Source: Candidatus Meridianibacter frigidus
GTDB lineage: Bacteria > Vulcanimicrobiota > Vulcanimicrobiia > Vulcanimicrobiales > Vulcanimicrobiaceae
NCBI GenBank assembly: GCA_003243975.1
Contig: QHBJ01000025.1
Span: 1-64,000 of the forward strand
Direction of reading: 5' to 3'
DNA: 64,000 bases
Each line of letters starts with the position of its first letter. The stretch's first letter is position 1. Positions 1 to 64,000 of the stretch are shown here, in pieces. A program made the translations under genes and the position numbers. Under the pieces are notes generated by a model. That model saw nothing but the letters and a program-made list of their open reading frames with translations. It was not told where the DNA came from and made no database searches.

Positions 1-48
1 GACCCCTTACATGCGAAGCAAGTGCTCTACCAGCTGAGCTACATCCCC
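1..48 (-). tRNA. tRNA-Ala(CGC), 3' part cut off by the window edge
   Basis: Read on the minus strand, this is the 5' half of a tRNA: the acceptor strand begins GGGGATG, followed by a D-arm with AGCTCAGCTGGTAGAGC. The anticodon stem is CTTGC/GTAAG with loop TTCGCAT, which puts CGC at the anticodon, so alanine. The variable and T arms lie outside the window. A consensus promoter sits directly upstream. Confidence 0.9.
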
Positions 49-63
49 AAGTGAACGAGGGGG

Positions 64-93
64 ATTATACGGCTTGGCGCGTGCCCCTGTCAA
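64..93 (-). promoter_or_regulatory. sigma70-type promoter of the tRNA-Ala gene
   Basis: On the minus strand TTGACA (93-88) and TATAAT (69-64) are separated by 18 bases. Both hexamers match the housekeeping consensus exactly. The -10 lies 16 bases upstream of the mature tRNA 5' end, a normal distance for a stable RNA promoter. Confidence 0.85.
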
Positions 94-106
94 AGGGCGT
101 GTGGCG

Positions 107-934
107 CTACCGCGCGACGATCGTAAACGGGGCCACGTATACCGTGCTGCCACCGCGGAACTGCAGCCAGAGTTTATATACCCCTTTGCGCACCTTGGTA
201 TTTAGCCGAAGGGTTGGTCCGACAGTGATATTGGCCGGTAATGTTTCGGTCATCATGCCGCGCATCGGCGAGCTGCTCGTCGGGTGGACGTGAATGTATG
301 TCAGGTCCGCCGTGTTTATCAAGACGGCGTGTGCGCTCGCGCCCAGGTAAGGGTGCAGGTCGGTGGCCGGCATTCCATTGCGCGTGATCCTGGCGATAAG
401 TGGTTGCGGAAGGGAAGCTCTCACAGTTGTTGCCGATAGACGCACGACATATGGGCCGGCGGCCACATAATTTGGGGATGCCGACACCGCGGTATCTTGA
501 TGTCCCGGTGGCACCTCGCCTTGCAAGGCAAAACGCAAGACCTGTTGACCTAACTTCGTTGGCTCACTGTCGGCGTACGCATAGTAGCGGTGTCCGGCGG
601 CTAACGTTACGGGAACGCGAAAATGGCCGCCGCGCAAGACCGGATGCAGATGCAAAAAGTCGTGAAAGTCATCTCGGACGATGATAAAGTGCATATAAGC
701 GTTCATGGCGAGCGCGTACGAGATAATCGGTGTCCGCGATCCGCCGCGAAACTGGACGATATCTAATAGCGTCCCCTCCGGGCGCCGAATTGCGACAATG
801 TACCCTGTAATTTTTGGGGCCGACCCCGCCAGTGCCCACGTTCCCTTAACGGCGTTCGATGCCGACAGTGCCGCGCTGTTGCACATCAGCGAGAAGGTCA
901 GCGCAATTACTGTGGCGCGCGTAAGACGATCCAC
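107..934 (-). CDS. Secreted protein with HLHP/DLHP/HVHP motifs, putative metal binding
   Basis: About 275 aa. I place the start at GTG 934, preceded by GGAGAGG, because residues 5-27 then form a signal peptide (hydrophobic core ending ALSA) and the frame upstream lies inside the neighbouring SDR gene. The mature part contains HLHP at about 95-98, DLHP at 192-195 and HVHP at 215-218, followed by MRGMM. Closely spaced His and Met suggest a periplasmic copper- or other metal-binding beta-sandwich, but this is inference from composition. I do not recognise a characterised family. It overlaps the upstream SDR gene by 28 bases, so the two are probably co-transcribed. Confidence 0.7.
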   Translation of the reverse strand: MDRLTRATVIALTFSLMCNSAALSASNAVKGTWALAGSAPKITGYIVAIRRPEGTLLDIVQFRGGSRTPIISYALAMNAYMHFIIVRDDFHDFLHLHPVLRGGHFRVPVTLAAGHRYYAYADSEPTKLGQQVLRFALQGEVPPGHQDTAVSASPNYVAAGPYVVRLSATTVRASLPQPLIARITRNGMPATDLHPYLGASAHAVLINTADLTYIHVHPTSSSPMRGMMTETLPANITVGPTLRLNTKVRKGVYKLWLQFRGGSTVYVAPFTIVAR

Positions 935-2040
935 GTTTCCTCTCCAATCTCTTCCAAAAAGCCCGCGTTCTGAAGCGCGGCGAGCACTTCTTGCATCGCG
1001 GCGCGCTCGTTCTTGTTGGGCATTCCGGCCCAGCGCATCGCCACCGGTCCCAATTCCAATCGCTCTCCCGGTTGCAGCAATCCCGCCACGAAGTCGGGTG
1101 GAAGCTTTACGCGCTCCATGCGGCGGGCAAGGGGCTCCAGTGCGGCATCCAAGGTGGGTGGGTGCCCTTCTCCTCGACGTTGCTCGGGGCAAGGTTCAAC
1201 CCCATTCTTCGACAGGCTCAGCATGGCACGTGCTTCGACAGGCTCAGCATGACACGGATGGGGGTCGGGCAGTTTGGCTGCGCCTGCGAGGTGCGGATTA
1301 CGGCGAAGAACCAGGTCGGTAATGGCAGGCAGCATATCGCCCAACGCTACCACGGCCCCCTGCCAGGCGACGGCATTGATGCGTCGCGGTCGCGCATCGA
1401 TCGCATGCATCAGTTTTCGGGCGACTCGGTCGGCGGAAACGCGAAAGCGTTGCGGCGGACCTTGCATGCCGGCCTTTTGCATGAACTCGGTATCGACAGC
1501 CCCGGGGTCTACATAGGTAACGGAAACGCCGGCATTGTCCAATTCACGCCGCAATTGCGTGGCCATCGCGCGGACGGCGGCTTTGACAGCCGGGTAAGCG
1601 CCAAGTCCCGGTGTGGGAACGCGGGCAACACCTGAGCCGAAAAGCAGAACTTGCCCTCGTGTTTTCTTCAGTTCCGCGAAAGCCTCGCGAATTAATCGAA
1701 TCGGCGCGAGGACGTGCGTTTGCCACTGCGCCTCGAGTTGCACGTCGGTCTGCTCCAATAGATCCCCCGACGCGGCAATCCCGGCATTGTTTACGAGCAC
1801 GTCGATGCGCTCGTAGCGCTGCACCGTCGTGGCCACGATCGCAGACGCGGCCTGCGAATCGCGAACATCCAGCTCGAGCGCCGTGCAAAGGCCGCCGCGC
1901 GCGTGAATCTCGCGTTCCACTTCTGAGAGCAACGCACCCCGCCGCGCGACGAGCACCGTGGCAAAGCCACTGTCTGTCGCACGCAATGCGAGCGCGCGGC
2001 CGATGCCGCTGCTCGCGCCGGTGATGATCATGGATTTCAC
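907..2040 (-). CDS. SDR-family oxidoreductase with extra C-terminal domain joined by a repeat-derived linker
   Basis: A 377-aa protein. Residues 1-255 are a classical short-chain dehydrogenase: nucleotide-binding TGASSGIG at 7-14, NNAG at 84-87, catalytic Ser136, Tyr149 and Lys153, and PG at 179-180. After about residue 260 the chain passes through a Cys/Glu/Arg-rich stretch (261-294) that is the translation of a dispersed DNA repeat. It then enters an 80-residue segment (297-377) that is not part of the SDR fold and that I do not recognise. Substrate unknown. The gene follows the glycosidase by one base and overlaps the HxHP gene. The linker may have fused two formerly separate ORFs. Confidence 0.85.
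   Translation of the reverse strand: MKSMIITGASSGIGRALALRATDSGFATVLVARRGALLSEVEREIHARGGLCTALELDVRDSQAASAIVATTVQRYERIDVLVNNAGIAASGDLLEQTDVQLEAQWQTHVLAPIRLIREAFAELKKTRGQVLLFGSGVARVPTPGLGAYPAVKAAVRAMATQLRRELDNAGVSVTYVDPGAVDTEFMQKAGMQGPPQRFRVSADRVARKLMHAIDARPRRINAVAWQGAVVALGDMLPAITDLVLRRNPHLAGAAKLPDPHPCHAEPVEARAMLSLSKNGVEPCPEQRRGEGHPPTLDAALEPLARRMERVKLPPDFVAGLLQPGERLELGPVAMRWAGMPNKNERAAMQEVLAALQNAGFLEEIGEETWIVLRAPQ
1159..1260. repeat. Dispersed repeat inserted in-frame in the SDR gene, containing a 26-bp tandem duplication
   Basis: Two adjacent 26-base units, 1205-1230 and 1231-1256, share 24 of 26 bases and the core CTTCGACAGGCTCAGCAT. The reverse-complement core recurs at 18398-18414 between convergent genes, so this is a dispersed element rather than a protein motif. 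From general familiarity this core is a common mobile palindromic repeat in many bacterial genomes. In the SDR gene it adds residues 261-294 without breaking the frame. Confidence 0.75.
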
Positions 2041-3219
2041 CTACTCGTACTCCCGCAGGTAGGCGGCGTAGGCCTGTTCGAGGGCCTGCGGCATTCCAGA
2101 GAAGTACTCGGCTTCGTCCACAATCGGTCGTGGCGGCGCGATTACGGTCCGATTCTCTTTGGCAAACGAGTGGAGTGTCTCCGCAATGGGTTTGAGCGTT
2201 CCGTCTTCCCGCACGATGCCGAAAGTAAGTTCGTGCAGCGCGCGGTCGAAGGGCGGCAATGCTGCAAGCGTTTTCGCGTAGTCGGCATAACACCACCAGA
2301 AAGCACCGAGTGCGCCTCGAGATTGAAGGCGGTCCAGCACCGCGTAACCGTAGGCGGACATTTCCTCTTCGCTCAGACATTCGAAGCCGGACAGCTGCGG
2401 ATGCGGCGCCCCGGTCGTGGGCGGACACGTTGGGTTCCCGAACTCGCTGAAGAGCACGGGCTTCCGTGCGCACGATTGCATGACTTGGCACAAGAACGGA
2501 ACGGCTTCTGTATCCAAGCGGTCGCGTGCAAACTCGCTGTAGACCGAGTAGCCATGCATGGTTGCAAAGACCCACGGCTCGCAAATACTCGAGGGGCGAA
2601 TGTGGCGGTCACGAGTGATGTCCTCGCCATGCGTTCCTGCGGTGACCGCTGCGCCCGATGCACGGCGAAGCGTTTGCGTCAGCATCGTGCTCCAATGCGC
2701 GGCATCCTGCGGCCTTGCGGGCTCGCGCAAGTTCGAGAATTCGTTTCCGAGGTCCCATACCCACAGAGCCGGATGTCCGCGCAGCGCGCTCCCTACCTCG
2801 CGCGCGTGCAGCACTTGTGCTGCAAGCAGTTCGCCGGTGTAGAAATCACCGATCCCATTTTGCATTTCGCGGTCGAGCGAGTACGTGCGAAACCGTCCGT
2901 GCGGAGTCTTTGGATCCAGCGTCCAATCCGGTAACCAATTGACGCCGCTCATGTGCCCAGTGAAGAGCGTTGCCATCGCATCGAGTCTCGTGTCCTGCAG
3001 TGCGTCCATAACGGCGATCAGCCGGTGCAGCATTCTGGAGTCGGTGCGTCCGGGGCGCGGTTGAAAATCGTCCCAGCGCAAGAAGAAGCGCACCGTACGG
3101 AATCCTAGCTCGGCAATTTGCGCGAAATCCTCGGCGATTTCGCCGAGATCGAGGCGCTGCCACATGTACATGGCGCTGCGCCGCGGCCAGTAGTTGATTC
3201 CCAGACGAAAAGCCGGCAC
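2041..3219 (-). CDS. Glycoside hydrolase, clan GH-A (GH5-like/cellulase-like)
   Basis: A 392-aa TIM-barrel glycosidase candidate. The start is GTG 3219, with AAGGGCGG upstream; in-frame codons further up look non-coding. The N-terminus has the GINYWP signature at 7-12. The acid/base glutamate is likely Glu160 in DLGNEF, at the end of barrel strand 4, and the nucleophile Glu259 in FSEFGNP, on strand 7. No signal peptide is visible, so it looks cytoplasmic. It is divergent from purE and followed after one base by the SDR gene. Substrate cannot be read from the sequence; beta-mannan or beta-glucan type linkages are typical of the clan. Confidence 0.75.
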
Positions 3220-3291
3220 GCACCGCCCTTCGCGAGAGCGCGGTTGTTCCTTTTCGAGGGCGCCCGCACGCCCGACTCGAAGGCGTCCGCG

Positions 3292-3777
3292 ATGAATGAA
3301 CATGACGCACCGCTGGTGGGCATTATCATGGGCAGCGTTTCGGACATGGAAACCATGGCCGACGCGCGCGACACGTTGACCGAACTCGATATCCCATTCG
3401 AACTGAAAGTGGTTTCAGCGCACCGTACGCCCGATGCGATGTTCGAGTACGCTCGAACGGCGCAGGAGCGGGGAATTCGCGTCATTATCGCGGGAGCCGG
3501 CGGCGCGGCCCACTTGCCCGGGATGACAGCCGCAAAAACGCTGCTGCCGGTCATTGGTGTGCCGGTTGAGTCGAAGGCGCTGCGCGGCATGGATTCGCTG
3601 TTATCCATTGCGCAGATGCCGGCGGGGGTTCCCGTGGCAACCGTCGCGATCGGAAATGCCACGAATGCGGCGCTGCTCGCTGCCCGTATTTTGGCACTGC
3701 AAGATTCCAAAATCGCAGAGCGCTTGCAAACCCATCGCGATGAGATGGCACAGCGGGTTTCCTCTCTCAAACTGTGA
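3292..3777 (+). CDS. purE: N5-carboxyaminoimidazole ribonucleotide mutase (PurE, class I)
   Basis: 161 aa, normal for PurE. It converts N5-CAIR to CAIR in purine biosynthesis. Family motifs are GSVSD near residue 14, AHRTPDAM near 44 and AGGAAHLPG near 72, which line the nucleotide-binding site. The ATG at 3292 is preferred over longer in-frame starts because the family begins just before the first beta strand (VGIIMGS). The stop TGA overlaps the purK GTG by four bases, so the two steps are translationally coupled. Confidence 0.95.
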
Positions 3778-4916
3778 TCCAAAGTATCGGCGTCATCGGC
3801 GGCGGCCAACTTGGCCGTATGTTTGCGCTGGTCGCAAAGCGCATGGGATACAACGTCGTCACACTCGACCCAACCGAGCACTCGCCGTGCGGGCAAGTTT
3901 CCGACGAGCAGATCGTGGCGCGTTACGATGATTTTGATGCGATCGATCTCCTTGGCTCAAAAACCGACGTCGTTACGTATGAGTTCGAAAACATCGCCAT
4001 CGATTCGGTGAGGCGCTTGGAAGCCCGCGGGTACACGGTTACGCCCGGGAGTGACGTTTTGCGCATTACGCAGGACCGTTTGCTGGAGAAACGGTTCTTG
4101 CGCGATATCGGAATCGCAGTGGCCGACTTCGCGGAAATCAACGGCACGGACGATGTGCGCGAAGCTGGTCGGCGGATTGCTTGGCCTGCGATCCTAAAAA
4201 CGGTGCGCGGTGGATACGACGGCAAGGGACAGTGGCGTGCTCAAAACGGCAATGACGCGGAGAAAGCGCTCGCCGAAAGCGGCAGCCTGCGGTTGATTTT
4301 AGAACGCGAGGTGCAATTCGTCAAAGAGTTGGGCGTGGTGGCAACCCGCGATCAGAACGACGACATCGAAACATTCCCGGTTACGGAGAACGTGCATGAC
4401 CGCGGAATCTTGGCGATGGCCCTGGCTCCCGCGCGCATCGGCGCTGATGTCGCGAGTAAAGCCCGGCGAATGGCCACGATAATCGGTGAGCGACTGAGAA
4501 TCGTGGGAACCTACTGCGTTGAGTTTTTTCTAACGGCTGACGATGAGCTACTGGTCAATGAAATCGCGCCGCGCCCGCACAATAGCGGCCACTATACTAT
4601 CGATGCGATGGTATGCTCGCAGTACGAACAGCACGTTCGCGCCATTTGCGACCTGCCGCTGGCGCCCCCGCGGGCACTGAGCAACGCCGTCATGATGAAT
4701 ATTTTGGGAACCGGAACTGGGAATAACTTAACCGGAGTGCCACAACTATTGAGTGAGCCGTCGATCGTGCTGCACCTCTACGGAAAGAAACACGCGGTGA
4801 CTCGGCGCAAGATGGGTCATTTTACCGTGCTATGCGACAATATCGAAGACGGCATCGCAAAGGCCGAAGTCGGCCTGGCAAAGCTGTCGTGGAAAACGAA
4901 GCCGGCCGTCGTCTAA
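3774..4916 (+). CDS. purK: 5-(carboxyamino)imidazole ribonucleotide synthase (PurK)
   Basis: 380 aa, ATP-grasp enzyme making N5-CAIR from AIR, ATP and bicarbonate; it acts just before PurE. The N-terminal Rossmann-like segment IGGGQLGRM, a central ATP-grasp region ([12 protein letters not shown]) and [16 protein letters not shown] are all intact. GTG start with four-base overlap to purE. Convergent with the glycosyltransferase; the stop codons overlap by four bases. Confidence 0.95.
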
Positions 4917-6064
4917 GGCAGCAGTTCGCTTAGCGCGGCCTTCGGTTTCGGTGGAATGTCGGTGAAGGCCATCGGGCGGTCCCACCAATCGTGTGCGCGT
5001 GCCCGCAATTGCTCTGTTGTCGGCGCTGCGGGCAGTTTTTGCTTGAGAGCTTCTTCGTATGCGCCCGCGTACCGGTCGATCATTCGCTCGACGCTAAACT
5101 CGGCTTCAACGCGCGCGCGACAGTCCGCGCGATTCAAGGTCGCAAGCTTGGGCACCGCGGCTATTGCCGCCTCGACGTCCGCGCAAACGAAACCGGTCTT
5201 TCCATCCACCACGATTTCGGGGACCGAACCCATCGCCGCGCCTAGCACCGGTGTCCCGCAGGCCATGGCCTCGATCATCGTGAGCCCGAAGCGTTCCGGT
5301 CGCGTTGTCATATGCACGAGCGCAAGTGCATTGCTCAACAGCTCGTTGCGGGCTTCGCGCTTCACAGCACCGAGAAATTGAATCCGATCACCGTCGATAT
5401 GCGGCGCCACCTGTGTCTTGAAATATGCTTCGTCATGCGCGATCGCAGCAATCTTCAAGCGCACGCCGGCACGCTTGGCGATCTCGATTGCCAGATGCGT
5501 TCCCTTCTCGGGGTGAAAGCGGCCCAGGAAAACCAAATAGTCGCCCGCAGCGGAATTGAATGTAAACTGGCTGACCTCGATGCCGTTGTAGGTCGTCGCC
5601 AGGTACGATAGCCCGGGGTCCCGGTCGGCGTTGCTGATCGAGCAGTAGAAGCTGCGCTTGGCGCAAGCATAGTATGCCGCTAGGATCTGTGGCGAGGAGA
5701 AGCCGTGAATGGTCGTCACCAGGGGCGGCGCGCTGCTCCCAAGCGCGTAGGTCATCGGCTTCCAATCGAAATTGTTGTGCAGCAGATCGAATTGCGCGGA
5801 TCGCTCTAAGAAATGAGCGATGTGCAACGCGCCAAAGACATCGCCGTTCAAGGCCGGATCTTCTTGCAGTCCGATCGGCACCACCGACTCGAGGTCTCCC
5901 GCGAATTGCGAATTGCCGGTGGCAAAGAGCGTAACGTCCGCACCGCGCCGGCGCATGCCGTCCGCCAGGTTGAAGGCGACCTGTTCCCATGGCCCGTAGC
6001 CCGGTGGGGGCGCGGGCCATGAAATCGGAGCGAGCACCGCAAGTTTCAGCCCACGCAGATCCAT
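4913..6064 (-). CDS. Glycosyltransferase family 4 protein
   Basis: 383 aa with a GT-B layout. The N-terminal domain opens with LAPISWPAPPPGYGPWEQ, and the C-terminal donor domain has FLGRFHPEKG and ERFGLTMIEAMACGTPVLG, the E(x7)E region that binds the nucleotide-sugar. It is likely cytoplasmic or membrane-peripheral. Donor and acceptor unknown. It follows the amidohydrolase after a one-base gap and there is no glycan cluster around it. Confidence 0.85.
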   Translation of the reverse strand: MDLRGLKLAVLAPISWPAPPPGYGPWEQVAFNLADGMRRRGADVTLFATGNSQFAGDLESVVPIGLQEDPALNGDVFGALHIAHFLERSAQFDLLHNNFDWKPMTYALGSSAPPLVTTIHGFSSPQILAAYYACAKRSFYCSISNADRDPGLSYLATTYNGIEVSQFTFNSAAGDYLVFLGRFHPEKGTHLAIEIAKRAGVRLKIAAIAHDEAYFKTQVAPHIDGDRIQFLGAVKREARNELLSNALALVHMTTRPERFGLTMIEAMACGTPVLGAAMGSVPEIVVDGKTGFVCADVEAAIAAVPKLATLNRADCRARVEAEFSVERMIDRYAGAYEEALKQKLPAAPTTEQLRARAHDWWDRPMAFTDIPPKPKAALSELLP

Positions 6065-6065
6065 C

Positions 6066-7223
6066 CTACAGCGCGCTGACGAGCGCGCCCGCCTTCAAAA
6101 CCGCCTTCGGCGCCGCGAGCGTCCGGATTTCATCGGCGATATCGCGATCAAGCAACAAGAGATCCGCCGGTTCCCCTTCGGCCAATCGGCCGCGATGTGC
6201 GCCGATGAGTTCGGCGGCAACGGACGTTGCCGCATGCAGCGCTTCTTGCTCACTCATGCCGAGCAGCGAGTGCATCAACTCCACTTCGTACGCGTAGCGC
6301 TCGTGATAGTTAAATGGCGTTCCCGCGTCGGAACCGCCCGCAATTCTGACCCCTGCTTTGTGGGCCTTCTTGATGTTCACGAGCATATGTTCGGTGACTT
6401 CTGTGGCTTTGCGCAGCACGAAGTCGGGCTGCGTGCCGTCGTGAAGATGCTCGAGAATGCAAGTGGGCGCGGTGAGCGTAGGCACCAAGTAGGCATCTTT
6501 TTCTTTGAAGAGCTCGATGGCCTCATCGTCGAGCATGTGTCCGTGTTCGATGGACGTCACGCCTGCACGCAAAGCGTTCTTGATGCCTTGCGTGCCAATC
6601 GCGTGGGCGCAGGCGCGCATGCCGTGATTGCTCGCCTCCTCGACCGCGGCGTGCATCTCTTCGGAGGTGAGTTGGGCCACGCCGGGGACGGCGCCTTTGG
6701 TCAGCACGCCGCCGGTAGCAATGAGTTTGATGCAGTCGGCGCCGGCCGCGAGTTGCTCGCGAACGGCTTTGCGCGCTTCCCACGGACCGTCGACGGCGCG
6801 TCCCACAAACCACCCATGACCGCCGGTCATGCAGAGCACGTTGCCTGCAGCTCGGATCGTCGGGCCTTTCGAGCGTCCATTCTCGATCGCATCGCGCAAC
6901 TCTATGGAAATCGCTCCGGAGCAACCGACGTCGCGAACGGTCGTTACTCCGGCGCGCAGCGATTTTCGCGCGTTCTCTACGGCCCAGATCATGCGCTGCG
7001 TCGAAGTTGAATTGCGAAATGCCGCCATAGTGTCGGGCTCGCCGCTCATCTCCAGATGCACGTGCGCGTTTACCAGACCCGGCGTCACGCACGCGGCCTG
7101 CATATCGAAATCGCCGTCCGCGGCATCGATGCTTTTTACAATCCCGTGCTCGATTGTTAGATCGACATTGCCGCGCGCACGTTCCAACGAACCATCATAG
7201 AAGATACCGGCCCGCACGATCAC
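6066..7223 (-). CDS. Metal-dependent amidohydrolase family protein (imidazolonepropionase-like)
   Basis: 385 aa. The GTG start at 7223 overlaps the HMG-CoA lyase stop (GTGA) and leaves the typical small N-terminal beta-sandwich (IVRAGIFYDGS). The metal site HVH follows PGLVNAH, further ligands are in ACAHAIG and IEHGH, and GGSDAGTP supplies the catalytic Asp. Related proteins hydrolyse cyclic amides, peptides or imidazolones; the substrate is not evident. It is the last-but-one gene of the minus-strand run that starts with the enoyl-CoA hydratase. Confidence 0.85.
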   Translation of the reverse strand: MIVRAGIFYDGSLERARGNVDLTIEHGIVKSIDAADGDFDMQAACVTPGLVNAHVHLEMSGEPDTMAAFRNSTSTQRMIWAVENARKSLRAGVTTVRDVGCSGAISIELRDAIENGRSKGPTIRAAGNVLCMTGGHGWFVGRAVDGPWEARKAVREQLAAGADCIKLIATGGVLTKGAVPGVAQLTSEEMHAAVEEASNHGMRACAHAIGTQGIKNALRAGVTSIEHGHMLDDEAIELFKEKDAYLVPTLTAPTCILEHLHDGTQPDFVLRKATEVTEHMLVNIKKAHKAGVRIAGGSDAGTPFNYHERYAYEVELMHSLLGMSEQEALHAATSVAAELIGAHRGRLAEGEPADLLLLDRDIADEIRTLAAPKAVLKAGALVSAL

Positions 7224-8125
7224 GCGGACGCGGCTTCCAGCGCAGTGTACGCCTTTGAGGGTAGCTGATGATCCAGGCGGCCCGCGATGAAGCGCGATGC
7301 GGCGCGCACCCGAGCCAAGTCTACGCCCGTTTCGATGTCCATGCCGCGCAGCTTGTAGAGCAGATCTTCGGTTCCGAGATTCCCGGAGGCGCCCGGCGCA
7401 TACGGGCATCCGCCCAGGCCACCGGCCGATGAATCGAAGATCGCGACGCCCTCTTGCATGCCGGCTTCCACGTTGGCGAGAGCTTGGCCGTAGGTGTCGT
7501 GAAAGTGCAGAGCGACGTTTTCAAGCGGCACGATATCGCTTAAACGCGGAATCAGCGCGTGAACTTGGGTGGAAACCCCGACCCCGATTGTGTCGCCTAT
7601 CGAGATTTCATCGCATCCCAATTTGTACAGCGATTCGGTGACGCGCACCACACTATCTACGGGGACCGTGCCCTCATATGGACACCCGAAGGCGGTCGAA
7701 ACATATCCGCGCACCCATATGCCATGCAATCTGGCCGCGTTTATGACTTCGCCAAATGCGCTGAGCGACTGCTCGATGCTCATGTTGATATTCCGCTTGG
7801 TAAATGATTCGCTGGCAGCCGTGAAGACCGCAATCGAATCCGCACCGGCCGCACGCGCCCGCTCTAAACCTTTGAGGTTGGGCGTGAGCACCACATACCG
7901 TGTTCCGGGTCGCTTGCGGATGCCGGCGAAGACCTCGGTCGCATCGGAGAGCTGCGGAATGGCCTTGGGACTGACGAACGAGGTCGCTTCGATAACCGGC
8001 AGTCCCGCTTCGGAGAGCAGATTAACGTACGCGATCTTGTCCTCTGTCGAAACGACGGCCTTTTCATTTTGGAGCCCGTCGCGCGGCCCCATTTCACAAA
8101 CCTTGACGCGCGCCGGCAACGTCAT
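7220..8125 (-). CDS. Hydroxymethylglutaryl-CoA lyase
   Basis: 301 aa, a TIM-barrel lyase that cleaves HMG-CoA to acetoacetate and acetyl-CoA, the last step of leucine degradation. The signature EMGPRDGLQNE lies at the N-terminus, followed by EATSFVSPKAIPQ. The metal-binding HFHDTYGQALAN and the loop GLGGCPYAPGASGN with the catalytic cysteine are intact. The ATG start at 8125 overlaps the lipase stop by four bases. Neighbouring methylcrotonyl-CoA carboxylase and enoyl-CoA hydratase genes support the leucine role over generic acyl lyases. Confidence 0.93.
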   Translation of the reverse strand: MTLPARVKVCEMGPRDGLQNEKAVVSTEDKIAYVNLLSEAGLPVIEATSFVSPKAIPQLSDATEVFAGIRKRPGTRYVVLTPNLKGLERARAAGADSIAVFTAASESFTKRNINMSIEQSLSAFGEVINAARLHGIWVRGYVSTAFGCPYEGTVPVDSVVRVTESLYKLGCDEISIGDTIGVGVSTQVHALIPRLSDIVPLENVALHFHDTYGQALANVEAGMQEGVAIFDSSAGGLGGCPYAPGASGNLGTEDLLYKLRGMDIETGVDLARVRAASRFIAGRLDHQLPSKAYTALEAASA

Positions 8126-8892
8126 GCTGGGTTTTCCCGGATGAACTTCACCATCGCCTGCACCGTCATGGGCCACACTTTATCGTTACGCAAGAAACCT
8201 TTGGACAGCATGATCATGATGTCGAAATGCCCGATGATATTCATGTGGTTGCAGTGCGGGCCCACCAGCGCGTGCTCGTAAATGCGTCCGCCCAGCGTCG
8301 CGGAATCTTCCCACACCAAGCCGTCGTTGTCCCCGCCTCGCTGCGGAATCTTGCCGACGATCGCAAGCATCTTGGCATCCGGCGGTCCGACGACCGGCTC
8401 GCTTTCGAGCTCCCAAAGCCGGTGCTGTTTGTCGTGCACGAATCGCCAGTGTCCGCCGGTGCCATTAAACCAGCGCATAAAATCCGAGTGCACGTCCATG
8501 TCGCCCATCGCTTTGTCCGGAATACGCAGCATGCGCGTAAGATGCGGCATCTCCAGTGTGGTGACGCCCCAGTTCGGCGTGCCGACCATGATGGTGTGGC
8601 TAATCTCGGCAGAGCGCTCGGGATAGGCGCGCAAGAAACCGCGCGTAACCAAACCGCCCAGCGAATAACCGACCGTGATGATCGGAAACGGGTGCCCTTG
8701 CCGTCGCAGGTCGGTCAAATGCACGGCGAAGCGGTCGATGCGATCGCGCAGATCGTCGTCGTGCTGGCCAAATGTCGTGCACCGGAAGCCGTATTGTTCC
8801 AGCCCCGGAATCCCGTCACGCCCTTCAGCGAGAATGTTGAAATGGTTCGGCGGCTCGTTGTAACCGGGGACCATGAGCATGGTCTGGGTCAT
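8122..8892 (-). CDS. Alpha/beta-hydrolase, lipase/esterase-like
   Basis: 256 aa. The nucleophile elbow GYSLGG lies near residue 97 and HDxD-like C-terminal motifs (NIIGHFD) are consistent with the catalytic His. The start MTQTMLMVPGYNEPPNHF places the oxyanion loop near the N-terminus, with no signal peptide. Its position between carboxylase and lyase genes, with four-base overlaps on both sides, shows it belongs to the leucine operon; a thioesterase or ester-hydrolysing role there is only inference. Confidence 0.8.
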   Translation of the reverse strand: MTQTMLMVPGYNEPPNHFNILAEGRDGIPGLEQYGFRCTTFGQHDDDLRDRIDRFAVHLTDLRRQGHPFPIITVGYSLGGLVTRGFLRAYPERSAEISHTIMVGTPNWGVTTLEMPHLTRMLRIPDKAMGDMDVHSDFMRWFNGTGGHWRFVHDKQHRLWELESEPVVGPPDAKMLAIVGKIPQRGGDNDGLVWEDSATLGGRIYEHALVGPHCNHMNIIGHFDIMIMLSKGFLRNDKVWPMTVQAMVKFIRENPA

Positions 8893-10733
8893 TCCAAATC
8901 GACCAGCGGCGCCGCACCGGTCACGATGTCGCCTTCCTTTACGTGCAGCGCGCGCACCGCGCCCGCACTCGGTGCCTCGATGCGGTGCTCCATCTTCATG
9001 GCCTCCAAGACCATCAAGAGCGCGCGTTCGCCGACGCTGTCTCCAGCCATAACGCTGACTTTCACAATCTTCCCCGGCATTGGTGAAAGGATGCGTCCCG
9101 AATGAGCAGGACCGCCGCGCGAGGTTCGTTCCAGGTCGGGTGGCGGCGCGAAGGTCACATCGGATGTCGCGCTTCGTCCCGTGGGGCCGACTGGAATCTC
9201 ACCGTGAGCATCGCCGCGTATCTGCCAGCGCTCGCCGCTGCGGCTGGCGGTTAGCGCGTATTCGGCCTGGCCATCGGTGAGATAGAATGGTAGGCCGACG
9301 CTGCCGATACGGAATGGAGCGCTGTTTTGTACTTTATTCGCAACGGCCGCGCATAGTTGGTCGGAGTTTAGGCGGCCGCGCTCGAATGAATGTGTCGTGA
9401 GCCACTCTTCCAGAAATTGTGTGGTCGTTTCACCGGCGCGAAATTGCGGGTCATTGAAGATGGCTTCGAGCAGCGGAATGTTGGTGCGCACGCCACCCAC
9501 CGCAAATTCGCGAAGTGCATCCGCCATTCGTGCGATTGCAGTCGCGCGATCGGGTCCAAAAACGATCAGCTTGGCCAGCATCGGATCGTAGTACACGGAG
9601 ACCTGGCTGCCCCGGCGGACGCCCGAATCCAACCGCACGCCCAAAGCTTGTGGTGGTTCCCACCGCGTGATGGTGCCCGTAGAAGGCAGCATCTGATTGG
9701 ATGGGTCTTCGGCGTAGATGCGCGATTCAATCGCCCACCAGCGCGGTTCGAGCGAATCTTGTGAAACGGTCAGCCGTTCGCCATTTGCGATGCGCAGCTG
9801 CCAATGCACCAGATCCAGGCCGTATGCCATCTCGGTGACCGGATGCTCGACTTGGAGGCGCGTGTTCATTTCCAGGAAGTAGAACTTGCCGGTTTGGTCG
9901 AGCATGAACTCGACGGTTCCCGCGTTGACGTAGTCGACGGATTTAGCCGCGCGCACGGCCGCTGCGCCCATGGTCCCGCGCAATTCGGGGGAAACCGCAA
10001 CCGAGGGCGCCTCTTCGATAATTTTCTGGTGGCGACGCTGGATCGAGCATTCGCGCTCGCCCACATGAATCGTGTTGCCGTGCGCGTCGGCAAGGACCTG
10101 AAACTCGATGTGGCGCGGACCTTTCAAGTAGCGTTCGAGCAATACCGTCGCGTCGCCGAACGCCGATTTTGCCTCTCGTTGTGCGGCTTGTAAGGCCTCA
10201 TCGAATTGCTCCATGCGCTCCACGACGCGCATGCCGCGCCCACCACCGCCGGCACTGGCTTTGATCAGCAGGGGGGTCCCGATGCGCTCCGCCTCCTTGC
10301 GCAGGCTTTTTGGATCCTGTTCTTCACCTTCGTAACCTGGAATGACGGGCACGTCAAACGCGCGCACGCGCGTCTTCGCCTCGCGCTTGCTGCCCATAGC
10401 CGCCATCGCTTGCGGTGAAGGCCCTACAAAAATTAAACCGGCATCGCCGGCGGCTTGCGCGAAAGCCGCGCGTTCGGAGAGAAATCCGTAACCGGGATGA
10501 ATGCTATCGGCGCGGAGCGCGGCAGCGGCGGCAATAACGGCTTCCATATTCAAATAGGAGTCGCTCGCCGCAGCCGGGCCGATGCAAACTGCATCTTCCA
10601 TGTAATCCAGATGCATCGCGCTGCGGTCAGCCTCCGAGAAGACGCCGAGCGGTGTGATGCCCATTTCGCGCGCGCCGCGCGCGATGCGGATGGCGATTTC
10701 GCTGCGATTGGCGATGAGCAGGCGTTGAATCAA
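8889..10733 (-). CDS. mccA: Biotin-dependent acyl-CoA carboxylase alpha subunit (methylcrotonyl-CoA carboxylase type)
   Basis: 614 aa with, in order, an N-terminal biotin carboxylase domain (RLLIANRSEIAIRI), an ATP-grasp region (KASAGGGGRGMR), the biotin carboxylase C-terminal domain, and a C-terminal biotinyl domain with EAMKMEH where Lys is biotinylated. It carboxylates biotin with ATP and bicarbonate. Propionyl- and acetyl-CoA carboxylases have the same architecture; the enoyl-CoA hydratase and HMG-CoA lyase neighbours favour 3-methylcrotonyl-CoA. The matching carboxyltransferase lies at 14007-15590. Confidence 0.88.
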   Translation of the reverse strand: MIQRLLIANRSEIAIRIARGAREMGITPLGVFSEADRSAMHLDYMEDAVCIGPAAASDSYLNMEAVIAAAAALRADSIHPGYGFLSERAAFAQAAGDAGLIFVGPSPQAMAAMGSKREAKTRVRAFDVPVIPGYEGEEQDPKSLRKEAERIGTPLLIKASAGGGGRGMRVVERMEQFDEALQAAQREAKSAFGDATVLLERYLKGPRHIEFQVLADAHGNTIHVGERECSIQRRHQKIIEEAPSVAVSPELRGTMGAAAVRAAKSVDYVNAGTVEFMLDQTGKFYFLEMNTRLQVEHPVTEMAYGLDLVHWQLRIANGERLTVSQDSLEPRWWAIESRIYAEDPSNQMLPSTGTITRWEPPQALGVRLDSGVRRGSQVSVYYDPMLAKLIVFGPDRATAIARMADALREFAVGGVRTNIPLLEAIFNDPQFRAGETTTQFLEEWLTTHSFERGRLNSDQLCAAVANKVQNSAPFRIGSVGLPFYLTDGQAEYALTASRSGERWQIRGDAHGEIPVGPTGRSATSDVTFAPPPDLERTSRGGPAHSGRILSPMPGKIVKVSVMAGDSVGERALLMVLEAMKMEHRIEAPSAGAVRALHVKEGDIVTGAAPLVDLE

Positions 10734-11512
10734 GGTGCCCAGCTCGCTTTACGCCGCTCCAGAAATGCGCGCAAACCCTCTTGGCCTTCGGGACTCGTGC
10801 GCTGCTTGGCGATGGCCTGTGCGGTAAGGTCGAGCGTTTGTTCGTACGTCGCCGCCCCGACCGCTGCGATGGTCTGCTTTGCGGCGGTGATGGCGCTGGG
10901 GCTCGCGCTCTTGATTTCACCGATAACGCGCTCGACCGTGCGGTCCAAATCTTCCATTCGGACGGCGTCGTGAATGAGCCCGATCGCTTCGGCACGCTGC
11001 GCATCGAACCGTTCGCCGGTAAGAAAGAGCGCGCGCGCGTGCGACACACCGATTTTCGCTAGCACGAACGGCGATATGACCGCCGGTAAGATGCCGAGTT
11101 TCGTTTCGGTGAAACCAAAGACGGTGTCATCGCACGCTACGGCGATGTCGCAGACGGCGGCTAGTCCCGCTCCACCTCCCAGTGCAGCGCCATGCACGCG
11201 TGCCACGACCGGTTTGGAGCAACGGTCGATGGCGCGGAACATCTGGGACATTCGGCGAGCGTCTGCCAAGTTTTCATCTTGGGAAAGTTCCAGCGACGCC
11301 CGCATCCAATTGATGTCGGCGCCCCCGCAGAAGGTTGGGCCTTCACCCGAGAGCACGATTGCGCGCACGCTTGCATCGCCATCGAGCCTCTCGAAGATGC
11401 GATGCAACTGCGCGATTAACTCGGCGTTGAATGCGTTTCGTACCAGTGGGCGTGCTAGCCGCACGTACACTACGGCGTTGCGCGTCGCAACCGTTAGAAC
11501 GGAATCGGCCAT
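10730..11512 (-). CDS. Enoyl-CoA hydratase/isomerase family, likely 3-methylglutaconyl-CoA hydratase
   Basis: About 260 aa crotonase fold. ATG 11512 is chosen; an in-frame ATG at 11536 is possible. The CoA/oxyanion segment GPTFCGGADINWM and the second oxyanion segment HGAALGGGAGLAA are intact. First gene of a minus-strand operon continuing with the biotin carboxylase, lipase, HMG-CoA lyase and amidohydrolase. The context suggests hydration of 3-methylglutaconyl-CoA in leucine catabolism. I see no isovaleryl-CoA dehydrogenase in the window. Confidence 0.85.
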   Translation of the reverse strand: MADSVLTVATRNAVVYVRLARPLVRNAFNAELIAQLHRIFERLDGDASVRAIVLSGEGPTFCGGADINWMRASLELSQDENLADARRMSQMFRAIDRCSKPVVARVHGAALGGGAGLAAVCDIAVACDDTVFGFTETKLGILPAVISPFVLAKIGVSHARALFLTGERFDAQRAEAIGLIHDAVRMEDLDRTVERVIGEIKSASPSAITAAKQTIAAVGAATYEQTLDLTAQAIAKQRTSPEGQEGLRAFLERRKASWAP

Positions 11513-11589
11513 AGGCGCGCGCATTCTCGCTGGCATCCACCGCGGCCTACGCCACGTTAAAGGGGCAGCAAAGGTGATAAGATAGCAAG

Positions 11590-12393
11590 ATGACCCCCGA
11601 TCAAATCGTGTATCGGCACTCCCCGGGCACGCGCATCACCCACTGGGTATTCTTTCTGGCCTTCTTGGCGCTGATCAGCAGCGGGTTGCAGATCTTCAAC
11701 GCCGCGCCGTACTTGGACGCATCCGATAAGAGCAATCCCGCGCGCCGGGTGCTTTCCATCGACAGCACGCAAGACAGCCAGGGCGTTACCACTGTCTTCG
11801 GGCACACGTTTCGAACGACGGGATGGCTGGGCTTCGGCGACGACGGCATGGGAGGCCGTACTGACCGCGCATTTCCCGGGTGGATAACCATCCCTGCGTA
11901 TCAATCGCTGGCCGACGGGCGCCGGTGGCATCTCTTCTTTGCTTGGGTGATGGCCGTGTGTGGCATTGCATACATGATCAGCGGATTTGCGCGCGGCGAT
12001 CTGCAAGAGCTCATCCTGCGTCCCGCCGATGTGCCGAAGATCCTGCCGATGCAGTTGTACTACCTTCGTTTGCGCAAAGAACCACCGCCGCACGGTAAAT
12101 ACAACCCGTTGCAGAAGGTGGCCTACACTTTGGTGCTGTTCGTCTTTGCACCGCTCTTGATTCTTACCGGGCTCGCGCTCTCGCCGTCTTTCGATGCGCT
12201 CTTTCATCCGATCACGGTCATATTCGGCGGCCGTCAATTCGCGCGGTTGTGGCATTTCGTGCTGATGCTGGTTCTAATCGGGTTTTTCCTAACCCACATT
12301 TCACTGGTAGCCACCCAGGGCGTCTTCAATCAACTTCGCTCCATGATCACGGGTAGATTCCGGCTTGGTACTCACGACGGTGTCGGAGTATGA
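11590..12393 (+). CDS. Membrane b-type cytochrome (b561/formate dehydrogenase gamma-like)
   Basis: 267 aa with about four or five membrane segments. Histidines in TRITHWVFF, GRRWHLFFAW, RLWHFVLM and FLTHISLV sit inside or next to the helices, as in cytochromes that ligate two hemes b and pass electrons to or from quinone. The stop overlaps the downstream molybdopterin enzyme by four bases, so this is its likely membrane electron partner, similar in logic to MsrP-MsrQ but with a different cytochrome family. Confidence 0.85.
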   Translation: MTPDQIVYRHSPGTRITHWVFFLAFLALISSGLQIFNAAPYLDASDKSNPARRVLSIDSTQDSQGVTTVFGHTFRTTGWLGFGDDGMGGRTDRAFPGWITIPAYQSLADGRRWHLFFAWVMAVCGIAYMISGFARGDLQELILRPADVPKILPMQLYYLRLRKEPPPHGKYNPLQKVAYTLVLFVFAPLLILTGLALSPSFDALFHPITVIFGGRQFARLWHFVLMLVLIGFFLTHISLVATQGVFNQLRSMITGRFRLGTHDGVGV

Positions 12394-13130
12394 AGCGCCG
12401 GATTTTTCTTGCAAGCTCGCTTTCCGCGGCGCTCTCGGGCTGCTCGTCGATTGGAACGAAGCTCAACGATAACGCGGCTTTTCACAATTTTCTGGGCGTT
12501 AGCGAATCACTCAATCGTGCGTTGCTGGGGACGCACGGGCTAGCAAGAGAGTACGCAGACTCCGATGTGGATGCAACCTTTCGCATCAACGGCTTCGACA
12601 CGCCGATGGATGCTCATTACAGCCGCCTGCAGAACGGGAACTTCAGGGACTACCGCTTGTTAATAGACGGAGCAGTCGAACGCCGGCGTGCCATTTCGCT
12701 CGCGCACCTGAATGACATGGCGCAGCAAAGCAATATCACCCGCCACGACTGCGTCGAGGGCTGGAGTGCGATCGGAAAGTTTCGCGGCGTTCGGTTGGCC
12801 GATGTCTTGGATCTGGCCGCTCCCAAAGCGAGCGCGCGGTACGTCGTGCTTCATTGCATGGACCGCTCGCCCGAAGGCCTCCCATATTACGAGAGTTTAG
12901 ACTTGCACCAAGCCCGCCATCCGCAGACGCTCCTCGCCCTCGCACTCAACGACAAACCCCTGGACGCCGCGCACGGCGCACCCGTGCGGCTACGGGTGCC
13001 AACACAGCTTGGATATAAGAGCGCGAAGTGGGTCGGGAGAATCGAACTGGTCGCTTCCTATTCAAACTTGTTTTCGGGGCACGGCGGTTACTGGGAAGAC
13101 CAAGGATACGAGTGGTATGCGGGCATCTAG
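12390..13130 (+). CDS. Molybdopterin-dependent oxidoreductase (sulfite oxidase/MsrP-like fold)
   Basis: 246 aa. The N-terminus has a lipoprotein-like signal (MKRRIFLASSLSAALSGCSS) ending at a Cys, so it is probably membrane-anchored outside the cytoplasm. The cofactor Cys lies in HDCVEGWS, followed by GVRLADVLD and GAPVRLRVP, all characteristic of the oxidoreductase molybdopterin-binding domain. Substrate unknown: sulfoxide reduction or sulfite-type oxidation are both possible. Coupled to the b-type cytochrome upstream. Confidence 0.87.
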   Translation: MKRRIFLASSLSAALSGCSSIGTKLNDNAAFHNFLGVSESLNRALLGTHGLAREYADSDVDATFRINGFDTPMDAHYSRLQNGNFRDYRLLIDGAVERRRAISLAHLNDMAQQSNITRHDCVEGWSAIGKFRGVRLADVLDLAAPKASARYVVLHCMDRSPEGLPYYESLDLHQARHPQTLLALALNDKPLDAAHGAPVRLRVPTQLGYKSAKWVGRIELVASYSNLFSGHGGYWEDQGYEWYAGI

Positions 13131-14005
13131 CCCTCGACGCGTAAGGCTTCGGGGCGCCCCTGCCTGCTGAGCGCTAGCCACACGCCGATAATCACCAGCG
13201 CTGCGCCAACCAAATCGCGCACGTTAAAAACCTCTCCCCCCCACAGGATACCGACCAGAACCGCCAGGACCGGAATAATTAGCGTCGAGAGTCCCACCAC
13301 CCAGACCTCGATACGCTGCAGAAGCCACATGTTGAGAAAGAACGCAACGCCGCTGCCCGCAATTGCGAGATAAAGCATGGCAGGAAGCGCGCTATGCGAA
13401 AACGCGGCGCCGGTGGGATGCTCGCGGATGATGCCGATAAACGCCAGCACGATCCCGGCACCCAACATTGAGGGCGGAAGAAATTCCAAGGGATCGTGAT
13501 GCGCGTGCTTCTTCGTATAGACGCTGCCAAACGCAGATAGAATGGCCGCTCCGATGGCGGCCACCGCATACCACGCCGATGCTGTCGCCGTGCCGGCCAG
13601 CGAAATTACGGCCACACCCCCAAAGGCTAGCGCTGCGCCCAGCCACGTGAAGGGCGTAGTTCGTTCACCGACCATGAAATGCGCCAAACCGAACGTGAAG
13701 AACGGCAGCGTCCCGAAAAGCACCGCGACCAACCCCGATGCCAAATGCGTTTCGGCCATGTACGTTAGGACGTAGTTCAAACCGAAGAAGGTAAATGCCA
13801 GCACGCCGATCAGCTTCCAAGGCAAATCGGTGAACGAAATTCTGCGGCGCATCACCAGTGCTGCTGCGTACAGCAATAGTCCGGCCAGTACGAATCGAAA
13901 ACCGACGCCGGTGAAGACCGGCGTCGTGCGTAAACTTACTTTGATTGCCAACCACGTCGTGCCCCAGATCAGACACATCGAACCGTAGGCGAAAACGATC
14001 TTCAT
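13127..14005 (-). CDS. EamA/DMT-family transporter
   Basis: 292 aa with about ten hydrophobic helices arranged as two EamA repeats; the first begins MKIVFAYGSMCLIWGTTW, typical for the family. ATG 14005 is chosen because the upstream in-frame sequence is the out-of-frame end of the carboxyltransferase gene. It is probably an inner-membrane metabolite exporter. It sits one base after the carboxyltransferase stop and is convergent with the molybdopterin gene. Transported compound unknown. Confidence 0.88.
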   Translation of the reverse strand: MKIVFAYGSMCLIWGTTWLAIKVSLRTTPVFTGVGFRFVLAGLLLYAAALVMRRRISFTDLPWKLIGVLAFTFFGLNYVLTYMAETHLASGLVAVLFGTLPFFTFGLAHFMVGERTTPFTWLGAALAFGGVAVISLAGTATASAWYAVAAIGAAILSAFGSVYTKKHAHHDPLEFLPPSMLGAGIVLAFIGIIREHPTGAAFSHSALPAMLYLAIAGSGVAFFLNMWLLQRIEVWVVGLSTLIIPVLAVLVGILWGGEVFNVRDLVGAALVIIGVWLALSRQGRPEALRVEG

Positions 14006-14006
14006 T

Positions 14007-15590
14007 CTACATGCGGAAAACGCCGAAGCGCGTCGCAGGTTGCGGTGCGTGGGCGGCGGCTTGCAAGCCGAGCGCGATAACGCGGCGAGTATCGAGCGGA
14101 TCGATAATGCCGTCGTCCCACAAGCGCGCGGTAGAGTAGTACGGGTTGCCCTCGGCTTCGTACTTCTCCAGAATGGGCGCTTCGAACTTGGTCTTTTCTT
14201 CGGGCGAGAGATTGCCTTTGACGGTGGAAAGAACGCTCGCGGCCTGAGGACCACCCATGACGGAGATGCGCGCGTTAGGCCACATCCATAACTGCCGGGG
14301 TGAGTAGGCGCGTCCGCACATGCCGTAGTTTCCCGCGCCGAAGCTGCCGCCGATGACCACAGTGAACTTCGGAACTTCGGCGCACGCCACCGCAGTCACC
14401 AGTTTGGCGCCGTCCTTGGCAATGCCGCCGTTTTCATACTCTTTGCCCACCATGAATCCGGTAATGTTCTGCAAGAATAGCAACGGTGTTCCGCGCTGCG
14501 CGCACAATTCGATAAAGTGGGCACCCTTGAGCGCGCTCTCGCTAAAGAGGATGCCGTTGTTGGCAATAATGCCGATGGGGTGGCCCTCGATGCGCGCGAA
14601 TCCGCAGACCAGCGTCGCCCCGTAGCGCGCCTTGAACTCGTGCAGATCGGATCCATCGACCAAGCGCGCGATAACCTCACGCACGTCGTAGCCGGTGCGT
14701 GCGTCCGACGGGATGATGCCGTAGATCTCGTGCGGGTCGTACTTGGGAGTCTCCGGCTGGCAGGTATCCCATTGCCGCGGCAGTTCGCAGTGCAAGTTGG
14801 CGACGATGGAGCGAACGATCGCGAGTGCATGCAAATCGTCGTTTGCAAAGTGATCGGCCACACCTGAGATACGCGTATGAACGTCGGCGCCCCCCAGCTC
14901 GTCGGCTGTCACGATCTCTCCGGTAGCCGCTTGTACTAAAGGTGGTCCGCCCAAAAAGATCGTCCCGTTTCCCTGCACGATCACCGTTTCGTCCGACATC
15001 GCCGGTACGTACGCACCACCCGCGGTGCACGAACCCATAACCGCTGCGATCTGCGGTATTTTCTTACCCGACATGCGGGCTTGGTTGAAGAAGATGCGTC
15101 CAAAATGGTCGCGGTCGGGAAATACTTCGGCCTGCAGAGGCAAAAAAGCGCCGCCTGAGTCCACCAAATAGATGCATGGCAAATGGTTCTGCTCGGCGAT
15201 CTCTTGCGCGCGCAGATGCTTCTTGACGGTCATCGGGTAGTACGTGCCGCCCTTGACCGTGGCGTCGTTGGCAATGATGAGGCAATCCTGGCCCTCAACG
15301 CCCCCGACGCCGGCAATCATTCCGGCAGCCGGACAGTCGTCCCCGTACATTCCGTTGGCAGCGAGAGCTCCAATTTCCAAAAAATCGCCGCCGGGGTCGA
15401 GCAGCCGATCGACGCGCTCGCGCGCGGTCATTTTGCCACGCTTGCGATGCTTGGCCATGGCCTGCGCACCGCCGCCGTCCCGGGCGCGCAGCAACGCCTC
15501 ACGGAGCTGCTCCACAGACTGGACCATGCGCTCCGCATTCGCTTGGTATTGCTTGCCGGAGGGCTCGAGCCGCGATTCCAACCTAGCCAT
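14007..15590 (-). CDS. mccB: Acyl-CoA carboxylase carboxyltransferase beta subunit (methylcrotonyl-CoA carboxylase type)
   Basis: 527 aa, two crotonase-like carboxyltransferase halves. Motifs include [11 protein letters not shown] near the N-terminus, [17 protein letters not shown] and [18 protein letters not shown]. It transfers the carboxyl group from biotin on the alpha subunit to the acyl-CoA. Length and motifs fit 3-methylcrotonyl-CoA or related branched substrates. It is separated from mccA by an inserted cytochrome/molybdoenzyme pair and the EamA gene, so subunit expression may not be strictly coupled. Confidence 0.9.
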
Positions 15591-15667
15591 GCAGCCGAGC
15601 GTGTTCCGGGCGGTTTTTTAGCCGTCCTTTAAGATGGAAAGCTCGGCGCTTCCGTTACACTAGCATC

Positions 15668-17125
15668 GTGGCGGCTCTAAATCGGCCTTCGGGACAGCTC
15701 GATGTGCGCACGGCGCTTGCGCCCTATCGTGGTCCGTGGAATTCGCGCGTAGCGGCGCACTTGATGCGGCGCGCCGGTTTCGGCGCCTCGCCGCAAGAGA
15801 TTAACTCGCTGCTCTCCAGTACCATGCGCGAATCGGTCGAGGCGCTGATCCATTTCCCCTCGACGCAGAATCTGCCGGGGCCCGACAACGTCTTCGACCC
15901 CTACTCGCAAGGTCTGTTGCAACGCGGTTACGGCCAAATGGGGATGGACGAGAATGCTCGGCGCGCGCGCGCGAAAGAGCTTCGCCGCAGCGCGGTGCAG
16001 TCTGTGGGCGCGATGCAGAATTGGTGGCTCAACCGAATGCTTGCCACCCCGGCCCCGCTGCAGGAGAAGATGACGGTCTTCTTTCACGGTCACTTTACGA
16101 CGGCCGCAATTCAGAAACAAAACTGGCCCATCTTCATCTATAACCAGAACCAGCTCTACCGGGACCACGCACTGGGAAACTTGCGCGATCTGGCGCTGGC
16201 AGTTTCCAAGGATCCGGCGATGCTGATCTACTTGGACAATGCGCTCAACAACAAGGCGCATCCAAACGAGAACTATGCGCGCGAACTGATGGAGCTCTTC
16301 ACGCTGGGCCACGGAAATTACAGCGAGGCCGACATTCGCGAATCGGCCCGGGCCTTTACCGGCTGGACGCTCAATCGCCGCACCGGACAGTTCGTCGATT
16401 ACGCCGCGATCCACGATGACGAGCTCAAGCATTTCTTGGGGCAGTCTGGAAATTTCAGAGGCGCAGATATCGTCAACATCATTTTTTCGCAGCCCTCCTG
16501 CAGGCGCTGGTTTGCGAGCCGGCTTCTGAATTTCTTCGTTTACAACGATCCGGAGCCGCAATTGGTCGAGGCGGTAGCCCGCCTGTTGCGCAAGAACGAC
16601 TACAATCTGGCGCCCGTACTGTCCGTGCTTTTCCAGAGCAACGTCTTTTACTCCGACCGCGCTTACCGTGCGTTGGTGAAAAGCCCGGTTGAATTCGTCG
16701 TCGGTTCCTACAAGCTGTATGGCGTGGGCCAGATCGATCAGTTGGCGCAGCGGTCGCTGGCTTCGATGGGCCAGATTCTCTTCTACCCGCCCAACGTCGC
16801 CGGTTGGCCGGGCGGCTCGGCGTGGCTTACCAGCCAAATGGTCATCGCGCGTGAGAACTTTGCCGCAGCGTTGGTGAACTCGCAGATGATGTCGCAAGCC
16901 AGTTGGCTGATGAGTGTGCCGACCAATGCGCAGCAAGCCACGCGTCAGCTGATCGCGACGATTCTTGCGGGAGACGCATCCGCCGCCGCAACGGCCAAGA
17001 TCAAAGATTATCTCAACGGCGTGAATACTTCCGCACTCGGTCAGCTCTCCGGCGAGAACTATGAAGAACGGGTGCGGGGCGCAGCCTACCTGACGATGGC
17101 GATGCCGGCCTACCAGCTAAATTAA
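15668..17125 (+). CDS. DUF1800 family protein
   Basis: 485 aa, GTG start at 15668. The family core is clear: HLMRRAGFGASPQEI, QEKMTVFFHGHF, YLDNALNNKAHPNENYARELMELFTLG, AFTGWTLNR and PNVAGWPGG. No classical signal peptide is evident. Proteins of this family are almost always encoded next to a DUF1501 protein, as here (14 bases apart). Biochemical function is not established; export or surface polymer handling has been suggested in other organisms. Confidence 0.9.
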   Translation: MAALNRPSGQLDVRTALAPYRGPWNSRVAAHLMRRAGFGASPQEINSLLSSTMRESVEALIHFPSTQNLPGPDNVFDPYSQGLLQRGYGQMGMDENARRARAKELRRSAVQSVGAMQNWWLNRMLATPAPLQEKMTVFFHGHFTTAAIQKQNWPIFIYNQNQLYRDHALGNLRDLALAVSKDPAMLIYLDNALNNKAHPNENYARELMELFTLGHGNYSEADIRESARAFTGWTLNRRTGQFVDYAAIHDDELKHFLGQSGNFRGADIVNIIFSQPSCRRWFASRLLNFFVYNDPEPQLVEAVARLLRKNDYNLAPVLSVLFQSNVFYSDRAYRALVKSPVEFVVGSYKLYGVGQIDQLAQRSLASMGQILFYPPNVAGWPGGSAWLTSQMVIARENFAAALVNSQMMSQASWLMSVPTNAQQATRQLIATILAGDASAAATAKIKDYLNGVNTSALGQLSGENYEERVRGAAYLTMAMPAYQLN

Positions 17126-17139
17126 AAGGATTCAATCGA

Positions 17140-18360
17140 ATGAAACGCAGCGGTTTCTTACTCGGAGCGGTCAGCGGGCTCACCGTTGTGGGCAGCATGG
17201 ATAATCTCTTTGCACATGCGCTTGCCCAAGCACCCTTGCCGGGACTTCCCGGCGGAAGCGACCGCGTTCTCGTTTTGGTCAACCTTCAAGGCGGCAACGA
17301 CGGCTTAAACTGCGTGGTCCCGCACGGCGACGACATGTATTACCGGATGCGACCGACCTTGGGCATTCCCAAAGGCGACGTGTTGGGAATCAACGGGCAG
17401 ATTGGTTTCAATCCGCAGATGAAGTCGTTCAAGGCGCTCTATGACAAGGGCATAGTGGCCGTGGTGCAGGGAGTCGGCTATCCCGATCCCGATCACTCGC
17501 ACTTCCGTTCGACCGAGATCTGGCAAACGGCGGCGCCCGGCCGTTATGAGCGCACCGGCTGGCTTGGCCGTTATCTAGACGAGGCCGGCCTGCCAAAAAC
17601 AAACCTCTTCAACGGTGTCGCGATCTCGCAAGTTTTGCCCGAGGCGATGATTGCGCGCAATACCGACGTGCCGGCTATCCCACAGATCAACGGGTACGGT
17701 TTGGTGGGAGACCGCAACAAGAACGTCAGTTCGGGCTACGCTTCGATCCTGACCGACAAGCGGCTTCCGTTCAGTTCACCGTACCTCTCGCACGTGATGG
17801 AGATCGAAGATCACGCGCAAAAAGGCAGTCAGGAACTGCCGAAGCTCATCGCCGGCTACAAGAGTAGCGGGAGTTACCCGGCTACACCGATCGGGCGCAG
17901 TCTTGCTCTCGCGGCGCAGATCATCGGCAGCAAAATTGGCACGCGAGTGCTTTACGTTCAACACGGCTCATTCGATACGCACGTCAATCAGAAGGGCACG
18001 CAAGACCGCCTCCTCGGCGAGCTCTCCAATGCAATCGCCGCGTTTTACGATGATCTCTCGGCGCATGGAAACGACCGCAGCGTTCTTACCATGACGTTCT
18101 CGGAGTTTGGACGTCGAGTCGGTGAAAATGCCAGCCGGGGAACCGACCATGGTGAAGCGTCGCCGCTCTTCCTGGTTGGCGGCGGCGTCAAGGGTGGGAT
18201 CTACGGAAACAGCCCCGATTTGAACAAGCTCAACATGGGCAACCTCGCGTTCAACACCGATTTTCGCAGCGTGTATGCCACCGTGCTGGAAAAATGGCTC
18301 GGTCGCCCGTCGCAGCCGATCCTCGCGGGCAGCTTCGCGACACTCAACGCCATCGCTTAA
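17140..18360 (+). CDS. DUF1501 family secreted protein
   Basis: 406 aa with an N-terminal export signal (MKRSGFLLGAVSGLTVVG) lacking a true RR pair. The alkaline-phosphatase/sulfatase-like fold of the family is indicated by VLVNLQGGNDGLNCVVP, YPDPDHSHFRSTEIWQ, HGSFDTH and GRRVGENASRGTDHG. Metal ligands are plausibly in HSHF, DTH and TDHG. It is in an operon with the DUF1800 gene and ends just before the dispersed repeat. Substrate unknown. Confidence 0.9.
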   Translation: MKRSGFLLGAVSGLTVVGSMDNLFAHALAQAPLPGLPGGSDRVLVLVNLQGGNDGLNCVVPHGDDMYYRMRPTLGIPKGDVLGINGQIGFNPQMKSFKALYDKGIVAVVQGVGYPDPDHSHFRSTEIWQTAAPGRYERTGWLGRYLDEAGLPKTNLFNGVAISQVLPEAMIARNTDVPAIPQINGYGLVGDRNKNVSSGYASILTDKRLPFSSPYLSHVMEIEDHAQKGSQELPKLIAGYKSSGSYPATPIGRSLALAAQIIGSKIGTRVLYVQHGSFDTHVNQKGTQDRLLGELSNAIAAFYDDLSAHGNDRSVLTMTFSEFGRRVGENASRGTDHGEASPLFLVGGGVKGGIYGNSPDLNKLNMGNLAFNTDFRSVYATVLEKWLGRPSQPILAGSFATLNAIA

Positions 18361-18369
18361 CGCCACGTG

Positions 18370-18414
18370 GTCATGCTGAGCGTACGTGTCCATGCCTGAG
18401 CCTGTCGAAGCATG
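18370..18414. repeat. Second copy of the dispersed repeat, between convergent genes
   Basis: GTCATGCTGAGC (18370-18381) and TGAGCCTGTCGAAGCATG (18397-18414) are the reverse complement of the core found twice at 1205-1256. The copy is partly rearranged around an ACGTGTCCATGCC spacer. It lies in the 74-base gap between the stops of the DUF1501 and DUF885 genes, a neutral site for such elements, unlike the copy inside the SDR gene. Confidence 0.7.
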
Positions 18415-18434
18415 AGGCCCTGTGTTGGGCTGGG

Positions 18435-20171
18435 TTACTTGGCGAGCATCTCGCTGGCGATGATCGAGTACGGTACCGTGCCGTGCGATAGAAGATCGTC
18501 GTGGAACGCCTTGAGGTTGAACCCCGCGCCTTTCTTGGCTTTGTATTTCGCAAGCAAGTCTTCTATCTGCACTTTGCCGACCGCGTAATCGAAGGCCTGA
18601 CCCGGCCCTAAGGCGTGGCGGCTAACCTCGCCGCGCGCGGTGACTGCGTCGACGCCGGCGTTCTGCTGAAACCATGCGACCGCTTTTTCAAAATCCCACT
18701 GGCCCGTAGCGAGCTTCGTGTCGACGATGGCGCGCGCTCCGCGCAGACGCTCGAATTGCGCGATCGCGTAGCGTCCGTCCAAGTCGTTGCCGTAGAGCCC
18801 CATGCGCATCAGCAGATCTTCCTCGTAGAACGCCCATCCCTCAGCCATTACCCCGTCGAAGGAGAAGCGCCGGATGGGATCTGGGTTGTGTTTGGCGATC
18901 GAGAGCTGGAGGAAGTGTCCCGGCAGACCTTCGTGCCCGCTCGTCATCAGGACACGGTCGCGGTCGAAGTCTTCGAAGATGGCGCCGGCTGTCGCTTTGG
19001 CAGCCATGTCGGGCTTAGGCGGCGGAACGAAGTAGATTCCGTCCTTTTGTTTGGAGAGTAGCGGCGGCGCGCTCATCGCCGCGCCCGGTTGAATTGGCAA
19101 CAAGAACGCCGGCGTCTCTCGGATGACCATCTTTCCCATGTAGGGAGGGATGGTGACTATCTGCTTCTCGTTGACAAAGTTATTGAGCGTGTCGAGCTGC
19201 GTTTGGAAAAACGCAAACGCGGCCTCTTTGGTCGTATTCGGCGTCATCCCGCCGCCGTTCGCAGCGGCTTGCACGGCGTCGCTTAGCGAGACGCCTTTGG
19301 CTTTCGCCTCGGCTTGAATCGCATTCTCTTGAGCGACTGCGTCATCGAGCGTTTTCTGGCCGATGGCCGCAATTTGGTCGGAATTGTACGGCAGCAAGAA
19401 TTCATTCTTGAGCATACCGTTGTAGGCTCTCGCGCCCATCGCGTAGTTTAGCGGCCACGTGGCGGAGTTGTCGCTCATCCACTTTGTCCATGCCACAAAT
19501 GCGGCGACCGTGGCAGCGCTGGCTTTGTCGAAGCGCGCCTTCTTTTCGGGCGGCAAGCCCGAGGCCATCGGCGTGAGGATATACGAAAAGAGCATCGGCG
19601 CCATACTAAGTTGTTGGTTTGCGATCTGCGCCTGGAGGCGGCCCGGATGCGTGATCATCGCCTTCTGCACCGCCATCCACGCCGGAGCTTTCTCCAAGCG
19701 TGAAATCATGTGATCCCACCACACGGACTGCTCTTGCTCGTCTTTGTGCAAGATCATCGTGAACACCAATCCGAGGACCGCCATCGGTGGGCCCGCGGGG
19801 TTCTTGCCCTCGCGCACTTCGGCAAATCCGCGACGCTGCCCGATGATGAGGGCGCGCATAAGTTTCATGTCGTTGCGGTCGTGCAGCGTGGCGTGTGTCA
19901 TGTCAATGGCATCCAAACGCGCCGCCAGACGTGTCATGATCGCGCCTACTTGCCGCAGGCCGGCGGGTGTCGGGTCGCTGAAATCGCCGTCGTGCGAATA
20001 GTCGCCTAAAAACGTGTCGAACTCGGGCGAGGCCTTCCTAAACGACTGGATAGCTTCGTTTCCGGCCTGCTGGATAAGAGTGCCCGGCGCGGACGTGGCG
20101 GCGGGGCTGGAGACCGGCACAAAGGTTACGAGGGCCGCTGCCAAAGCGGCGGCTACAAATTGTTTAAGCAT
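18435..20171 (-). CDS. DUF885 family secreted metallopeptidase-like protein
   Basis: 578 aa with an N-terminal signal peptide (MLKQFVAAALAAALVTFVPV, cleaved near SPAATSA). The zinc-binding-like motif HEGLPGH lies near residue 405 and is followed by GVMAEGWAFYEEDLL, the second half of the DUF885 signature. This suggests an extracytoplasmic zinc peptidase. Substrate unknown. Convergent with the DUF1501 gene. Confidence 0.88.
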   Translation of the reverse strand: MLKQFVAAALAAALVTFVPVSSPAATSAPGTLIQQAGNEAIQSFRKASPEFDTFLGDYSHDGDFSDPTPAGLRQVGAIMTRLAARLDAIDMTHATLHDRNDMKLMRALIIGQRRGFAEVREGKNPAGPPMAVLGLVFTMILHKDEQEQSVWWDHMISRLEKAPAWMAVQKAMITHPGRLQAQIANQQLSMAPMLFSYILTPMASGLPPEKKARFDKASAATVAAFVAWTKWMSDNSATWPLNYAMGARAYNGMLKNEFLLPYNSDQIAAIGQKTLDDAVAQENAIQAEAKAKGVSLSDAVQAAANGGGMTPNTTKEAAFAFFQTQLDTLNNFVNEKQIVTIPPYMGKMVIRETPAFLLPIQPGAAMSAPPLLSKQKDGIYFVPPPKPDMAAKATAGAIFEDFDRDRVLMTSGHEGLPGHFLQLSIAKHNPDPIRRFSFDGVMAEGWAFYEEDLLMRMGLYGNDLDGRYAIAQFERLRGARAIVDTKLATGQWDFEKAVAWFQQNAGVDAVTARGEVSRHALGPGQAFDYAVGKVQIEDLLAKYKAKKGAGFNLKAFHDDLLSHGTVPYSIIASEMLAK

Positions 20172-20345
20172 CGCTACTTCTACGGCCGCCGGCGGCGGGA
20201 TGTTTCACGCCGGTGCCGAGCCGGCGCAGGGTCGGCCGGCGGGCGTGTGCAACAGTCGGCAAGCTCCGGCTGTGTGACCCTTCGCAGATAGGGCCGGACC
20301 GCACCTAGCATCCTTTTGACACTTGTGCCGGGGTACGCCAACCGA
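20172..20345. other. Intergenic region between the DUF885 gene and phaJ
   Basis: This gap of 174 bases separates two divergent genes. It is rich in GCCGGC runs with several overlapping short inverted repeats. A TTGACA hexamer occurs at about 20311-20316, but no convincing -10 box follows at 16-18 bases. I cannot place a promoter for either gene. Confidence 0.4.
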
Positions 20346-20780
20346 ATGTATTATCAAGTGGGCCAAGAGGCCTCGATCACGCGCAAAGTCACGGCGGAGG
20401 ATGTCGAGAAGTTCGCGCAGGTCTCAGGCGACGATAATCCAGTGCATCTCGACCCGGCGTTCGCGGCCGCTAGCCGGTTCAAAGGCAGAATCGCTCACGG
20501 CCTCCTTAGCGCCTCGTACATTTCAGCCGTGCTGGGCTCGAAGTTGCCCGGCCCGGGCACGATCTACCTAAGCCAGAGCATCACTTTCAAGGCGCCGGTG
20601 TACCTCGGCGACCGCATCACGGCCCGGGTCATCGTGCTCAACTACCGCCCGGACAAGCAAATTCTTACGCTACGGACCGAGTGCGTGAACCAGAATGGGG
20701 TGACGGTTCTCGAAGGCCAAGCGGTCTGCCTGACCAGCGACGTTTCTCAGCCGGAAGAGCCTGCCGAGAAAGCCTGTTGA
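20346..20780 (+). CDS. phaJ: (R)-specific enoyl-CoA hydratase, MaoC family (PhaJ-like)
   Basis: 144 aa hot-dog fold hydratase. The catalytic dyad lies in SGDDNPVHLD: Asp29 and His34, spaced exactly as in characterised PhaJ. It supplies (R)-3-hydroxyacyl-CoA from beta-oxidation intermediates to PHA synthase. ATG 20346 is chosen because the family starts a few residues before the first strand. First gene of the PHA cluster; the downstream regulator promoter overlaps its stop codon. Confidence 0.9.
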   Translation: MYYQVGQEASITRKVTAEDVEKFAQVSGDDNPVHLDPAFAAASRFKGRIAHGLLSASYISAVLGSKLPGPGTIYLSQSITFKAPVYLGDRITARVIVLNYRPDKQILTLRTECVNQNGVTVLEGQAVCLTSDVSQPEEPAEKAC

Positions 20781-20805
20781 CGGGTTTTGCACTTAGGTGT
20801 AAAAT
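20777..20805 (+). promoter_or_regulatory. Promoter with overlapping operator-like palindrome for the PHA regulator gene
   Basis: TTGACG (20777-20782) and TAAAAT (20800-20805) are spaced 17 bases apart. The imperfect palindrome TTTTGCACTTAGGTGTAAAA (20785-20804, 8 of 10 base pairs matching across the centre) fills the spacer and -10. A repressor bound here would block RNA polymerase. The downstream PadR-type protein is the natural candidate, giving autoregulation of the PHA granule genes. Confidence 0.7.
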
Positions 20806-20817
20806 GCCTATAGTGTC

Positions 20818-21213
20818 ATGAAGAACGCTCCCTCCAATAGTGGGAACGCAAAAGAGCCGGGACTTCCCCCCAAAGGGACCCCCAAGAACTACCTGATGGC
20901 CTGGTTGCTCGTCATGCTCAAGGGATACAACCTGCACGGCTATGAGATCATGAAAGAACTCAAACAGAAGTTTGGTGTGGTCTCCGACCCCGGAACGGTG
21001 TACCGAGCGTTGCGGCAACTGGAACGCGATGGATACATATCTTCTTGGTGGGACCCCAAAGAGCAAGGCCCGGCGCGACGGATCTACACGCTAACCGATG
21101 CCGGCACCAACGCATTGTCCGTTTGGAGCTCGGCCTTGGAGCAGTACCGCTCGAACCTCGACGCGTTCTTCAGTTTGTACACCGGCAACTGGACAAAACC
21201 ACCACAGGAGTAA
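20818..21213 (+). CDS. PadR-family regulator, PhaQ-like (PHB-responsive repressor type)
   Basis: 131 aa winged-helix protein: helix-turn-helix and wing in LHGYEIMKELKQKFG to SDPGTVYRALRQLERDG, then a wing with PARRIYTLTDAG and a C-terminal dimerisation helix. PadR proteins next to phasin and PHA genes in Bacillus (PhaQ) bind PHB and repress phasin and their own gene. Context and the operator-like palindrome 13 bases upstream support the same role here. The phasin gene follows two bases after its stop. Confidence 0.85.
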   Translation: MKNAPSNSGNAKEPGLPPKGTPKNYLMAWLLVMLKGYNLHGYEIMKELKQKFGVVSDPGTVYRALRQLERDGYISSWWDPKEQGPARRIYTLTDAGTNALSVWSSALEQYRSNLDAFFSLYTGNWTKPPQE

Positions 21214-21214
21214 T

Positions 21215-21616
21215 ATGAGCTACATCGACCTCTCGAACAAAGCGTTCGAACTTTCACTGGAGGCCACCACGACCGCAACCAACCGCATGATGGATTATAT
21301 GAAGTCCACCTTCGACGTTGTTGCGAAGCCGTACGCCGCCACGACCCCGGACGCCATCGTGCGCGAGAACTTCGACCGTACGGGTTCGCTCGTGCAACTG
21401 CGCGACAAGTACCTCCACGAAACGGCAGCGCACGTGACGCAGGTCGCTCACACCGGCATGGATCATGCCAAAGCATTGCAAGAGACCGCGCAGCGCGGCC
21501 TTGCGGGCATGAGCGACGTCTTCGTTTCCAACCTCAACTACGTAAAAGAAGCGACCGGCAACCAGATCGACGGCTTCACCAAGCACGTTGAGACCGCGTC
21601 GAAAACCGCTAAGTAA
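21215..21616 (+). CDS. Phasin-like granule-associated protein
   Basis: 133 aa, nearly all helical and amphipathic, rich in Ala, Thr, Gln and Lys, without Cys. AHVTQVAHTGMDHAKALQ illustrates the heptad-like pattern. Such proteins coat PHA granules. Identification rests on composition and position between the PadR regulator and the phaE/phaB/phaC genes rather than on a sharp motif. An AGGAG sequence immediately before the regulator stop serves as its ribosome binding site. Confidence 0.75.
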   Translation: MSYIDLSNKAFELSLEATTTATNRMMDYMKSTFDVVAKPYAATTPDAIVRENFDRTGSLVQLRDKYLHETAAHVTQVAHTGMDHAKALQETAQRGLAGMSDVFVSNLNYVKEATGNQIDGFTKHVETASKTAK

Positions 21617-21619
21617 GCG

Positions 21620-21946
21620 ATGAGCGATTCGGACGCGCCGGGTTCGGGTTCCGACCCGTTCTCGGCGTGGCGCCGGATAGCCGGAGCGCAAGAAGCGCAG
21701 TTTAGCAAGCTCTTCGAGCAGGCCGCCGGCACCGATGCTTTCGCCGAAGCGCTGCGTAAAGCGCTAGAGGCCTACCTAAACGCAACGCAGATCAGCCGCG
21801 AAAACATCGAGCGTTTCTTGAGCGCTTCGAACCTGCCGACGCGTGCGGAGATCGCGCGTCTAAGCGAGCGCGTGGACGTGCTCGTCAGCCGTATCGACGA
21901 CTTGATCAAGAATCAGAGCAAGAAGAAAAAGAAAAAAAAGCGTTAG
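21620..21946 (+). CDS. PhaE/PhaR-like PHA synthase subunit, short
   Basis: 108 aa, helical, with a C-terminal coiled coil (AEIARLSERVDVLVSRIDDL) and a tail of Lys ending KKKKKKKR. PhaE and PhaR subunits of type III/IV synthases end with a similar poly-residue helix that contacts PhaC. It starts three bases after the phasin stop. The Lys tail is coded by long A runs (about 21918-21941), a place where an assembly indel could shift the frame, but the stop TAG directly after is plausible. Confidence 0.6.
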   Translation: MSDSDAPGSGSDPFSAWRRIAGAQEAQFSKLFEQAAGTDAFAEALRKALEAYLNATQISRENIERFLSASNLPTRAEIARLSERVDVLVSRIDDLIKNQSKKKKKKKR

Positions 21947-21952
21947 CGGCCA

Positions 21953-21987
21953 ATCAAAGCCTCCCACCTTTGCGGAGGACCTTTGAT
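21953..21987 (+). promoter_or_regulatory. RNA hairpin sequestering the phaB Shine-Dalgarno and start codon
   Basis: ATCAAAG (21953-21959) pairs with CTTTGAT (21981-21987) and CCTCC (21960-21964) with GGAGG (21974-21978), with only a two-base bulge (AC) and a nine-base loop. The right arm contains the GGAGG ribosome binding site and the first two bases of the phaB ATG. Twelve base pairs would block initiation unless melted, so phaB translation may be conditional or depend on ribosomes arriving from the upstream gene. Confidence 0.6.
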
Positions 21988-22768
21988 GATCGAAACCCAG
22001 CCCAAGCCCTTCCAAGAATTCGCGCCGCTGGTCGGTAAAGTCGCTCTGGTTACGGGAAGCTCGCGCGGCATCGGGTCGGCCATCGCTACGGAACTCGCAC
22101 GCTGCGGGGCGCACACCATCATCAACTACGTTCGCGGCAAAGAATCGGCCGACTTGGTCGTGCAGTCCATCCAGGACTCAGGCGGTTCGGCGCGCTCCGA
22201 AGGCGGCGACGTATCCGACGCCGACGCTGTCAAAGCGATGGTTGACCGCATCATTGCCCAAGACGGCCACATCGACATTTTGGTCAACAACGCCGGAATT
22301 CTGCGGGATCGTACCTTCAAGAAGATGTCGATTCAAGATTGGCACGATGTCATCAACACAAACCTCACGAGCGTTATGAATACGTGCCACCACGTCGTTC
22401 CCCATATGATCGAGCAGAAGCAGGGGCGGATCGTGAACATATCGTCATTTGTCGGCCAGATGGGAAACTTCGGGCAGGCCAATTACTCGGCTGCCAAAGC
22501 CGGCATCATCGGGTTTACGAAATCGCTGGCCATCGAACTGGCACGCAACAACATCATGGTGAATGCCGTTTGCCCAGGATTCGTGAACACCGAGATGTGG
22601 CGTTCGGTGCCGCCCAACATCCAAGAGAAGATTCTGGACCGCATCCCAATGCACCGCACGGCCGAGCCGGACGAAATCGCACGCGGCGTACGCTTCCTGG
22701 TAACCGAAGCGGACTACATGACCGGCCAATCGCTCAACATCAATGGTGGCATCTACATGGGATGGTAG
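21986..22768 (+). CDS. phaB: Acetoacetyl-CoA reductase, SDR family (PhaB)
   Basis: 260 aa NADPH-type SDR. It has GSSRGIGSA for cofactor binding, NNAG, catalytic NISS, then YSAAK with the Tyr-Lys pair, and CPGFVNTEM. It reduces acetoacetyl-CoA to (R)-3-hydroxybutyryl-CoA for PHA synthesis. The PHA neighbours separate it from FabG. ATG 21986 follows GGAGG by seven bases; a TTG three bases earlier is possible. The start region is paired in a strong hairpin. Confidence 0.9.
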   Translation: MIETQPKPFQEFAPLVGKVALVTGSSRGIGSAIATELARCGAHTIINYVRGKESADLVVQSIQDSGGSARSEGGDVSDADAVKAMVDRIIAQDGHIDILVNNAGILRDRTFKKMSIQDWHDVINTNLTSVMNTCHHVVPHMIEQKQGRIVNISSFVGQMGNFGQANYSAAKAGIIGFTKSLAIELARNNIMVNAVCPGFVNTEMWRSVPPNIQEKILDRIPMHRTAEPDEIARGVRFLVTEADYMTGQSLNINGGIYMGW

Positions 22769-23739
22769 CCGGGGGCTATCATGGCGTAACCCCGTATCGC
22801 GTGATCGCGCAGCACCGCAAGATGTCGGTGCTGCGTTTCTGCGGCTCCGCAAGGTGTTTTGCCAAGCCCGTGCTCTGCATACCCGCTTTGATCAGCCGCT
22901 CGTATATCCTGGATCTTTACCAGGGCGGCTCGCTGGTCGCCGCGCTTGCTGGAGCGGGGCATGACGTGTACTTGCTGGACTGGGGCGTTATCGGCGACGA
23001 AGACGCAGGTTTGGGTTTGCAAGAAGTCGCGATCGATTACATTTCGCGCGCGATCGCTGCGGTGCAGAAGGTGAGCGGCTGCGCGCAGCGCACGTTGCTC
23101 GGCTATTGCATGGGTGGAACGCTGGCGACCCTGTGGAGTGCAGCATGTGGCGGAGCGAAGCGCGACAATCTCATCGCTCTGGCTGCGCCATTCGATTTTC
23201 AAACCGCTGGATTGCTGGCGCATTGGTGCCGCGAGAAATACTTGGACATCGAGCGCATTACGGATGTCTTCGGTAATGTGCCGGCGCACATCGTGGAAAC
23301 GGTGTTTACTCTCTTACGCCCAACGGCGAGGTTTCGAGCGGCATTGGCGTTTAGCCGGAACTATAATGAGGAGCCCGCCCGCCAGGCCTTTACTGCAATG
23401 GATCGCTGGGTGAACGATTGGGTGCCATTTCCCGGCGCCGCGGCGCGGGATTGGATTCAATGGTTTTACCAGCGTAATGGCTTGGCGGAACGTTCCATAG
23501 CCCTAAACGGCCGCGCCGTGGATGTGGGGAAGATCCGCAGCGCGGTGTGCGTCGTGGCGGCGCTCGGAGACGCAATCGTGCCCGCGGAATCGTCTCGACC
23601 TTTGCGTTACGCGGTCGCAAGTAAAGACGTCACGTACTTCGAGGTGGGCGGAGGACATATCGGCATGGTTGCCGGCCGGGCTTCGAGCGGCGACCTTTTC
23701 CCCAAACTCCTTGCGTGGTTGGAAACTCGCAGCACGTGA
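22762..23739 (+). CDS. phaC: Polyhydroxyalkanoate synthase catalytic subunit, type III-like
   Basis: 325 aa, shorter than the roughly 355 aa of characterised type III PhaC. The lipase-like box GYCMGG places catalytic Cys116; the partner Asp is in ALGDAIVP and His in GGGHIGM. LLDWG and WVNDWVPFPG are also PhaC hallmarks. It polymerises (R)-3-hydroxyacyl-CoA on granules with the PhaE-like subunit. ATG 22762 overlaps the end of phaB by seven bases, and no Shine-Dalgarno stands out, suggesting re-initiation. No phaA thiolase is present in the window. Confidence 0.88.
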   Translation: MVAGGYHGVTPYRVIAQHRKMSVLRFCGSARCFAKPVLCIPALISRSYILDLYQGGSLVAALAGAGHDVYLLDWGVIGDEDAGLGLQEVAIDYISRAIAAVQKVSGCAQRTLLGYCMGGTLATLWSAACGGAKRDNLIALAAPFDFQTAGLLAHWCREKYLDIERITDVFGNVPAHIVETVFTLLRPTARFRAALAFSRNYNEEPARQAFTAMDRWVNDWVPFPGAAARDWIQWFYQRNGLAERSIALNGRAVDVGKIRSAVCVVAALGDAIVPAESSRPLRYAVASKDVTYFEVGGGHIGMVAGRASSGDLFPKLLAWLETRST

Positions 23740-24533
23740 GCCAATCCATCCTGTTCTTGGGCAGCGGCGGTGCGCGCTTCGTAGTGGCGCGGCAAATCCG
23801 CGCGTCCGGTGGAATGTGGATGCGTTACGGCCGAACGCAGATCCACGTCGATCCTGGACCGGGCGCGCTGGTGCGAGCCCTCTCGGAGATTCCGGCGTGC
23901 GTTCCGGGTGAGTTGGATGCGCTAATTCTTTCGCACAAGCATCTGGATCACAGCAACGACATCAACATCATGATTGAAGCAATGACCTACGGCGGCTTTC
24001 GCAAGCGCGGTGCCCTGCTCGCACCAGCCGACGCCCTGCGCGGCGAAGGCGTGGTTTTGCCCTATGCGCAACGCTTTGTCGAACGCATCGAAGAACTCAA
24101 ACCCTCGAGCGGCCCCTACACCGTCGGCGAGGTCGAGATTTACACCTCGTGCGCACACATGCACTCGGTGCAGACCTATGGTCTGCACTTTAAGCATCAG
24201 GCGCGCACGGTGTCGTATTTGCCTTGCGGACGGTTTTTCAACGAGATGATCGGCGACTACGGCGCTCACCGGCCCGACGTGCTCATCATGAATGTCTTGC
24301 GGTACCGCGACGCGATGGATGTAGATCACCTGACCCTCGATGACGCTACGCACTTGATCGAGGGCGTGCGTCCGAAGGTCGCTGTATTCCAACATTTTGG
24401 AACCAAGATGCTGGAACAAGACCCTCCCAAGCTGGCGCGGAAACTTGAGGACCGGCTCGGCCTGCGGGTTCTGGCGGCGCGCGACGGCATGCTGCTTGAC
24501 ATCGATACGGAAGTGGCTGCGGTTGCCGGTTGA
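23736..24533 (+). CDS. MBL-fold metallo-hydrolase
   Basis: 265 aa. The GTG start overlaps the phaC stop by four bases. The beta-lactamase fold is shown by GSGGARF at the start, HVDPGPG, and the metal motif SHKHLDHSND, plus later His in HMHSVQ and FQHFG. Related proteins act on phosphodiesters or other esters. Translational coupling to phaC suggests a PHA-associated hydrolytic role, but this is only context. It could also be unrelated housekeeping. Confidence 0.82.
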   Translation: MSQSILFLGSGGARFVVARQIRASGGMWMRYGRTQIHVDPGPGALVRALSEIPACVPGELDALILSHKHLDHSNDINIMIEAMTYGGFRKRGALLAPADALRGEGVVLPYAQRFVERIEELKPSSGPYTVGEVEIYTSCAHMHSVQTYGLHFKHQARTVSYLPCGRFFNEMIGDYGAHRPDVLIMNVLRYRDAMDVDHLTLDDATHLIEGVRPKVAVFQHFGTKMLEQDPPKLARKLEDRLGLRVLAARDGMLLDIDTEVAAVAG

Positions 24534-24948
24534 GATTCGACGCATTCACGATGAATCTGCAGCGGCGTTTTTGAGAGATTCTGAGCGTGAGGCACTGCGC
24601 ACGCTCTGGAACTTCAGTATCGTGTGGCACGAGCAAATGCACGACGTTGCGGCCACGGACGAAGGCCGGATGATCGGGGCCGCCCGCGTGCGCATCGCGG
24701 CTTCGCTTGGCCACGTCGAAGCGCTGGTCGTAGCGCCTCAACAGCGCCGCCGCGGAACCGGCCAACGGCTCCTCAGTGCGCTGGAAGAGATCGCAAACTA
24801 CTACAACTGCCATAAAACCACCGTTGAAGTGCCTTATCGTAGCGAGGTGCAGAAGTTTTTCGAGCGCTGCGGTTACAAAGAAGAAGCCGTATTACCGCAG
24901 CACACATGGAAGCGTGACGTAGCGGTAATGCGAAAATTCTTACTTTAG
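24523..24948 (+). CDS. GNAT-family N-acetyltransferase
   Basis: About 141 aa starting at TTG 24523, overlapping the preceding gene by 11 bases; no ATG is available. The acetyl-CoA loop is VEALVVAPQQRRRGTGQRLL, followed by a helix and the C-terminal EVQKFFERCGYKEE typical of GNAT. Acceptor unknown. Last gene of the PHA strand run; its stop overlaps the convergent DUF4097-like gene by four bases. Confidence 0.8.
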   Translation: MPVEIRRIHDESAAAFLRDSEREALRTLWNFSIVWHEQMHDVAATDEGRMIGAARVRIAASLGHVEALVVAPQQRRRGTGQRLLSALEEIANYYNCHKTTVEVPYRSEVQKFFERCGYKEEAVLPQHTWKRDVAVMRKFLL

Positions 24949-25991
24949 GGAACGGTACGGACACGGTGCTTGCGAGCGCGTGGAATGCGCTGGTTCCAGC
25001 CGTCGTCCAGGCCCTGCCGCGACCGGATTGAGTGGTCATAAAGCAACACGGCTCCGCCGGCCGATATACTGACCATCGGACCGCCGCCGCCGATGGTTCC
25101 TTGCGCGTCGTTTTGGCGAACATCCATCTTTGCGAATCGCTCGAAGTTTGTCCGAATGTTACCCGCGCCGCTATGCGCGTTCACCAGCGCACCGCCGGTG
25201 CCGATGCCGACAGCCACCCGCCCGAATTTCGACTCGAAGCGAGCAAGGCCGGCTTCAAATGAACCGTCGTCGTACACAATCGAGCCAAGGGCGCTGCTGG
25301 CTTCGATCTGACGCGCGTGGCACCGCTCGAAGAACATGTTGCCATCCGCCGTGCGCGCTCGCAGTCGGGCAAAGGATGAATCTTCGGCTACGATCGTACC
25401 ATTGACGACTTGGACGAAACCCTCTCCGCCCATATTCTGCATGCGCACGGCGCCGCGGTGCACGCGCAGAAAGAATGTACCGCCGTGATACCCCTCAATG
25501 TTGATGGTCGCTCGTCCGGCCCGCGCGGCTACCAGCGCCGTGGACTGCGGAACGTACACGGTCGTGTGCCCGCTCGCACCTCTGACGGCGATGCCGTCGT
25601 GGAGTTGGTTTCCGAGCGTTGAAACCACGAAGCTCTCTGCGGGCAGCGTTATCAAGCCTCGTCGCGTACGAACGGCGGGGGTGATCACTTGAATTTCCTT
25701 CTGCACCGCCGCCGCCACCGCGCGACCATTGAAAGCGCGAACTTCGGTTGGACCATCCGAGTCCACGCGCACCGCCTGGCGGTCCCATGCTTTAATGGCG
25801 AGCCAGCCCTCAACCTTGATATTGACGATCGGCGAGCTTCCAACCGAATAGACAACGGAATCCGCTTGCGCGCATTTCGGGCCGGCGACGAGCAATATCA
25901 ACCCGACGGCGACCGCTCCCAGCGTCAACCACTTTAAGAACCGCGCCCGCAGCACGACTCTATTGTACGGCGGAGGTGTTCGTCGGCGCAT
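24945..25991 (-). CDS. Secreted DUF4097-like beta-rich protein
   Basis: 348 aa if started at ATG 25991, or 336 aa from GTG 25955, which avoids most of the overlap with the histidine kinase. A signal anchor (LTLGAVAVGLILLVAGPKC) is followed by about 240 residues of repeated short strands with alternating Gly, Asn and Val (HTTVYVPQ, ATINIEGYHGG, VRMQNMGGEG, GNMFFE), as in right-handed beta-helix/adhesin-type DUF4097 proteins. It sits last in a sigma factor/two-component run, so it may be an envelope target or sensor. Function unknown. Confidence 0.65.
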   Translation of the reverse strand: MRRRTPPPYNRVVLRARFLKWLTLGAVAVGLILLVAGPKCAQADSVVYSVGSSPIVNIKVEGWLAIKAWDRQAVRVDSDGPTEVRAFNGRAVAAAVQKEIQVITPAVRTRRGLITLPAESFVVSTLGNQLHDGIAVRGASGHTTVYVPQSTALVAARAGRATINIEGYHGGTFFLRVHRGAVRMQNMGGEGFVQVVNGTIVAEDSSFARLRARTADGNMFFERCHARQIEASSALGSIVYDDGSFEAGLARFESKFGRVAVGIGTGGALVNAHSGAGNIRTNFERFAKMDVRQNDAQGTIGGGGPMVSISAGGAVLLYDHSIRSRQGLDDGWNQRIPRARKHRVRTVP

Positions 25992-27408
25992 GAGAGGCGG
26001 ATGATATCAGCGGCAAGCGCACGCGTACGCAGGTTCCCCCGCCGGTGCGCCGCTCCGCCTCGAGCGTTCCCCCGTGGAGCCGGGCGATGCTACGCGCGAT
26101 GGCCAGGCCCAGTCCCGTGCCCGGCACCGCCCGGCTGCGGGATTTGTCCGCGCGATAAAAGCGCTCGAAGATATGCGGTATCTCGTCGGTTTCGATGCCG
26201 CACCCCGTATCGAGCACTTCGACGACGGCGTCTTGGGAAGCGCGCCGGACCTGAACATCGATGCCGCCGCGATCGGTAAATTTAACGGCATTGTCCATCA
26301 AGTTGCCGATTAGATGCCGCAAGAGCGACGGGTTGCCGAGGACGATCGGAACATCTTGCTGCGCGTGCAAGCGAGCGTATAGGCCTTTCTCGCGGGCGCG
26401 CGGCTCCGCGCTGCGAACTGCATCCGCGGCGACCGTGCCGATAAAAACGGGTTCGAGCGGCAGATTGTCACCCGATTCCGCCTTCGCCAGCATCAGCATG
26501 CCGTTAATCATCTCGGCGAGCGCCGCGGTTTCGTTCACGATCACGCTCAAACTCTCGCTGCGGACTCGTTCGTCGGCATCGGCCCACCGATGAAGCATCT
26601 GAGCGTTTGCATTAATAGAAGTGAGCGGTGTTTTTAGCTCGTGCGATGCATCGGAAATAAATTGACGTTCCCGCGCAAACGCTTCTTCCAGGCGCGCGAG
26701 CATTTCGTCGAAGGTTTGCGCCAGCTTTCCGATTTCGTCCTTGCGCCCTCGCCACTGCAACCGCCGGTTCAAGTGGTCGGAGCCGATTTCGCGCATAGCT
26801 AGCGTGAGTTCGTTGATGGGATTGATTGCAGCGGAAGCCAGAAGAAAAGACAGGCCGGCGACCGCAATGCTCGCAAGAACGATGATCGACGCGATTGTGC
26901 GCTGCGTCCGCTGAAATGTTTCGTTCAACTGATCGAGCGACTCCGCGACATGGATAACGAAGGTGCGTCCAGGACCATTGGAAACGAGGTGATCTTCAAT
27001 CAGATACCGGGCGCCCCCCAGCTCAGTAACGCGGTACTCCGTGTTATTCTTCGAAGTGAGACCCTTGTTGGGTGGGATGGTCAGACCACCGAGGTTCTCC
27101 GATTTTCCTTCGGGCTGCCCCTGCAGCGTGTCGAGCTGGACAACGGTCGTCGCAGATGCCCAATGGTTGAGATTCGCGGAGTTTGCAAGTTGCTGTTCGA
27201 CCGGGATGGATTCGTTGTAATCGCCTACGGGGTTTGCGGCTGGGCTGGCGGAGCGCACGATATCCTGCATCGTGCGGTCCAGCCGGCCGCGAGTGTTGTC
27301 GTACAGAATCCGCTGAAACGAGGCCGTAACGATGAAACCGGTAACGATGATCACTGAAAGAAGGAGCAGCAGGTACCAACCGGCGATGCGCCACTTGAGC
27401 GAATTCAT
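25960..27408 (-). CDS. Sensor histidine kinase (two TM, HAMP)
   Basis: 482 aa. TM1 at about 11-31, extracytoplasmic sensor of about 135 residues, TM2 at about 171-195, HAMP, then the H-box SHELKTPL with phospho-acceptor His256, N-box LMDNAVKF, and G-boxes GCGI and GTGLGLAI. It is seven bases downstream of an OmpR-type regulator, so the two form a pair. Input signal unknown; the sensor has no recognisable domain. Confidence 0.93.
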   Translation of the reverse strand: MNSLKWRIAGWYLLLLLSVIIVTGFIVTASFQRILYDNTRGRLDRTMQDIVRSASPAANPVGDYNESIPVEQQLANSANLNHWASATTVVQLDTLQGQPEGKSENLGGLTIPPNKGLTSKNNTEYRVTELGGARYLIEDHLVSNGPGRTFVIHVAESLDQLNETFQRTQRTIASIIVLASIAVAGLSFLLASAAINPINELTLAMREIGSDHLNRRLQWRGRKDEIGKLAQTFDEMLARLEEAFARERQFISDASHELKTPLTSINANAQMLHRWADADERVRSESLSVIVNETAALAEMINGMLMLAKAESGDNLPLEPVFIGTVAADAVRSAEPRAREKGLYARLHAQQDVPIVLGNPSLLRHLIGNLMDNAVKFTDRGGIDVQVRRASQDAVVEVLDTGCGIETDEIPHIFERFYRADKSRSRAVPGTGLGLAIARSIARLHGGTLEAERRTGGGTCVRVRLPLISSASHAPTNTSAVQ

Positions 27409-27414
27409 CGCCCG

Positions 27415-28095
27415 CTAATCCTTGATGGTGTAGCCCACGCCGCGCACGGTCGTGATTAGTTTGTCGTCGAATCCGTCATCGATCTTTCCGCGCAGGTAGC
27501 GGATGTAGACGTCGATGAGGTTCGAGTTACCTAGGAAGTCGCTGCCCCAAACGCCGTTGAAAAGCTCGTCGCGCGAATGCACTTTGTTGCGATGCAGCAA
27601 AAGGTACTCCAACAGCGAGTACTCCTTGGCCGTCAGCGAGATTGATTTACTGGAGCGCGTTACTTCGTGGCGGTCGCGGTCCATTACGAGATCTCCACAG
27701 CTCAAGAGGTTGCTGGCTGGGTGACGCTCGCGAAGCCGGGCGCGCACGCGCGCCAGCAACTCTTCGGTTGCAAACGGCTTCGTGAGGTAATCGTCGGCTC
27801 CCAGGTCCAGTCCGGCGACCCGATCGGAGACGCGGTCTTTGGCCGTTAGCATAATGATTGGAACGCGGCTCTTGGCTCGCACTCGCTTGCAGACTTCCGC
27901 GCCATCCATCCGGGGCAGCATCAAATCCAGAATAACGAGATCCGGCTCCTTGAGCGCGCGCTCGAGACCGCCCAGTCCATCGCGCGCCGATTCGACCGTA
28001 TATCCCTCGTGTTCGAGTTCGAGCTGCAGAACGCGGCTGATTGCGGCGTCATCCTCGATCACGAGCACGCGAAAGGGCCGCTCGCACTTCTCCAT
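27415..28095 (-). CDS. OmpR-family response regulator
   Basis: 226 aa: receiver domain with acidic pair EDD at 14-16, phospho-acceptor Asp57 in LVILDLML, Thr84 and Lys106 in YLTKPF; then a winged-helix DNA-binding domain (SLTAKEYSLLEYLLLHRNKV to GKIDDGFDDKLITTVRGVGYTI). Follows the anti-sigma candidate after six bases and precedes its kinase, so an ECF module and a two-component pair appear to share one transcript. Confidence 0.95.
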   Translation of the reverse strand: MEKCERPFRVLVIEDDAAISRVLQLELEHEGYTVESARDGLGGLERALKEPDLVILDLMLPRMDGAEVCKRVRAKSRVPIIMLTAKDRVSDRVAGLDLGADDYLTKPFATEELLARVRARLRERHPASNLLSCGDLVMDRDRHEVTRSSKSISLTAKEYSLLEYLLLHRNKVHSRDELFNGVWGSDFLGNSNLIDVYIRYLRGKIDDGFDDKLITTVRGVGYTIKD

Positions 28096-28101
28096 GCCGT
28101 T

Positions 28102-28485
28102 TTATTGGCGCGAGAAGTCTTTCTTCATACCGCTGGGGATTGGAGCGACATTAATATTGAGCATTCCGAGCCAGAAGGTCGCCCCGACGCCGAGTAGTAG
28201 CCAGAGCCAGGCATTCTCCGTGGCCAGCCCGCGCCACGCGCCGCCGCCGATGACGCCCAGAGTTGCCATGAAGGCCGGGCCTCCCCCGGCGACGATCAAA
28301 CCGCACAGCCAGACCAGCACCGCGCAAAGGCCGCCGATCATCCAAATTTCCCACGCCTTGAGCGCAAAGGCGGGACGGTAAATCGTCGCCGCCAAGATCG
28401 ATTCGCGCAAATCGCGCGGCGGCTCCTCAAGCGGCAGCGAGAAGAGCAGCCGGTCCAGATGATTGTCGTCAAATTCATGCTTCAT
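28102..28485 (-). CDS. Small membrane protein, candidate anti-sigma factor
   Basis: 127 aa. A cytosolic N-terminus (HLDRLLFSLPLEEPPRDLRESILA) is followed by about three membrane helices. The start overlaps the ECF sigma stop by four bases, the usual place for an anti-sigma factor. It lacks the zinc-binding HxxxCxxC of ZAS anti-sigmas, so the assignment comes from context and topology only. Confidence 0.55.
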   Translation of the reverse strand: MKHEFDDNHLDRLLFSLPLEEPPRDLRESILAATIYRPAFALKAWEIWMIGGLCAVLVWLCGLIVAGGGPAFMATLGVIGGGAWRGLATENAWLWLLLGVGATFWLGMLNINVAPIPSGMKKDFSRQ

Positions 28486-29045
28486 TGTTCTGCCTCAACG
28501 GTTTGTTCGGTCAGCATCTTTCGCAGTTGTTCCTTGGCGCGAAATAGGTGCGTCTTGACCGTGCCCATGGGAATGTTCAGCACGCGCGCGATCTCTTCAT
28601 ATTGTTTTCCCTGCAGATGGTAGAGTGTAATCGCGGTTCGATACTTTTCGGGCAGGGCGTCGACTGCCGCTCGTAGCCGCCTCGCCTCGTCCTGCGCCAC
28701 GGCGGTTTCGGCGGGTCCAGGGCCCGAATCCGCCCGCTCGGGCAGCTCTTCGCTTGAGTAACGTTTGCGGCGGTTCAAACGGTCGCAGCACGCGTGGTAG
28801 GTGATCGAGAAGATCCAGGTCGAGAACTTCGCACCCGGCCGGAAGGTGCGCAGACTGCGATAGGCCTTGAAGAATGCCTCTTGCGCTATGTCGCGCGCCT
28901 CCTCTGGATCATGCATGGTGCGGTACGCAAGATGGTAGACCGAGCGGTCGTAGCGTTCGACGAGCGTCGCAAATGCGTCGGGCTTGCCGTGCAGCGTGGA
29001 TTGAACCAGTTCGTCGTCTTGAGGTGGGGCCGGCGAGCGAATCAC
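28482..29045 (-). CDS. ECF-type RNA polymerase sigma factor
   Basis: 187 aa. Region 2 is FATLVERYDRSVYHLAYR to EARDIAQEAFFKAYRSL, with FSTWIFSITYHACCDRLNRRKR; region 4 is LPEKYRTAITLYHLQGKQYEEIA followed by the recognition helix IPMGTVKTHLFRAKEQLR. GTG 29045 is chosen: GGAGG stands five bases before it, whereas longer reading frames have no ribosome binding site. It directs transcription of envelope- or stress-type regulons, probably under control of the membrane protein encoded next. Confidence 0.9.
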   Translation of the reverse strand: MIRSPAPPQDDELVQSTLHGKPDAFATLVERYDRSVYHLAYRTMHDPEEARDIAQEAFFKAYRSLRTFRPGAKFSTWIFSITYHACCDRLNRRKRYSSEELPERADSGPGPAETAVAQDEARRLRAAVDALPEKYRTAITLYHLQGKQYEEIARVLNIPMGTVKTHLFRAKEQLRKMLTEQTVEAEQ

Positions 29046-29315
29046 CGGCGCCTCCAACAGCGCAGCGGCCACACTCCATGTACGCGCGCGCGAGACCGGT
29101 GTTTCATTGAAACAACTTCGGGCCGAGGCCGTACGTGAAACAGCTACCCTCACCGGAGACAAACATGGTACTCAGCAACGCCCACCGGCGCTTCGGCCGG
29201 ACGACACTACCGCAAGACGAGACATTTGAGGATCCTCTCGCCGGGGGGGTTCGCACAACCTTCGCCGGGTGGGGACCCAGCATCTAATGCGCACCACCAA
29301 GTGGAGTACATCCTC
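29046..29315. other. Divergent intergenic region between the sigma factor and a membrane protein
   Basis: 270 bases without a supported gene. It contains the small palindrome GTTTCATTGAAAC (about 29100-29112) and a second GTGAAAC nearby, which could be part of an ECF-type or repressor site. I see no convincing -35/-10 pair on either strand. The weak open frames here have no coding character. Confidence 0.35.
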
Positions 29316-29936
29316 ATGACCGGACATGCCTCAGACGACTTCGTCGCGGCGCTAGCGGTAATGCTAATTTTCGGGGCACCGATCGCCGCTTACATTGTGC
29401 ACCGCGTTCTGGTGCATCAAGAACGTATCGAATATCTCCGCCGCGGAATGGTGCCACCGTTAAGTCGGCGCGAAGCGCGCCGCGCAGCGCGTGCTGGAAT
29501 GACGATGCCGCCCCCGCCCCCGAACTTTACGGCTGCCCCGCCCAGTTACGTGGACCCATCGATGATGTATGCGCGGGAAGCATTTTGGGCCGCCCAGGTG
29601 CAGCTGCGCAAAGGCATCACCCTCACGCTTATCGGATTGGCGATTCTTATTGGCTTATCGTTTATCAATATCGAAGCGGGGCATCCCGGGCCATGGCTGA
29701 TCGGCGGTTTGGTTCCGATGTTTGCCGGCATCGCGCAGATCATCATTGCCGTGCTTTCCGGTGCCCGGTTTGGCGCGCCGCAGGCTTTTAGCTCAAGTGC
29801 GCACCGCGACGACTACACACAACAAGTGAATCAGCCGCCGCCCTCCTCCGCCGCGTCCGCTGGCAGTCCGTTCGGGTTCCGTCCGGATCCGCGCGTACGG
29901 CCCATCGAGCCGCCGGGTGAAATTCGCCCGCAGTAG
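29316..29936 (+). CDS. Membrane protein of unknown function with proline-rich tail
   Basis: 206 aa. TM1 at about 10-28, a basic cytosolic stretch (SRREARRAARAG), a Pro-rich linker, then two close helices around LTLIGLAILIGLSFINIEAG and WLIGGLVPMFAGIAQIIIAV, and a disordered Pro/Ser/Arg tail. Topology resembles small DUF6249-type membrane proteins. It is divergent from the sigma factor, so it could belong to its regulon, but no promoter motif proves it. Ends at a strong hairpin. Confidence 0.65.
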   Translation: MTGHASDDFVAALAVMLIFGAPIAAYIVHRVLVHQERIEYLRRGMVPPLSRREARRAARAGMTMPPPPPNFTAAPPSYVDPSMMYAREAFWAAQVQLRKGITLTLIGLAILIGLSFINIEAGHPGPWLIGGLVPMFAGIAQIIIAVLSGARFGAPQAFSSSAHRDDYTQQVNQPPPSSAASAGSPFGFRPDPRVRPIEPPGEIRPQ

Positions 29937-29945
29937 CATAAAGCG

Positions 29946-29973
29946 AAGGGCCCCGGTTTTCACCGGGGCCCTT
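29946..29973 (+). terminator. Hairpin terminator after the membrane protein gene
   Basis: AAGGGCCCCGGT (29946-29957), loop TTTC, ACCGGGGCCCTT (29962-29973): a perfect 12-bp stem, nine bases after the stop. There is no long T run, so either it ends transcripts weakly or it acts with a bidirectional partner; it also faces the small gene on the minus strand. Confidence 0.6.
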
Positions 29974-30002
29974 GCCTAGTGGTTCACTCCGTTTTCGGGG
30001 CG

Positions 30003-30143
30003 TCACTTACAAGAAACCAGGGCAATTGCCCATCCAGCGGTAGTTCTCGTACGGACGAGATACCCGTCCGCGGTGCGGTCATAGACCTGATAGCCCGCTC
30101 TCAACGCGTCGGCTAGCGATTTAAAGACCATGAGACCTGCCAT
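30003..30143 (-). CDS. Small basic protein, 46 aa, unknown function
   Basis: A short ORF with an unusually good ribosome binding site (GGGGGG, eight bases before ATG 30143). The product contains MVFKSLADALRAGYQVYDR and YLVRTRTTAGWAIALV, a compact alpha/beta composition with an amphipathic helix and no signal peptide. The gap of 382 bases between flanking genes is otherwise empty. I do not recognise a named family, although the codon use and RBS suggest a real gene. Its upstream region shares an inverted repeat with the pyr operon leader. Confidence 0.6.
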   Translation of the reverse strand: MAGLMVFKSLADALRAGYQVYDRTADGYLVRTRTTAGWAIALVSCK

Positions 30144-30220
30144 ATTTGGACCCCCCTTTCTGTAATTTCACTTCTTTCTACTTACAATAACGCTCGATTG
30201 TGTCGCCCGGTTCACTATAT

Positions 30221-30261
30221 TGCGACAAAAGTTTTAACGTTTGGTTACCCTTTTTGTCGCA
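30221..30261. promoter_or_regulatory. 10-bp inverted repeat between the 46-aa gene and pyrK
   Basis: TGCGACAAAA (30221-30230) and TTTTGTCGCA (30252-30261) are exact reverse complements 21 bases apart. The left copy abuts TATATT (30216-30221). Located in a divergent region, 59 bases before pyrK, it may be a pair of binding sites for one regulator or a leader hairpin of the pyr operon. Confidence 0.45.
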
Positions 30262-30319
30262 GTGTGCGGCTTTTCTTTATGTTGAGGACCCGGGTGGCGA
30301 CGAAGAGAAACAACCGAGC

Positions 30320-31153
30320 ATGCCCCCGGATCAGTCCCAAGCATCAGTGCATCGCGCCGCAATTACCGACCGCACCGAACTTGCAAAGGGCGTAATCCTC
30401 CTGGGAATACACGCCCCGGAGTTGGTGCGCGTGACCAAACCGGGTCACTTTCTGCTGGCGATTCCGCCCTCCGGCGAGCGCTGTGCAACCGCGCTCGGCA
30501 TCTACGAAGCGCAAGCCGAGCGCGCTTCGATCCTGTTTTTCGTTTGCGGGTCAAGGACACGCGAACTGGCCGACCTGGCGGTCAGCGAATATCTCGAAGT
30601 CGCCGGGCCACTGGGGAACGGTTTCGACCTATCCGGCCAGCCAAAGAATGTTGCGATCGTCGCGGGCGGAGTTGGGATTGCATCCGTGCTCCTGCCTGCC
30701 CAACGGGTCGCAGAGTACGGGGGCCGCGTGCAGCTCTACTACGGCGCGCGCACGCAAGCGCTGCTGGTTGATGCGGAAAAGTTCGAGCGCTACGGATGCG
30801 TACTAAATCTGGCGACCGACGACGGCAGCTCTGGCTTCGACGGCTACGTTACCGAGCTTCTCGCGCAAACCGAAGAAGTTCCCGATCTTATTCTTGCCTG
30901 CGGCCCGACACCGATGCTGCACGCCGCTGCGAAAGTCGCTAGCCGCATGCGGGTGCGCGCGCAGCTGTCGCTGGAGGAAACCTTCGCGTGCGGCGTCGGT
31001 GCGTGCTGGGGATGCGTGGTTCCGATCAGCCGAGCGAGTGCGCAGGCTCCACGGTTTCCGATGCTGTCGACCGATGGAAGCCGCTCCGACTCCGTCTATG
31101 CGCGTGTGTGCAAAGAGGGACCCGTGTTCTGGGCCGACGAGTTGCGCTGGTGA
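30320..31153 (+). CDS. pyrK: Dihydroorotate dehydrogenase electron transfer subunit (PyrK)
   Basis: 277 aa ferredoxin-reductase-like subunit. FAD/NAD domain with VAGPLGNGFDL, VAGGVGIASVLLPAQ and LACGPTPMLHAAA; the C-terminal 2Fe-2S cluster ligands lie in EETFACGVGACWGCVVP. It accepts electrons from PyrD and passes them to NAD. ATG 30320 is the most natural start; upstream in-frame codons read through a region without coding character. Coupled to pyrD by GTGA overlap. Confidence 0.93.
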   Translation: MPPDQSQASVHRAAITDRTELAKGVILLGIHAPELVRVTKPGHFLLAIPPSGERCATALGIYEAQAERASILFFVCGSRTRELADLAVSEYLEVAGPLGNGFDLSGQPKNVAIVAGGVGIASVLLPAQRVAEYGGRVQLYYGARTQALLVDAEKFERYGCVLNLATDDGSSGFDGYVTELLAQTEEVPDLILACGPTPMLHAAAKVASRMRVRAQLSLEETFACGVGACWGCVVPISRASAQAPRFPMLSTDGSRSDSVYARVCKEGPVFWADELRW

Positions 31154-32115
31154 CCGTGCGCGCAGGCGCCGACCTATCGGTAGCGCTCGGAAGATTGCAC
31201 CTGCCGTTGCCTACCATCATGGGTAGCGGATGCTACGGTTCGGGTGAAGAGTACGCATCTTTCATCGATCTAGAAAATATCGGCGCGGTCGTACTCAAGA
31301 GCGTCACTCGGATGCCACGGCTGGGCAACCCCACGCCACGCTTAGTGCAAACCCCCTCCGGATTGCTCAACGCCATTGGCCTGCAGAATCCAGGCGTTGA
31401 ATGGTATTTGGAACACGAGGTCGGCAAGTTCTCCGAGCGTCCGTGTGCGATCATCGGCAGCGTCGCGGGCTTCTCGGTGGACGACTACGCGTACGTCACC
31501 CAGAGATTGGCGGCCCGCGATGAGATCGATGCGATAGAGATAAATATTTCCTGTCCGAACGTGGCCTCCGACGGCGAAACATTTGCGTGTGACCCGAAAT
31601 TGACGTCGCGCGTCGTCACGCTTGTACGTGATCTTACCGACAAGACCCTGATCGTCAAGCTGTCGCCGAACGTCACGGACATCGCGGGGATCGCGCGCGA
31701 AGCCGAAGCCGCAGGCGCCGACGCGCTGGCGGTGATAAACACCGTGCGCGGCATGGCGATCGACGTCGATGTGTGGCAGCCGCGCCTGGGCAACCGCACC
31801 GGCGGCCTGTCGGGTCCCGCCATCCGTCCCATTGCGGTGCTTGCGGTGTACGAGGTCGCGTGCGCGGTGAAAATTCCGATCATCGGACAGGGCGGCATCG
31901 AAACGACTACCGATGCACTGGAATTCTTTTTGGCCGGTGCGAGCGCAATCTCGATCGGCACGGCAAATTTTACCGACCCGCGCGTCCCCTTACAGATCGC
32001 GCATGGCCTGGAGCGCTATCTGCTAGGTCGTAAGCTCAATGCATTGCGCGACATTGTCGGCAAGGCCAACCATGGTTTCTCGGGGCCGCACCAATACGAA
32101 GGCGACCAAGGGTAA
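31150..32115 (+). CDS. pyrD: Dihydroorotate dehydrogenase, catalytic subunit type 1B (PyrD)
   Basis: 321 aa, FMN-binding TIM barrel. The GTG start at 31150 overlaps the pyrK stop. Motifs: GSGCYGSGEEY near the N-terminus, INISCPNV with the catalytic Cys of class 1 enzymes, KLSPNV, NTVRGMAIDV and GGIETTTDALEFFLAGASAISIGTA. With PyrK it oxidises dihydroorotate using NAD. The Tyr in GCYGSG replaces the usual Thr/Phe found in related enzymes. Confidence 0.93.
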   Translation: MTVRAGADLSVALGRLHLPLPTIMGSGCYGSGEEYASFIDLENIGAVVLKSVTRMPRLGNPTPRLVQTPSGLLNAIGLQNPGVEWYLEHEVGKFSERPCAIIGSVAGFSVDDYAYVTQRLAARDEIDAIEINISCPNVASDGETFACDPKLTSRVVTLVRDLTDKTLIVKLSPNVTDIAGIAREAEAAGADALAVINTVRGMAIDVDVWQPRLGNRTGGLSGPAIRPIAVLAVYEVACAVKIPIIGQGGIETTTDALEFFLAGASAISIGTANFTDPRVPLQIAHGLERYLLGRKLNALRDIVGKANHGFSGPHQYEGDQG

Positions 32116-32837
32116 TGGGCGCCCAGCTCATCGTTGCGCTGGATGTTCCACAGCTCGAGGAAGTCCGAAAACTCATTGACGACCTCTACGAGCTGGATCT
32201 GATTTTTAAGATCGGATTGGAAGGGCTCTACAGCCACGGCGAAGCGCTGTTGGAGTATCTACAGCAGCGTGACGTGCGTTACTTCGTCGATGCGAAGCTG
32301 CACGATATTCCGCGAACCGTTGCAGCCGGAGTGGCGGCTCTCGTGCGGCCGGGAGCACACATCATCAACGTTCATGCGCTGGGGGGGTCGGAGATGATGC
32401 GAGCGGCCGTCGAAGCAGCGCAAAATCGTGCCTCTGAGCTCGGCATTTCGGGGCCCCATATCTTTGCCGTCACCATTCTGACGAGCATTGCGCCCGAAGA
32501 ACTGCGCGAACTGGGCTTGCAAGGCGGCCCCGGCGAGAATGCGATTCGCCTGGCAGCGCTGGCTCGGGATGCCGGATGCAGCGGCGTCGTATGCAGTGCG
32601 CACGAAGTGCGCGATCTCAAGGCGTTCTTCGGGGCAGACTTCCTTACGCTCTGTCCGGGCATCCGACCGTCGCAGAGTCCACACGGTGATCAGAAGCGGG
32701 TTATGACGCCCAGCCAGGCCGTCGCGTCGGGCGCGGATTACCTAGTGGTCGGACGCCCGATCACGCGCGCGCAAGATTCCGCCGAAGCCACGCGAGCCAT
32801 CTTGCATGAAATGCAAGGAGCAGCTACGCGGTCGTGA
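32115..32837 (+). CDS. pyrF: Orotidine 5'-phosphate decarboxylase (PyrF)
   Basis: 240 aa. The catalytic cluster DAKLHDIPRTV (Asp-Lys-His-Asp) and the phosphate-binding ends CPGIRPS and VVGRPITRAQD are intact. It decarboxylates OMP to UMP. ATG overlaps the pyrD stop (TAATG) and its own stop overlaps pyrE, indicating a tightly coupled operon. Confidence 0.95.
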   Translation: MGAQLIVALDVPQLEEVRKLIDDLYELDLIFKIGLEGLYSHGEALLEYLQQRDVRYFVDAKLHDIPRTVAAGVAALVRPGAHIINVHALGGSEMMRAAVEAAQNRASELGISGPHIFAVTILTSIAPEELRELGLQGGPGENAIRLAALARDAGCSGVVCSAHEVRDLKAFFGADFLTLCPGIRPSQSPHGDQKRVMTPSQAVASGADYLVVGRPITRAQDSAEATRAILHEMQGAATRS

Positions 32838-33403
32838 GCTCAGCACTTGATTTGGCCTCCGAGCTCCGCGCGCGCGGCGCGCTGGTGGAGGGGCATTTCA
32901 AGCTTAGCTCGGGACGGCACAGCCACCAATTCGTGCAGAAGTTTCGCCTGCTGGAAGACCCCAAATTGGTCGAACTCGTTGCGTACGAAATCGCTGATGC
33001 CTTCCGCAGCGCGCAGCCCACCGTCGTCGTGAGCGCGGCGGTTGGCGGGATCATCCTGGGGTACGAAGTCGCGCGCTCGCTGTCCACCAGAGCAATCTTT
33101 GTTGAGAAAGAGAACGGCATACCGGTGCTGCGCCGCGGTTTCGAGCTTGGCCCGAAGGACCGCGCGTTGGTGGTAGAAGATGTGGTGACCACGGGTTTGT
33201 CGGTGCGCGAAGTGCTGAACGTCGTTCGTGCGCGGAACGCAGAGCTCGTAGGCGTCGGCATCATCGTGCAGCGCGAGCCCACATACTTCGGCGTGCGCAC
33301 CCACTCGCTGCTCGAGTTGCCGCTCGAATCGTTTGCCCAGCACGAATGCCCGCAATGCGCGAGGGGTGAGCCAATAACCGATCCGGGCTCTCGGCGCGCG
33401 TGA
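32834..33403 (+). CDS. pyrE: Orotate phosphoribosyltransferase (PyrE)
   Basis: 189 aa, GTG start. LSSGRHSHQFVQK resembles the orotate-binding loop, and the PRPP-binding motif is RALVVEDVVTTGLSV. Converts orotate plus PRPP to OMP, the step before PyrF. The C-terminus has two Cys pairs around HECPQCARGEP, not needed for catalysis, perhaps a metal-binding tail. Confidence 0.93.
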   Translation: MSSALDLASELRARGALVEGHFKLSSGRHSHQFVQKFRLLEDPKLVELVAYEIADAFRSAQPTVVVSAAVGGIILGYEVARSLSTRAIFVEKENGIPVLRRGFELGPKDRALVVEDVVTTGLSVREVLNVVRARNAELVGVGIIVQREPTYFGVRTHSLLELPLESFAQHECPQCARGEPITDPGSRRA

Positions 33404-33852
33404 TTCGCGCAGCCAAAAGAGAAGACCGGGCCTTCATCGAGCGGCTTGGAAAGTCAATGGTGATCGACAGCGTGCCAGCTTTTCGCCGCGCCACACCGCG
33501 GATGCTCGCGGCCGGCTTCGAACGGTTGCTCACATTCGTCGAGGACCAGCCGGGGCGGCAACTGATTGCCGAACGGGACGGACAACGCGTTGGCTTTCTC
33601 CTCGTTATCGACAGCATGCCGGACGAGATCACGCTTCTGCCGCAGGCCTTCGTCGCATTCATGGCCGTGGAGCCAAGCGCGCGCCGCCTGGGAATTGCGC
33701 GCGAATTGCTGGCGTCAGCCGAGGAGTACGCGCGCGAGCGCGGTTCCCCGTACATGGCGCTCATGGTGACGGAAGAGAACGACGCGGCGCGGAACCTTTA
33801 CCAAGCCGCGGGGTACTTTACCGAACGGCGACTTCTATGCAAAATACTGTAA
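33400..33852 (+). CDS. GNAT-family N-acetyltransferase
   Basis: 150 aa, GTG start overlapping the pyrE stop. The acetyl-CoA loop is AVEPSARRLGIARELL and the C-terminal segment ENDAARNLYQAAGYF is typical of RimI-like enzymes that modify amino groups of proteins or small molecules. Target unknown. Located between pyrE and the membrane transporter, and overlapping the latter by 16 bases. Confidence 0.85.
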   Translation: MIRAAKREDRAFIERLGKSMVIDSVPAFRRATPRMLAAGFERLLTFVEDQPGRQLIAERDGQRVGFLLVIDSMPDEITLLPQAFVAFMAVEPSARRLGIARELLASAEEYARERGSPYMALMVTEENDAARNLYQAAGYFTERRLLCKIL

Positions 33853-34952
33853 CTCCGCAGACGGCGCGGCGCATCATTCTCACTATCGTGGCCATCTTGG
33901 TGGCGATTGCCGCGCTGTGGCTGGCGACGCGCATTCCGCGAACGATAACCATCTTCTTGGTCGCGGCATTTATCGCGTTCGGCGTTCAACCCATTATCGT
34001 GCGCTTGGAAGAGCGCCGCGTGAAACGTCCGCTGGCCATCATGCTGGTGTTCGTAGTTCTGTTGCTGCTGGTGGTACTGGGTGCGGTAATCATACTGCCG
34101 CTGACGCTCGATCAAATCCAGGCCTTGATCAAGAATGCGCCGGATTATCTAAAGACCACGCAAGGGTGGATTCTCGACCTGGAGCTGGGCGTCCGCAAAC
34201 ATTTTCCGGGCGCGAACCTGCCGACCAGTTTCGATCTTCAGCAATTCTCCAGCGATAAGATCACCGGCTTCGTCTACGCGTCCATATCATCGGTTGGTGC
34301 GTTTCTGCTGAATGCGGCCACCGCGCTCTTCATCGGCGTCTCGGCGCTGATCTTGTCGTTTTTTTTCCTCTTGCAAGACCGGCAGATCGCCGATGGCTTT
34401 GCGGCCATGTTTCCGGCCAGCAAACGGGCGACTGCGCGGGAGGTTGCGCAAGAGGTTACGCACATCTTCGGCAGCTTCATCTCGGGACAGGTCATCGTCA
34501 GCGCCATAACCGGCGCGGCGATCACTATTCTCACTGCAATCTTCGGTTTCAAGTACGCGTTAATCTTAGGGCTTATTAGCGCGGTGGCCTACGCCATTCC
34601 CATCGTCGGCATGCTCGCGGCGCATGTCATCGGCGCCATCATTGCGGCGCCGCAAGGGGTTTGGATGGTCGTCTATGTCGAGGTGATCCTCTTCACGATC
34701 GCGCGCATCAGCGACAACGTCTTGGTACCGAAAATTATGGGCGATAGTGTCGGAGTTTCGCCGATCGGGGTGATGTTTGCGGTCTTCGCCGGGGGCGAGC
34801 TATTCGGCTTGCCCGGTTTGGTACTGGGTATTCCGGCGGCTGCGCTTATCAAGGTCGTATGGCGCTACTTTATCGCACCCGCGATTTACGGGCAAAAACT
34901 CGAGCCGGTGCCCACGCTTCCCAGAAAATCGCGGGTGGCCGCCAAGCGTTAG
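33837..34952 (+). CDS. AI-2E family transporter (PerM/YdiK-like)
   Basis: 371 aa with about seven or eight membrane helices and the family pattern ISGQVIVSAITGAAITILT, VAYAIPIVGMLAAHVIGAI, RISDNVLVPKIMGDSVGVSP and ELFGLPGLVLGIPAAALIK. Proteins of this family move small solutes or proton/sodium-linked substrates; specificity cannot be assigned. ATG 33837 lies inside the preceding gene. Convergent with the VOC gene, overlapping by four bases. Confidence 0.88.
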   Translation: MQNTVTPQTARRIILTIVAILVAIAALWLATRIPRTITIFLVAAFIAFGVQPIIVRLEERRVKRPLAIMLVFVVLLLLVVLGAVIILPLTLDQIQALIKNAPDYLKTTQGWILDLELGVRKHFPGANLPTSFDLQQFSSDKITGFVYASISSVGAFLLNAATALFIGVSALILSFFFLLQDRQIADGFAAMFPASKRATAREVAQEVTHIFGSFISGQVIVSAITGAAITILTAIFGFKYALILGLISAVAYAIPIVGMLAAHVIGAIIAAPQGVWMVVYVEVILFTIARISDNVLVPKIMGDSVGVSPIGVMFAVFAGGELFGLPGLVLGIPAAALIKVVWRYFIAPAIYGQKLEPVPTLPRKSRVAAKR

Positions 34953-35326
34953 CGCGCGGGTAAGCGCGCGCAGAGCTCGAGCTTGGTGCCGGCCGGGTCT
35001 TCGAAGAAAACCGCCGGATAGACATCCATCTCCGCGCTGAGTTCCACATTGCAGGCACCCAGTTCGCCGAGTCTGCGGGCCCACTGCAGCACGACGGCGG
35101 TTGACGCGGCCGCAAACGCAATGCGCGTTCGCACCGGTTGCATGCTGGAATCCTCGATCAATCCGATGAAGCGGCCCGCGCGCCCAGGAATGGGCTCTTC
35201 GAAATATTCGACGGCTGTGTAGCGTTGATCCGCGGTCACGTCGGTCCAGCCATCACCTTCCACGAGGCAGTAACGTTTACCGGACAGGCCCAGTTGCGGC
35301 ATCAAGCGATCATAGAACGACTCCAC
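34949..35326 (-). CDS. VOC-superfamily protein (glyoxalase/bleomycin-resistance-like)
   Basis: 125 aa from GTG 35326, but the reading frame upstream encodes the expected first beta strand (FGFDHIDARVRSLAAVESFYD), so the true start is probably ATT at about 35374 or another non-standard codon. Paired beta-alpha-beta modules end in VFFEDPAGTKLELCA, where Glu is a typical metal ligand. The domain could bind a metal or act as a resistance protein. Its 5' part overlaps or abuts the end of argS. Confidence 0.65.
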   Translation of the reverse strand: MESFYDRLMPQLGLSGKRYCLVEGDGWTDVTADQRYTAVEYFEEPIPGRAGRFIGLIEDSSMQPVRTRIAFAAASTAVVLQWARRLGELGACNVELSAEMDVYPAVFFEDPAGTKLELCARLPAR

Positions 35327-35381
35327 CGCAGCGAGCGAACGAACCCGCGCGTCGATATGGTCGAAACCAAAAATTCCGCCA

Positions 35382-37073
35382 CTACATTGTTTCTGGAGCG
35401 CTAACGCCCGCCAAGCGCAATACTGTAGCGAGCACCGAGCGCGTTGCCAGGCACAATGCCAATCGCGCCACGCGCAGGTCGCGCTCTTCGGTCAGAATCT
35501 TGCATTCCGAGTAGAATTGGTGGAAGTCCGAGGCGACGTCGCGGGCGTAGTGGGCGAGCCGGTGGGGGGCAAACTGCGCGAGGATGTTATCGAGCAGCGA
35601 AGGCAGCTCCCACAGGCGCCCGATGAGGGCTAATTCGGCGGCATGCGTTAGATTTTGCAGCGTTTTCGCAGTAGCCGCTTCGCGTACATCGTCGGGCAGT
35701 GCGTTCCTAAATACCGACGCAATTCGCGCATGTCCGTACTGCACATAGTAAACGGGATTGTCGTTGCTCTGTTCTTTCGCCAGATCGACGTCGAACTTCA
35801 GTGGCGAGCCGGGTGCTAGCATGATAAAGAAAAACCGCGCAGCGTCGACGCCGACTTCGTCGATAATTTCGTCCAGCGGAATGATGGCGCCGGCGCGCTT
35901 GCTCATTGAAACCACTTCATCCGCATGGAGCAAGGTCACTTGCTGCGCAATGAGCACGTCGAGTCTGTCGGGAAAGCCTAGCGCTGCGGCAATGCCCTGA
36001 AGACGGTCGATGTAGCCGTGATGGTCTGGGCCTAGAATGTCGATGACGCGGTCCGAGCGCTGTAACTTATCGTAGTGGTAGGCGATGTCTTGGGCCAGAT
36101 ACGTCGGGCGGCCATCGGAACGGATGATAACGCGGTCTTTGTCGTCCGCAAACTGCGTTGCTTTGAAATAGAGGGCGTTTTCTTGTTCGTACGTCAGCCC
36201 TTTTTCGGTTAGAAGCGCAACCGTTTCTTTTACCTTGCCGCTTGCGTGCAGCTCCTTCTCACTCTGCCATAGGTCGAAATGAACTCCGAAACGCCGGCAA
36301 ACTTGTTTCTGCTCCGCGACGATGCCGTCGCGTCCATACTTTGTAAAGTATGGCAGCCACTCGCTCTCCGCTAGAGAAACCCATTTTCGGCCGTCTTTAC
36401 TCTCGATGCGTTGCGCGATCGGAATGAGATACTCTCCAGGGTAGCTCTCCGCCGGTAAGGGAAAATCCGAATCAAAAATTTGGCGGTAGCGTGCAAAGAG
36501 CGAGCGGGCGAGCGTTTCCATCTGCGCTCCGGCATCATTGATGATCCATTCGGTGAAGACGCCGTAGCCGCGAAAGCGGAAGATGTCGGCGAGGGTCTGG
36601 CCGATGCTCGTGGTGCGCCCTTGGACCACCACAAGGGGACCGGTGGGGTTCGCGCTTCCGAACTCGAGCGAAATTCGGCTGCCGTTTTCTCGAGCGCTTC
36701 CGAACTGCGTACCATCGGACAGCATCCCGGCCAACGCAGCGTGCCAGCACTCCGGAGCCAAGCGAAGATTGAGAAAGCCAGCCGTAGCTTCGAGCTGCGA
36801 AAACAGCCGGCACGTTTGCGCATCATTTTTCCGAAGTTCCGCGAGTAGGGCTGTCGCTACGGCTTGCGGTGCGGTACGTACGCGTTTTGCCAGCGCGAAG
36901 GCCGCGTTAGTCGCGAAGTCGCCGAACTCCGGACGGCGTGGTGCTTCGAAATCAACTGCCGAGGTTTCGCTTCCCGGGTAAAGCGCCGACATCGCGCGCC
37001 GAAGTGCATCTGCAAATCGATCTAAAGCGGCTCGAGGAAGAAACGAGGACCCTTCAGTGATGGTAGGGTTCAT
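35382..37073 (-). CDS. argS: Arginyl-tRNA synthetase with an unusual HIGH region
   Basis: 563 aa, class I synthetase. ATG 37073 is chosen. The N-terminal Add1-like domain is followed by the catalytic domain with SANPTGPLVVVQGRT: the usual HVGH is VVVQ, so both signature histidines are missing. The KMSKS-like loop is VSMSKRAG, preceded by ILGPDHHGYIDRLQ; the C-terminal DALR-type helical domain is present. Other lineages carry similar variant HIGH loops, so it is probably active. Its start overlaps the upstream 120-aa ORF by 20 bases. Confidence 0.92.
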   Translation of the reverse strand: MNPTITEGSSFLPRAALDRFADALRRAMSALYPGSETSAVDFEAPRRPEFGDFATNAAFALAKRVRTAPQAVATALLAELRKNDAQTCRLFSQLEATAGFLNLRLAPECWHAALAGMLSDGTQFGSARENGSRISLEFGSANPTGPLVVVQGRTTSIGQTLADIFRFRGYGVFTEWIINDAGAQMETLARSLFARYRQIFDSDFPLPAESYPGEYLIPIAQRIESKDGRKWVSLAESEWLPYFTKYGRDGIVAEQKQVCRRFGVHFDLWQSEKELHASGKVKETVALLTEKGLTYEQENALYFKATQFADDKDRVIIRSDGRPTYLAQDIAYHYDKLQRSDRVIDILGPDHHGYIDRLQGIAAALGFPDRLDVLIAQQVTLLHADEVVSMSKRAGAIIPLDEIIDEVGVDAARFFFIMLAPGSPLKFDVDLAKEQSNDNPVYYVQYGHARIASVFRNALPDDVREAATAKTLQNLTHAAELALIGRLWELPSLLDNILAQFAPHRLAHYARDVASDFHQFYSECKILTEERDLRVARLALCLATRSVLATVLRLAGVSAPETM

Positions 37074-37416
37074 TGCGCGCGATCTTCGCCGCACGGTAAA
37101 GCTGTTCCACTACGATGGCCTGCGCCCATTCGTGCAAGAACGTGAGCGAACCGAGCGACCACAGAAAGTTCGCGCGTTCGCGCAGCGCGGGGTCTGCTCC
37201 GTACGTGCCGGCACGATTAGCGTTAAATCCGGGGTGCCGGACGGCAGTGGCGGAAAGCCGGACTGAAGGTTCTTCGTTGCTCACCTGCACGCCGTCGCGT
37301 TCGAGAAGCCAAGCTAAATCATGTGCCCCAACAAACTTGCCAGAGAACAGACGCACCGCGGAGTCCACAATCCGGTGGGCGAGCTCGCGATTGCGAGATG
37401 GGGAAGAAGCGGTCAT
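37054..37416 (-). CDS. Conserved-looking hypothetical protein upstream of argS
   Basis: 120 aa, starting at ATG 37416, which overlaps the stop of the dprA-like fragment (ATGA), and ending inside argS. No motif recognised. The sequence AHDLAWLLERDGVQVSNEEP and LHEWAQAIVVEQLYRAAKIA look like helical segments of a cytosolic protein; no TM. A link to arginyl-tRNA synthesis or to the lost dprA gene is possible but unproven. Confidence 0.5.
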   Translation of the reverse strand: MTASSPSRNRELAHRIVDSAVRLFSGKFVGAHDLAWLLERDGVQVSNEEPSVRLSATAVRHPGFNANRAGTYGADPALRERANFLWSLGSLTFLHEWAQAIVVEQLYRAAKIARNEPYHH

Positions 37417-37658
37417 GGCCGCCACCCAAAGACTCCGAGTGTCATGCCCGCCCGGCCTTCCAGCGGCTCCCCCACGTGCGCCGCTTCGTCGATGCCGAGC
37501 GCCAGGCCTGAGAGGCCACAGACCCCGGATTGCGCCACCTCCCGGGCGGTCGCTTGCGCGAGACTCTTGCCGGCCGTCGAAGGGGCTGGCGTGCCGACCA
37601 TTGCTACGGTCGGCACGCCAGCCCCTCGAGCTTCCCGCAGACCCCAACAGCCCGGCAA
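37413..37658 (-). pseudogene. dprA (DNA-processing protein A) fragment
   Basis: About 81 codons (from TTG 37658; open back to the stop at 37718) align in order with the DprA Rossmann core: VAMVGTPAPSTAGKSLAQAT, then SGLALGIDEAAHVG and LGVFG. A full DprA has about 280-370 aa with N- and C-terminal domains, which are absent on both sides. The fragment ends at a TGA shared with the next ORF. I read it as a decayed remnant, although a short functional Rossmann protein cannot be excluded. Confidence 0.7.
37581..37626. repeat. 19-bp perfect inverted repeat within the dprA fragment
   Basis: AGGGGCTGGCGTGCCGACC (37581-37599), eight-base loop, and its exact complement (37608-37626). On the minus strand it lies over the coding sequence for GAGVPTVAMVGTPAP. 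It may be a REP-type insertion that mimics coding DNA, or simply codon-permitted dyad symmetry. No T run follows. Confidence 0.6.
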
Positions 37659-37716
37659 AGACGCAAGGCGTCCCCTCGTGCTTGCAAGGCCGGACGGCAG
37701 CGATCTCGTCCCAGCT

Positions 37717-37846
37717 CACGTAGCGGGGCTCGAAGGAAACCACGAGGGAACGTTCACGCCCGCCGCCCAGGGGGAAAGGCCGCGCGCCCTGGGAATACAC
37801 GCGTCCACTTCTCAGGGTAAGGGACCCGACCGCCGGAGGGTAATCA
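37717..37846. other. Region between the dprA fragment and the DUF5679 gene
   Basis: About 130 bases. The minus strand is open in another frame here with DEIAAVRPCKHEG and CVFAGLLG, which could be a frameshifted N-terminal remnant of dprA or a non-coding shadow. No promoter or RBS for a minus-strand gene is visible. The plus-strand gene has a clear RBS at its right end. Confidence 0.3.
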
Positions 37847-37996
37847 GTGGCAGCTCAAGCGTACTGCGTCAAATGCAAAACCAAGCGTGAAATGAAAGAC
37901 GCCGTCCAAATCACCATGAAGAACGGGCGGCCTGCAACCGAGGGCAAGTGCCCCGAGTGCGGCACCAAGATGTTCAAAATCGGGGCCGCGTCTTAA
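37847..37996 (+). CDS. DUF5679 small zinc-ribbon protein
   Basis: 49 aa from GTG 37847, with GGAGGG six bases upstream. Two zinc-knuckle pairs CVKC (residues 7-10) and CPEC (residues 35-38) frame a short beta segment, ending KMFKIGAAS. The pattern AYCVKCKTKREMKDA and GTKMFKIG is characteristic of DUF5679. Probably a zinc-ribbon RNA- or DNA-binding accessory; function not established. The gene stands alone before a terminator. Confidence 0.85.
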   Translation: MAAQAYCVKCKTKREMKDAVQITMKNGRPATEGKCPECGTKMFKIGAAS

Positions 37997-38015
37997 CGAA
38001 CACACCCGGCGCGAT

Positions 38016-38045
38016 TTGCTCGCGCAACCCGTTGTGCCTTATAAT
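38016..38045 (+). promoter_or_regulatory. Promoter candidate for nrdR
   Basis: TTGCTC (38016-38021), 18-base spacer, TATAAT (38040-38045). The -10 is perfect and the -35 partial. The predicted start of transcription falls at the beginning of the hairpin at 38051-38069. Confidence 0.55.
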
Positions 38046-38050
38046 GAGAG

Positions 38051-38078
38051 GACCCACAATATGTGGGTCTTCTTTTTT
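38051..38078 (+). terminator. Hairpin plus T-run between the DUF5679 gene and nrdR
   Basis: GACCCACA (38051-38058), loop ATA, TGTGGGTC (38062-38069), then TTCTTTTTT: the classic shape of an intrinsic terminator for the DUF5679 gene. It lies only six bases after a TATAAT. The centre CACAATATGTG also resembles the AT-rich palindrome of NrdR boxes, so it could double as an operator for nrdR. Confidence 0.65.
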
Positions 38079-38088
38079 GGGGTGGCCT

Positions 38089-38541
38089 CTGATCTGTCCG
38101 ACCTGCCAGAAGAGCGAAACGCGCGTCGTGGATTCGCGAGACGACGAGAGTGTTGTGCGGCGGCGGCGCGAGTGCCTGGACCCGCGCTGCAAGCATCGGT
38201 TCACGACCTACGAGCGCATGGAGTCACCGCGCCTGCTTGTCGTCAAGAAAGACGGCCGTCGCGAGCAATTCAATCGTGAGAAAATCCTGAGCGGGCTGCG
38301 GCGCGCTTGCGAAAAACGTCCGGTCTCCGAGAGCCAGATGGAAGCGGTAGCCGGCGAGCTGGAGCGCGCGCTCTTCTCGCGCGGCGAAAACGAAGTGCCG
38401 GCCGCAATGATCGGAGAGAAGCTTATGGAGGCGCTCAAGTCACTCGATAAGGTCGCATACATCCGCTTTGCCTCGGTGTATCGCAGCTTCCGCGATGTCG
38501 AAAGTTTCCAAGAAGAATTAGCCACGCTGCTTGCCAAGTAG
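38089..38541 (+). CDS. nrdR: Transcriptional repressor of ribonucleotide reductase genes (NrdR)
   Basis: 150 aa, the usual NrdR size, if started at CTG 38089 (or TTG 38077, 154 aa); no ATG or GTG precedes the zinc ribbon. The N-terminal zinc ribbon is ICPTC...CLDPRC, with two extra residues in the second Cys pair, then HRFTTYER and the ATP-cone domain VVKKDGRREQFNREKI. NrdR represses nrd genes when dATP is bound. dut follows six bases later, so dNTP-pool functions are grouped. Confidence 0.92.
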   Translation: MICPTCQKSETRVVDSRDDESVVRRRRECLDPRCKHRFTTYERMESPRLLVVKKDGRREQFNREKILSGLRRACEKRPVSESQMEAVAGELERALFSRGENEVPAAMIGEKLMEALKSLDKVAYIRFASVYRSFRDVESFQEELATLLAK

Positions 38542-38547
38542 GCAGCG

Positions 38548-39030
38548 GTGAACAGTACGGTTATAGTGCGAATCGCGCGGTTGGCGGATGGTGACGGTTT
38601 ACCGATACCCCGCTACATGAGCGCTCACGCCGCAGGTGCGGACTTATGCGCGGCGGTGCGCGAGGACGTTACGCTCTTGCCGGGCGGACGAGCGATGATT
38701 CCGAGCGGCTTCGGAATCGAACTTCCGGTTGGCTTCGAAGCGCAGGTTCGTCCGCGCAGTGGGCTGGCGTTGCACCACGGCATCACCGTCCTTAACGCGC
38801 CCGGCACAATCGATGCCGATTACCGCGGGCCGCTCAACGTGCTGCTGGCGAACTTCGGGAAGGTTCCCTTCGTTGTGCGTCGCGGGGACCGGATCGCGCA
38901 GATGGTGATCGCCCCGGTTGTGCAGGCGAACTTTGAGGAAGTGGTTCAACTCGAAGAAACAGTGCGCGCACAAGGCGGCTTCGGCAGTACGGGAGCTGCA
39001 GCGCCGTACGAAACCGAGGCGCGCTTCTGA
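38548..39030 (+). CDS. dut: dUTP diphosphatase (Dut)
   Basis: 160 aa trimeric dUTPase, GTG start. The five motifs are visible: [39 protein letters not shown] and [10 protein letters not shown] (Phe that stacks on uracil). It removes dUTP and yields dUMP. The stop overlaps the panE start by four bases. Confidence 0.96.
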
Positions 39031-40001
39031 AGGCCTACATTGTCGGCGCCGGTGCGGTCGGGACCTACATTGGCAATTTGCTCAAAAGTGTCAAGGTCGA
39101 GGTGACGTACGCGCCGCGAGCGCTCGACGGCGTTACGCCGGTGCAGGCCGACGTGGCGGTCATCGCGGTCAAATCGTACGATACGTCGTCCGCCCTCGAA
39201 ACGTTGCGAAAAGCCGTCGCAGATCCCCTTAATTGCGTTTTCGTGTGCCCTCAAAACGGCGTGGGCAACGAAGAAAAATTGGTCGAGGCATTCGGCGCGG
39301 ACAATGTGGTTGCCGCGGCGCTGACGGTGCCGGTGGACCGCGACCATAACGGCCAAAGTGTTCCGGCTCGCGAGGGCGGCCTGGCATTCGCGCCTGTTGG
39401 AAAGACCGCGTTCAACTGGCTGTGGGCAACCTTTCAAAGCACGGGCGTGCCGGTCAAGGTGACCGACAACTGGCGCGCGCTCAAGTGGTCGAAACTCTGC
39501 CTCAACCTCGTGGCCAACGCCAGTTGCGCCATCCTCAACGTGCTGCCCAATCGTCTGGTGCAGTACGAAGAAGTCTTTACGCTGGAGATCCGCGCCATTC
39601 GCGAAGTCCGGGCCGTGATGCAAAAACTGGGAATAACTGCGATCGATCTGCCGCGCTACCCGGTGCGCGTCTTTCAATCCATCGCCACCTTGCCGAGTCC
39701 CATTTCGCGCACGTTCTTGAGCAGCCGGATTGCGGGAGCGCGCGGCCGCAAGGCGCCCTCCTTGTTACTCGACCTGCGCGCGAACAAGGCCGTGACGGAA
39801 GTTGAGGTGCTCAACGGTGCCGTGGCTCGCGCCGGGCGAGAATGCGGCGTCCCGACGCCGGTAAACACCATTTTCTGTCGCGTTCTGGACGATATTGCGC
39901 ACATGCCACAGCTTTGGGCCAAATACCGCGAGCGACCCGAGGCGCTGGAAGCCGAAGTGCGCGCCGAAGTTAAACGCGTGAAAGCCCTGGCGCATCACTG
40001 A
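39027..40001 (+). CDS. panE: 2-dehydropantoate 2-reductase (PanE/ApbA family)
   Basis: 324 aa with start CTG 39027 (CTGA overlap with dut), since the N-terminal NADP-binding strand [13 protein letters not shown] begins just after it and no ATG, GTG or TTG lies ahead. VIAVKSYDT and [19 protein letters not shown] are typical. The catalytic Lys is expected in [11 protein letters not shown]. It reduces ketopantoate to pantoate for coenzyme A synthesis. The hemQ ATG overlaps its stop (TGATG). Confidence 0.87.
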
Positions 40002-40843
40002 TGCGCCATCCCAACGTTCCGGAATCGCTTGAGGGCTGGTGGATCCTTCACCGCATGTTCGCGTTCGAACGTAGCGCTTTTTCTGCGCTTTCTCGTAAGA
40101 AACGAGGGCGGTCTGTCCAGGACGCGCAGCAGTTACTGGCGCAACTCGCCGGCAGCGATGACGGCGACGTCGGGCTAGCCCAACTAGTCGGCCATAAAGC
40201 CGACCTTATGCTCACGCACTACGCCCGCACTTTTGACGGGCTCGCCCAGGCGCAAAGCGCGGTTGACCATTTGGAGCTCGCGAATTTTCTAGAACCGCGG
40301 GATTCGTTCGTTTCGGTCCTGGAATTAGGATTGTATGAGGCCACCGCGCGCATCCACGACGAGCTGGGACGCCGCGAGCTCAAACCCTATTCGCCAGAGT
40401 GGAATGCTGCCTTCGATGCACTGCTTGGCGAACAAGAACATAATCCGCGCAATGCCGGGCGGCTTTGGGCCAAAATCCCGCCGCGTCGCTACGTTTGCTT
40501 TTACCCGATGGATAAGCTGCGCGGTGAAACCGTGAATTGGTACACGCTGCCGTACGCCGAGCGTGCACGGATGATGGTCGAGCATGGAAAGATCGGGCGC
40601 AGCTTCCACGGTTTGGTAACGCAAGTCATATCCGGGGCGATCGGTTATGACGACTGGGAGTGGGGCGTCGACCTGTACGCCGACGACCCGCTCGTTTTCA
40701 AGAAGCTAATCTACGAGATGCGCTTCGATGCAGCCAGCGCCAAGTATGCACTCTTCGGCGAGTTCTTTAGCGGCATACAGTTCTCGCCAAAAAACCTGAA
40801 CGAATTTTTTTCCGGATCGGGCTTGCCGGCGCTCGTAAACTAA
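40001..40843 (+). CDS. hemQ: Coproheme decarboxylase (HemQ), chlorite dismutase-like
   Basis: 280 aa. The C-terminal chlorite-dismutase half has catalytic Tyr168 in CFYPMDK, proximal heme His195 in VEHGKIGRS and the core EWGVDLYADDPLVFKKLIYEMRFD. HemQ oxidatively decarboxylates coproheme III to heme b in the coproporphyrin-dependent pathway, common in Gram-positive and related lineages. The N-terminal part is more divergent. Its stop coincides with the break in the opposite-strand comM fragment. Confidence 0.9.
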   Translation: MRHPNVPESLEGWWILHRMFAFERSAFSALSRKKRGRSVQDAQQLLAQLAGSDDGDVGLAQLVGHKADLMLTHYARTFDGLAQAQSAVDHLELANFLEPRDSFVSVLELGLYEATARIHDELGRRELKPYSPEWNAAFDALLGEQEHNPRNAGRLWAKIPPRRYVCFYPMDKLRGETVNWYTLPYAERARMMVEHGKIGRSFHGLVTQVISGAIGYDDWEWGVDLYADDPLVFKKLIYEMRFDAASAKYALFGEFFSGIQFSPKNLNEFFSGSGLPALVN

Positions 40844-40844
40844 T

Positions 40845-41090
40845 GCCCTCGGCTTTTGGCTGCACGTCCGCGGGTGACAAATTCACCAGCAAACGGCCAG
40901 CCGGGTATCCAAAACCCGAGTTGAAGATGGCGGCGGCCTTTACGCGGTCGCGGGCTTCGGCCAGGACGCGGTCGGGAAGCCCGATAATCGCGCAGCCCGT
41001 GGTTCCCGGCGAGCTATCCGCTGCCACCCGCACGATGTATCCTTCAATCCCCCTGCACGCCGCAGAGAACGCAAGTGAACGCAACGGCAA
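40845..41090 (-). pseudogene. comM/YifB (magnesium-chelatase-like competence ATPase) N-terminal fragment
   Basis: About 80 codons from TTG 41090, with GGGAGG upstream, matching the ComM N-terminus: FSAACRGIEGYIVRVAAD, GTTGCAIIGLPDRVLAEARD and NSGFGYPAGRLLVNLSPADV. A full ComM has about 500 aa including an AAA+ domain; here the frame leaves the family at NLSPADVQPKAEG, exactly beside the hemQ stop. The 5' end and start site are preserved, so the gene looks cut off by the opposite-strand block. Confidence 0.75.
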
Positions 41091-41192
41091 ATCCTCCCGC
41101 TCGCATTTTCAACTGCGACCGTGCCCGGCGCTCGCAAGGGCAAAATCGTCAAGCACTCAAATGAGGCCCGAAACTATAGAAGGAGAAATCGT

Positions 41193-42143
41193 TTGAATTT
41201 GCACCGCACGGTCGCCGCAGCGGCGATTCTGGCCCTCCTGTTGGGCGCTTGCTCCAACAAATCTTCCACTACCACAACCAGCTCCACGACGACGGGCGCC
41301 GGCGCCACCAAAACCATCGGCGTGACCGTGCAGAACCTCGAGGCGCAGTTCTATCAGGACATGGAAAACGGCATGAAGACGCAGGCGGCAAAGTACGGCT
41401 ACCGAGTCAATTTCGTGGATGCCAATCGCGACAACGCCAAACAACAGGCTCAAGTCGAGGATTTCATCTCGAAGAAGGTGGACGCCATTGTCATTACCCC
41501 GTTTGATTCGCAAGCCATCGGGAGCGCGATCGTCGAGGCCAACAAAGCGGGCATTCCGGTCTTCACCGCCGACATCGCCAATACGTCGGGGCACGGCAAG
41601 GTCGTCGCCCACATCGCTTCGGACAACGTGCAGGGTGGCATGCAGGCCGGCAAACTCATGTGCGCAGCGCTGCCCAACAAATTCGGCTCGGTTGCGATCG
41701 TAGACGAACCGGAAGTAACAAGTGTGCAGGACCGCGTCAAGGGATTTCGCCAAGCGCTGGCGGCCAGTTGCAAGAGTGTTACGGTCGTTGCCGACATCGA
41801 CGCCGGTGGTGACCGGCAGAAGGCCAACTCCACCATGGGCGACATACTGCAATCGCACAAGGACCTGCGCGGCGTTTTCGGCATCAATGACGATTCCGCG
41901 TTGGGCGCGCTGGCCGCCATCAAAGGCGCCAACGCCAAAGGAATCGTGGTAATCGGCTACGATGCTTCGCCCGAAGGACAGCGCGCCATCAGAGCGGGCG
42001 ACATGTATGGCGATCCCATTCAGTACCCGGCGCAAATCGGCGCCAAGACCATCGATGCGCTGCACGACTTCTTCAACGGCAAAACGCCGCAGGGGCGCGT
42101 CACGATCAATGTAGGAACGTTCACCAAGGCCAACGCCAAGTAG
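41193..42143 (+). CDS. Sugar ABC transporter substrate-binding lipoprotein (RbsB-like)
   Basis: 316 aa from TTG 41193, with AGGAG seven bases upstream. Lipobox ILALLLGAC: Cys20 is lipidated. Then a Ser/Thr linker and a type I periplasmic-binding protein fold: IGVTVQNLEAQFYQDMENG, VDAIVITPFDS, GVFGINDDSALGALAAI and VIGYDASPEG, as in ribose/xylose/galactose-type binders. Works with the RbsA- and RbsC-like proteins downstream. Sugar specificity not readable. Confidence 0.92.
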   Translation: MNLHRTVAAAAILALLLGACSNKSSTTTTSSTTTGAGATKTIGVTVQNLEAQFYQDMENGMKTQAAKYGYRVNFVDANRDNAKQQAQVEDFISKKVDAIVITPFDSQAIGSAIVEANKAGIPVFTADIANTSGHGKVVAHIASDNVQGGMQAGKLMCAALPNKFGSVAIVDEPEVTSVQDRVKGFRQALAASCKSVTVVADIDAGGDRQKANSTMGDILQSHKDLRGVFGINDDSALGALAAIKGANAKGIVVIGYDASPEGQRAIRAGDMYGDPIQYPAQIGAKTIDALHDFFNGKTPQGRVTINVGTFTKANAK

Positions 42144-42172
42144 TTACGCCCGCGCACGCACCGCTGCTCCAA

Positions 42173-43651
42173 ATGCGGGACATCGGGAAGAGTTTTCCCG
42201 GTGTCCGCGCGCTGGATGGCGTTACTCTCGACCTGTATGCCGGCGAGGTCTTAGCCCTAGTGGGAGAAAACGGCGCCGGCAAGTCCACGCTAATGAAAAT
42301 CCTGGCCGGTGCATACCAAGCCGACCAGGGTTTGATCGAGATCGACGGCCGGCGGGTGCAGATCGACAATCCACGCGCGGCGGAACGACTGGGCGTCGGC
42401 ATGATCTATCAAGAGTTCAACCTGGTACCGGCGCTGGATGCCATCGAAAACATCACGTTGGGCGAAGAGCCGCAGCGCGGCATCTTTCTCGATAAGAAGC
42501 GGGCGGCCGAGATGGCATCGAGTGCGCTGGCCGAACTCGGAATCACGCTCCCCGTTAGCGTGGAAGTTTTCCGCCTTTCCGTCGCGCAACAGCAGATGGT
42601 CGAGATCGCCAAGGCACTGCTGAAGAAAGCGCGCATCATCGTGATGGACGAGCCGACCGCAGCCCTGACCGGCCGCGAGATTGAAAGGCTCTTTGCCGTG
42701 ATTGCAAAATTAAAGGCCGCGGGCAACGGTATTATCTACATTTCACACCGCTTGGAAGAGTTGCCGCGCGTCGCAGATCGCATCACCGTTCTGCGCGACG
42801 GGCGCGTCATCGAAACGCGACCGCTGCGCGATTTTCCGCCCGACGAAATGGTGCGCGCGATGGTCGGGCGAAAATTGGAATTCCATTTCCCCGATTTGCC
42901 GGCAATCGCCGTGGACGCGCCGGTTGAACTGTCCGTTTCGCACCTGGTGCGCGCGCCGCTGGTCAACGACGTTAGCTTTGAGGTCAAAGCCGGCGAGATT
43001 CTCGGAATCGCGGGGCTGGTCGGAGCTGGCCGAAGCGAGATTGCGCGCGCGATCGCCGGCGCCGACATTCCGCAAAGCGGAACGATTCGCGTCGGCAATC
43101 GACCGGTGCGCATCGGTTCGCCCAGCGATGGAATCGAAGCGGGCATCGCCTTCATCACCGAAGATCGCAAATCGCAGGGCCTCGTGTTGGGGATGCCCGT
43201 GCGCGAGAACATTACGCTCGCCCACTTGGAGGATTTTGTCAACCGCGAGCACTTGGTCGATCGTCGCAAAGAGACCGCAGCGGCCGCGAAGTTTATTACC
43301 GAGCTCAAGATTCGCACGCCGAGCCCCGAACAGCTGGTGCGCAACCTCTCCGGCGGAAATCAACAGAAGGTCGTGCTGGCAAAGTGGCTGGTCGGCGCAG
43401 CCAAGGTCTTTCTGTTTGACGAACCGACCCGCGGCATCGACGTTGGATCGAAGGCAGAGATCTACGGTCTGATGGTCGAGCTTGCCAAGCGCGGTGCCGC
43501 AATCGTTATGATTTCCAGCGACCTTCCCGAGGTGCTCGGCATGTCGCACTGCATTCTGGTCGTGCGCGACGGGCGCATCGTGGCCAACCTTCCGCGTTCC
43601 GAAGCAACCCCCGACCGCATCATCACCATTGCAGCCGGAGCCGCCGCGTAA
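42173..43651 (+). CDS. Sugar ABC transporter ATP-binding protein (RbsA-like, two nucleotide domains)
   Basis: 492 aa with two ABC modules. The first has Walker A GENGAGKST, signature LSVAQQQ and Walker B IIVMDEPTAAL; the second has a degenerate P-loop GLVGAGRSE, signature LSGGNQQ and Walker B FLFDEPTRGID. This asymmetry is typical for ribose-type importers. Start at ATG 42173; an upstream CTG is possible. It powers uptake through the adjacent permease. Confidence 0.94.
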   Translation: MRDIGKSFPGVRALDGVTLDLYAGEVLALVGENGAGKSTLMKILAGAYQADQGLIEIDGRRVQIDNPRAAERLGVGMIYQEFNLVPALDAIENITLGEEPQRGIFLDKKRAAEMASSALAELGITLPVSVEVFRLSVAQQQMVEIAKALLKKARIIVMDEPTAALTGREIERLFAVIAKLKAAGNGIIYISHRLEELPRVADRITVLRDGRVIETRPLRDFPPDEMVRAMVGRKLEFHFPDLPAIAVDAPVELSVSHLVRAPLVNDVSFEVKAGEILGIAGLVGAGRSEIARAIAGADIPQSGTIRVGNRPVRIGSPSDGIEAGIAFITEDRKSQGLVLGMPVRENITLAHLEDFVNREHLVDRRKETAAAAKFITELKIRTPSPEQLVRNLSGGNQQKVVLAKWLVGAAKVFLFDEPTRGIDVGSKAEIYGLMVELAKRGAAIVMISSDLPEVLGMSHCILVVRDGRIVANLPRSEATPDRIITIAAGAAA

Positions 43652-43653
43652 CC

Positions 43654-44673
43654 ATGGCAGACGCTCAAATCAAAGCTGCCGTTACCGAAGAAGCCGAAGT
43701 CGCGCGCGCGAAGGCGGCGCGCACGTATTGGCTACGTCTAATCGTAGCCGCCGTCGGCTTTCTGATCGTAGTCAGCATTGCCAACCGCTACTCCGGCGGC
43801 TCGTTCTTGCAGCCGAGCAATTTGATTCGCGTGCTGCGGCAGATTACGTACGAAGCCATCCTCGCGTTCGGGCAGACCTTCGTGATCATCACCGCCGGCA
43901 TCGATCTTTCCGTGGGTTCGCTGGTGTCGCTCACCGGCGTCGTCATGGCGCTGGTCGCAAATGCATCGGGGTTGCACGGATTTCCACTGATTGCCGTGAC
44001 GCTGCTGTGTGGTTTGGCCGTCGGCGCGCTGGCGGGTTGGGTCAACGCGCTGCCGGTGGTCAAACTCAATCTTCCGCCGTTTATCACTACGCTTGCAATG
44101 ATGCTCATGGCCCTCGGCCTATCGTATAAACTCGCCGGCGGCAGGCCTATTCCGGTCATCCCGCCCGATTTCGAAAACATCGGCTACGGAACAATTGGAC
44201 CTATTCCGATCGTGGTTGTGTGGATGATTGCCATCGCGGTCATCGCGTCGGTCCTGCTGATGCGCACCCGCTTCGGACGCTACGTGTTCGCCTTGGGTGG
44301 AAATGAGGAAGCCGCGCGCCTGGCCGGCATTGGAGTCGGGCGCGTCAAGACGCTGGTTTACGTTATCAGCGGCATATGCGCCGCGTTCGTCGGTTTCTTG
44401 CTGATGGCAAACTTTTCGTCCGGCTCGCCGAACACTGGAACCGGCGACGAACTCTTGGAATCGATTGCCGCCGTTGTCGTAGGAGGAACCAGTTTGATGG
44501 GCGGCCGCGGTAGTATCGTCGGGACCTTCTTCGGCGCCTTGCTCATCGGCGTGCTTTACAACGTGATGAATCTAATCGGCGTCGAATCATACACGCAAAA
44601 GATCGTGCTCGGCGCCGTCATTCTTCTGGCAGTCATTCTCGACGAACTACGCAAGCGCTACATCCAGCGCTAG
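43654..44673 (+). CDS. Sugar ABC transporter permease (RbsC-like)
   Basis: 339 aa with eight to ten helices. The family motif is TAGIDLSVGSLVSLTG, followed by GWVNALPVVKLNLPPFITTLAM and NEEAARLAGIGVGRVK, the coupling-helix region that contacts the ATPase. One-base gap after the ATPase. It completes an importer set with no accompanying sugar kinase or regulator. Convergent with the LolA-like gene by four bases. Confidence 0.94.
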   Translation: MADAQIKAAVTEEAEVARAKAARTYWLRLIVAAVGFLIVVSIANRYSGGSFLQPSNLIRVLRQITYEAILAFGQTFVIITAGIDLSVGSLVSLTGVVMALVANASGLHGFPLIAVTLLCGLAVGALAGWVNALPVVKLNLPPFITTLAMMLMALGLSYKLAGGRPIPVIPPDFENIGYGTIGPIPIVVVWMIAIAVIASVLLMRTRFGRYVFALGGNEEAARLAGIGVGRVKTLVYVISGICAAFVGFLLMANFSSGSPNTGTGDELLESIAAVVVGGTSLMGGRGSIVGTFFGALLIGVLYNVMNLIGVESYTQKIVLGAVILLAVILDELRKRYIQR

Positions 44674-45332
44674 AAGGCAAAATCGCCGTCTGGCAGGCCG
44701 GCGTCAAGGCGTAGATCGGTCCAATTCTCCTCGGTCGCCACTTTGTTCCCTTCCCAGCGTATCTGGCGGACGGGCCAGCCGGTGCGCTTTGAAAACCACA
44801 TCGCCATGCGCGTCACGCCGCGGTCAGCACCCGAGAGGGCGGGAGCGGCAAGTTTGAGCTCGACCTCGTCGGTGCCCCCGCCCCCTCGTTTCTGTATGAG
44901 TTCGCCTCGTGTGTTTCGGTACTGCGCCACTTCATTTTGAATCAACGCATCAATGATGGTGTAACCGCGCAACGATGTAGCGCGGCTGTCGTGTAAGCTA
45001 ACCTTCAGGCGGAAGCGCGATAGCAGGCCGCCACGATGTCCGCTTACTCGATCGCCGCCGTTCCAGACGCCGCCGCCTCCGCGGCCGGGCCCGTTCACGA
45101 TGTCGATTCTCGCTTTATTGGGCTTTTTGAAGAGAAAATGGTAGGTTCGGTCCTGCACCGCTGTGCCGAGCACATCGTGTGCGCGGGTGGTCACGGTATA
45201 ATCATTTATTCTTGCAAACGAGCCCTCGAAGGCGGTGATGGCGGGTACAGTAGCGCCGCAAGCCGGGCGCGGAGCCGCGCTCACGAGCGCGGCCGCAAGA
45301 AGCAGCGAGCAAGGAAGAGCGTTACTCTGCAT
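44670..45332 (-). CDS. LolA-like/outer-membrane lipoprotein-sorting-type periplasmic protein
   Basis: 220 aa with a signal peptide (MQSNALPCSLLLAAALVSAA). The following beta-strands (TVTTRAHDVLGTAVQDRTYHFLFKKPNKARIDIVNGPGRGGGG, read as alternating hydrophobics) and the C-terminal EVELKLAAP to GWPVRQIRWEG suggest the LolA/YtfJ-type half-barrel that carries lipid. Actual cargo is unknown. Overlaps the Usp gene upstream by 11 bases. Confidence 0.6.
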   Translation of the reverse strand: MQSNALPCSLLLAAALVSAAPRPACGATVPAITAFEGSFARINDYTVTTRAHDVLGTAVQDRTYHFLFKKPNKARIDIVNGPGRGGGGVWNGGDRVSGHRGGLLSRFRLKVSLHDSRATSLRGYTIIDALIQNEVAQYRNTRGELIQKRGGGGTDEVELKLAAPALSGADRGVTRMAMWFSKRTGWPVRQIRWEGNKVATEENWTDLRLDAGLPDGDFAF

Positions 45333-45966
45333 GGAGCACCGGCACCGTAGCAGTCACGGGCTCCGGTTCCTCTTCGACCAGTAACGTGCCGTGCTTGCCC
45401 TCAACGCCGATGAGCACGTCGCACTTGGCATTCGCCGCTATGGTTTCGATCGTCCGGCTCAACGGCGCGCCGGTGTACTTTCCTTCGCGGTACGACCCCA
45501 TGATAATCAAGTTTGCCTTCTCGCGTTTGGCCAACTCGAGCACGGCTTCGCTCGTTTGGCGATGATGAATGATCTCCGTGCGCACTTCGCAGCCGTTGTT
45601 CTTTGCGATGACCTCGGCGGCCGCTAAGATATCCAAGGCAGCGCGGTCCTCAAGCTCCATGGGCGCGTGCGTCGGCAACGTAAAGGGAACCTCAATCACG
45701 TATGCGGCCAGTAGCACGGTACGTTGCCCGCGCGCCAACTTGCTCGCCAACACCATCATGTGTTCGGATCGGATATCTGATGAGAAGACCACGATGGACG
45801 CACCCAACTGCGTTTTTAGCTGCGTTTCGGCCTTCTTGGCTACGAGGTCCGCCTTTGATTTGGGCGGATGGAGCATCCAGTACAGAGTTCCGATCAGCGC
45901 CGTCAAGATTGCAATTGCGCTTGCGATGCCGGCGTAGGTTATGGTCAGGGTACCGAGATGTATCAT
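45322..45966 (-). CDS. Universal stress protein with N-terminal membrane anchor
   Basis: 214 aa. One membrane helix (ITYAGIASAIAILTALIGTLYWML) precedes a Usp domain: VVFSSDIRSEHMMVLASKLA as strand 1, ANLIIMGSYREGKYTGAPLS as the ATP-binding-type loop, and CDVLIGVE. It may sense nucleotide status at the membrane. Follows the 69-aa membrane protein and APC permease with four-base overlaps, so it may modulate that transporter, as Usp domains do in other permeases. Confidence 0.82.
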   Translation of the reverse strand: MIHLGTLTITYAGIASAIAILTALIGTLYWMLHPPKSKADLVAKKAETQLKTQLGASIVVFSSDIRSEHMMVLASKLARGQRTVLLAAYVIEVPFTLPTHAPMELEDRAALDILAAAEVIAKNNGCEVRTEIIHHRQTSEAVLELAKREKANLIIMGSYREGKYTGAPLSRTIETIAANAKCDVLIGVEGKHGTLLVEEEPEPVTATVPVLHAE

Positions 45967-46172
45967 TCGCCGCGTGCCTTCACCGCGCCGCGCAACCGGA
46001 AAATTCCCAGCGCGACGAGCGCTGCGCCTAAAACGTACCCGGAGACTGCTTCAAAGCGCGCGCCGATAGCATGCGCCATTTGTGCGATGATGAAAACGCC
46101 CAACACGATAAACAACAGCGCGTTGAAGAGTTTGAATCGCGCGTATGTGCGGCTTCGCACGCGGCGGCTCAT
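45963..46172 (-). CDS. Small two-helix membrane protein
   Basis: 69 aa: a basic N-terminus (MSRRVRSRTYARFK), TM at about 15-33, TM at about 42-60, then LRGAVKARGE. Four-base overlaps with both the APC permease upstream and the Usp downstream argue for a real, co-translated gene. No family recognised. It may be an accessory subunit of the permease. Confidence 0.65.
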   Translation of the reverse strand: MSRRVRSRTYARFKLFNALLFIVLGVFIIAQMAHAIGARFEAVSGYVLGAALVALGIFRLRGAVKARGE

Positions 46173-47746
46173 GCAGGCGGCCCTTCCCGTTCTCTCTGGC
46201 GAGTTTTCAGTTTTTCCACCAGCTCGTCCATGAGCTCCAGTTCGCCCGCGTTCTTGAGAATGCCGACTTGGTCGGCGCTCCAGTTGCGTGGCTGCGAGCC
46301 AAAAACGGGCAGCCCTTTACTCTTGCGGTACACGGTAAAGATGATGATGCCTAGCAGCAGCCACGACGGCCCGGCGATCCTCCCGATGTGATGCGTATAC
46401 AGAACGAAGATCAGAATGGCAAAGATTCCTGCGAAACCGATGACGCCGACCACGGGAAACTCGACGCGCTCGCCACGAAAGCGCATCGGAATGTTCCACG
46501 GTATCTTGAATTTGCGGGGCGTGAGGGGGTCTTTCAGGCGTAGCGCGATGAGCGCAACGAACACGAGCGTATAGCTGGCAGCGGCCCCGAAGGCATACAA
46601 GTCGCCGAGAAATTCATAGCCCGCGTTACCCTGGAGTGCGGCGAAGATCAATTCGATAACCGCCAACCCGCAGAACGTCACGATCGAAATCACGGGAGTC
46701 TTGTACTTTTGATGAACGCGCTCGAAGATTGCCGGCAGCAGTTTGAACTGGCTCATCGAGTACGCGATGCGCGAACTCCCGAAAACGCCCGAATTGCTGG
46801 AGATCAGCAGCAAGATCGCGCCCAGCACCGGCACGTAGAGCGCGGCCAGTGCGCCGAAGTACGGAATATTCGAGGCCATCACAGCGACGGCTTTATCCTG
46901 ATTCTCCGGAAAGCCTAAGAAACGCCAGAAGTCATGCACGTGTCCCCCGCTGCCGGCCGGAATCGCGTGCCAGGGCTGCATGCCGAGCGCCAAATTGGAA
47001 TAGGCCAGTGCGAAGATCAAGATGGTTAGGATCAGCGCGATCGAGGTGCGTGGAATAATGGAAGCCGGCCGATTGGTTTCCTCTGCTGCGTGCGATATGG
47101 ATTCCAAACCGACGAACGAGATAATCGCCAGCGAGATGCCGTTCATCAGCTGAAATGATGACGGCCACCCGGTTTGCATCGAATGCACGAGCAGTTCGGG
47201 CCGAAAAGCAAAAAGGAATCCGAAGAAGAGGATCGAGGTCTCGCTCACAACGTCGAGCGCGCTGACCATGCCATTGAACGCTGTGCTCTCTCGCACGCCA
47301 ACAACATTGAGCAACGCCAGCGCCGCGATGGCAGCAAAAACCACCGCGAAGTGCACGGCGGGGTTTGCGCTGGCATCGAGCACGTGCAGGACCGGCAGGT
47401 GGCTCAAGTAGCCGATGCATCCCCAGGCGAAGAGCGTAATATCGATCGTAAAGTCCAGCAAGACGGCCCAACCGGCGACGAACCCGAGCATGTCACCCAA
47501 ACCGCGCATCACGAAATACTGGCCGCCGCCCGCAACCGGATAGGCGGAGGCTAATTCGGTATAGGCCAGCCCTACGCAAACGTATACCAATCCTGCAAAA
47601 AGAAATGCCACGTTTGAAGCGCCTGCCGCAGCGCCGAAGACCAATCCGAGAGCCACAAAGATGTCGGCCCCGACATCCGCGTAACCCCACGAGTACGAAC
47701 CCCAGGGCGTAACCGAGCGGCGAAGGCCTTCTTCTTTCCTGCTCAC
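46169..47746 (-). CDS. APC-superfamily amino acid permease
   Basis: 525 aa, about 12 membrane helices. The start segment SYSWGYADVGADIFVALGLVFG resembles the unwound TM1 substrate-binding helix of APC carriers, and FVGLESISHAAEETNRPASIIP matches TM6-loop motifs. The C-terminal soluble tail of about 50 residues (QPRNWSADQVGILKNAGELEL to REREGPPA) is not common in the family. Substrate probably an amino acid or polyamine. Confidence 0.9.
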   Translation of the reverse strand: MSRKEEGLRRSVTPWGSYSWGYADVGADIFVALGLVFGAAAGASNVAFLFAGLVYVCVGLAYTELASAYPVAGGGQYFVMRGLGDMLGFVAGWAVLLDFTIDITLFAWGCIGYLSHLPVLHVLDASANPAVHFAVVFAAIAALALLNVVGVRESTAFNGMVSALDVVSETSILFFGFLFAFRPELLVHSMQTGWPSSFQLMNGISLAIISFVGLESISHAAEETNRPASIIPRTSIALILTILIFALAYSNLALGMQPWHAIPAGSGGHVHDFWRFLGFPENQDKAVAVMASNIPYFGALAALYVPVLGAILLLISSNSGVFGSSRIAYSMSQFKLLPAIFERVHQKYKTPVISIVTFCGLAVIELIFAALQGNAGYEFLGDLYAFGAAASYTLVFVALIALRLKDPLTPRKFKIPWNIPMRFRGERVEFPVVGVIGFAGIFAILIFVLYTHHIGRIAGPSWLLLGIIIFTVYRKSKGLPVFGSQPRNWSADQVGILKNAGELELMDELVEKLKTRQREREGPPA

Positions 47747-47761
47747 TGCGAACCGCTGCGG

Positions 47762-48103
47762 CTAGAAGGCGTTCCGATGGAGTACGAGCCCGTCGACGGC
47801 AACGACGTCGAACCGCGCCCGGGCGTCCGGCGCAAAAAATTGTAGATAATCGACCGCCAAACGGCGTAGCGTTTGTTGCTTGCGTGCGCCAACTGCCCCG
47901 AGGGCGCTCCCGAAAGCGCCGGTTGCGCGGGCCTTCACCTCAACGATAACAATTGCCGCGCCATCTTTGCAAACTAAGTCGATTTCGCCGCCGGGCAAGC
48001 GCCCGTTCCGTTGCAAAATCTCGTAACCGCCGGCGCGAAGATAATCGGCGGCGCGGTCTTCCGCGCGGCGTCCGGTTTCGCTATTGGGCGTAGGTTTGTG
48101 CAT
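47762..48103 (-). CDS. UPF0102 family protein (YraN, Holliday-junction-resolvase-like)
   Basis: 113 aa from ATG 48103. The restriction-endonuclease-like core is GRRAEDRAADYL, GGEIDLVCKD and IVEVKARAT, the acidic-Lys metal site. Usual neighbours are rnhB, comM and dprA; here rnhB is upstream, but comM and dprA are missing from this spot and occur only as fragments at 37.4 and 41 kb. Nuclease activity is presumed, not shown, for the family. Confidence 0.88.
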   Translation of the reverse strand: MHKPTPNSETGRRAEDRAADYLRAGGYEILQRNGRLPGGEIDLVCKDGAAIVIVEVKARATGAFGSALGAVGARKQQTLRRLAVDYLQFFAPDARARFDVVAVDGLVLHRNAF

Positions 48104-48779
48104 CCGCAATTTCCAGCTCGAGCTGCGCGTCGCGAACGCGCCAGAATCCAGTCCGATGGTGCATGCAGGGGCCGTGCGTTTTCAACGCCGCAATGTGCGC
48201 TGCGGTTGCATAACCCTTGTGCTCGGCAAATCCATATCGCGGTTCGACTCGATCGAGTTCGACCAGCAGTCCGTCGCGATGGACCTTGGCCACGATCGAA
48301 GCGGCAGCTACGGTGGCGCAGCGCGCATCGCCTTTGATGACTGGTTCCTGCCTGCCGGCGTATGACTTAATCCGGATGGCATCCGTAAGCAGGTAGTCGG
48401 GCAGGCGGCAGAGCTCCCGGAGCGCGCGCTCCATGGCCAGTACGCTGGCCCAATAGATATTGATGCGGTTGATCTCGTCCACGCTGGCGGCGCCGACGCT
48501 CCATGCGACACAGTGTGCCTTAATTATCTCGGCCAGCTCTTCGCGCAATTTGCGGCGCACCTGTTTCGAGTCGTTGAGCCCCTTGAACATCAGCGGGCCG
48601 TCGCTTACGACGCACGCAGCGACGACGGGACCGGCCAGCGGTCCGCGGCCAACCTCGTCGATGCCGCCCACGAGTAGGTATCCGCGCTCGCGAGCCCGGT
48701 TTTCGTAGGCGTGCAGACGGTGCAGCCGCCGGCGTTCGCGCTCGTAGGCGTTCTTTGATTTGCGCTGCTTATCCGTCAC
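48081..48779 (-). CDS. rnhB: Ribonuclease HII (RnhB)
   Basis: 232 aa, with a basic N-terminal extension of about 30 residues (RKSKNAYERERRRLHRLHAYE). Active-site carboxylates lie in VGGIDEVGRGPLAGPVVAA (Asp, Glu), YLLTDAIRI (Asp) and GDARCATVAAASIVAKVHRD. It cuts RNA in RNA-DNA hybrids and misincorporated ribonucleotides. Its start lies 12 bases after the upstream GTPase stop. Confidence 0.95.
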   Translation of the reverse strand: MTDKQRKSKNAYERERRRLHRLHAYENRARERGYLLVGGIDEVGRGPLAGPVVAACVVSDGPLMFKGLNDSKQVRRKLREELAEIIKAHCVAWSVGAASVDEINRINIYWASVLAMERALRELCRLPDYLLTDAIRIKSYAGRQEPVIKGDARCATVAAASIVAKVHRDGLLVELDRVEPRYGFAEHKGYATAAHIAALKTHGPCMHHRTGFWRVRDAQLELEIADAQTYAQ

Positions 48780-48791
48780 TGTTCCTCCGGC

Positions 48792-49595
48792 CTAAACGGG
48801 CTCTTCTAAGGAGATGCGTCCGAACTTTCCGTCGTTGAAATCCTTAATGTAGGATTGTGCCGCGTTGTGCATGTCAACCGTGTTTCCGCGCCGTAAAAAT
48901 CCGCGCGCGCGCGCGAAGGCGGCCAGATCGGGGACTTTGGTCCGGCCGCTCGTTCGGTCTTCCAGCCAGCGGTAAAAGCGATCGACAACGTCTTGCGGAT
49001 CGTAGCGTTCCTTGGGAATGGCACCGGTCATTGCGAGCATCCATTGCGCCTGCGGCGTCTGGATGCGAGGTACTAAGATCCCGGGCGTGTCCATGAGCTC
49101 CAGAAGGGGAGCAACGCGAAACCATTGTGTTGCGCGGGTTACTCCGGGACGGTCTTCGGTCCTGGCCGCGGAACGCCGCAGAAGCCCGTTGATGACCGTG
49201 GATTTTCCGGAATTGGGTAATCCCACCGCCATCGCGCGCTGACTGCGTTTCTTCCGTGCGGCCAACTGTGATAAATGCACGCCCACCTGCTTTACGCTGC
49301 CCGGGCTCTTCGCGTTCACTGCGACTATGTCGTGTCCGCATCCCCGCAAATGGACGAGCCACCGCATCGTGACTGCGGCATCGGCCAGGTCCTCGCGGGT
49401 CAGCACGAGCAGCCGGGGACGCTCCCCTGCGACGCGATCGAGCATCGGATTGCGGCTGGCATGTGCGAGGCGGGAGTCGATCACCTCGATAACGATGTCG
49501 ATGAGCGGCATGCGCTCCCCGATCCTGCGCATGGCGGCCGCCATGTGCCCGGGATACCACTGAATAACTTGTTCGAAGCCGAGCGCATCCTTCAT
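48792..49595 (-). CDS. rbgA: Ribosome biogenesis GTPase (RbgA/YlqF), circularly permuted
   Basis: 267 aa; ATG 49595 overlaps the lepB stop (ATGA) and leaves the family N-terminus IQWYPGHMAAAMRRI. Permuted motif order: G4-like LTREDLAD (usual NKxD is altered to TRED), then G1 VGLPNSGKSTVINGL, G2 GVTRATQW, G3 DTPGI. RbgA assembles the 50S subunit. It sits in the usual rplS-lepB-rbgA-rnhB arrangement. The altered G4 base-recognition motif is notable. Confidence 0.92.
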   Translation of the reverse strand: MKDALGFEQVIQWYPGHMAAAMRRIGERMPLIDIVIEVIDSRLAHASRNPMLDRVAGERPRLLVLTREDLADAAVTMRWLVHLRGCGHDIVAVNAKSPGSVKQVGVHLSQLAARKKRSQRAMAVGLPNSGKSTVINGLLRRSAARTEDRPGVTRATQWFRVAPLLELMDTPGILVPRIQTPQAQWMLAMTGAIPKERYDPQDVVDRFYRWLEDRTSGRTKVPDLAAFARARGFLRRGNTVDMHNAAQSYIKDFNDGKFGRISLEEPV

Positions 49596-50101
49596 AAAGC
49601 GCCGGCCAGGCGCGGCGGCCACACACCGGCGACCGCCTTCCCGACGACCTGCGCCGTTTCTACAAAGCCCCAGAAGCGGGAATCGTCACTATTGGCGCGG
49701 TTGTCGCCCAATACGTACAGGGCTCCTGGCGGCACCGCCACTTCCTTAAACGAGCGCCGGTCCGCAAATTGGACGTAGGGTTCGTGCAGCTTGACGCCGT
49801 TGATGTAGACAGTGCCGGCCCGAACCATGATGCGGTCTCCCGGGAGTCCGATGATGCGTTTGAGATAGACCGACGGCGCTGAGCGCTCGTGTTTGAATGC
49901 GACGATGTCGCCGCGTTCGAACGTGCCGAGCCGGTAGGCAACCGTATTGATCAGCACGTACTCACCGGAAGCGATGCGCGGAGCCATCGAGAGTCCCGAG
50001 ACCTGCGGCGTTCGCATGAAGAAAGCGATGCTCAGGACTCCAAGGGCCGCGATTTGCAGCGCCACGCTAGCCAGCGTTCGCCAATGGAATTGCCGAAGCA
50101 C
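49592..50101 (-). CDS. lepB: Signal peptidase I (first of tandem pair, small form)
   Basis: 169 aa. TM at about 11-29, catalytic Ser38 in VSGLSMAPR and Lys81 in YLKRIIGLPGD, then VPPGALYVLGDNRANSDDSR. It cleaves signal peptides outside the membrane. A paralogue lies 40 bases upstream on the same strand; the two differ in the central insert, so they may split substrates. Confidence 0.93.
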   Translation of the reverse strand: MLRQFHWRTLASVALQIAALGVLSIAFFMRTPQVSGLSMAPRIASGEYVLINTVAYRLGTFERGDIVAFKHERSAPSVYLKRIIGLPGDRIMVRAGTVYINGVKLHEPYVQFADRRSFKEVAVPPGALYVLGDNRANSDDSRFWGFVETAQVVGKAVAGVWPPRLAGAL

Positions 50102-50141
50102 GCGTTTGCTCTTCGACGCGGCGCCCGCGAGTCTTATGCCG

Positions 50142-50750
50142 CTATTGCAAGATACGCGCGCGGTTCAGGGGCCAGAACAGCACAAACGCGTGCCCGGTAA
50201 AGCGCGCCTTGTGCCCTTTCATTAGCCCAGCGACGAAGGTTCCGCTGGTTTGTGCGAATCCCCAGTAGTGCGAATCGTCGGAGTTGTTGCGGTTGTCGCC
50301 CATCATGAAATAGAAGCCTGGCGGAATTCGGTCTGGCGCCTTCCACATCGAGCGAGGCGGAATATTTGCGCTCTGCGGATCGAGCGGCGTACCGTCGACG
50401 TAGATGTCGTAGTTCTTAACGACCATCTCGTAAGCGGGCCGGTCTTTGATATAGGGTTCCTTGAGCGCAACCCCGTCGCGGATGACGGTGCCATGATGAA
50501 CGGCCAGCGTATCTCCGGGCACTCCGATCAAGCGCTTAATGAAGTCCGTTCCGCCGGAGTCCACGGGCGGTTGAAAGACGATGATGTCGTCGTGCTGCGG
50601 CGGATGGAAGCGGTACTCGAATTCGTTGACCAGCAGAACGTCGTGAACTTGGAGCGTGGGCTCCATCGAGCCCGAGGGAATGTAGAATGTGCGCACGACG
50701 AACGTGATGAGAAAGAGCGCCACCAGGCCCGCCACGATGAACGCGTCCAA
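50142..50750 (-). CDS. lepB: Signal peptidase I (second of tandem pair)
   Basis: 202 aa from TTG 50750. TM at about 5-19, catalytic Ser28 in IPSGSMEPTL and Lys72 in FIKRLIGVPGD, and PPGFYFMMGDNRNNSDDSHYWG. The frame is open for about 41 codons upstream to near CTG 50873 and encodes another hydrophobic segment (LFGLICVFALVRIALSF), so the real N-terminus may be longer with a second TM. It follows rplS. Confidence 0.9.
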   Translation of the reverse strand: MDAFIVAGLVALFLITFVVRTFYIPSGSMEPTLQVHDVLLVNEFEYRFHPPQHDDIIVFQPPVDSGGTDFIKRLIGVPGDTLAVHHGTVIRDGVALKEPYIKDRPAYEMVVKNYDIYVDGTPLDPQSANIPPRSMWKAPDRIPPGFYFMMGDNRNNSDDSHYWGFAQTSGTFVAGLMKGHKARFTGHAFVLFWPLNRARILQ

Positions 50751-50877
50751 ATACTCGCGGGCGACGGCGTTGGATGAAGTCTTGCTCTCTCCGGCGGGAA
50801 TGCGTCGGAAACTGAGGGCGATGCGGACGAGTGCGAAAACGCAGATCAGCCCGAATAATTGAATCGGTTGCAGGATA

Positions 50878-51228
50878 CTAGCGGACGGCCTTTTTCTCTT
50901 TGATCCGCGCGGCCTTGCCCACTTTCTCAGTCAGGTAGTAGAGACGGCTGCGTCGCACGACTCCTCGTTTGCTCACTTCGATACGTTCGACTCGGGGGCT
51001 GTGCAGCAGAAACGACTTTTCAACTCCCACACCGTGCGCAACGCGCCGTACCGTGATGGATTCATGCGCTCCACCACCCTTGCGGACGGTCACTACGCCC
51101 TCGAACATTTGGATGCGCTCCTTGCCGCCTTCGATCACCTTCGAATAGACCTTGACGGTATCGCCCGAGCGAAAGACGGGCACGCTGGCTTTTTGCTGAT
51201 CTTTGTCGAGCAGATCGATGACGTTCAT
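50878..51228 (-). CDS. rplS: 50S ribosomal protein L19
   Basis: 116 aa, like L19 elsewhere. ATG 51228 is chosen; longer frames read into non-coding DNA. Typical segments are [38 protein letters not shown] and [21 protein letters not shown]. Placed between trmD and the signal peptidases, as in many bacteria. Confidence 0.97.
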
Positions 51229-51278
51229 AAGTCGCGATAATAGCATGGCGGCCGGTCCTCCGCAACGCGCAAAGCCGT

Positions 51279-51959
51279 CTATGTTTCCAGGTCGGGCCGG
51301 CGGCGGCGGGTCCGCTCCCGGCTTTGCTCCCGCCGCCATTCTGCTATGCGGGCGTGGTCGCCGGAAAGGAGGACCTCGGGGACGTCCACGCCCCGAAAGG
51401 AGGGCGGGCGAGTAAAGCTTGGGTGGTCGAGGGTGCCCTCCATGAACGACTCAGAGCGCGCCGATTCCGGGCGGATGGCCCCCTCGACCAAACGCGCAGT
51501 GGAGTCCAGAATAGCGAGCGCAGGCAGTTCTCCACCGGTCAGTACAAAGTCGCCGAGCGAGAACTCCCGGATATCGACCACGGCTCCCAGGCGCTCGTCG
51601 ATCCCTTCATAATGGCCGCAGACCAGCACCAAGCGGTCTAGGCCGCTCAAAGCCACCGCGTCTGCTTGCTCGAACCGCTTACCGGAAGGCGACGGAACGA
51701 CGACTGCTCGCTTTTCATAGACCGGGGCCTCGGCGGCGATTCGGTCCACGATTCGCACGATCGGTTCCAGGCGCATCACCATTCCGGGCCCCCCGCCGTA
51801 AGGCGTGGCATCGGCTCGCTCGCCATCCTTCAAAGCGTCCAGAATGTTGTGGTAACGCACGCTGATGGAGCCGCCCTCAACCGCCCGTCCGATGATCGAT
51901 AGCCCGACAAAGGGGGCGAAGACCTCCGGAAAAAGCGTAACGATCTCGACGGCCAACAT
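51279..51959 (-). CDS. trmD: tRNA (guanine-N1)-methyltransferase (TrmD)
   Basis: 226 aa from ATG 51959. The trefoil-knot SAM-binding site is [17 protein letters not shown] and [20 protein letters not shown]. It methylates G37 of tRNAs with a G36. First gene of the minus-strand operon trmD-rplS-lepB-lepB-rbgA-rnhB-yraN. Its start is only ten bases from the divergent TPR gene, so their promoters must lie inside each other's coding ends. rimM and rpsP, common upstream of trmD, are absent. Confidence 0.95.
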
Positions 51960-51969
51960 TCTAGCGCTA

Positions 51970-52431
51970 ATGTTCAATCTCCGCGCACTTTTCCGTCCCA
52001 AACCACTCACTGACTTCGAGCGCGCGGTCCGTTTGCTCGACGCCGGCGCTCTTGAACAAGCGCTGACCGCGTTCGGCGCGCTGCTGCTGCACGCACAAGA
52101 TCCGCGCGAACGCGCCGCGATACTCAACAAGCGGGGCGTTGCGCAGATTTGCCTGGGCAGGCGAGAGCAGGCGGTTCAAGATTTTACCCAAGCGCTCGAA
52201 TCGTGTCCCGCGTACGCTCCGGCGACGGTCAATTTGGGGAACGTGTTGCTCGAGGATGGCAATCTCCAAGCAGCGATCGAGCACTACGAAACGGCGATTC
52301 GGTACGACGATGGATACGCCGTGGCACATCTCAACTTGGGGGTGGCATACAAGCGGGCGGGGCGCACGGACGAAGGCGTGCGCGAGCTGCGTCGAGCCAC
52401 TAATCTCGAACGTCGGCCTTTATCCAAGTAG
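51970..52431 (+). CDS. Tetratricopeptide repeat protein
   Basis: 153 aa from ATG 51970. About four helix-turn-helix TPR units, for example AVRLLDAGALEQALTAFGA, AAILNKRGVAQICLGRREQA, APATVNLGNVLLEDGNLQAA and AVAHLNLGVAYKRAGRTDEG. It would act as a protein-interaction scaffold. Divergent from trmD; the partner is unknown. Confidence 0.85.
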   Translation: MFNLRALFRPKPLTDFERAVRLLDAGALEQALTAFGALLLHAQDPRERAAILNKRGVAQICLGRREQAVQDFTQALESCPAYAPATVNLGNVLLEDGNLQAAIEHYETAIRYDDGYAVAHLNLGVAYKRAGRTDEGVRELRRATNLERRPLSK

Positions 52432-52443
52432 CCGCAGAACGCG

Positions 52444-52989
52444 TTACCGCTTGCTTAGATCCGCGTTGGTGATCTCTTCCAGGTACTCGAACAGCTGGGG
52501 CAGCGTGATGCCTTCCAGCGCAGTGCGGCGGCTCTTGCCGCGTCCGTCCTCGCCTTCGTCGCGCAGGTAGCATCGCGATTCGACGCCGTTCTCCGTGTCG
52601 CTGATGAACGAAACGGCAAACCCTTTGCCCGGCATTTCGTCATAGATCCGCATGGTTGAGGGGTTGAGGATTTCGATGCAATGGGTGGGGTTGCCGGAAT
52701 CGAAAATGGTAATGGTCAGATAGTCGCGGTTCATCACTTCAATCGAGCCGCAGACAAAGATGTTCTTGGCCGAAAAGAACTCATGCCCGCGTTTATTGCG
52801 GCTCGAGAGTTCGTAGAAGACGCGATGGTTGACGAACCGGTGCAAGATTTTCCGCAGCGTAGCCAGGGAGGCCAGTGTTTCGGTCCGGTTGCCTCGCGTA
52901 TAGATGATTTTCAAGCGAATGCCCTGGATTGGGACTAGGACCTTGTACGGGGGCGGAAGTGAGCCCTGCCGAACACCGACGCTCGTCAT
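52444..52989 (-). CDS. Hypothetical protein, cytosolic
   Basis: 181 aa if started at ATG 52989 (alternatives downstream near VLVPIQ). No motif recognised. It alternates beta-strand-like segments (YLTITIFDS, FAVSFISDT, RCYLRDEG) with charged loops and ends with an amphipathic helix (TLPQLFEYLEEITNADL). No TM or signal. Its start codon shares the CATG bases with the divergent tatB-like gene. Confidence 0.6.
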   Translation of the reverse strand: MTSVGVRQGSLPPPYKVLVPIQGIRLKIIYTRGNRTETLASLATLRKILHRFVNHRVFYELSSRNKRGHEFFSAKNIFVCGSIEVMNRDYLTITIFDSGNPTHCIEILNPSTMRIYDEMPGKGFAVSFISDTENGVESRCYLRDEGEDGRGKSRRTALEGITLPQLFEYLEEITNADLSKR

Positions 52990-53206
52990 GCTCTCTGTAA
53001 CAACTATCGCGATCTTAGGCGTGGGCGCCCTGGTCTTATTCGGGCCCGAACAATTGCCCGTCATCATGCGCAAGGCCGGGCGTGTAATGCGCGACGTGCA
53101 GAACACTTCGCAATCATTTATTCGTGAGATGGAGCGCGCTGCGGATGAAGTGGAAGCGCCGTCGATTTCAGAAGCCCGCCAGCCGCCGCCACAATCCGAT
53201 CACTGA
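52988..53206 (+). CDS. TatA/TatB-family translocase component (TatB-like)
   Basis: 72 aa. N-terminal TM (VTTIAILGVGALVLFGPEQLP) with the FGP hinge, then an amphipathic helix (RKAGRVMRDVQNTSQSFI) as in TatA/B. A Glu follows the FGP (FGPEQLP), a TatB-like feature. It would help export folded proteins. No tatC nearby. Overlaps the divergent gene at the start and the convergent gene at the end by seven bases. Confidence 0.85.
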   Translation: MLSVTTIAILGVGALVLFGPEQLPVIMRKAGRVMRDVQNTSQSFIREMERAADEVEAPSISEARQPPPQSDH

Positions 53207-53589
53207 TCGCACGTACTGCTGAGTTTCTGCGTAAGGCGGCACGCCCGAATATCGTCGACCGCCGCGCGGCCGGCGTTGTACGCGGCGAGCGCAAACACGT
53301 AGCGCGTGCGTGTTCTCGCACCTTCGTAGTGGTCGAGCAGCGTGCGCAGATGAACGGCAATCCCGTGGATATTACCCAAGGCATCTTGCGGATTGACGCC
53401 GAGCGCTTCGGCCTTCCCTAGCATCAGCCGCCGAGCGAGCATCAGCGCGCTTGCCGATGAGAGATCGCTATTAAACGAACGCAATGCCCTCGCATACAAC
53501 ACTTGCGCAGAAGGAGCGGCATTCGCGGGGGTCCAGCTTATCGCGAAGCCAGCAGAAGAACGACGCCGAAACGAAAGACGCGCACGCAT
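53200..53589 (-). CDS. Lytic-transglycosylase-like (SLT-fold) protein lacking the catalytic glutamate
   Basis: 129 aa from ATG 53589. The C-terminal half matches the SLT domain: SFNSDLSSASA, then NPQDALGNIHGIAVHLRTLL and FALAAYNAGRAAVDD. The catalytic Glu of the usual ES(x)FN motif is replaced: RSFN. The GLMQ segment is also eroded (ALMLARRLM). It may be an inactive binding or regulatory form, or a decaying gene. N-terminus is Arg-rich with no clear signal peptide. Confidence 0.65.
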   Translation of the reverse strand: MRARLSFRRRSSAGFAISWTPANAAPSAQVLYARALRSFNSDLSSASALMLARRLMLGKAEALGVNPQDALGNIHGIAVHLRTLLDHYEGARTRTRYVFALAAYNAGRAAVDDIRACRLTQKLSSTCDQ

Positions 53590-53622
53590 TACGCGGTGTC
53601 CGTTTCGCAAAGTGGCCGGTCT

Positions 53623-53895
53623 TTAGAAGTTGAAGTTGTTCCGGAGCTCGCTGATGCGCTGTTGCAGCGCCCCTCGTACCTGCCCGTGCAGTTTTTCCTT
53701 TTGCTCGTTGGGGAGCCGCTGGTAAACCAAGTACCCAGCCGCCGAGACGATTCCACCCAGCAACCCGATCATCAGGGTGCGCCCCACGTCGGGCGTCGCA
53801 TCGGGCGGCTCGTAACTGGTTTGATTTGGCGTGCTGCCGTAGGATGTGCCGCCGGCGTAATTGTCCGCGGGCGTGGGCCGAAATGTGTCTGACAT
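53623..53895 (-). CDS. Small membrane-anchored hypothetical protein
   Basis: 90 aa from ATG 53895. A disordered, Thr/Pro/Tyr-rich N-terminus (TPADNYAGGTSYGSTPNQTS), one TM (TLMIGLLGGIVSAAGYLVY), then a charged helix (RLPNEQKEKLHGQVRGALQQ). Topology resembles YtxH-type small proteins but no family is certain. Confidence 0.55.
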   Translation of the reverse strand: MSDTFRPTPADNYAGGTSYGSTPNQTSYEPPDATPDVGRTLMIGLLGGIVSAAGYLVYQRLPNEQKEKLHGQVRGALQQRISELRNNFNF

Positions 53896-53943
53896 GCTCC
53901 CCTCCTTCACTGGGCTATGACATACCCACCTGCGGGCGATATG

Positions 53944-54273
53944 TTACTCGCCCGAGCGTGTTTGAAAACGCACGTGCTCCGGATATTGCCGTGCGATCCG
54001 CTCGATGGAAAGCTCGGCGGTCGCGACGATTGCCTGGACCGCAGGGTCTTCGCGCCGGCTTTCGGGCCACTCCAAGAGCAGTTCGCCCTTCTTTTGCTGA
54101 GCGGCCAATGGGACGCGCACGTGCTGCTCGAGACCCAGGCGCGCGGCCTGAAGGATCGCTGATACGGCCGCGCAGACGACGTCCTGACCCTCATCGGCCC
54201 ACCCTGCGTGTCCTTTGGCAAAAACAAGAGACAGCCGATTGCGGCTGTCTCGACAGAAAACGACGTCGACCAT
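53944..54273 (-). CDS. prp: Ribosomal-processing cysteine protease (Prp, DUF464/YsxB)
   Basis: 109 aa. Catalytic His22 and Cys34 are in GHAGWADEGQDVVCAAVSAI, at the exact positions of characterised Prp. Prp cuts the N-terminal extension of ribosomal protein L27 in Firmicutes and some other lineages. It follows rplU by eight bases, but rpmA (L27), the usual third gene, is absent here. A terminator-like hairpin lies inside its first 20 codons. Confidence 0.85.
   Translation of the reverse strand: MVDVVFCRDSRNRLSLVFAKGHAGWADEGQDVVCAAVSAILQAARLGLEQHVRVPLAAQQKKGELLLEWPESRREDPAVQAIVATAELSIERIARQYPEHVRFQTRSGE
54219..54251 (-). terminator. Intrinsic terminator inside the 5' end of prp
   Basis: On the minus strand GAGACAGCCG (54251-54242), loop CAAT, CGGCTGTCTC (54237-54228), then TTGTTTTTG. 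A perfect 10-bp GC-rich stem with a T-rich tail, about 30 bases downstream of the rplU stop, and also coding for real Prp residues. It would let most rplU transcripts stop early and keep prp low. Confidence 0.65.
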
Positions 54274-54281
54274 AAGGGACT

Positions 54282-54596
54282 TTAGGGCAGATCGATCTTG
54301 GTGATCTTGACTTCCGCGAAGCGCTGACGATGCCCGGTAAGCTTGCGCACGCGCTTCTTGGGCTTGTATTTGAAGACCAGAATCTTCTTGCCGGCATTCT
54401 GCCGGACAAGCGTGCCGGTGACTTTGGCGCCGTCTATGGGCGCTCCAACCGCGGGGTCGTTGCCGCCCCCTTTGCTTGCCAGCACGACGTGATCGAAAGT
54501 CACCTCGGAACCGGCTTCTCCCGGCAGGTCGCAGCGGATGACGTCCCCCTCGGCGACTTTGAATTGTTTGCCGCCGGATTCGATAATCGCGTACAT
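54282..54596 (-). CDS. rplU: 50S ribosomal protein L21
   Basis: 104 aa. MYAIIESGGKQFKVAEGD at the start and LVFKYKPKKRVRKLTGHRQ-like segments at the end are the family pattern (read as IIESGGKQFKV and KKRVRKLTGHRQ). It is the first gene after a strong promoter and precedes prp. Confidence 0.96.
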   Translation of the reverse strand: MYAIIESGGKQFKVAEGDVIRCDLPGEAGSEVTFDHVVLASKGGGNDPAVGAPIDGAKVTGTLVRQNAGKKILVFKYKPKKRVRKLTGHRQRFAEVKITKIDLP

Positions 54597-54607
54597 GACT
54601 TAGGAAC

Positions 54608-54635
54608 ATTATCAGAGGGCCGGGCCGGCTGTCAA
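54608..54635 (-). promoter_or_regulatory. Promoter of rplU
   Basis: Minus strand TTGACA (54635-54630), 16-base spacer, GATAAT (54613-54608), preceded by a TG (extended -10-like). Short leader to rplU ATG 54596. The divergent promoter of the ABC operon begins 15 bases further right, so the two face away from a common CGCGATTCGCG core. Confidence 0.75.
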
Positions 54636-54649
54636 CGCGATTCGCGGAC

Positions 54650-54678
54650 TTGACACCGCCCAGGTTTCCGGCTATATT
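54650..54678 (+). promoter_or_regulatory. Promoter of the ABC exporter operon
   Basis: TTGACA (54650-54655) and TATATT (54673-54678) with a 17-base spacer: near consensus. The transcription start would fall within the long palindrome that begins at the last base of the -10, so a bound repressor would block it. Confidence 0.8.
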
Positions 54679-54710
54679 GTAGATTAGTCTATAAAATAGA
54701 CTAATCTACA
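54678..54710. promoter_or_regulatory. Operator: perfect 15-bp inverted repeat
   Basis: TGTAGATTAGTCTAT (54678-54692), AAA, ATAGACTAATCTACA (54696-54710). It covers the -10 and the likely transcription start of the operon that encodes a winged-helix protein, the natural ligand. It is also able to form an RNA hairpin just before the leader ribosome binding site AAGGA (54711-54715). Confidence 0.8.
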
Positions 54711-54722
54711 AAGGACGACGCT

Positions 54723-54758
54723 ATGAAGAATTCTCTACTTTGGCTGCTGGGGACATGA
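54723..54758 (+). CDS. Leader peptide ORF, 11 codons
   Basis: ATG 54723 with AAGGA seven bases upstream; the product is MKNSLLWLLGT, hydrophobic with one Trp and four Leu. Its stop TGA overlaps the next ATG (ATGA), so it is translated just before the membrane protein and could act as an attenuator or coupling ORF. Not a shadow of another gene: nothing else encodes here. Confidence 0.6.
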   Translation: MKNSLLWLLGT

Positions 54759-55342
54759 GCGAGCCAACCATGGGGGCGCTCGAAGCCCAAGATCATCTTC
54801 AAATGGTCGACCGTATTCTGTCGCGCGCGGAAGAACCGGCCTGCTTAAACGGCGGCCCATTTATTATCTGGGGGGTCGTAGGGGCGGCAATGGACCTGGC
54901 CGTTCAAGTTGTATTCCTCCAAAAGGGACCCCCGTCACTTTTTTGGCTACCCGCGATCTTGGTCGCATGCGCGATCGTTTTTATGGTCTTCTTTGCAGCG
55001 CGCATGGCAAAACGGGGCCGTCGCGGGGTGCTCGACCGGCATATCGGCAATGTCTTTGTGATTGCGTGGATCGTCGCGCTCATCGTGATGTTGCTCGGCG
55101 CGCACATCTTTACCGAATGGGCTCAGGGTGCCGTTTGGAGCTTGATGTTTGGTTCGGCGATGCTGTTCTGCGGTTTATTGACTCGCAGCCGCATCTCGTT
55201 TACGGGCGGGGCCGCCGTCATTCTCTCGATCATCGCTGCGAACTTTGCCTACCCATATGCCGGGTATATTCTGGCCGCCGGCTTTCTTATCGGGATGAGC
55301 GGCGCCGGCGTTGCCCTGACGCTGGCGCGCGGCAATGGGTAA
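54755..55342 (+). CDS. Multi-pass membrane protein of the exporter operon
   Basis: 195 aa. Cytosolic start (EAQDHLQMVDRILSRAEEPA), then about six helices including FIIWGVVGAAMDLAVQVVF, FWLPAILVACAIVFMVFFAA, VFVIAWIVALIVMLLGAHIF and ILSIIAANFAYPYAGYILAA. No family recognised with certainty. It may be a sensor or an extra transporter subunit. It overlaps the winged-helix gene by one base. Confidence 0.7.
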   Translation: MSEPTMGALEAQDHLQMVDRILSRAEEPACLNGGPFIIWGVVGAAMDLAVQVVFLQKGPPSLFWLPAILVACAIVFMVFFAARMAKRGRRGVLDRHIGNVFVIAWIVALIVMLLGAHIFTEWAQGAVWSLMFGSAMLFCGLLTRSRISFTGGAAVILSIIAANFAYPYAGYILAAGFLIGMSGAGVALTLARGNG

Positions 55343-55620
55343 TGGACGAACTCTTGCTTTCTAAAATCCGGCTGGGTGCGATCGCGGAACTCCTGAGCTC
55401 CGAGTGGATCACCTTTCCCACGCTCGTAAGATCGCTGGGCACGACGAACGGCAATCTCGGCGCGCATCTTTTAAAGCTGGTTGACGCGGGCTACGTGAAT
55501 GAAGAGAAGACATTCGTCGACAAGCGCCCGCAAACGCGATATCGTTTGACGCGCCGGGGCCGCGAGGCGTTCAAGAAGCACGTTGGCGAGATGCAAACGC
55601 TCTTGCGCAAGGCAATTTAG
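55342..55620 (+). CDS. Winged-helix transcriptional regulator (HTH_27/MarR-like)
   Basis: 92 aa. Compact wHTH: IAELLSSEWITFPTLVRSLG, recognition helix TNGNLGAHLLKLVDAG, wing EEKTFVDKRPQTRYRLTRRG, final helix EAFKKHVGEMQTLLRKA. Small single-domain regulators of this type bind palindromes as dimers, so the 15-bp-arm operator upstream is its probable target. Negative autoregulation of the exporter is the likely mode. Confidence 0.85.
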   Translation: MDELLLSKIRLGAIAELLSSEWITFPTLVRSLGTTNGNLGAHLLKLVDAGYVNEEKTFVDKRPQTRYRLTRRGREAFKKHVGEMQTLLRKAI

Positions 55621-55625
55621 CTACC

Positions 55626-56516
55626 ATGGTTACCTTCGAAAATGTCAGCAAACAGTATGGCGACGTCGTCGCTCTGGACGATTTTAATTTGGAGATCGCC
55701 GCCGGAAGAACGCTCGCGTTGCTAGGGCCCAACGGTGCCGGCAAGACCACCGCGATATCGTTGTTGCTCGGGCTGCGCAAGCCCACCCGGGGACTGGTGC
55801 GAGTGCTGGGATACAATCCGCGCGATCTGCGCGCGCACAGCGCCATTGGGCCCATGCTGCAGAGTTCCGGCTTACCGTCATATCTGCGCGTATCGGAAGC
55901 AATCGCGTTGTTTTCCACTTATTATCCCAAGCCGTTAGCAATCGGCCGCGTTTTGGAACTGGCCGGACTGGAACATTTGGCCAAAACCCGCGTCACCTCG
56001 CTCTCGGGCGGAGAGTTGCAGCGGCTCTATTTTGCTTTGGCCATCTGCGGTGATCCGGAAATCCTGGTGTTGGATGAGCCCTCGGTAGGCTTGGATGTCG
56101 AAGCACGGCGCGGCATGCTCGAAACCATTCGCGGGATCGCCGGAGAGGGACGCACCATCGTACTGACCACGCACTACCTGGAGGAGGCCGATGCGTTGGC
56201 GGACCGCATCGTCGTCATCGACCGCGGCCACATCGTCGCCGATGGTTCGCCGGCCGCAATCAAACAAACGGTCGGGCGCAAGCGAGTCTGCTTTACATCC
56301 GGCTGGGAGGTGGACTCTGCGCTACTCGCTCGCAACGATGCTCGCGTTGATTTTCGCGACGGCAACAGCTACCGGTTGAGCTGTGCGGCGCCCGAGCGTC
56401 TGCTCGGCGAGCTATTCGCGGCCGGCGTCCAACTGGAGGATCTGACCGTAACGGGAGCATCGCTGGAAGAAGCCTTTCTACACCTTACGACGGGACACGA
56501 CTCAAATGCAGCCTAA
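55626..56516 (+). CDS. ABC transporter ATP-binding protein (exporter type)
   Basis: 296 aa. Walker A GPNGAGKTT, Q-loop LQSSG, signature LSGGELQRL, Walker B EILVLDEPSVGLD, H-loop TTHYLEEAD, then a regulatory C-terminal domain of about 80 residues (RKRVCFTSGWEVDS onward). It resembles drug/lantibiotic/heme-type ABC-2 ATPases. Works with the permease encoded next, which overlaps it by 11 bases. Confidence 0.93.
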   Translation: MVTFENVSKQYGDVVALDDFNLEIAAGRTLALLGPNGAGKTTAISLLLGLRKPTRGLVRVLGYNPRDLRAHSAIGPMLQSSGLPSYLRVSEAIALFSTYYPKPLAIGRVLELAGLEHLAKTRVTSLSGGELQRLYFALAICGDPEILVLDEPSVGLDVEARRGMLETIRGIAGEGRTIVLTTHYLEEADALADRIVVIDRGHIVADGSPAAIKQTVGRKRVCFTSGWEVDSALLARNDARVDFRDGNSYRLSCAAPERLLGELFAAGVQLEDLTVTGASLEEAFLHLTTGHDSNAA

Positions 56517-57279
56517 TTTAGCTCCGGCGCCGCCGATGTTTGCCGCGCAGGCAAAGCTCGAACTCTTGCGGCTGCTGCGCATCCCCGCCTTCAGTGTTAC
56601 GAGCTTGGCGCTGCCCATCATGTTTTACGCTTTCTTCGGCTTGCCGCAAGCGCAATTGCACTATCACAACACCACTGCCGGCCTCTATCTGCTGGCTTCG
56701 TTCAGCGCTTATGCGGTACTCACGATTTCACTCTTTACGTTTGGGGCTAGCGTAGCGGCCGAACGGGGAACGGGCGCGACTCGCTTGATGCGCGCCATGC
56801 CGCTGCGCATCTCGGCATATTTCTTCGGAAAGATTCTCAGCGCGATGGTCTTTTCCGCAATCGTCATGACGGCTCTCGTCTTGTTCGCGCGGTTTGCGGG
56901 GGGTGTCGAGTTGCCGCCGGAGCAATACGCCGAGCTCTTGGCGCGCTTGCTGCTGGGAAGCATCCCCTTCATCATCCTTGGATTTGCAGTCGGTTACCTG
57001 GCCTCGGTCAACTCGGCGATTGCGATTCTCAATCTTATAATTCTACCGCTGTCGTTTGGGTCGGGGCTCTTCATCCCGCTCTCAGCGATGCCGAAAATCG
57101 TTGCCACCTTCGCCCCATACCTGCCGACGTATCACTTTGGACAGCTGGCTTGGGGAGTGGTGGGAGCGGCCTCGGAGACGCCATTGCGTGCGGCGTTGTG
57201 GTTGGTCACTTACGCGGGCCTGTTTCTAGTGGTCGCGCTACGCGCTTACTACCGCGACGAACGCAAGGAGTTTGCTTAA
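56506..57279 (+). CDS. ABC-2 type permease
   Basis: 257 aa with six helices: FSVTSLALPIMFYAFFGLPQ, FSAYAVLTISLFTFGASVAA, MVFSAIVMTALVLFARFAGG, PFIILGFAVGYLASVN, ILNLIILPLSFGSGLFIPL and LWLVTYAGLFLVVALRAYY. The GTGATRLMRAMP loop is typical of ABC-2 proteins. Substrate unknown; antibiotic or lipid export is typical. Last gene of the operon. Confidence 0.92.
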   Translation: MQPNLAPAPPMFAAQAKLELLRLLRIPAFSVTSLALPIMFYAFFGLPQAQLHYHNTTAGLYLLASFSAYAVLTISLFTFGASVAAERGTGATRLMRAMPLRISAYFFGKILSAMVFSAIVMTALVLFARFAGGVELPPEQYAELLARLLLGSIPFIILGFAVGYLASVNSAIAILNLIILPLSFGSGLFIPLSAMPKIVATFAPYLPTYHFGQLAWGVVGAASETPLRAALWLVTYAGLFLVVALRAYYRDERKEFA

Positions 57280-57309
57280 CGCATCCATGGCGATGGGTAT
57301 ATCAGGGGA

Positions 57310-57489
57310 ATGGACAAACGAAACGATTTGGATGACTCCAGCGCATCGCGTGCAATCTCGAATGCAATTCGCGCAGAGCAGCCCGAAGATGCTTCCCAGC
57401 CGGATGAGGCCGTATACGGCGACACGGATTTGAACCCGAATGCCGACGATCAGCGGGATGCGCATCGAGGCGAGAAGGATACCGCTTAG
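57310..57489 (+). CDS. Small acidic protein, 59 aa
   Basis: ATG 57310 with AGGGGA just upstream. The product is hydrophilic, rich in Asp, Glu, Ala, Arg and Asn (DLDDSSASRAISNAI, PDEAVYGDTDLN, DAHRGEKDTA), with no hydrophobic core, so probably disordered. It follows the permease by 30 bases and its stop overlaps the convergent acylase stop. Function unknown; codon use resembles the neighbours. Confidence 0.55.
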   Translation: MDKRNDLDDSSASRAISNAIRAEQPEDASQPDEAVYGDTDLNPNADDQRDAHRGEKDTA

Positions 57490-59642
57490 GGAGCGAGCGT
57501 GAGGCGAGTCACCGTGCGCGCCGCGACCGCGGCATCTGTGTAGGGCAACGGTACCAGCGTTCCTTTGACGTAAGTGGAGGCGAGGTCCGCGTAATGCGGT
57601 GATCCGGGTTCTCCGGACTCGCCTGCGGGAATGACAATTCCGCCCGCATCCCAGTTGCCGGCGTCCCACACGGCTCGAAAACTTTGCGAAAAATTCTTTC
57701 CCAGGACGTGAATGCTGTACGTGTCGCCGTTTCCCGGAAGCGTTGGGCCATTTAGCCAGGGAATTCCGAGACTGCTGAGCGGATTGAGCATGTGCAGCGC
57801 GCCGGCGGCGCCCCACGGTTCGGTAGCCGCGTTCGGGTCGCGCAGAAAACCGAGCGTTTTGCGCAGCAGGACACGGTCGGATGCCTCGGATGGGCGACGT
57901 GCTTCCTCGCGCGCCCCAACCAGGAGCGAAGTCGTATTCCCCGAGGGGTCATTTTCGATCGCATATAGCCGCATCGCGTATGCGATCGTCGCGGCGCGCG
58001 AATCGGGGCTCATGCGTCCGTTCCAATTTTTGAGTTCTTCCACCGCCTTCCGCTCCGTCGGTTCGAGCAGCGCGGGACGCCTACGCGCGGCTGCGACGAC
58101 GAGTTTCGCGAGTTCGAGCTCCGCAATACTGAGCGTGTCCTGTTGCATCCCTGAAAAATAGGCGGCGCTGAACTTTTGGTTTGCTTCGTGAAGCAACTGT
58201 CGGATGCGGTACGCGCGGTACGGAGGCGCAAAGGTCGGGCTTAACCGGAATGGATAGGCATCTGCATACATTTTGTTGTTGGCCGTGAACACCAAGGCGT
58301 TGCGCGATGGCGCGACGTGTGGAAGCGTGGCGAACGACAGCGGCGCAAAATCCCGATAAGGTTCGTCATGCACGCGCCTGCCCCAAAGCGGGTCGTTTGG
58401 AATCCAGCCCGCTAAAGCGTAGGCCGCGCGGCCGTCGCGCGCAGCGACAACGAAGTTCTGCGTCGGCCCCGGATAGGAGGAGAGCGCGCGAAGCGCATCT
58501 TCCATCGAGTGCGCGCGGTCCAAGCCATCGAACGCAATCAATGGAGAACGCGGATTTGTTACAGCACTCCAGGCCACGAGATAACTCCGAGCGCCACGCG
58601 TAATGTAAAAACCCCGCGCGTCGCGATAGTACGTTTGCGAAACCGGCGTGCCGAAGTGCACACCGAACGTTTCCGCGACACCCCTAGCAGGCCGAACGGC
58701 CCGAAACACACTGAGGGCCGCGACGGTCCCGTTGGTCGCTCCCCAAGCGAGCGCATCGTTGTGTCCCAGAATCACGCCTGGCGTTCCCGCGAGCGACGCG
58801 CCCGCCGCATGGTATCCAGGCGCCTTTAGATCGACAAGGTACCAAATGCCGGGAATGCTCAAATCTAAGTGCGGATCGTTTGCAAGCAGCGCGTGGCCGC
58901 CGGCCGTGAGCGCGGCGCCTGCCGTCCATGCGTTGCTTCCCAACGGCAACGGTTCGGAACCGGCCTCGCCTCTGGCACGTTGCGGCGTCGATTGTGCGGT
59001 CCGCTTTTCACCCACGAGCGGTACGTCGTACTTGGGGTCTGTAAGGGGGTATGCGGCGTCGTAGCCGTTGGGCCCGCGCAAGCGATAGACTACATCGCGT
59101 TTCAGAACGTCTTGATACGGATCCGCCAGATTAAGCACGGTAGCAAAACCAACTGCCAGCGAGTCCTGCGCACTCCACGGCTGCGGGCGCACAAAGAGAA
59201 GCCGATATTCAAACGGCAGCGGCTGTTTTTGCATGGCTGCGTTCACACCGTCGGCGAAAGCCGACAGCATCGCGCTCTGCATTGGGTTCAGCCGTTCATA
59301 CTGTCGTTGCACGACCGTCCGCACGTCAATGTTGCGCGATCGTTCATCCGAAGCAATTGCTTGCGGACCGAACCATTCTGCCAAGCGTCCGTAGACGAAG
59401 TGGCGGGTGAGATCCATCTGGAAGAGCCGATCCGAGCCCTCGGCAAAACCCTGCGCCAGGAAGAGATCGTGCTCGTTTGCGGCGCGAATGTGCGGGATGT
59501 CACGGTCGTCGCGCAAGATCTGCACCGCCGCCTGTAGCCGGGGTACCTGAATGCTCCCGCTGACTTGCGCCACCGCCGTATGAAACTCGATGAAGAGATA
59601 GAGCGCCAGAATGATCGCCGGTATAGCCAGAAGCGTGAGCAC
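57486..59642 (-). CDS. Penicillin acylase-family Ntn hydrolase
   Basis: 718 aa with an N-terminal membrane or signal helix (LTLLAIPAIILALYLFIEF). The precursor layout is kept: alpha chain, spacer, then the beta chain beginning with the nucleophile in LGSNAW after autocleavage. ILGHNDALAWGATNG and the oxyanion-type N residues further on support activity. Family members hydrolyse N-acyl groups such as penicillins, acyl-homoserine lactones or other amides. Quorum quenching or nutrient recycling are possible; not decided here. Confidence 0.9.
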   Translation of the reverse strand: MLTLLAIPAIILALYLFIEFHTAVAQVSGSIQVPRLQAAVQILRDDRDIPHIRAANEHDLFLAQGFAEGSDRLFQMDLTRHFVYGRLAEWFGPQAIASDERSRNIDVRTVVQRQYERLNPMQSAMLSAFADGVNAAMQKQPLPFEYRLLFVRPQPWSAQDSLAVGFATVLNLADPYQDVLKRDVVYRLRGPNGYDAAYPLTDPKYDVPLVGEKRTAQSTPQRARGEAGSEPLPLGSNAWTAGAALTAGGHALLANDPHLDLSIPGIWYLVDLKAPGYHAAGASLAGTPGVILGHNDALAWGATNGTVAALSVFRAVRPARGVAETFGVHFGTPVSQTYYRDARGFYITRGARSYLVAWSAVTNPRSPLIAFDGLDRAHSMEDALRALSSYPGPTQNFVVAARDGRAAYALAGWIPNDPLWGRRVHDEPYRDFAPLSFATLPHVAPSRNALVFTANNKMYADAYPFRLSPTFAPPYRAYRIRQLLHEANQKFSAAYFSGMQQDTLSIAELELAKLVVAAARRRPALLEPTERKAVEELKNWNGRMSPDSRAATIAYAMRLYAIENDPSGNTTSLLVGAREEARRPSEASDRVLLRKTLGFLRDPNAATEPWGAAGALHMLNPLSSLGIPWLNGPTLPGNGDTYSIHVLGKNFSQSFRAVWDAGNWDAGGIVIPAGESGEPGSPHYADLASTYVKGTLVPLPYTDAAVAARTVTRLTLAP

Positions 59643-59673
59643 TCCGCCCGCGATTGCGGCGATGCGGCACGGT

Positions 59674-59979
59674 TTAGACTTTAACGTAGATGTCGTCGCC
59701 TTCGATCCGCACCTCGTAACTCGGCACCGGCAGAATTGCGGGTAAGGTGAGCGCAGCGCCTGTTCTCACATCGAAGTACGCGCCGTGACGCGGGCACATG
59801 ATGCGCTCGCCTTCGAGTTCTCCCTGGTCCAGCTCGCCGCCGTCGTGTGTGCAAACATCTTCAATTGCGTAGATCTCGCCCTCGACGTTGCAGAGGAGCA
59901 CGTCGGTGTTTCCCAGCGTGACCTTCCTAGTTGTCCCCGGAGCAATCTCCGATTTCTTGGCAACCGGCGTTTGGCTCAT
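59674..59979 (-). CDS. Rieske [2Fe-2S] ferredoxin-type protein
   Basis: 101 aa from ATG 59979. Cluster ligands are in CTHDGGELD and CPRHGAYFD (Cys-x-His and Cys-x2-His). It is a single-domain Rieske ferredoxin, of the type that donates electrons to oxygenases or is linked with nitrite reductase small subunits. It lies beside the acylase; sufB (Fe-S assembly) is about 0.6 kb away. Confidence 0.9.
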   Translation of the reverse strand: MSQTPVAKKSEIAPGTTRKVTLGNTDVLLCNVEGEIYAIEDVCTHDGGELDQGELEGERIMCPRHGAYFDVRTGAALTLPAILPVPSYEVRIEGDDIYVKV

Positions 59980-60080
59980 GCCCGTTTTTGCGACACGGCA
60001 GCGAACGATTCTTGCTATTCGAGGGACTCCTGATGCGGCGTGCGAACGACGCCTGCAAATCTTTCGTAAGGAGTTCCGAT

Positions 60081-60386
60081 ATGCCGACACCCGATCCGTC
60101 CGCGGCGGCGATGCATGTCCTGGCTGCTTTTGGCGTTTTCATTTGGCTCTTCGTCCTGTGCGTGATTCTTTTGCAAATCATTATTGCGTGGAACATTGCC
60201 AGCAAAGCCGGTTATAGCGGCGTTCTGTCGCTCCTCATGCTGGTTCCGCTCGTGAATTTCGTCGTTCTCTTGATCTTTGCGTTTTCCGAATGGCCGATCC
60301 AGCGCGAACTCGCCGCCTGCCGCGCGTCCCAGACTCAGCCCACGATCCCACCATTTCCACCCGGCACTCGTGTAGCCCCGACATAG
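60081..60386 (+). CDS. Small two-TM hypothetical protein
   Basis: 101 aa from ATG 60081, with AAGGAG seven bases upstream. TM1 (AAFGVFIWLFVLCVILLQIII) and TM2 (VLSLLMLVPLVNFVVLLIFAF) joined by ASKAGYSG, and a Pro-rich tail. Resembles DUF805/YtxH-like small membrane proteins. Divergent from the Rieske gene and ends before a terminator. Confidence 0.65.
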   Translation: MPTPDPSAAAMHVLAAFGVFIWLFVLCVILLQIIIAWNIASKAGYSGVLSLLMLVPLVNFVVLLIFAFSEWPIQRELAACRASQTQPTIPPFPPGTRVAPT

Positions 60387-60422
60387 GTGGTTCCGGGCCG
60401 ATGGCCGCCCCCAAGACACTCG

Positions 60423-60450
60423 AAAAGGCGCGTCGTGCGCCTTTTCTGTT
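60423..60450 (+). terminator. Intrinsic terminator after the two-TM gene
   Basis: AAAAGGCGC (60423-60431), loop GTCGT, GCGCCTTTT (60437-60445), then CTGTT. The nine-bp stem with T-rich 3' arm is typical, 37 bases past the stop. Confidence 0.8.
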
Positions 60451-60518
60451 TCATGAATTTTTTCGCACAGCAAGCTTTGAGGTTGCCGTCGAGGTAATGC
60501 GAAAAATGCGGTGAAGTA

Positions 60519-60545
60519 GAAAAACCGCCTGGACGGCGGTTTTTC
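60519..60545. terminator. Bidirectional terminator serving sufB
   Basis: GAAAAACCGCC (60519-60529), loop TGGAC, GGCGGTTTTTC (60535-60545): an 11-bp stem with A and T tracts on both sides, so it works in both directions. It lies 38 bases past the sufB stop on the minus strand. Confidence 0.8.
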
Positions 60546-60582
60546 GAACGGTTTCCGGGGAGGCGTCTTTGGCTCCAGCGCT

Positions 60583-62001
60583 CTACCCGACGGCGCCTTC
60601 CATTTCCATCTGCACCAAGCGGTTGAGTTCCAGTGCGTACTCCATCGGCAATTCCTTGACAAAGAAGTCGAAGAAGCCGTTGACGATCATGGCGGTTGCG
60701 TCGGCTTCGCTCAAACCGCGGCTCATCGCATAGAAGAGCTGCTCTTCGCCGATCTTCGAAACGCTGGCCTCGTGCTCGACCGTAGAGCGCTGTTCGTGAA
60801 TTTTCATGGTGGGCTTGGTGTCGCTGCTGCTGTGATCGTCCATGATCAGCGCATCGCACTTCACGCGCGTCTTTGCGCCTACCGAACCGGGGAATATCTC
60901 GACTAAGCCGCGATAGGTGGTCTTGCCGCCGTGGGCGGTGACCGACTTGTTGGTGACCATCGATGTCGTGTTCGGAGCGGCGTGAATGACCTTGGCGCCG
61001 GCATCCTGATGCTGACCTTCCCCAGCAAATGCCATTGAAAGAATCTCGCCCCGTGCGCCTTCGCCCATCAGGTAAATGGCGGGGTACTTCATCGTTAGAC
61101 GCGAGCCGATGTTGCCGTCGACCCATTCGACGGTCGCGTTCTTGTATGCGATCGCGCGTTTGGTCACCAGGTTAAAGATGTTGCGGTACCAGTTCTGAAT
61201 CGTCGTGTAGCGGATCGAGGCATCTTCCATCGCGATTAGCTCGACGACCGCGCTATGCAGCGAGCTGGTCGTAAACTTCGGTGCCGTGCATCCCTCGATG
61301 TAGTGAACTTTGGAGCCCTTGTCCGCGATGATCAGCGTGCGCTCGAACTGGCCCATGTTCTCCGTATTGATGCGGAAGTAGGCCTGCAGCGGTGATTTTA
61401 CTTCGACGCCGGGCGGTACGTAGACGAACGAACCGCCGGACCAAACGGCCGAATTCAGTGCGGCAAACTTGTTGTCGCCCGGCGGAATGACCGTAGCGAA
61501 ATACTTCTTGAGGATGTCCGAATGCTCGCGCAGCGCGGTGTCCATGTCGCAGAAGATGACGCCGTCTTTCTCCAAGTCCTCGCGGATGGAATGATAGACA
61601 ACCTCAGATTCGTACTGTGCGGAGACGCCCGAGAGAAACTTGCGTTCGGCTTCCGGAATGCCCAGGCGATCGAATGTGCGTTTGATGTCGTCGGGCACAT
61701 CGTCCCACGAGCGTTCGGTGCCCTCGCTGGACTTTACGAAGTAGTGGATGTCGTCGAAGTTGATCTCCGACAGGAGCGCGGTGTCGCCCCATGTGGGCAT
61801 CGGCTTGGATGAGAAAATCTCGAACGCTTTGAGGCGGAAGGCTCGCATCCACTGCGGCTCGTCCTTCATGGCGCTGATCCGCTCGACGATCTCGCGCGTG
61901 AGGCCCTTCCCGGACTTGAAGACGTACTTGTCCTCGGGGTCGTGGAAGCCGTGGCGGTAGTCCTCGACGGGTGCGGCGGGGCTCTTCAGTACGGTGGCCA
62001 T
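60583..62001 (-). CDS. sufB: Fe-S cluster assembly protein SufB
   Basis: 472 aa. SufB hallmarks include [39 protein letters not shown] (as part of the beta-helix core) and [20 protein letters not shown] with the conserved Cys, then [15 protein letters not shown]. It is the scaffold of SufBCD. sufC and sufD are not next to it: a divergent polyamine region lies upstream and a terminator follows, so it is transcribed alone. Confidence 0.96.
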
Positions 62002-62010
62002 TGGAGCTTA

Positions 62011-62039
62011 AGCGTACGTCCGGGGCCAGTAATAGTCAA
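62011..62039 (-). promoter_or_regulatory. Possible promoter of sufB
   Basis: Minus strand TTGACT (62039-62034), 17-base spacer, TACGCT (62016-62011), ten bases before the ATG. The -35 is good, the -10 poor, and the resulting leader very short. Low confidence. Confidence 0.3.
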
Positions 62040-62125
62040 GATTGTAAAGTCGTTCCTTTATTTTCTTCCACTAAGCGGTCGCCTGGACGCCCAAGGGCGG
62101 CCCTCAGATATTTTCCCTAAAGTTC

Positions 62126-62154
62126 TTTACAGGGGGGACCCTGGGGGGTACTAT
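62126..62154 (+). promoter_or_regulatory. Promoter of speD
   Basis: TTTACA (62126-62131), 17-base spacer made of two G-runs, TACTAT (62149-62154). Both hexamers are close to consensus. A start near 62161 gives a leader of about 210 bases before speD. Confidence 0.65.
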
Positions 62155-62373
62155 GTCCGTCGAGTGTTTTTTTAGGCCGGGTTTCACCTCGTCCCCGAAG
62201 ACGCTCACGGGAAGGGGAGGCGCGCCCCATCGCGCTATCGCGGCGAATCGCCCGCACACCGCAACGTGCCGGCAAGAGTTCGTCGATAGGTCGGGGACGT
62301 GACTGCACTGCAGACGCCAGCCGACGAGTCCGGAGGTGGGATTCCCCCCAAAGGTTCCAGGAGAGCAAAGAAA
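62155..62373 (+). other. Long 5' leader of speD without a gene
   Basis: The gap from the sufB start to the speD TTG is 372 bases and holds no gene. Past the promoter it carries several GC-rich self-complementary stretches, such as GGGGAGGCGCGCCCC and CGCGCTATCGCG (about 62214-62245), and AGGAG just before the start. It may be a structured regulatory leader; no known riboswitch consensus is recognised by eye. An alternative GTG 62299 would make part of it coding. Confidence 0.35.
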
Positions 62374-62793
62374 TTGAAGGCACTCGGTACGCACATTGTG
62401 TGCGAGTTGTCGGGCTGTGACCCCGCGTTGTTATCGGATGTCGACGGCGTGCGCGAGCACTTGAAACAAGCCGCTCGCAAGTCCAAGGCCACAATTATGG
62501 AGACGGCCTTTCATAGATTTTTCCCCCAAGGGGTCTCCGGCGTGGTCGTGCTGGCCGAATCCCACATTTCGATCCACACGTGGCCGGAAACCGGCTATGC
62601 TGCGATGGATTTTTACACTTGCGGCGACCATACCGATCCATGGCTGGCCTGCGAGTACGCCGCGCAAGCATTTCGTGCAACCAATATGTCGACCACGGAA
62701 GTCAAGCGCGGAATCGAAGCCGCCAAAGGCCAGTTCACGCACCTCATCACGACGGACCGGCAAGCTCGCGAACTCTGCGGGAAGAGCGCCTAA
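62374..62793 (+). CDS. speD: S-adenosylmethionine decarboxylase proenzyme (SpeD, class 1B)
   Basis: 139 aa from TTG 62374, or 164 aa from GTG 62299. The family begins just before KALGTHIV, so TTG fits better. The self-cleaving Ser that gives the pyruvoyl group is in ESHISIHTWPE, and the other catalytic residues are in FYTCGDHTDPW. It produces decarboxylated SAM, the aminopropyl donor for spermidine synthase (speE, 0.9 kb downstream). Confidence 0.93.
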   Translation: MKALGTHIVCELSGCDPALLSDVDGVREHLKQAARKSKATIMETAFHRFFPQGVSGVVVLAESHISIHTWPETGYAAMDFYTCGDHTDPWLACEYAAQAFRATNMSTTEVKRGIEAAKGQFTHLITTDRQARELCGKSA

Positions 62794-62801
62794 GCCCTAC
62801 T

Positions 62802-63614
62802 CTATTCGCGCATACGTAGAAGCCCGCGCAACGCTCGCACAACGGGGCGTATCGCGCTCGGCGAAAGCGCGGTAAGGCGCCGGAAGAATTGCCGCAGTCC
62901 GGTGGCTTGCTGTTGCTCCGGTCGTAAAACGAAGAGCGTATCGTGTTCCTGATTCGTCTGTGCATCACCGGGACGTGCCGAATAGTAGTACGATGCAAGC
63001 GATTTGCGCGTGATGCCTGGCGGTAGGCGCAGCTCTTTGTAACCATGAAACGCGTGGTCGTGCGTTTCCATGATGACGCAGCGGTTGAACTTGGGCTCGA
63101 TGTACTGTCGGCGCTCTTTCATATCGCGGGACCACAGTTCCAAGTATCCTTGCCATTGGGGCTCCCAGCGCTCGTTAAGATAGATAAGCAGATTCAAGCG
63201 GCGATAGAGCCGCAGCCTTGGGTGAATGTTGAAATCGGCGTGAACGTCCAGATAACTTCCGTCGGCGCCCTGATGCAGGCCGCCGCCGTGCAAATCGGGA
63301 TCGGCGCTTAGATCTGCAATTTGCGTAACCGCGCCCAGCCAGCGCATGAATCGCGCCGAGCCCAACTCATCGAAGATTGAACCAAAAACGGGATCGAGGC
63401 GCGCGATGCCTTGGTCGGCATTCTTGACCTCGGCCAAGCCGGCAAATGCGATCTGCATGGTCTGCGGAGACGGGAATGCTGCCGCTGCACGAGTTGCTGC
63501 CTGCGGATCGAGAAAATCCTCGATCATGACGTGCCGGATCGGATCGCCCTGCGCAAAGCGACGTCGAGCAGAATTCAGTTCTGCATTTAACCTCGCGTAG
63601 TCAAGCATCGACAT
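62802..63614 (-). CDS. 2-oxoglutarate/Fe(II)-dependent oxygenase
   Basis: 270 aa; ATG 63614 with GGAG six bases upstream. Fe ligands are HADFNIH (His-x-Asp) and the distal His in THDHAFHGY; LNLLIYLNERWEPQWQGYLELW is the surrounding double-stranded beta-helix and the C-terminal Arg-rich part binds 2-oxoglutarate. Similar proteins hydroxylate prolyl residues or amino acids or modify sugars. Opposite strand between the two polyamine genes; target unknown. Confidence 0.85.
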   Translation of the reverse strand: MSMLDYARLNAELNSARRRFAQGDPIRHVMIEDFLDPQAATRAAAAFPSPQTMQIAFAGLAEVKNADQGIARLDPVFGSIFDELGSARFMRWLGAVTQIADLSADPDLHGGGLHQGADGSYLDVHADFNIHPRLRLYRRLNLLIYLNERWEPQWQGYLELWSRDMKERRQYIEPKFNRCVIMETHDHAFHGYKELRLPPGITRKSLASYYYSARPGDAQTNQEHDTLFVLRPEQQQATGLRQFFRRLTALSPSAIRPVVRALRGLLRMRE

Positions 63615-63681
63615 GCTGCGCTCCATTCAAATAGAGTTTCAGCAACCAGGACGGGCCATCCCCGCAGCGTATGCTGCGGCC

Positions 63682-64000
63682 ATGCCCAAGACCGAGCACT
63701 GGCAATGGTACGTCGAGCAGTTCTCGCCGACCGAAGAGCACCGCCACGCGATCGACGAGGTTTTCTATGCCGGACGCACGGATTTTCAAAATGTCGGCAT
63801 CATTAGAACGCCGGCCTTCGGCAAGGTGCTCATTCTAGACGGCGATACACAAAGCTCGCAAGCCGACGAACGAATCTATCACGAGGCACTTGTGCATCCG
63901 GCGCTCGCCGGCGCGCCCGACCGCTCAGAAATCCTGATTCTCGGCGGCGGGGAAGGCGCAACGCTGCGCGAGGTGCTGCGCTGTCCTGACGTGGGCCGCG
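63682..64000 (+). CDS. speE: Spermidine synthase (SpeE), 3' end outside the window
   Basis: At least 106 codons from ATG 63682, open to the window edge. The start (HWQWYVEQFSPTEEHRHAID), GKVLILDGDTQSSQADERIYHEALVHP and ILILGGGEGATLREVLR are the family pattern: the Asp and Gln/Glu residues bind putrescine and the glycine-rich loop binds decarboxylated SAM. Partner enzyme of SpeD. Confidence 0.93.
   Translation, partial: MPKTEHWQWYVEQFSPTEEHRHAIDEVFYAGRTDFQNVGIIRTPAFGKVLILDGDTQSSQADERIYHEALVHPALAGAPDRSEILILGGGEGATLREVLRCPDVGR

Follow-up and report, generated by a model that had tools for sequence, protein, structure and literature searches.

We begin by asking how a compact exporter operon is switched on and off when a palindrome, a leader of only eleven codons and a membrane protein gene all stand between its promoter and its own regulator gene. 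The operon lies in the window, by which we mean the whole 64-kb stretch of DNA that was analysed, from a Ca. Eremiobacterota MAG (assembly 1.95 Mb, 43 contigs). When the sequence is re-read, all the elements of the original prediction are found in their places on the + strand. A sigma-70-type promoter (54650 to 54678, 11/12 consensus matches) has its TTGACA box at 54650 to 54655 and its TATATT box at 54673 to 54678 with 17 bp between them, and the ribosomal protein L21 gene rplU (54282 to 54596, - strand), the divergent neighbour in most relatives, falls outside the module. At the other end a penicillin amidase family gene (57486 to 59642, - strand) converges on the operon; locus L054, which lacks the ABC genes, likewise has a convergent gene of this family. 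Further away, two adjacent signal peptidase I-like ORFs (49592 to 50101 and 50142 to 50750, - strand) adjoin ORFs resembling rplS and trmD, all of these recognized by eye.

The first question is "what exactly is the palindrome?" The perfect inverted repeat first described is present and 100% complementary, spanning 54677 to 54711, with arms of 16 bp rather than 15 (54677 to 54692 and 54696 to 54711) around a loop of 3 nt. Each arm is in turn a 12-bp dyad of the form TAGA-N4-TCTA, dyad 1 (TAGATTAGTCTA) at 54680 to 54691 and dyad 2 (TAGACTAATCTA) at 54697 to 54708, both on the + strand and with their centres 17 bp apart; the site is therefore two tandem operators, a point that the earlier reading missed, and its consensus across loci is YAGAnTAnTCTR-N5-YAGAnTAnTCTR. 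The 64-kb window has two copies of YAGANTANTCTR, both at the operator (0.03 expected), and the double site occurs a single time in the 1.95-Mb genome. Two further single dyads in the same genome both fall within long open reading frames, and on that ground other regulon members in this genome were considered and rejected.

Does this double dyad belong to the regulator? Homologues of the helix-turn-helix (HTH) protein are found in 61 of the 99 genomes of the family, and about 6 kb was taken around 60 of them. Together with homologues from other phyla these loci give 88 upstream regions, which were scanned with YAGANTANTCTR-N5-YAGANTANTCTR at a threshold of at least 15 of 20 positions. The double dyad is present in 75 of the 88, across several phyla, as against 0.34% of dinucleotide shuffles. 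A search of the 99 family genomes allowing up to 3 mismatches finds sites in 13 genomes and none with the reversed pattern, while exact sites in the 149 Eremiobacterota genomes number 22, all at the locus of the membrane protein (MP) and the HTH protein, with 0 for the reversed control; 21 of these adjoin the HTH gene, and the remaining one, which has the flank seen at the others, is on a contig broken just past the operator. Copies of the operator are near-perfect in most Acidobacteria loci (L158-L166) and weaker in Gemmatimonadota, Planctomycetota (L176, L177, L180), Hydrogenedentes (L175) and Chloroflexota (L174, TATACTAGTTTA...), and the double dyad is absent upstream of the divergent HTH paralogues L103-L105. 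In the Alphaproteobacteria (L171, L173, L182, L184), degenerate CAAAGTACTTTR-like dyads lie upstream of HTH homologues and are possibly a variant operator.

The operator stays in place when its surroundings change. At loci that have no MP (L053, L059, L068, L076, L086) it stands directly before the HTH gene, and it is kept at loci without rplU as neighbour (L047, L048, L074, L080, L186 and the Acidobacteria), for which reason an rplU-linked element was rejected. Because the double dyad is conserved at HTH homologues, and persists at loci lacking MP and at loci not next to rplU, we strongly infer that the HTH protein represses its own operon; binding of the protein to the double dyad is likewise strongly indicated, and this part of the original prediction, self-regulation through the palindrome, gains strong support from comparative genomics (75/88 upstream regions, 22/22 exact sites). 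The constant core of the module is the operator and the HTH gene. Of the five elements first described as one arrangement, this core, usually with MP, is what relatives keep, and the leader and the ABC genes prove optional. As to the sign of the control, 48 of the 75 operator loci have TTGAC 27-33 nt ahead of dyad 1, with the -10 box abutting dyad 1, and in the remaining operator loci the operator overlaps the -10 box in another register. Such a position fits a repressor site, and it is from position only that we would favour repression over activation.

We turn our attention to the regulator itself (92 aa, 55342 to 55620, + strand). It scores 77.8 bits against HTH_34 (PF13601, Pfam cut-off 27) and so belongs to this family, and its score against PadR (PF03551) is 22.1 bits, under the Pfam cut-off of 27. 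The structural model (pLDDT 93.5) contains a winged helix-turn-helix (wHTH) and one C-terminal helix only, and it matches PH1061 (1UB9, TM 0.89), the closest solved structure, and the PadR protein Rv3488. A trace of the protein-DNA contact may be visible in the sequences, where base 20 of the operator varies together with the residue that follows GNL in the recognition helix: Gly goes with G in 53 of 53 cases, and Ser or Ala goes with A in 14 of 22 (Fisher p 6e-10, a value that overstates the case because the sequences are related). The correlation follows clades and breaks in the Acidobacteria and Gemmatimonadota, where Ser goes with G at 8 loci. A second HTH_34 gene in the same genome (L200, G000:C22 around 77009) is preceded by a different apparent membrane-protein ORF (MTELERALGDIAEVRDRL...), which suggests that pairs of a membrane protein and an HTH_34 protein are a wider theme.

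The next question is "what does the membrane protein do?" MP (195 aa, 54755 to 55342, + strand) is modelled by AlphaFold2 with a pLDDT of 90 as one short N-terminal helix (residues 8-25) and six long helices, and its gene overlaps the regulator gene as TAATG. Assignment to a known family was tried and rejected: 31 members give no convincing match in Pfam or NCBIfam, and the protein has no sequence relative in the PDB and no significant fold match (Foldseek best E 1.1). An MP match occurs in 58 of the 149 genomes of the phylum, and in 58 of 58 it adjoins an HTH homologue; a homologous MP is also directly upstream of the HTH gene in Acidobacteria and Gemmatimonadota, and the gene that precedes the HTH gene in Planctomycetota and Chloroflexota is similar in size to MP but gives no match to the MP profile. 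Some genomes have lost MP, which is therefore dispensable in certain cases. Since MP is always beside the HTH gene, and the exporter is variable or absent, a role as the regulator's sensor is more likely for MP than one as a subunit of the pump, and the pair is best read as sensor and repressor. The suggestion first made, that MP acts as a sensor, is plausible on the same evidence, namely that the pairing of MP with the HTH gene is much more regular than its association with any exporter.

How variable is the exporter? In the window the genes for an ABC ATPase (ABC_tran, 296 aa, 55626 to 56516, nearest DrrA/NodI) and an ABC-2 type permease (ABC2_membrane, 257 aa, 56506 to 57279), both on the + strand and overlapping by 11 bp, together make up an ABC-2 exporter, from which an export function of the operon may be inferred; the ATPase scores 186.9 bits against DrrA (TIGR01188), below the NCBIfam cut-off of 312.45. 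A survey of the ABC ATPase at 61 loci, the window included, gives the window's type at 10 and a more distant type at 21, with no exporter found just downstream at 27 of the 61 and 3 of the 61 cut off. Elsewhere the exporters beside the MP-HTH pair are of ABC-2 type A or B, and one Acidobacteria locus (L160) has an HlyD adaptor with an ABC ATPase and an FtsX/MacB permease; the exporter is an exchangeable part. Genus g12 has a BAAT_C-type hydrolase gene between the HTH and ABC genes (a Pfam match in L095, a similar sequence in L093).

It is against this background that the most serious alternative has to be weighed, in which the HTH protein senses the exported compound itself, in the manner of MarR or PadR, and MP either belongs to the exporter as an accessory subunit or is simply an unrelated membrane protein. 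The model of the HTH protein does resemble PadR- and MarR-family structures, some of which bind ligands directly, yet it consists of nothing other than the wHTH and a single C-terminal helix; and while in the window MP forms a single operon with the ABC genes, neighbouring genes overlapping or abutting, many genomes have the MP-HTH pair with no exporter genes found downstream, exporters of unrelated types take their place elsewhere, and it is the HTH gene that MP tracks. We consider direct sensing by the HTH protein unlikely.

The reading that we prefer, with a probability of roughly 0.7, is an autorepressed operon with the HTH protein on the double dyad, MP as the sensor, the exporter as the output and a leader that does not work as an attenuator. 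The 92-aa HTH_34 protein, probably as a pair of dimers, would occupy the double dyad that immediately follows the -10 box and block RNA polymerase. MP would sense a signal at the membrane or envelope and then either remove the repressor from the DNA or alter its activity, both of these steps being suggested by the obligate pairing. Derepression would raise MP, the HTH protein and, in this genome, the DrrAB-like ABC-2 exporter, which may relieve the stress. The 11-codon ORF would fill the slot of the first start codon after the operator, and ribosomes that end it could restart at the overlapping ATG of MP.

This leader ORF (MKNSLLWLLGT*, 54723 to 54758, + strand) has the ribosome binding site AAAGGA, read from the sequence at 54710 to 54715 on the + strand, before its start at 54723, and its TGA overlaps the ATG of MP at 54755 (ATGA). 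In 35 homologous loci there is no extra ORF: MP begins no more than about 25 nt from the operator and in most cases has an RBS of its own. In six further loci MP is lost or trimmed. Another ORF occupies the slot between operator and MP in 15 loci including the window, and in the 14 others it is a longer, small membrane ORF of 31-66 aa, with an uncertain start in about four loci: the form in L046 has 31 aa (with a GTGA overlap), that in L049 has 37 aa, and those of several genera have 36-66 aa. A small membrane ORF is seen between operator and MP in L057, L058, L064, L066, L067, L073, L077 and L091, and in several of these loci it resembles a copy of the hairpin with which MP begins. Because several of the 61-66-aa forms resemble the first transmembrane hairpin of MP (BLASTP down to 9e-8; E 3e-5 against the MP profile, in a small search space), several slot ORFs look like partial duplications of that hairpin. 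The window's leader, the shortest occupant of this optional slot, has no detectable homology, and we read it as a shortened, mostly unconserved extra.

Could so short a leader still regulate? The original prediction offered attenuation or translational coupling, and the two fare differently. An attenuator peptide acting by ribosome stalling would suit the eleven Leu/Trp-rich codons, the good RBS and the ATGA overlap; it would be expected to show a conserved leader with a terminator or antiterminator, whereas this leader is unconserved, its slot is without an ORF in 35 homologous loci and holds longer ones in 14, and neither an intrinsic terminator nor an Rfam match is found in or near the leader region, on which grounds an attenuator or riboswitch was rejected as highly improbable. 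The fold of the 5' region of the RNA is mildly more stable than that of shuffles (z -2.2), and part of this comes from what remains of the operator hairpin. Translational coupling from the leader to MP is plausible: MP has no good RBS in front of it other than the one used by the leader start, and relatives with the extra ORF repeatedly show stop/start overlaps.

Scarcely credible is the idea that the palindrome belongs to rplU or works as RNA (a terminator or leader hairpin) instead of as the DNA operator of the HTH protein, for although most loci have rplU as their divergent neighbour and the transcribed part can fold into a 9-bp stem, the site stays with the HTH gene where rplU is absent, no T-run follows the palindrome, the expected transcription start is inside dyad 1, so that the mRNA would lack the full hairpin, and in some loci the units are direct rather than inverted. 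One such locus is L077, where TAGAGTAGTCTA occurs twice as direct repeats; arm-to-arm symmetry is therefore not the conserved trait, and what is conserved is the pair of dyads, not a hairpin. Conservation of an RNA hairpin was also rejected from the arm symmetry at free positions (27 and 38 of 73), which is only slightly above a base-composition expectation estimated from column counts.

We now compare the operon of our preferred reading, repressed by the HTH protein and sensed through MP, with known systems. Autorepressed efflux operons of the MarR/PadR kind have a small wHTH protein, a palindromic operator in the -10/start region and an exporter downstream. The operon in the window has all three; unlike them, it has a dedicated membrane protein gene before the regulator, and its operator consists of two tandem dyads. 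The exporter is like the DrrAB-type ABC-2 drug exporters in having an ATPase closest to DrrA/NodI and an ABC2_membrane permease, but the window proteins score below the curated drrA and drrB cut-offs. The regulator shares its family and fold with 1UB9 (PH1061 of Pyrococcus horikoshii). The open-licence literature, a scope that leaves most subscription journals outside, yielded no operator or partner for HTH_34, PF13601 or PH1061, and nothing on this operator (the TAGACTA motif included) or on the MP-HTH pair.

The closest parallel in layout is the HAAS-PadR-like wHTH dyad, in which a membrane protein gene and a standalone small wHTH gene form a proposed alternative to two-component systems, with various multi-TM proteins as partners, 6TM and FtsX/MacB types among them (PMC11237479). 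Here too a TM protein gene lies beside a standalone wHTH gene (in all 58 MP genomes), but the module fails both the HAAS and the PadR domain tests: the wHTH protein is of HTH_34 type and under the PadR cut-off, the 31 MP members have no DUF1700, DUF1129 or DUF1048 match in Pfam at E<=0.1, and, in place of the three helices and GxP motif of HAAS, the MP model has one short N-terminal helix. A conserved operator is present here, whereas none is described in the consulted passages on the HAAS-PadR dyad (PMC11237479). We tentatively propose, at somewhat short of even odds, a signalling module not found in the literature searched, made of a six-helix sensor unclassified in Pfam, a dedicated HTH_34 repressor, a double-dyad operator present in several phyla, and interchangeable outputs (ABC-2, MacB-like or none nearby). 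With this operon, HTH_34 regulators gain a candidate operator sequence, and phyla that have seen hardly any genetics gain a defined pair of membrane sensor and repressor that can be put to the test. If MP does release the repressor, the pair would be a further membrane-protein and wHTH dyad built, from unrelated parts, in the manner of those proposed as an alternative to two-component systems.
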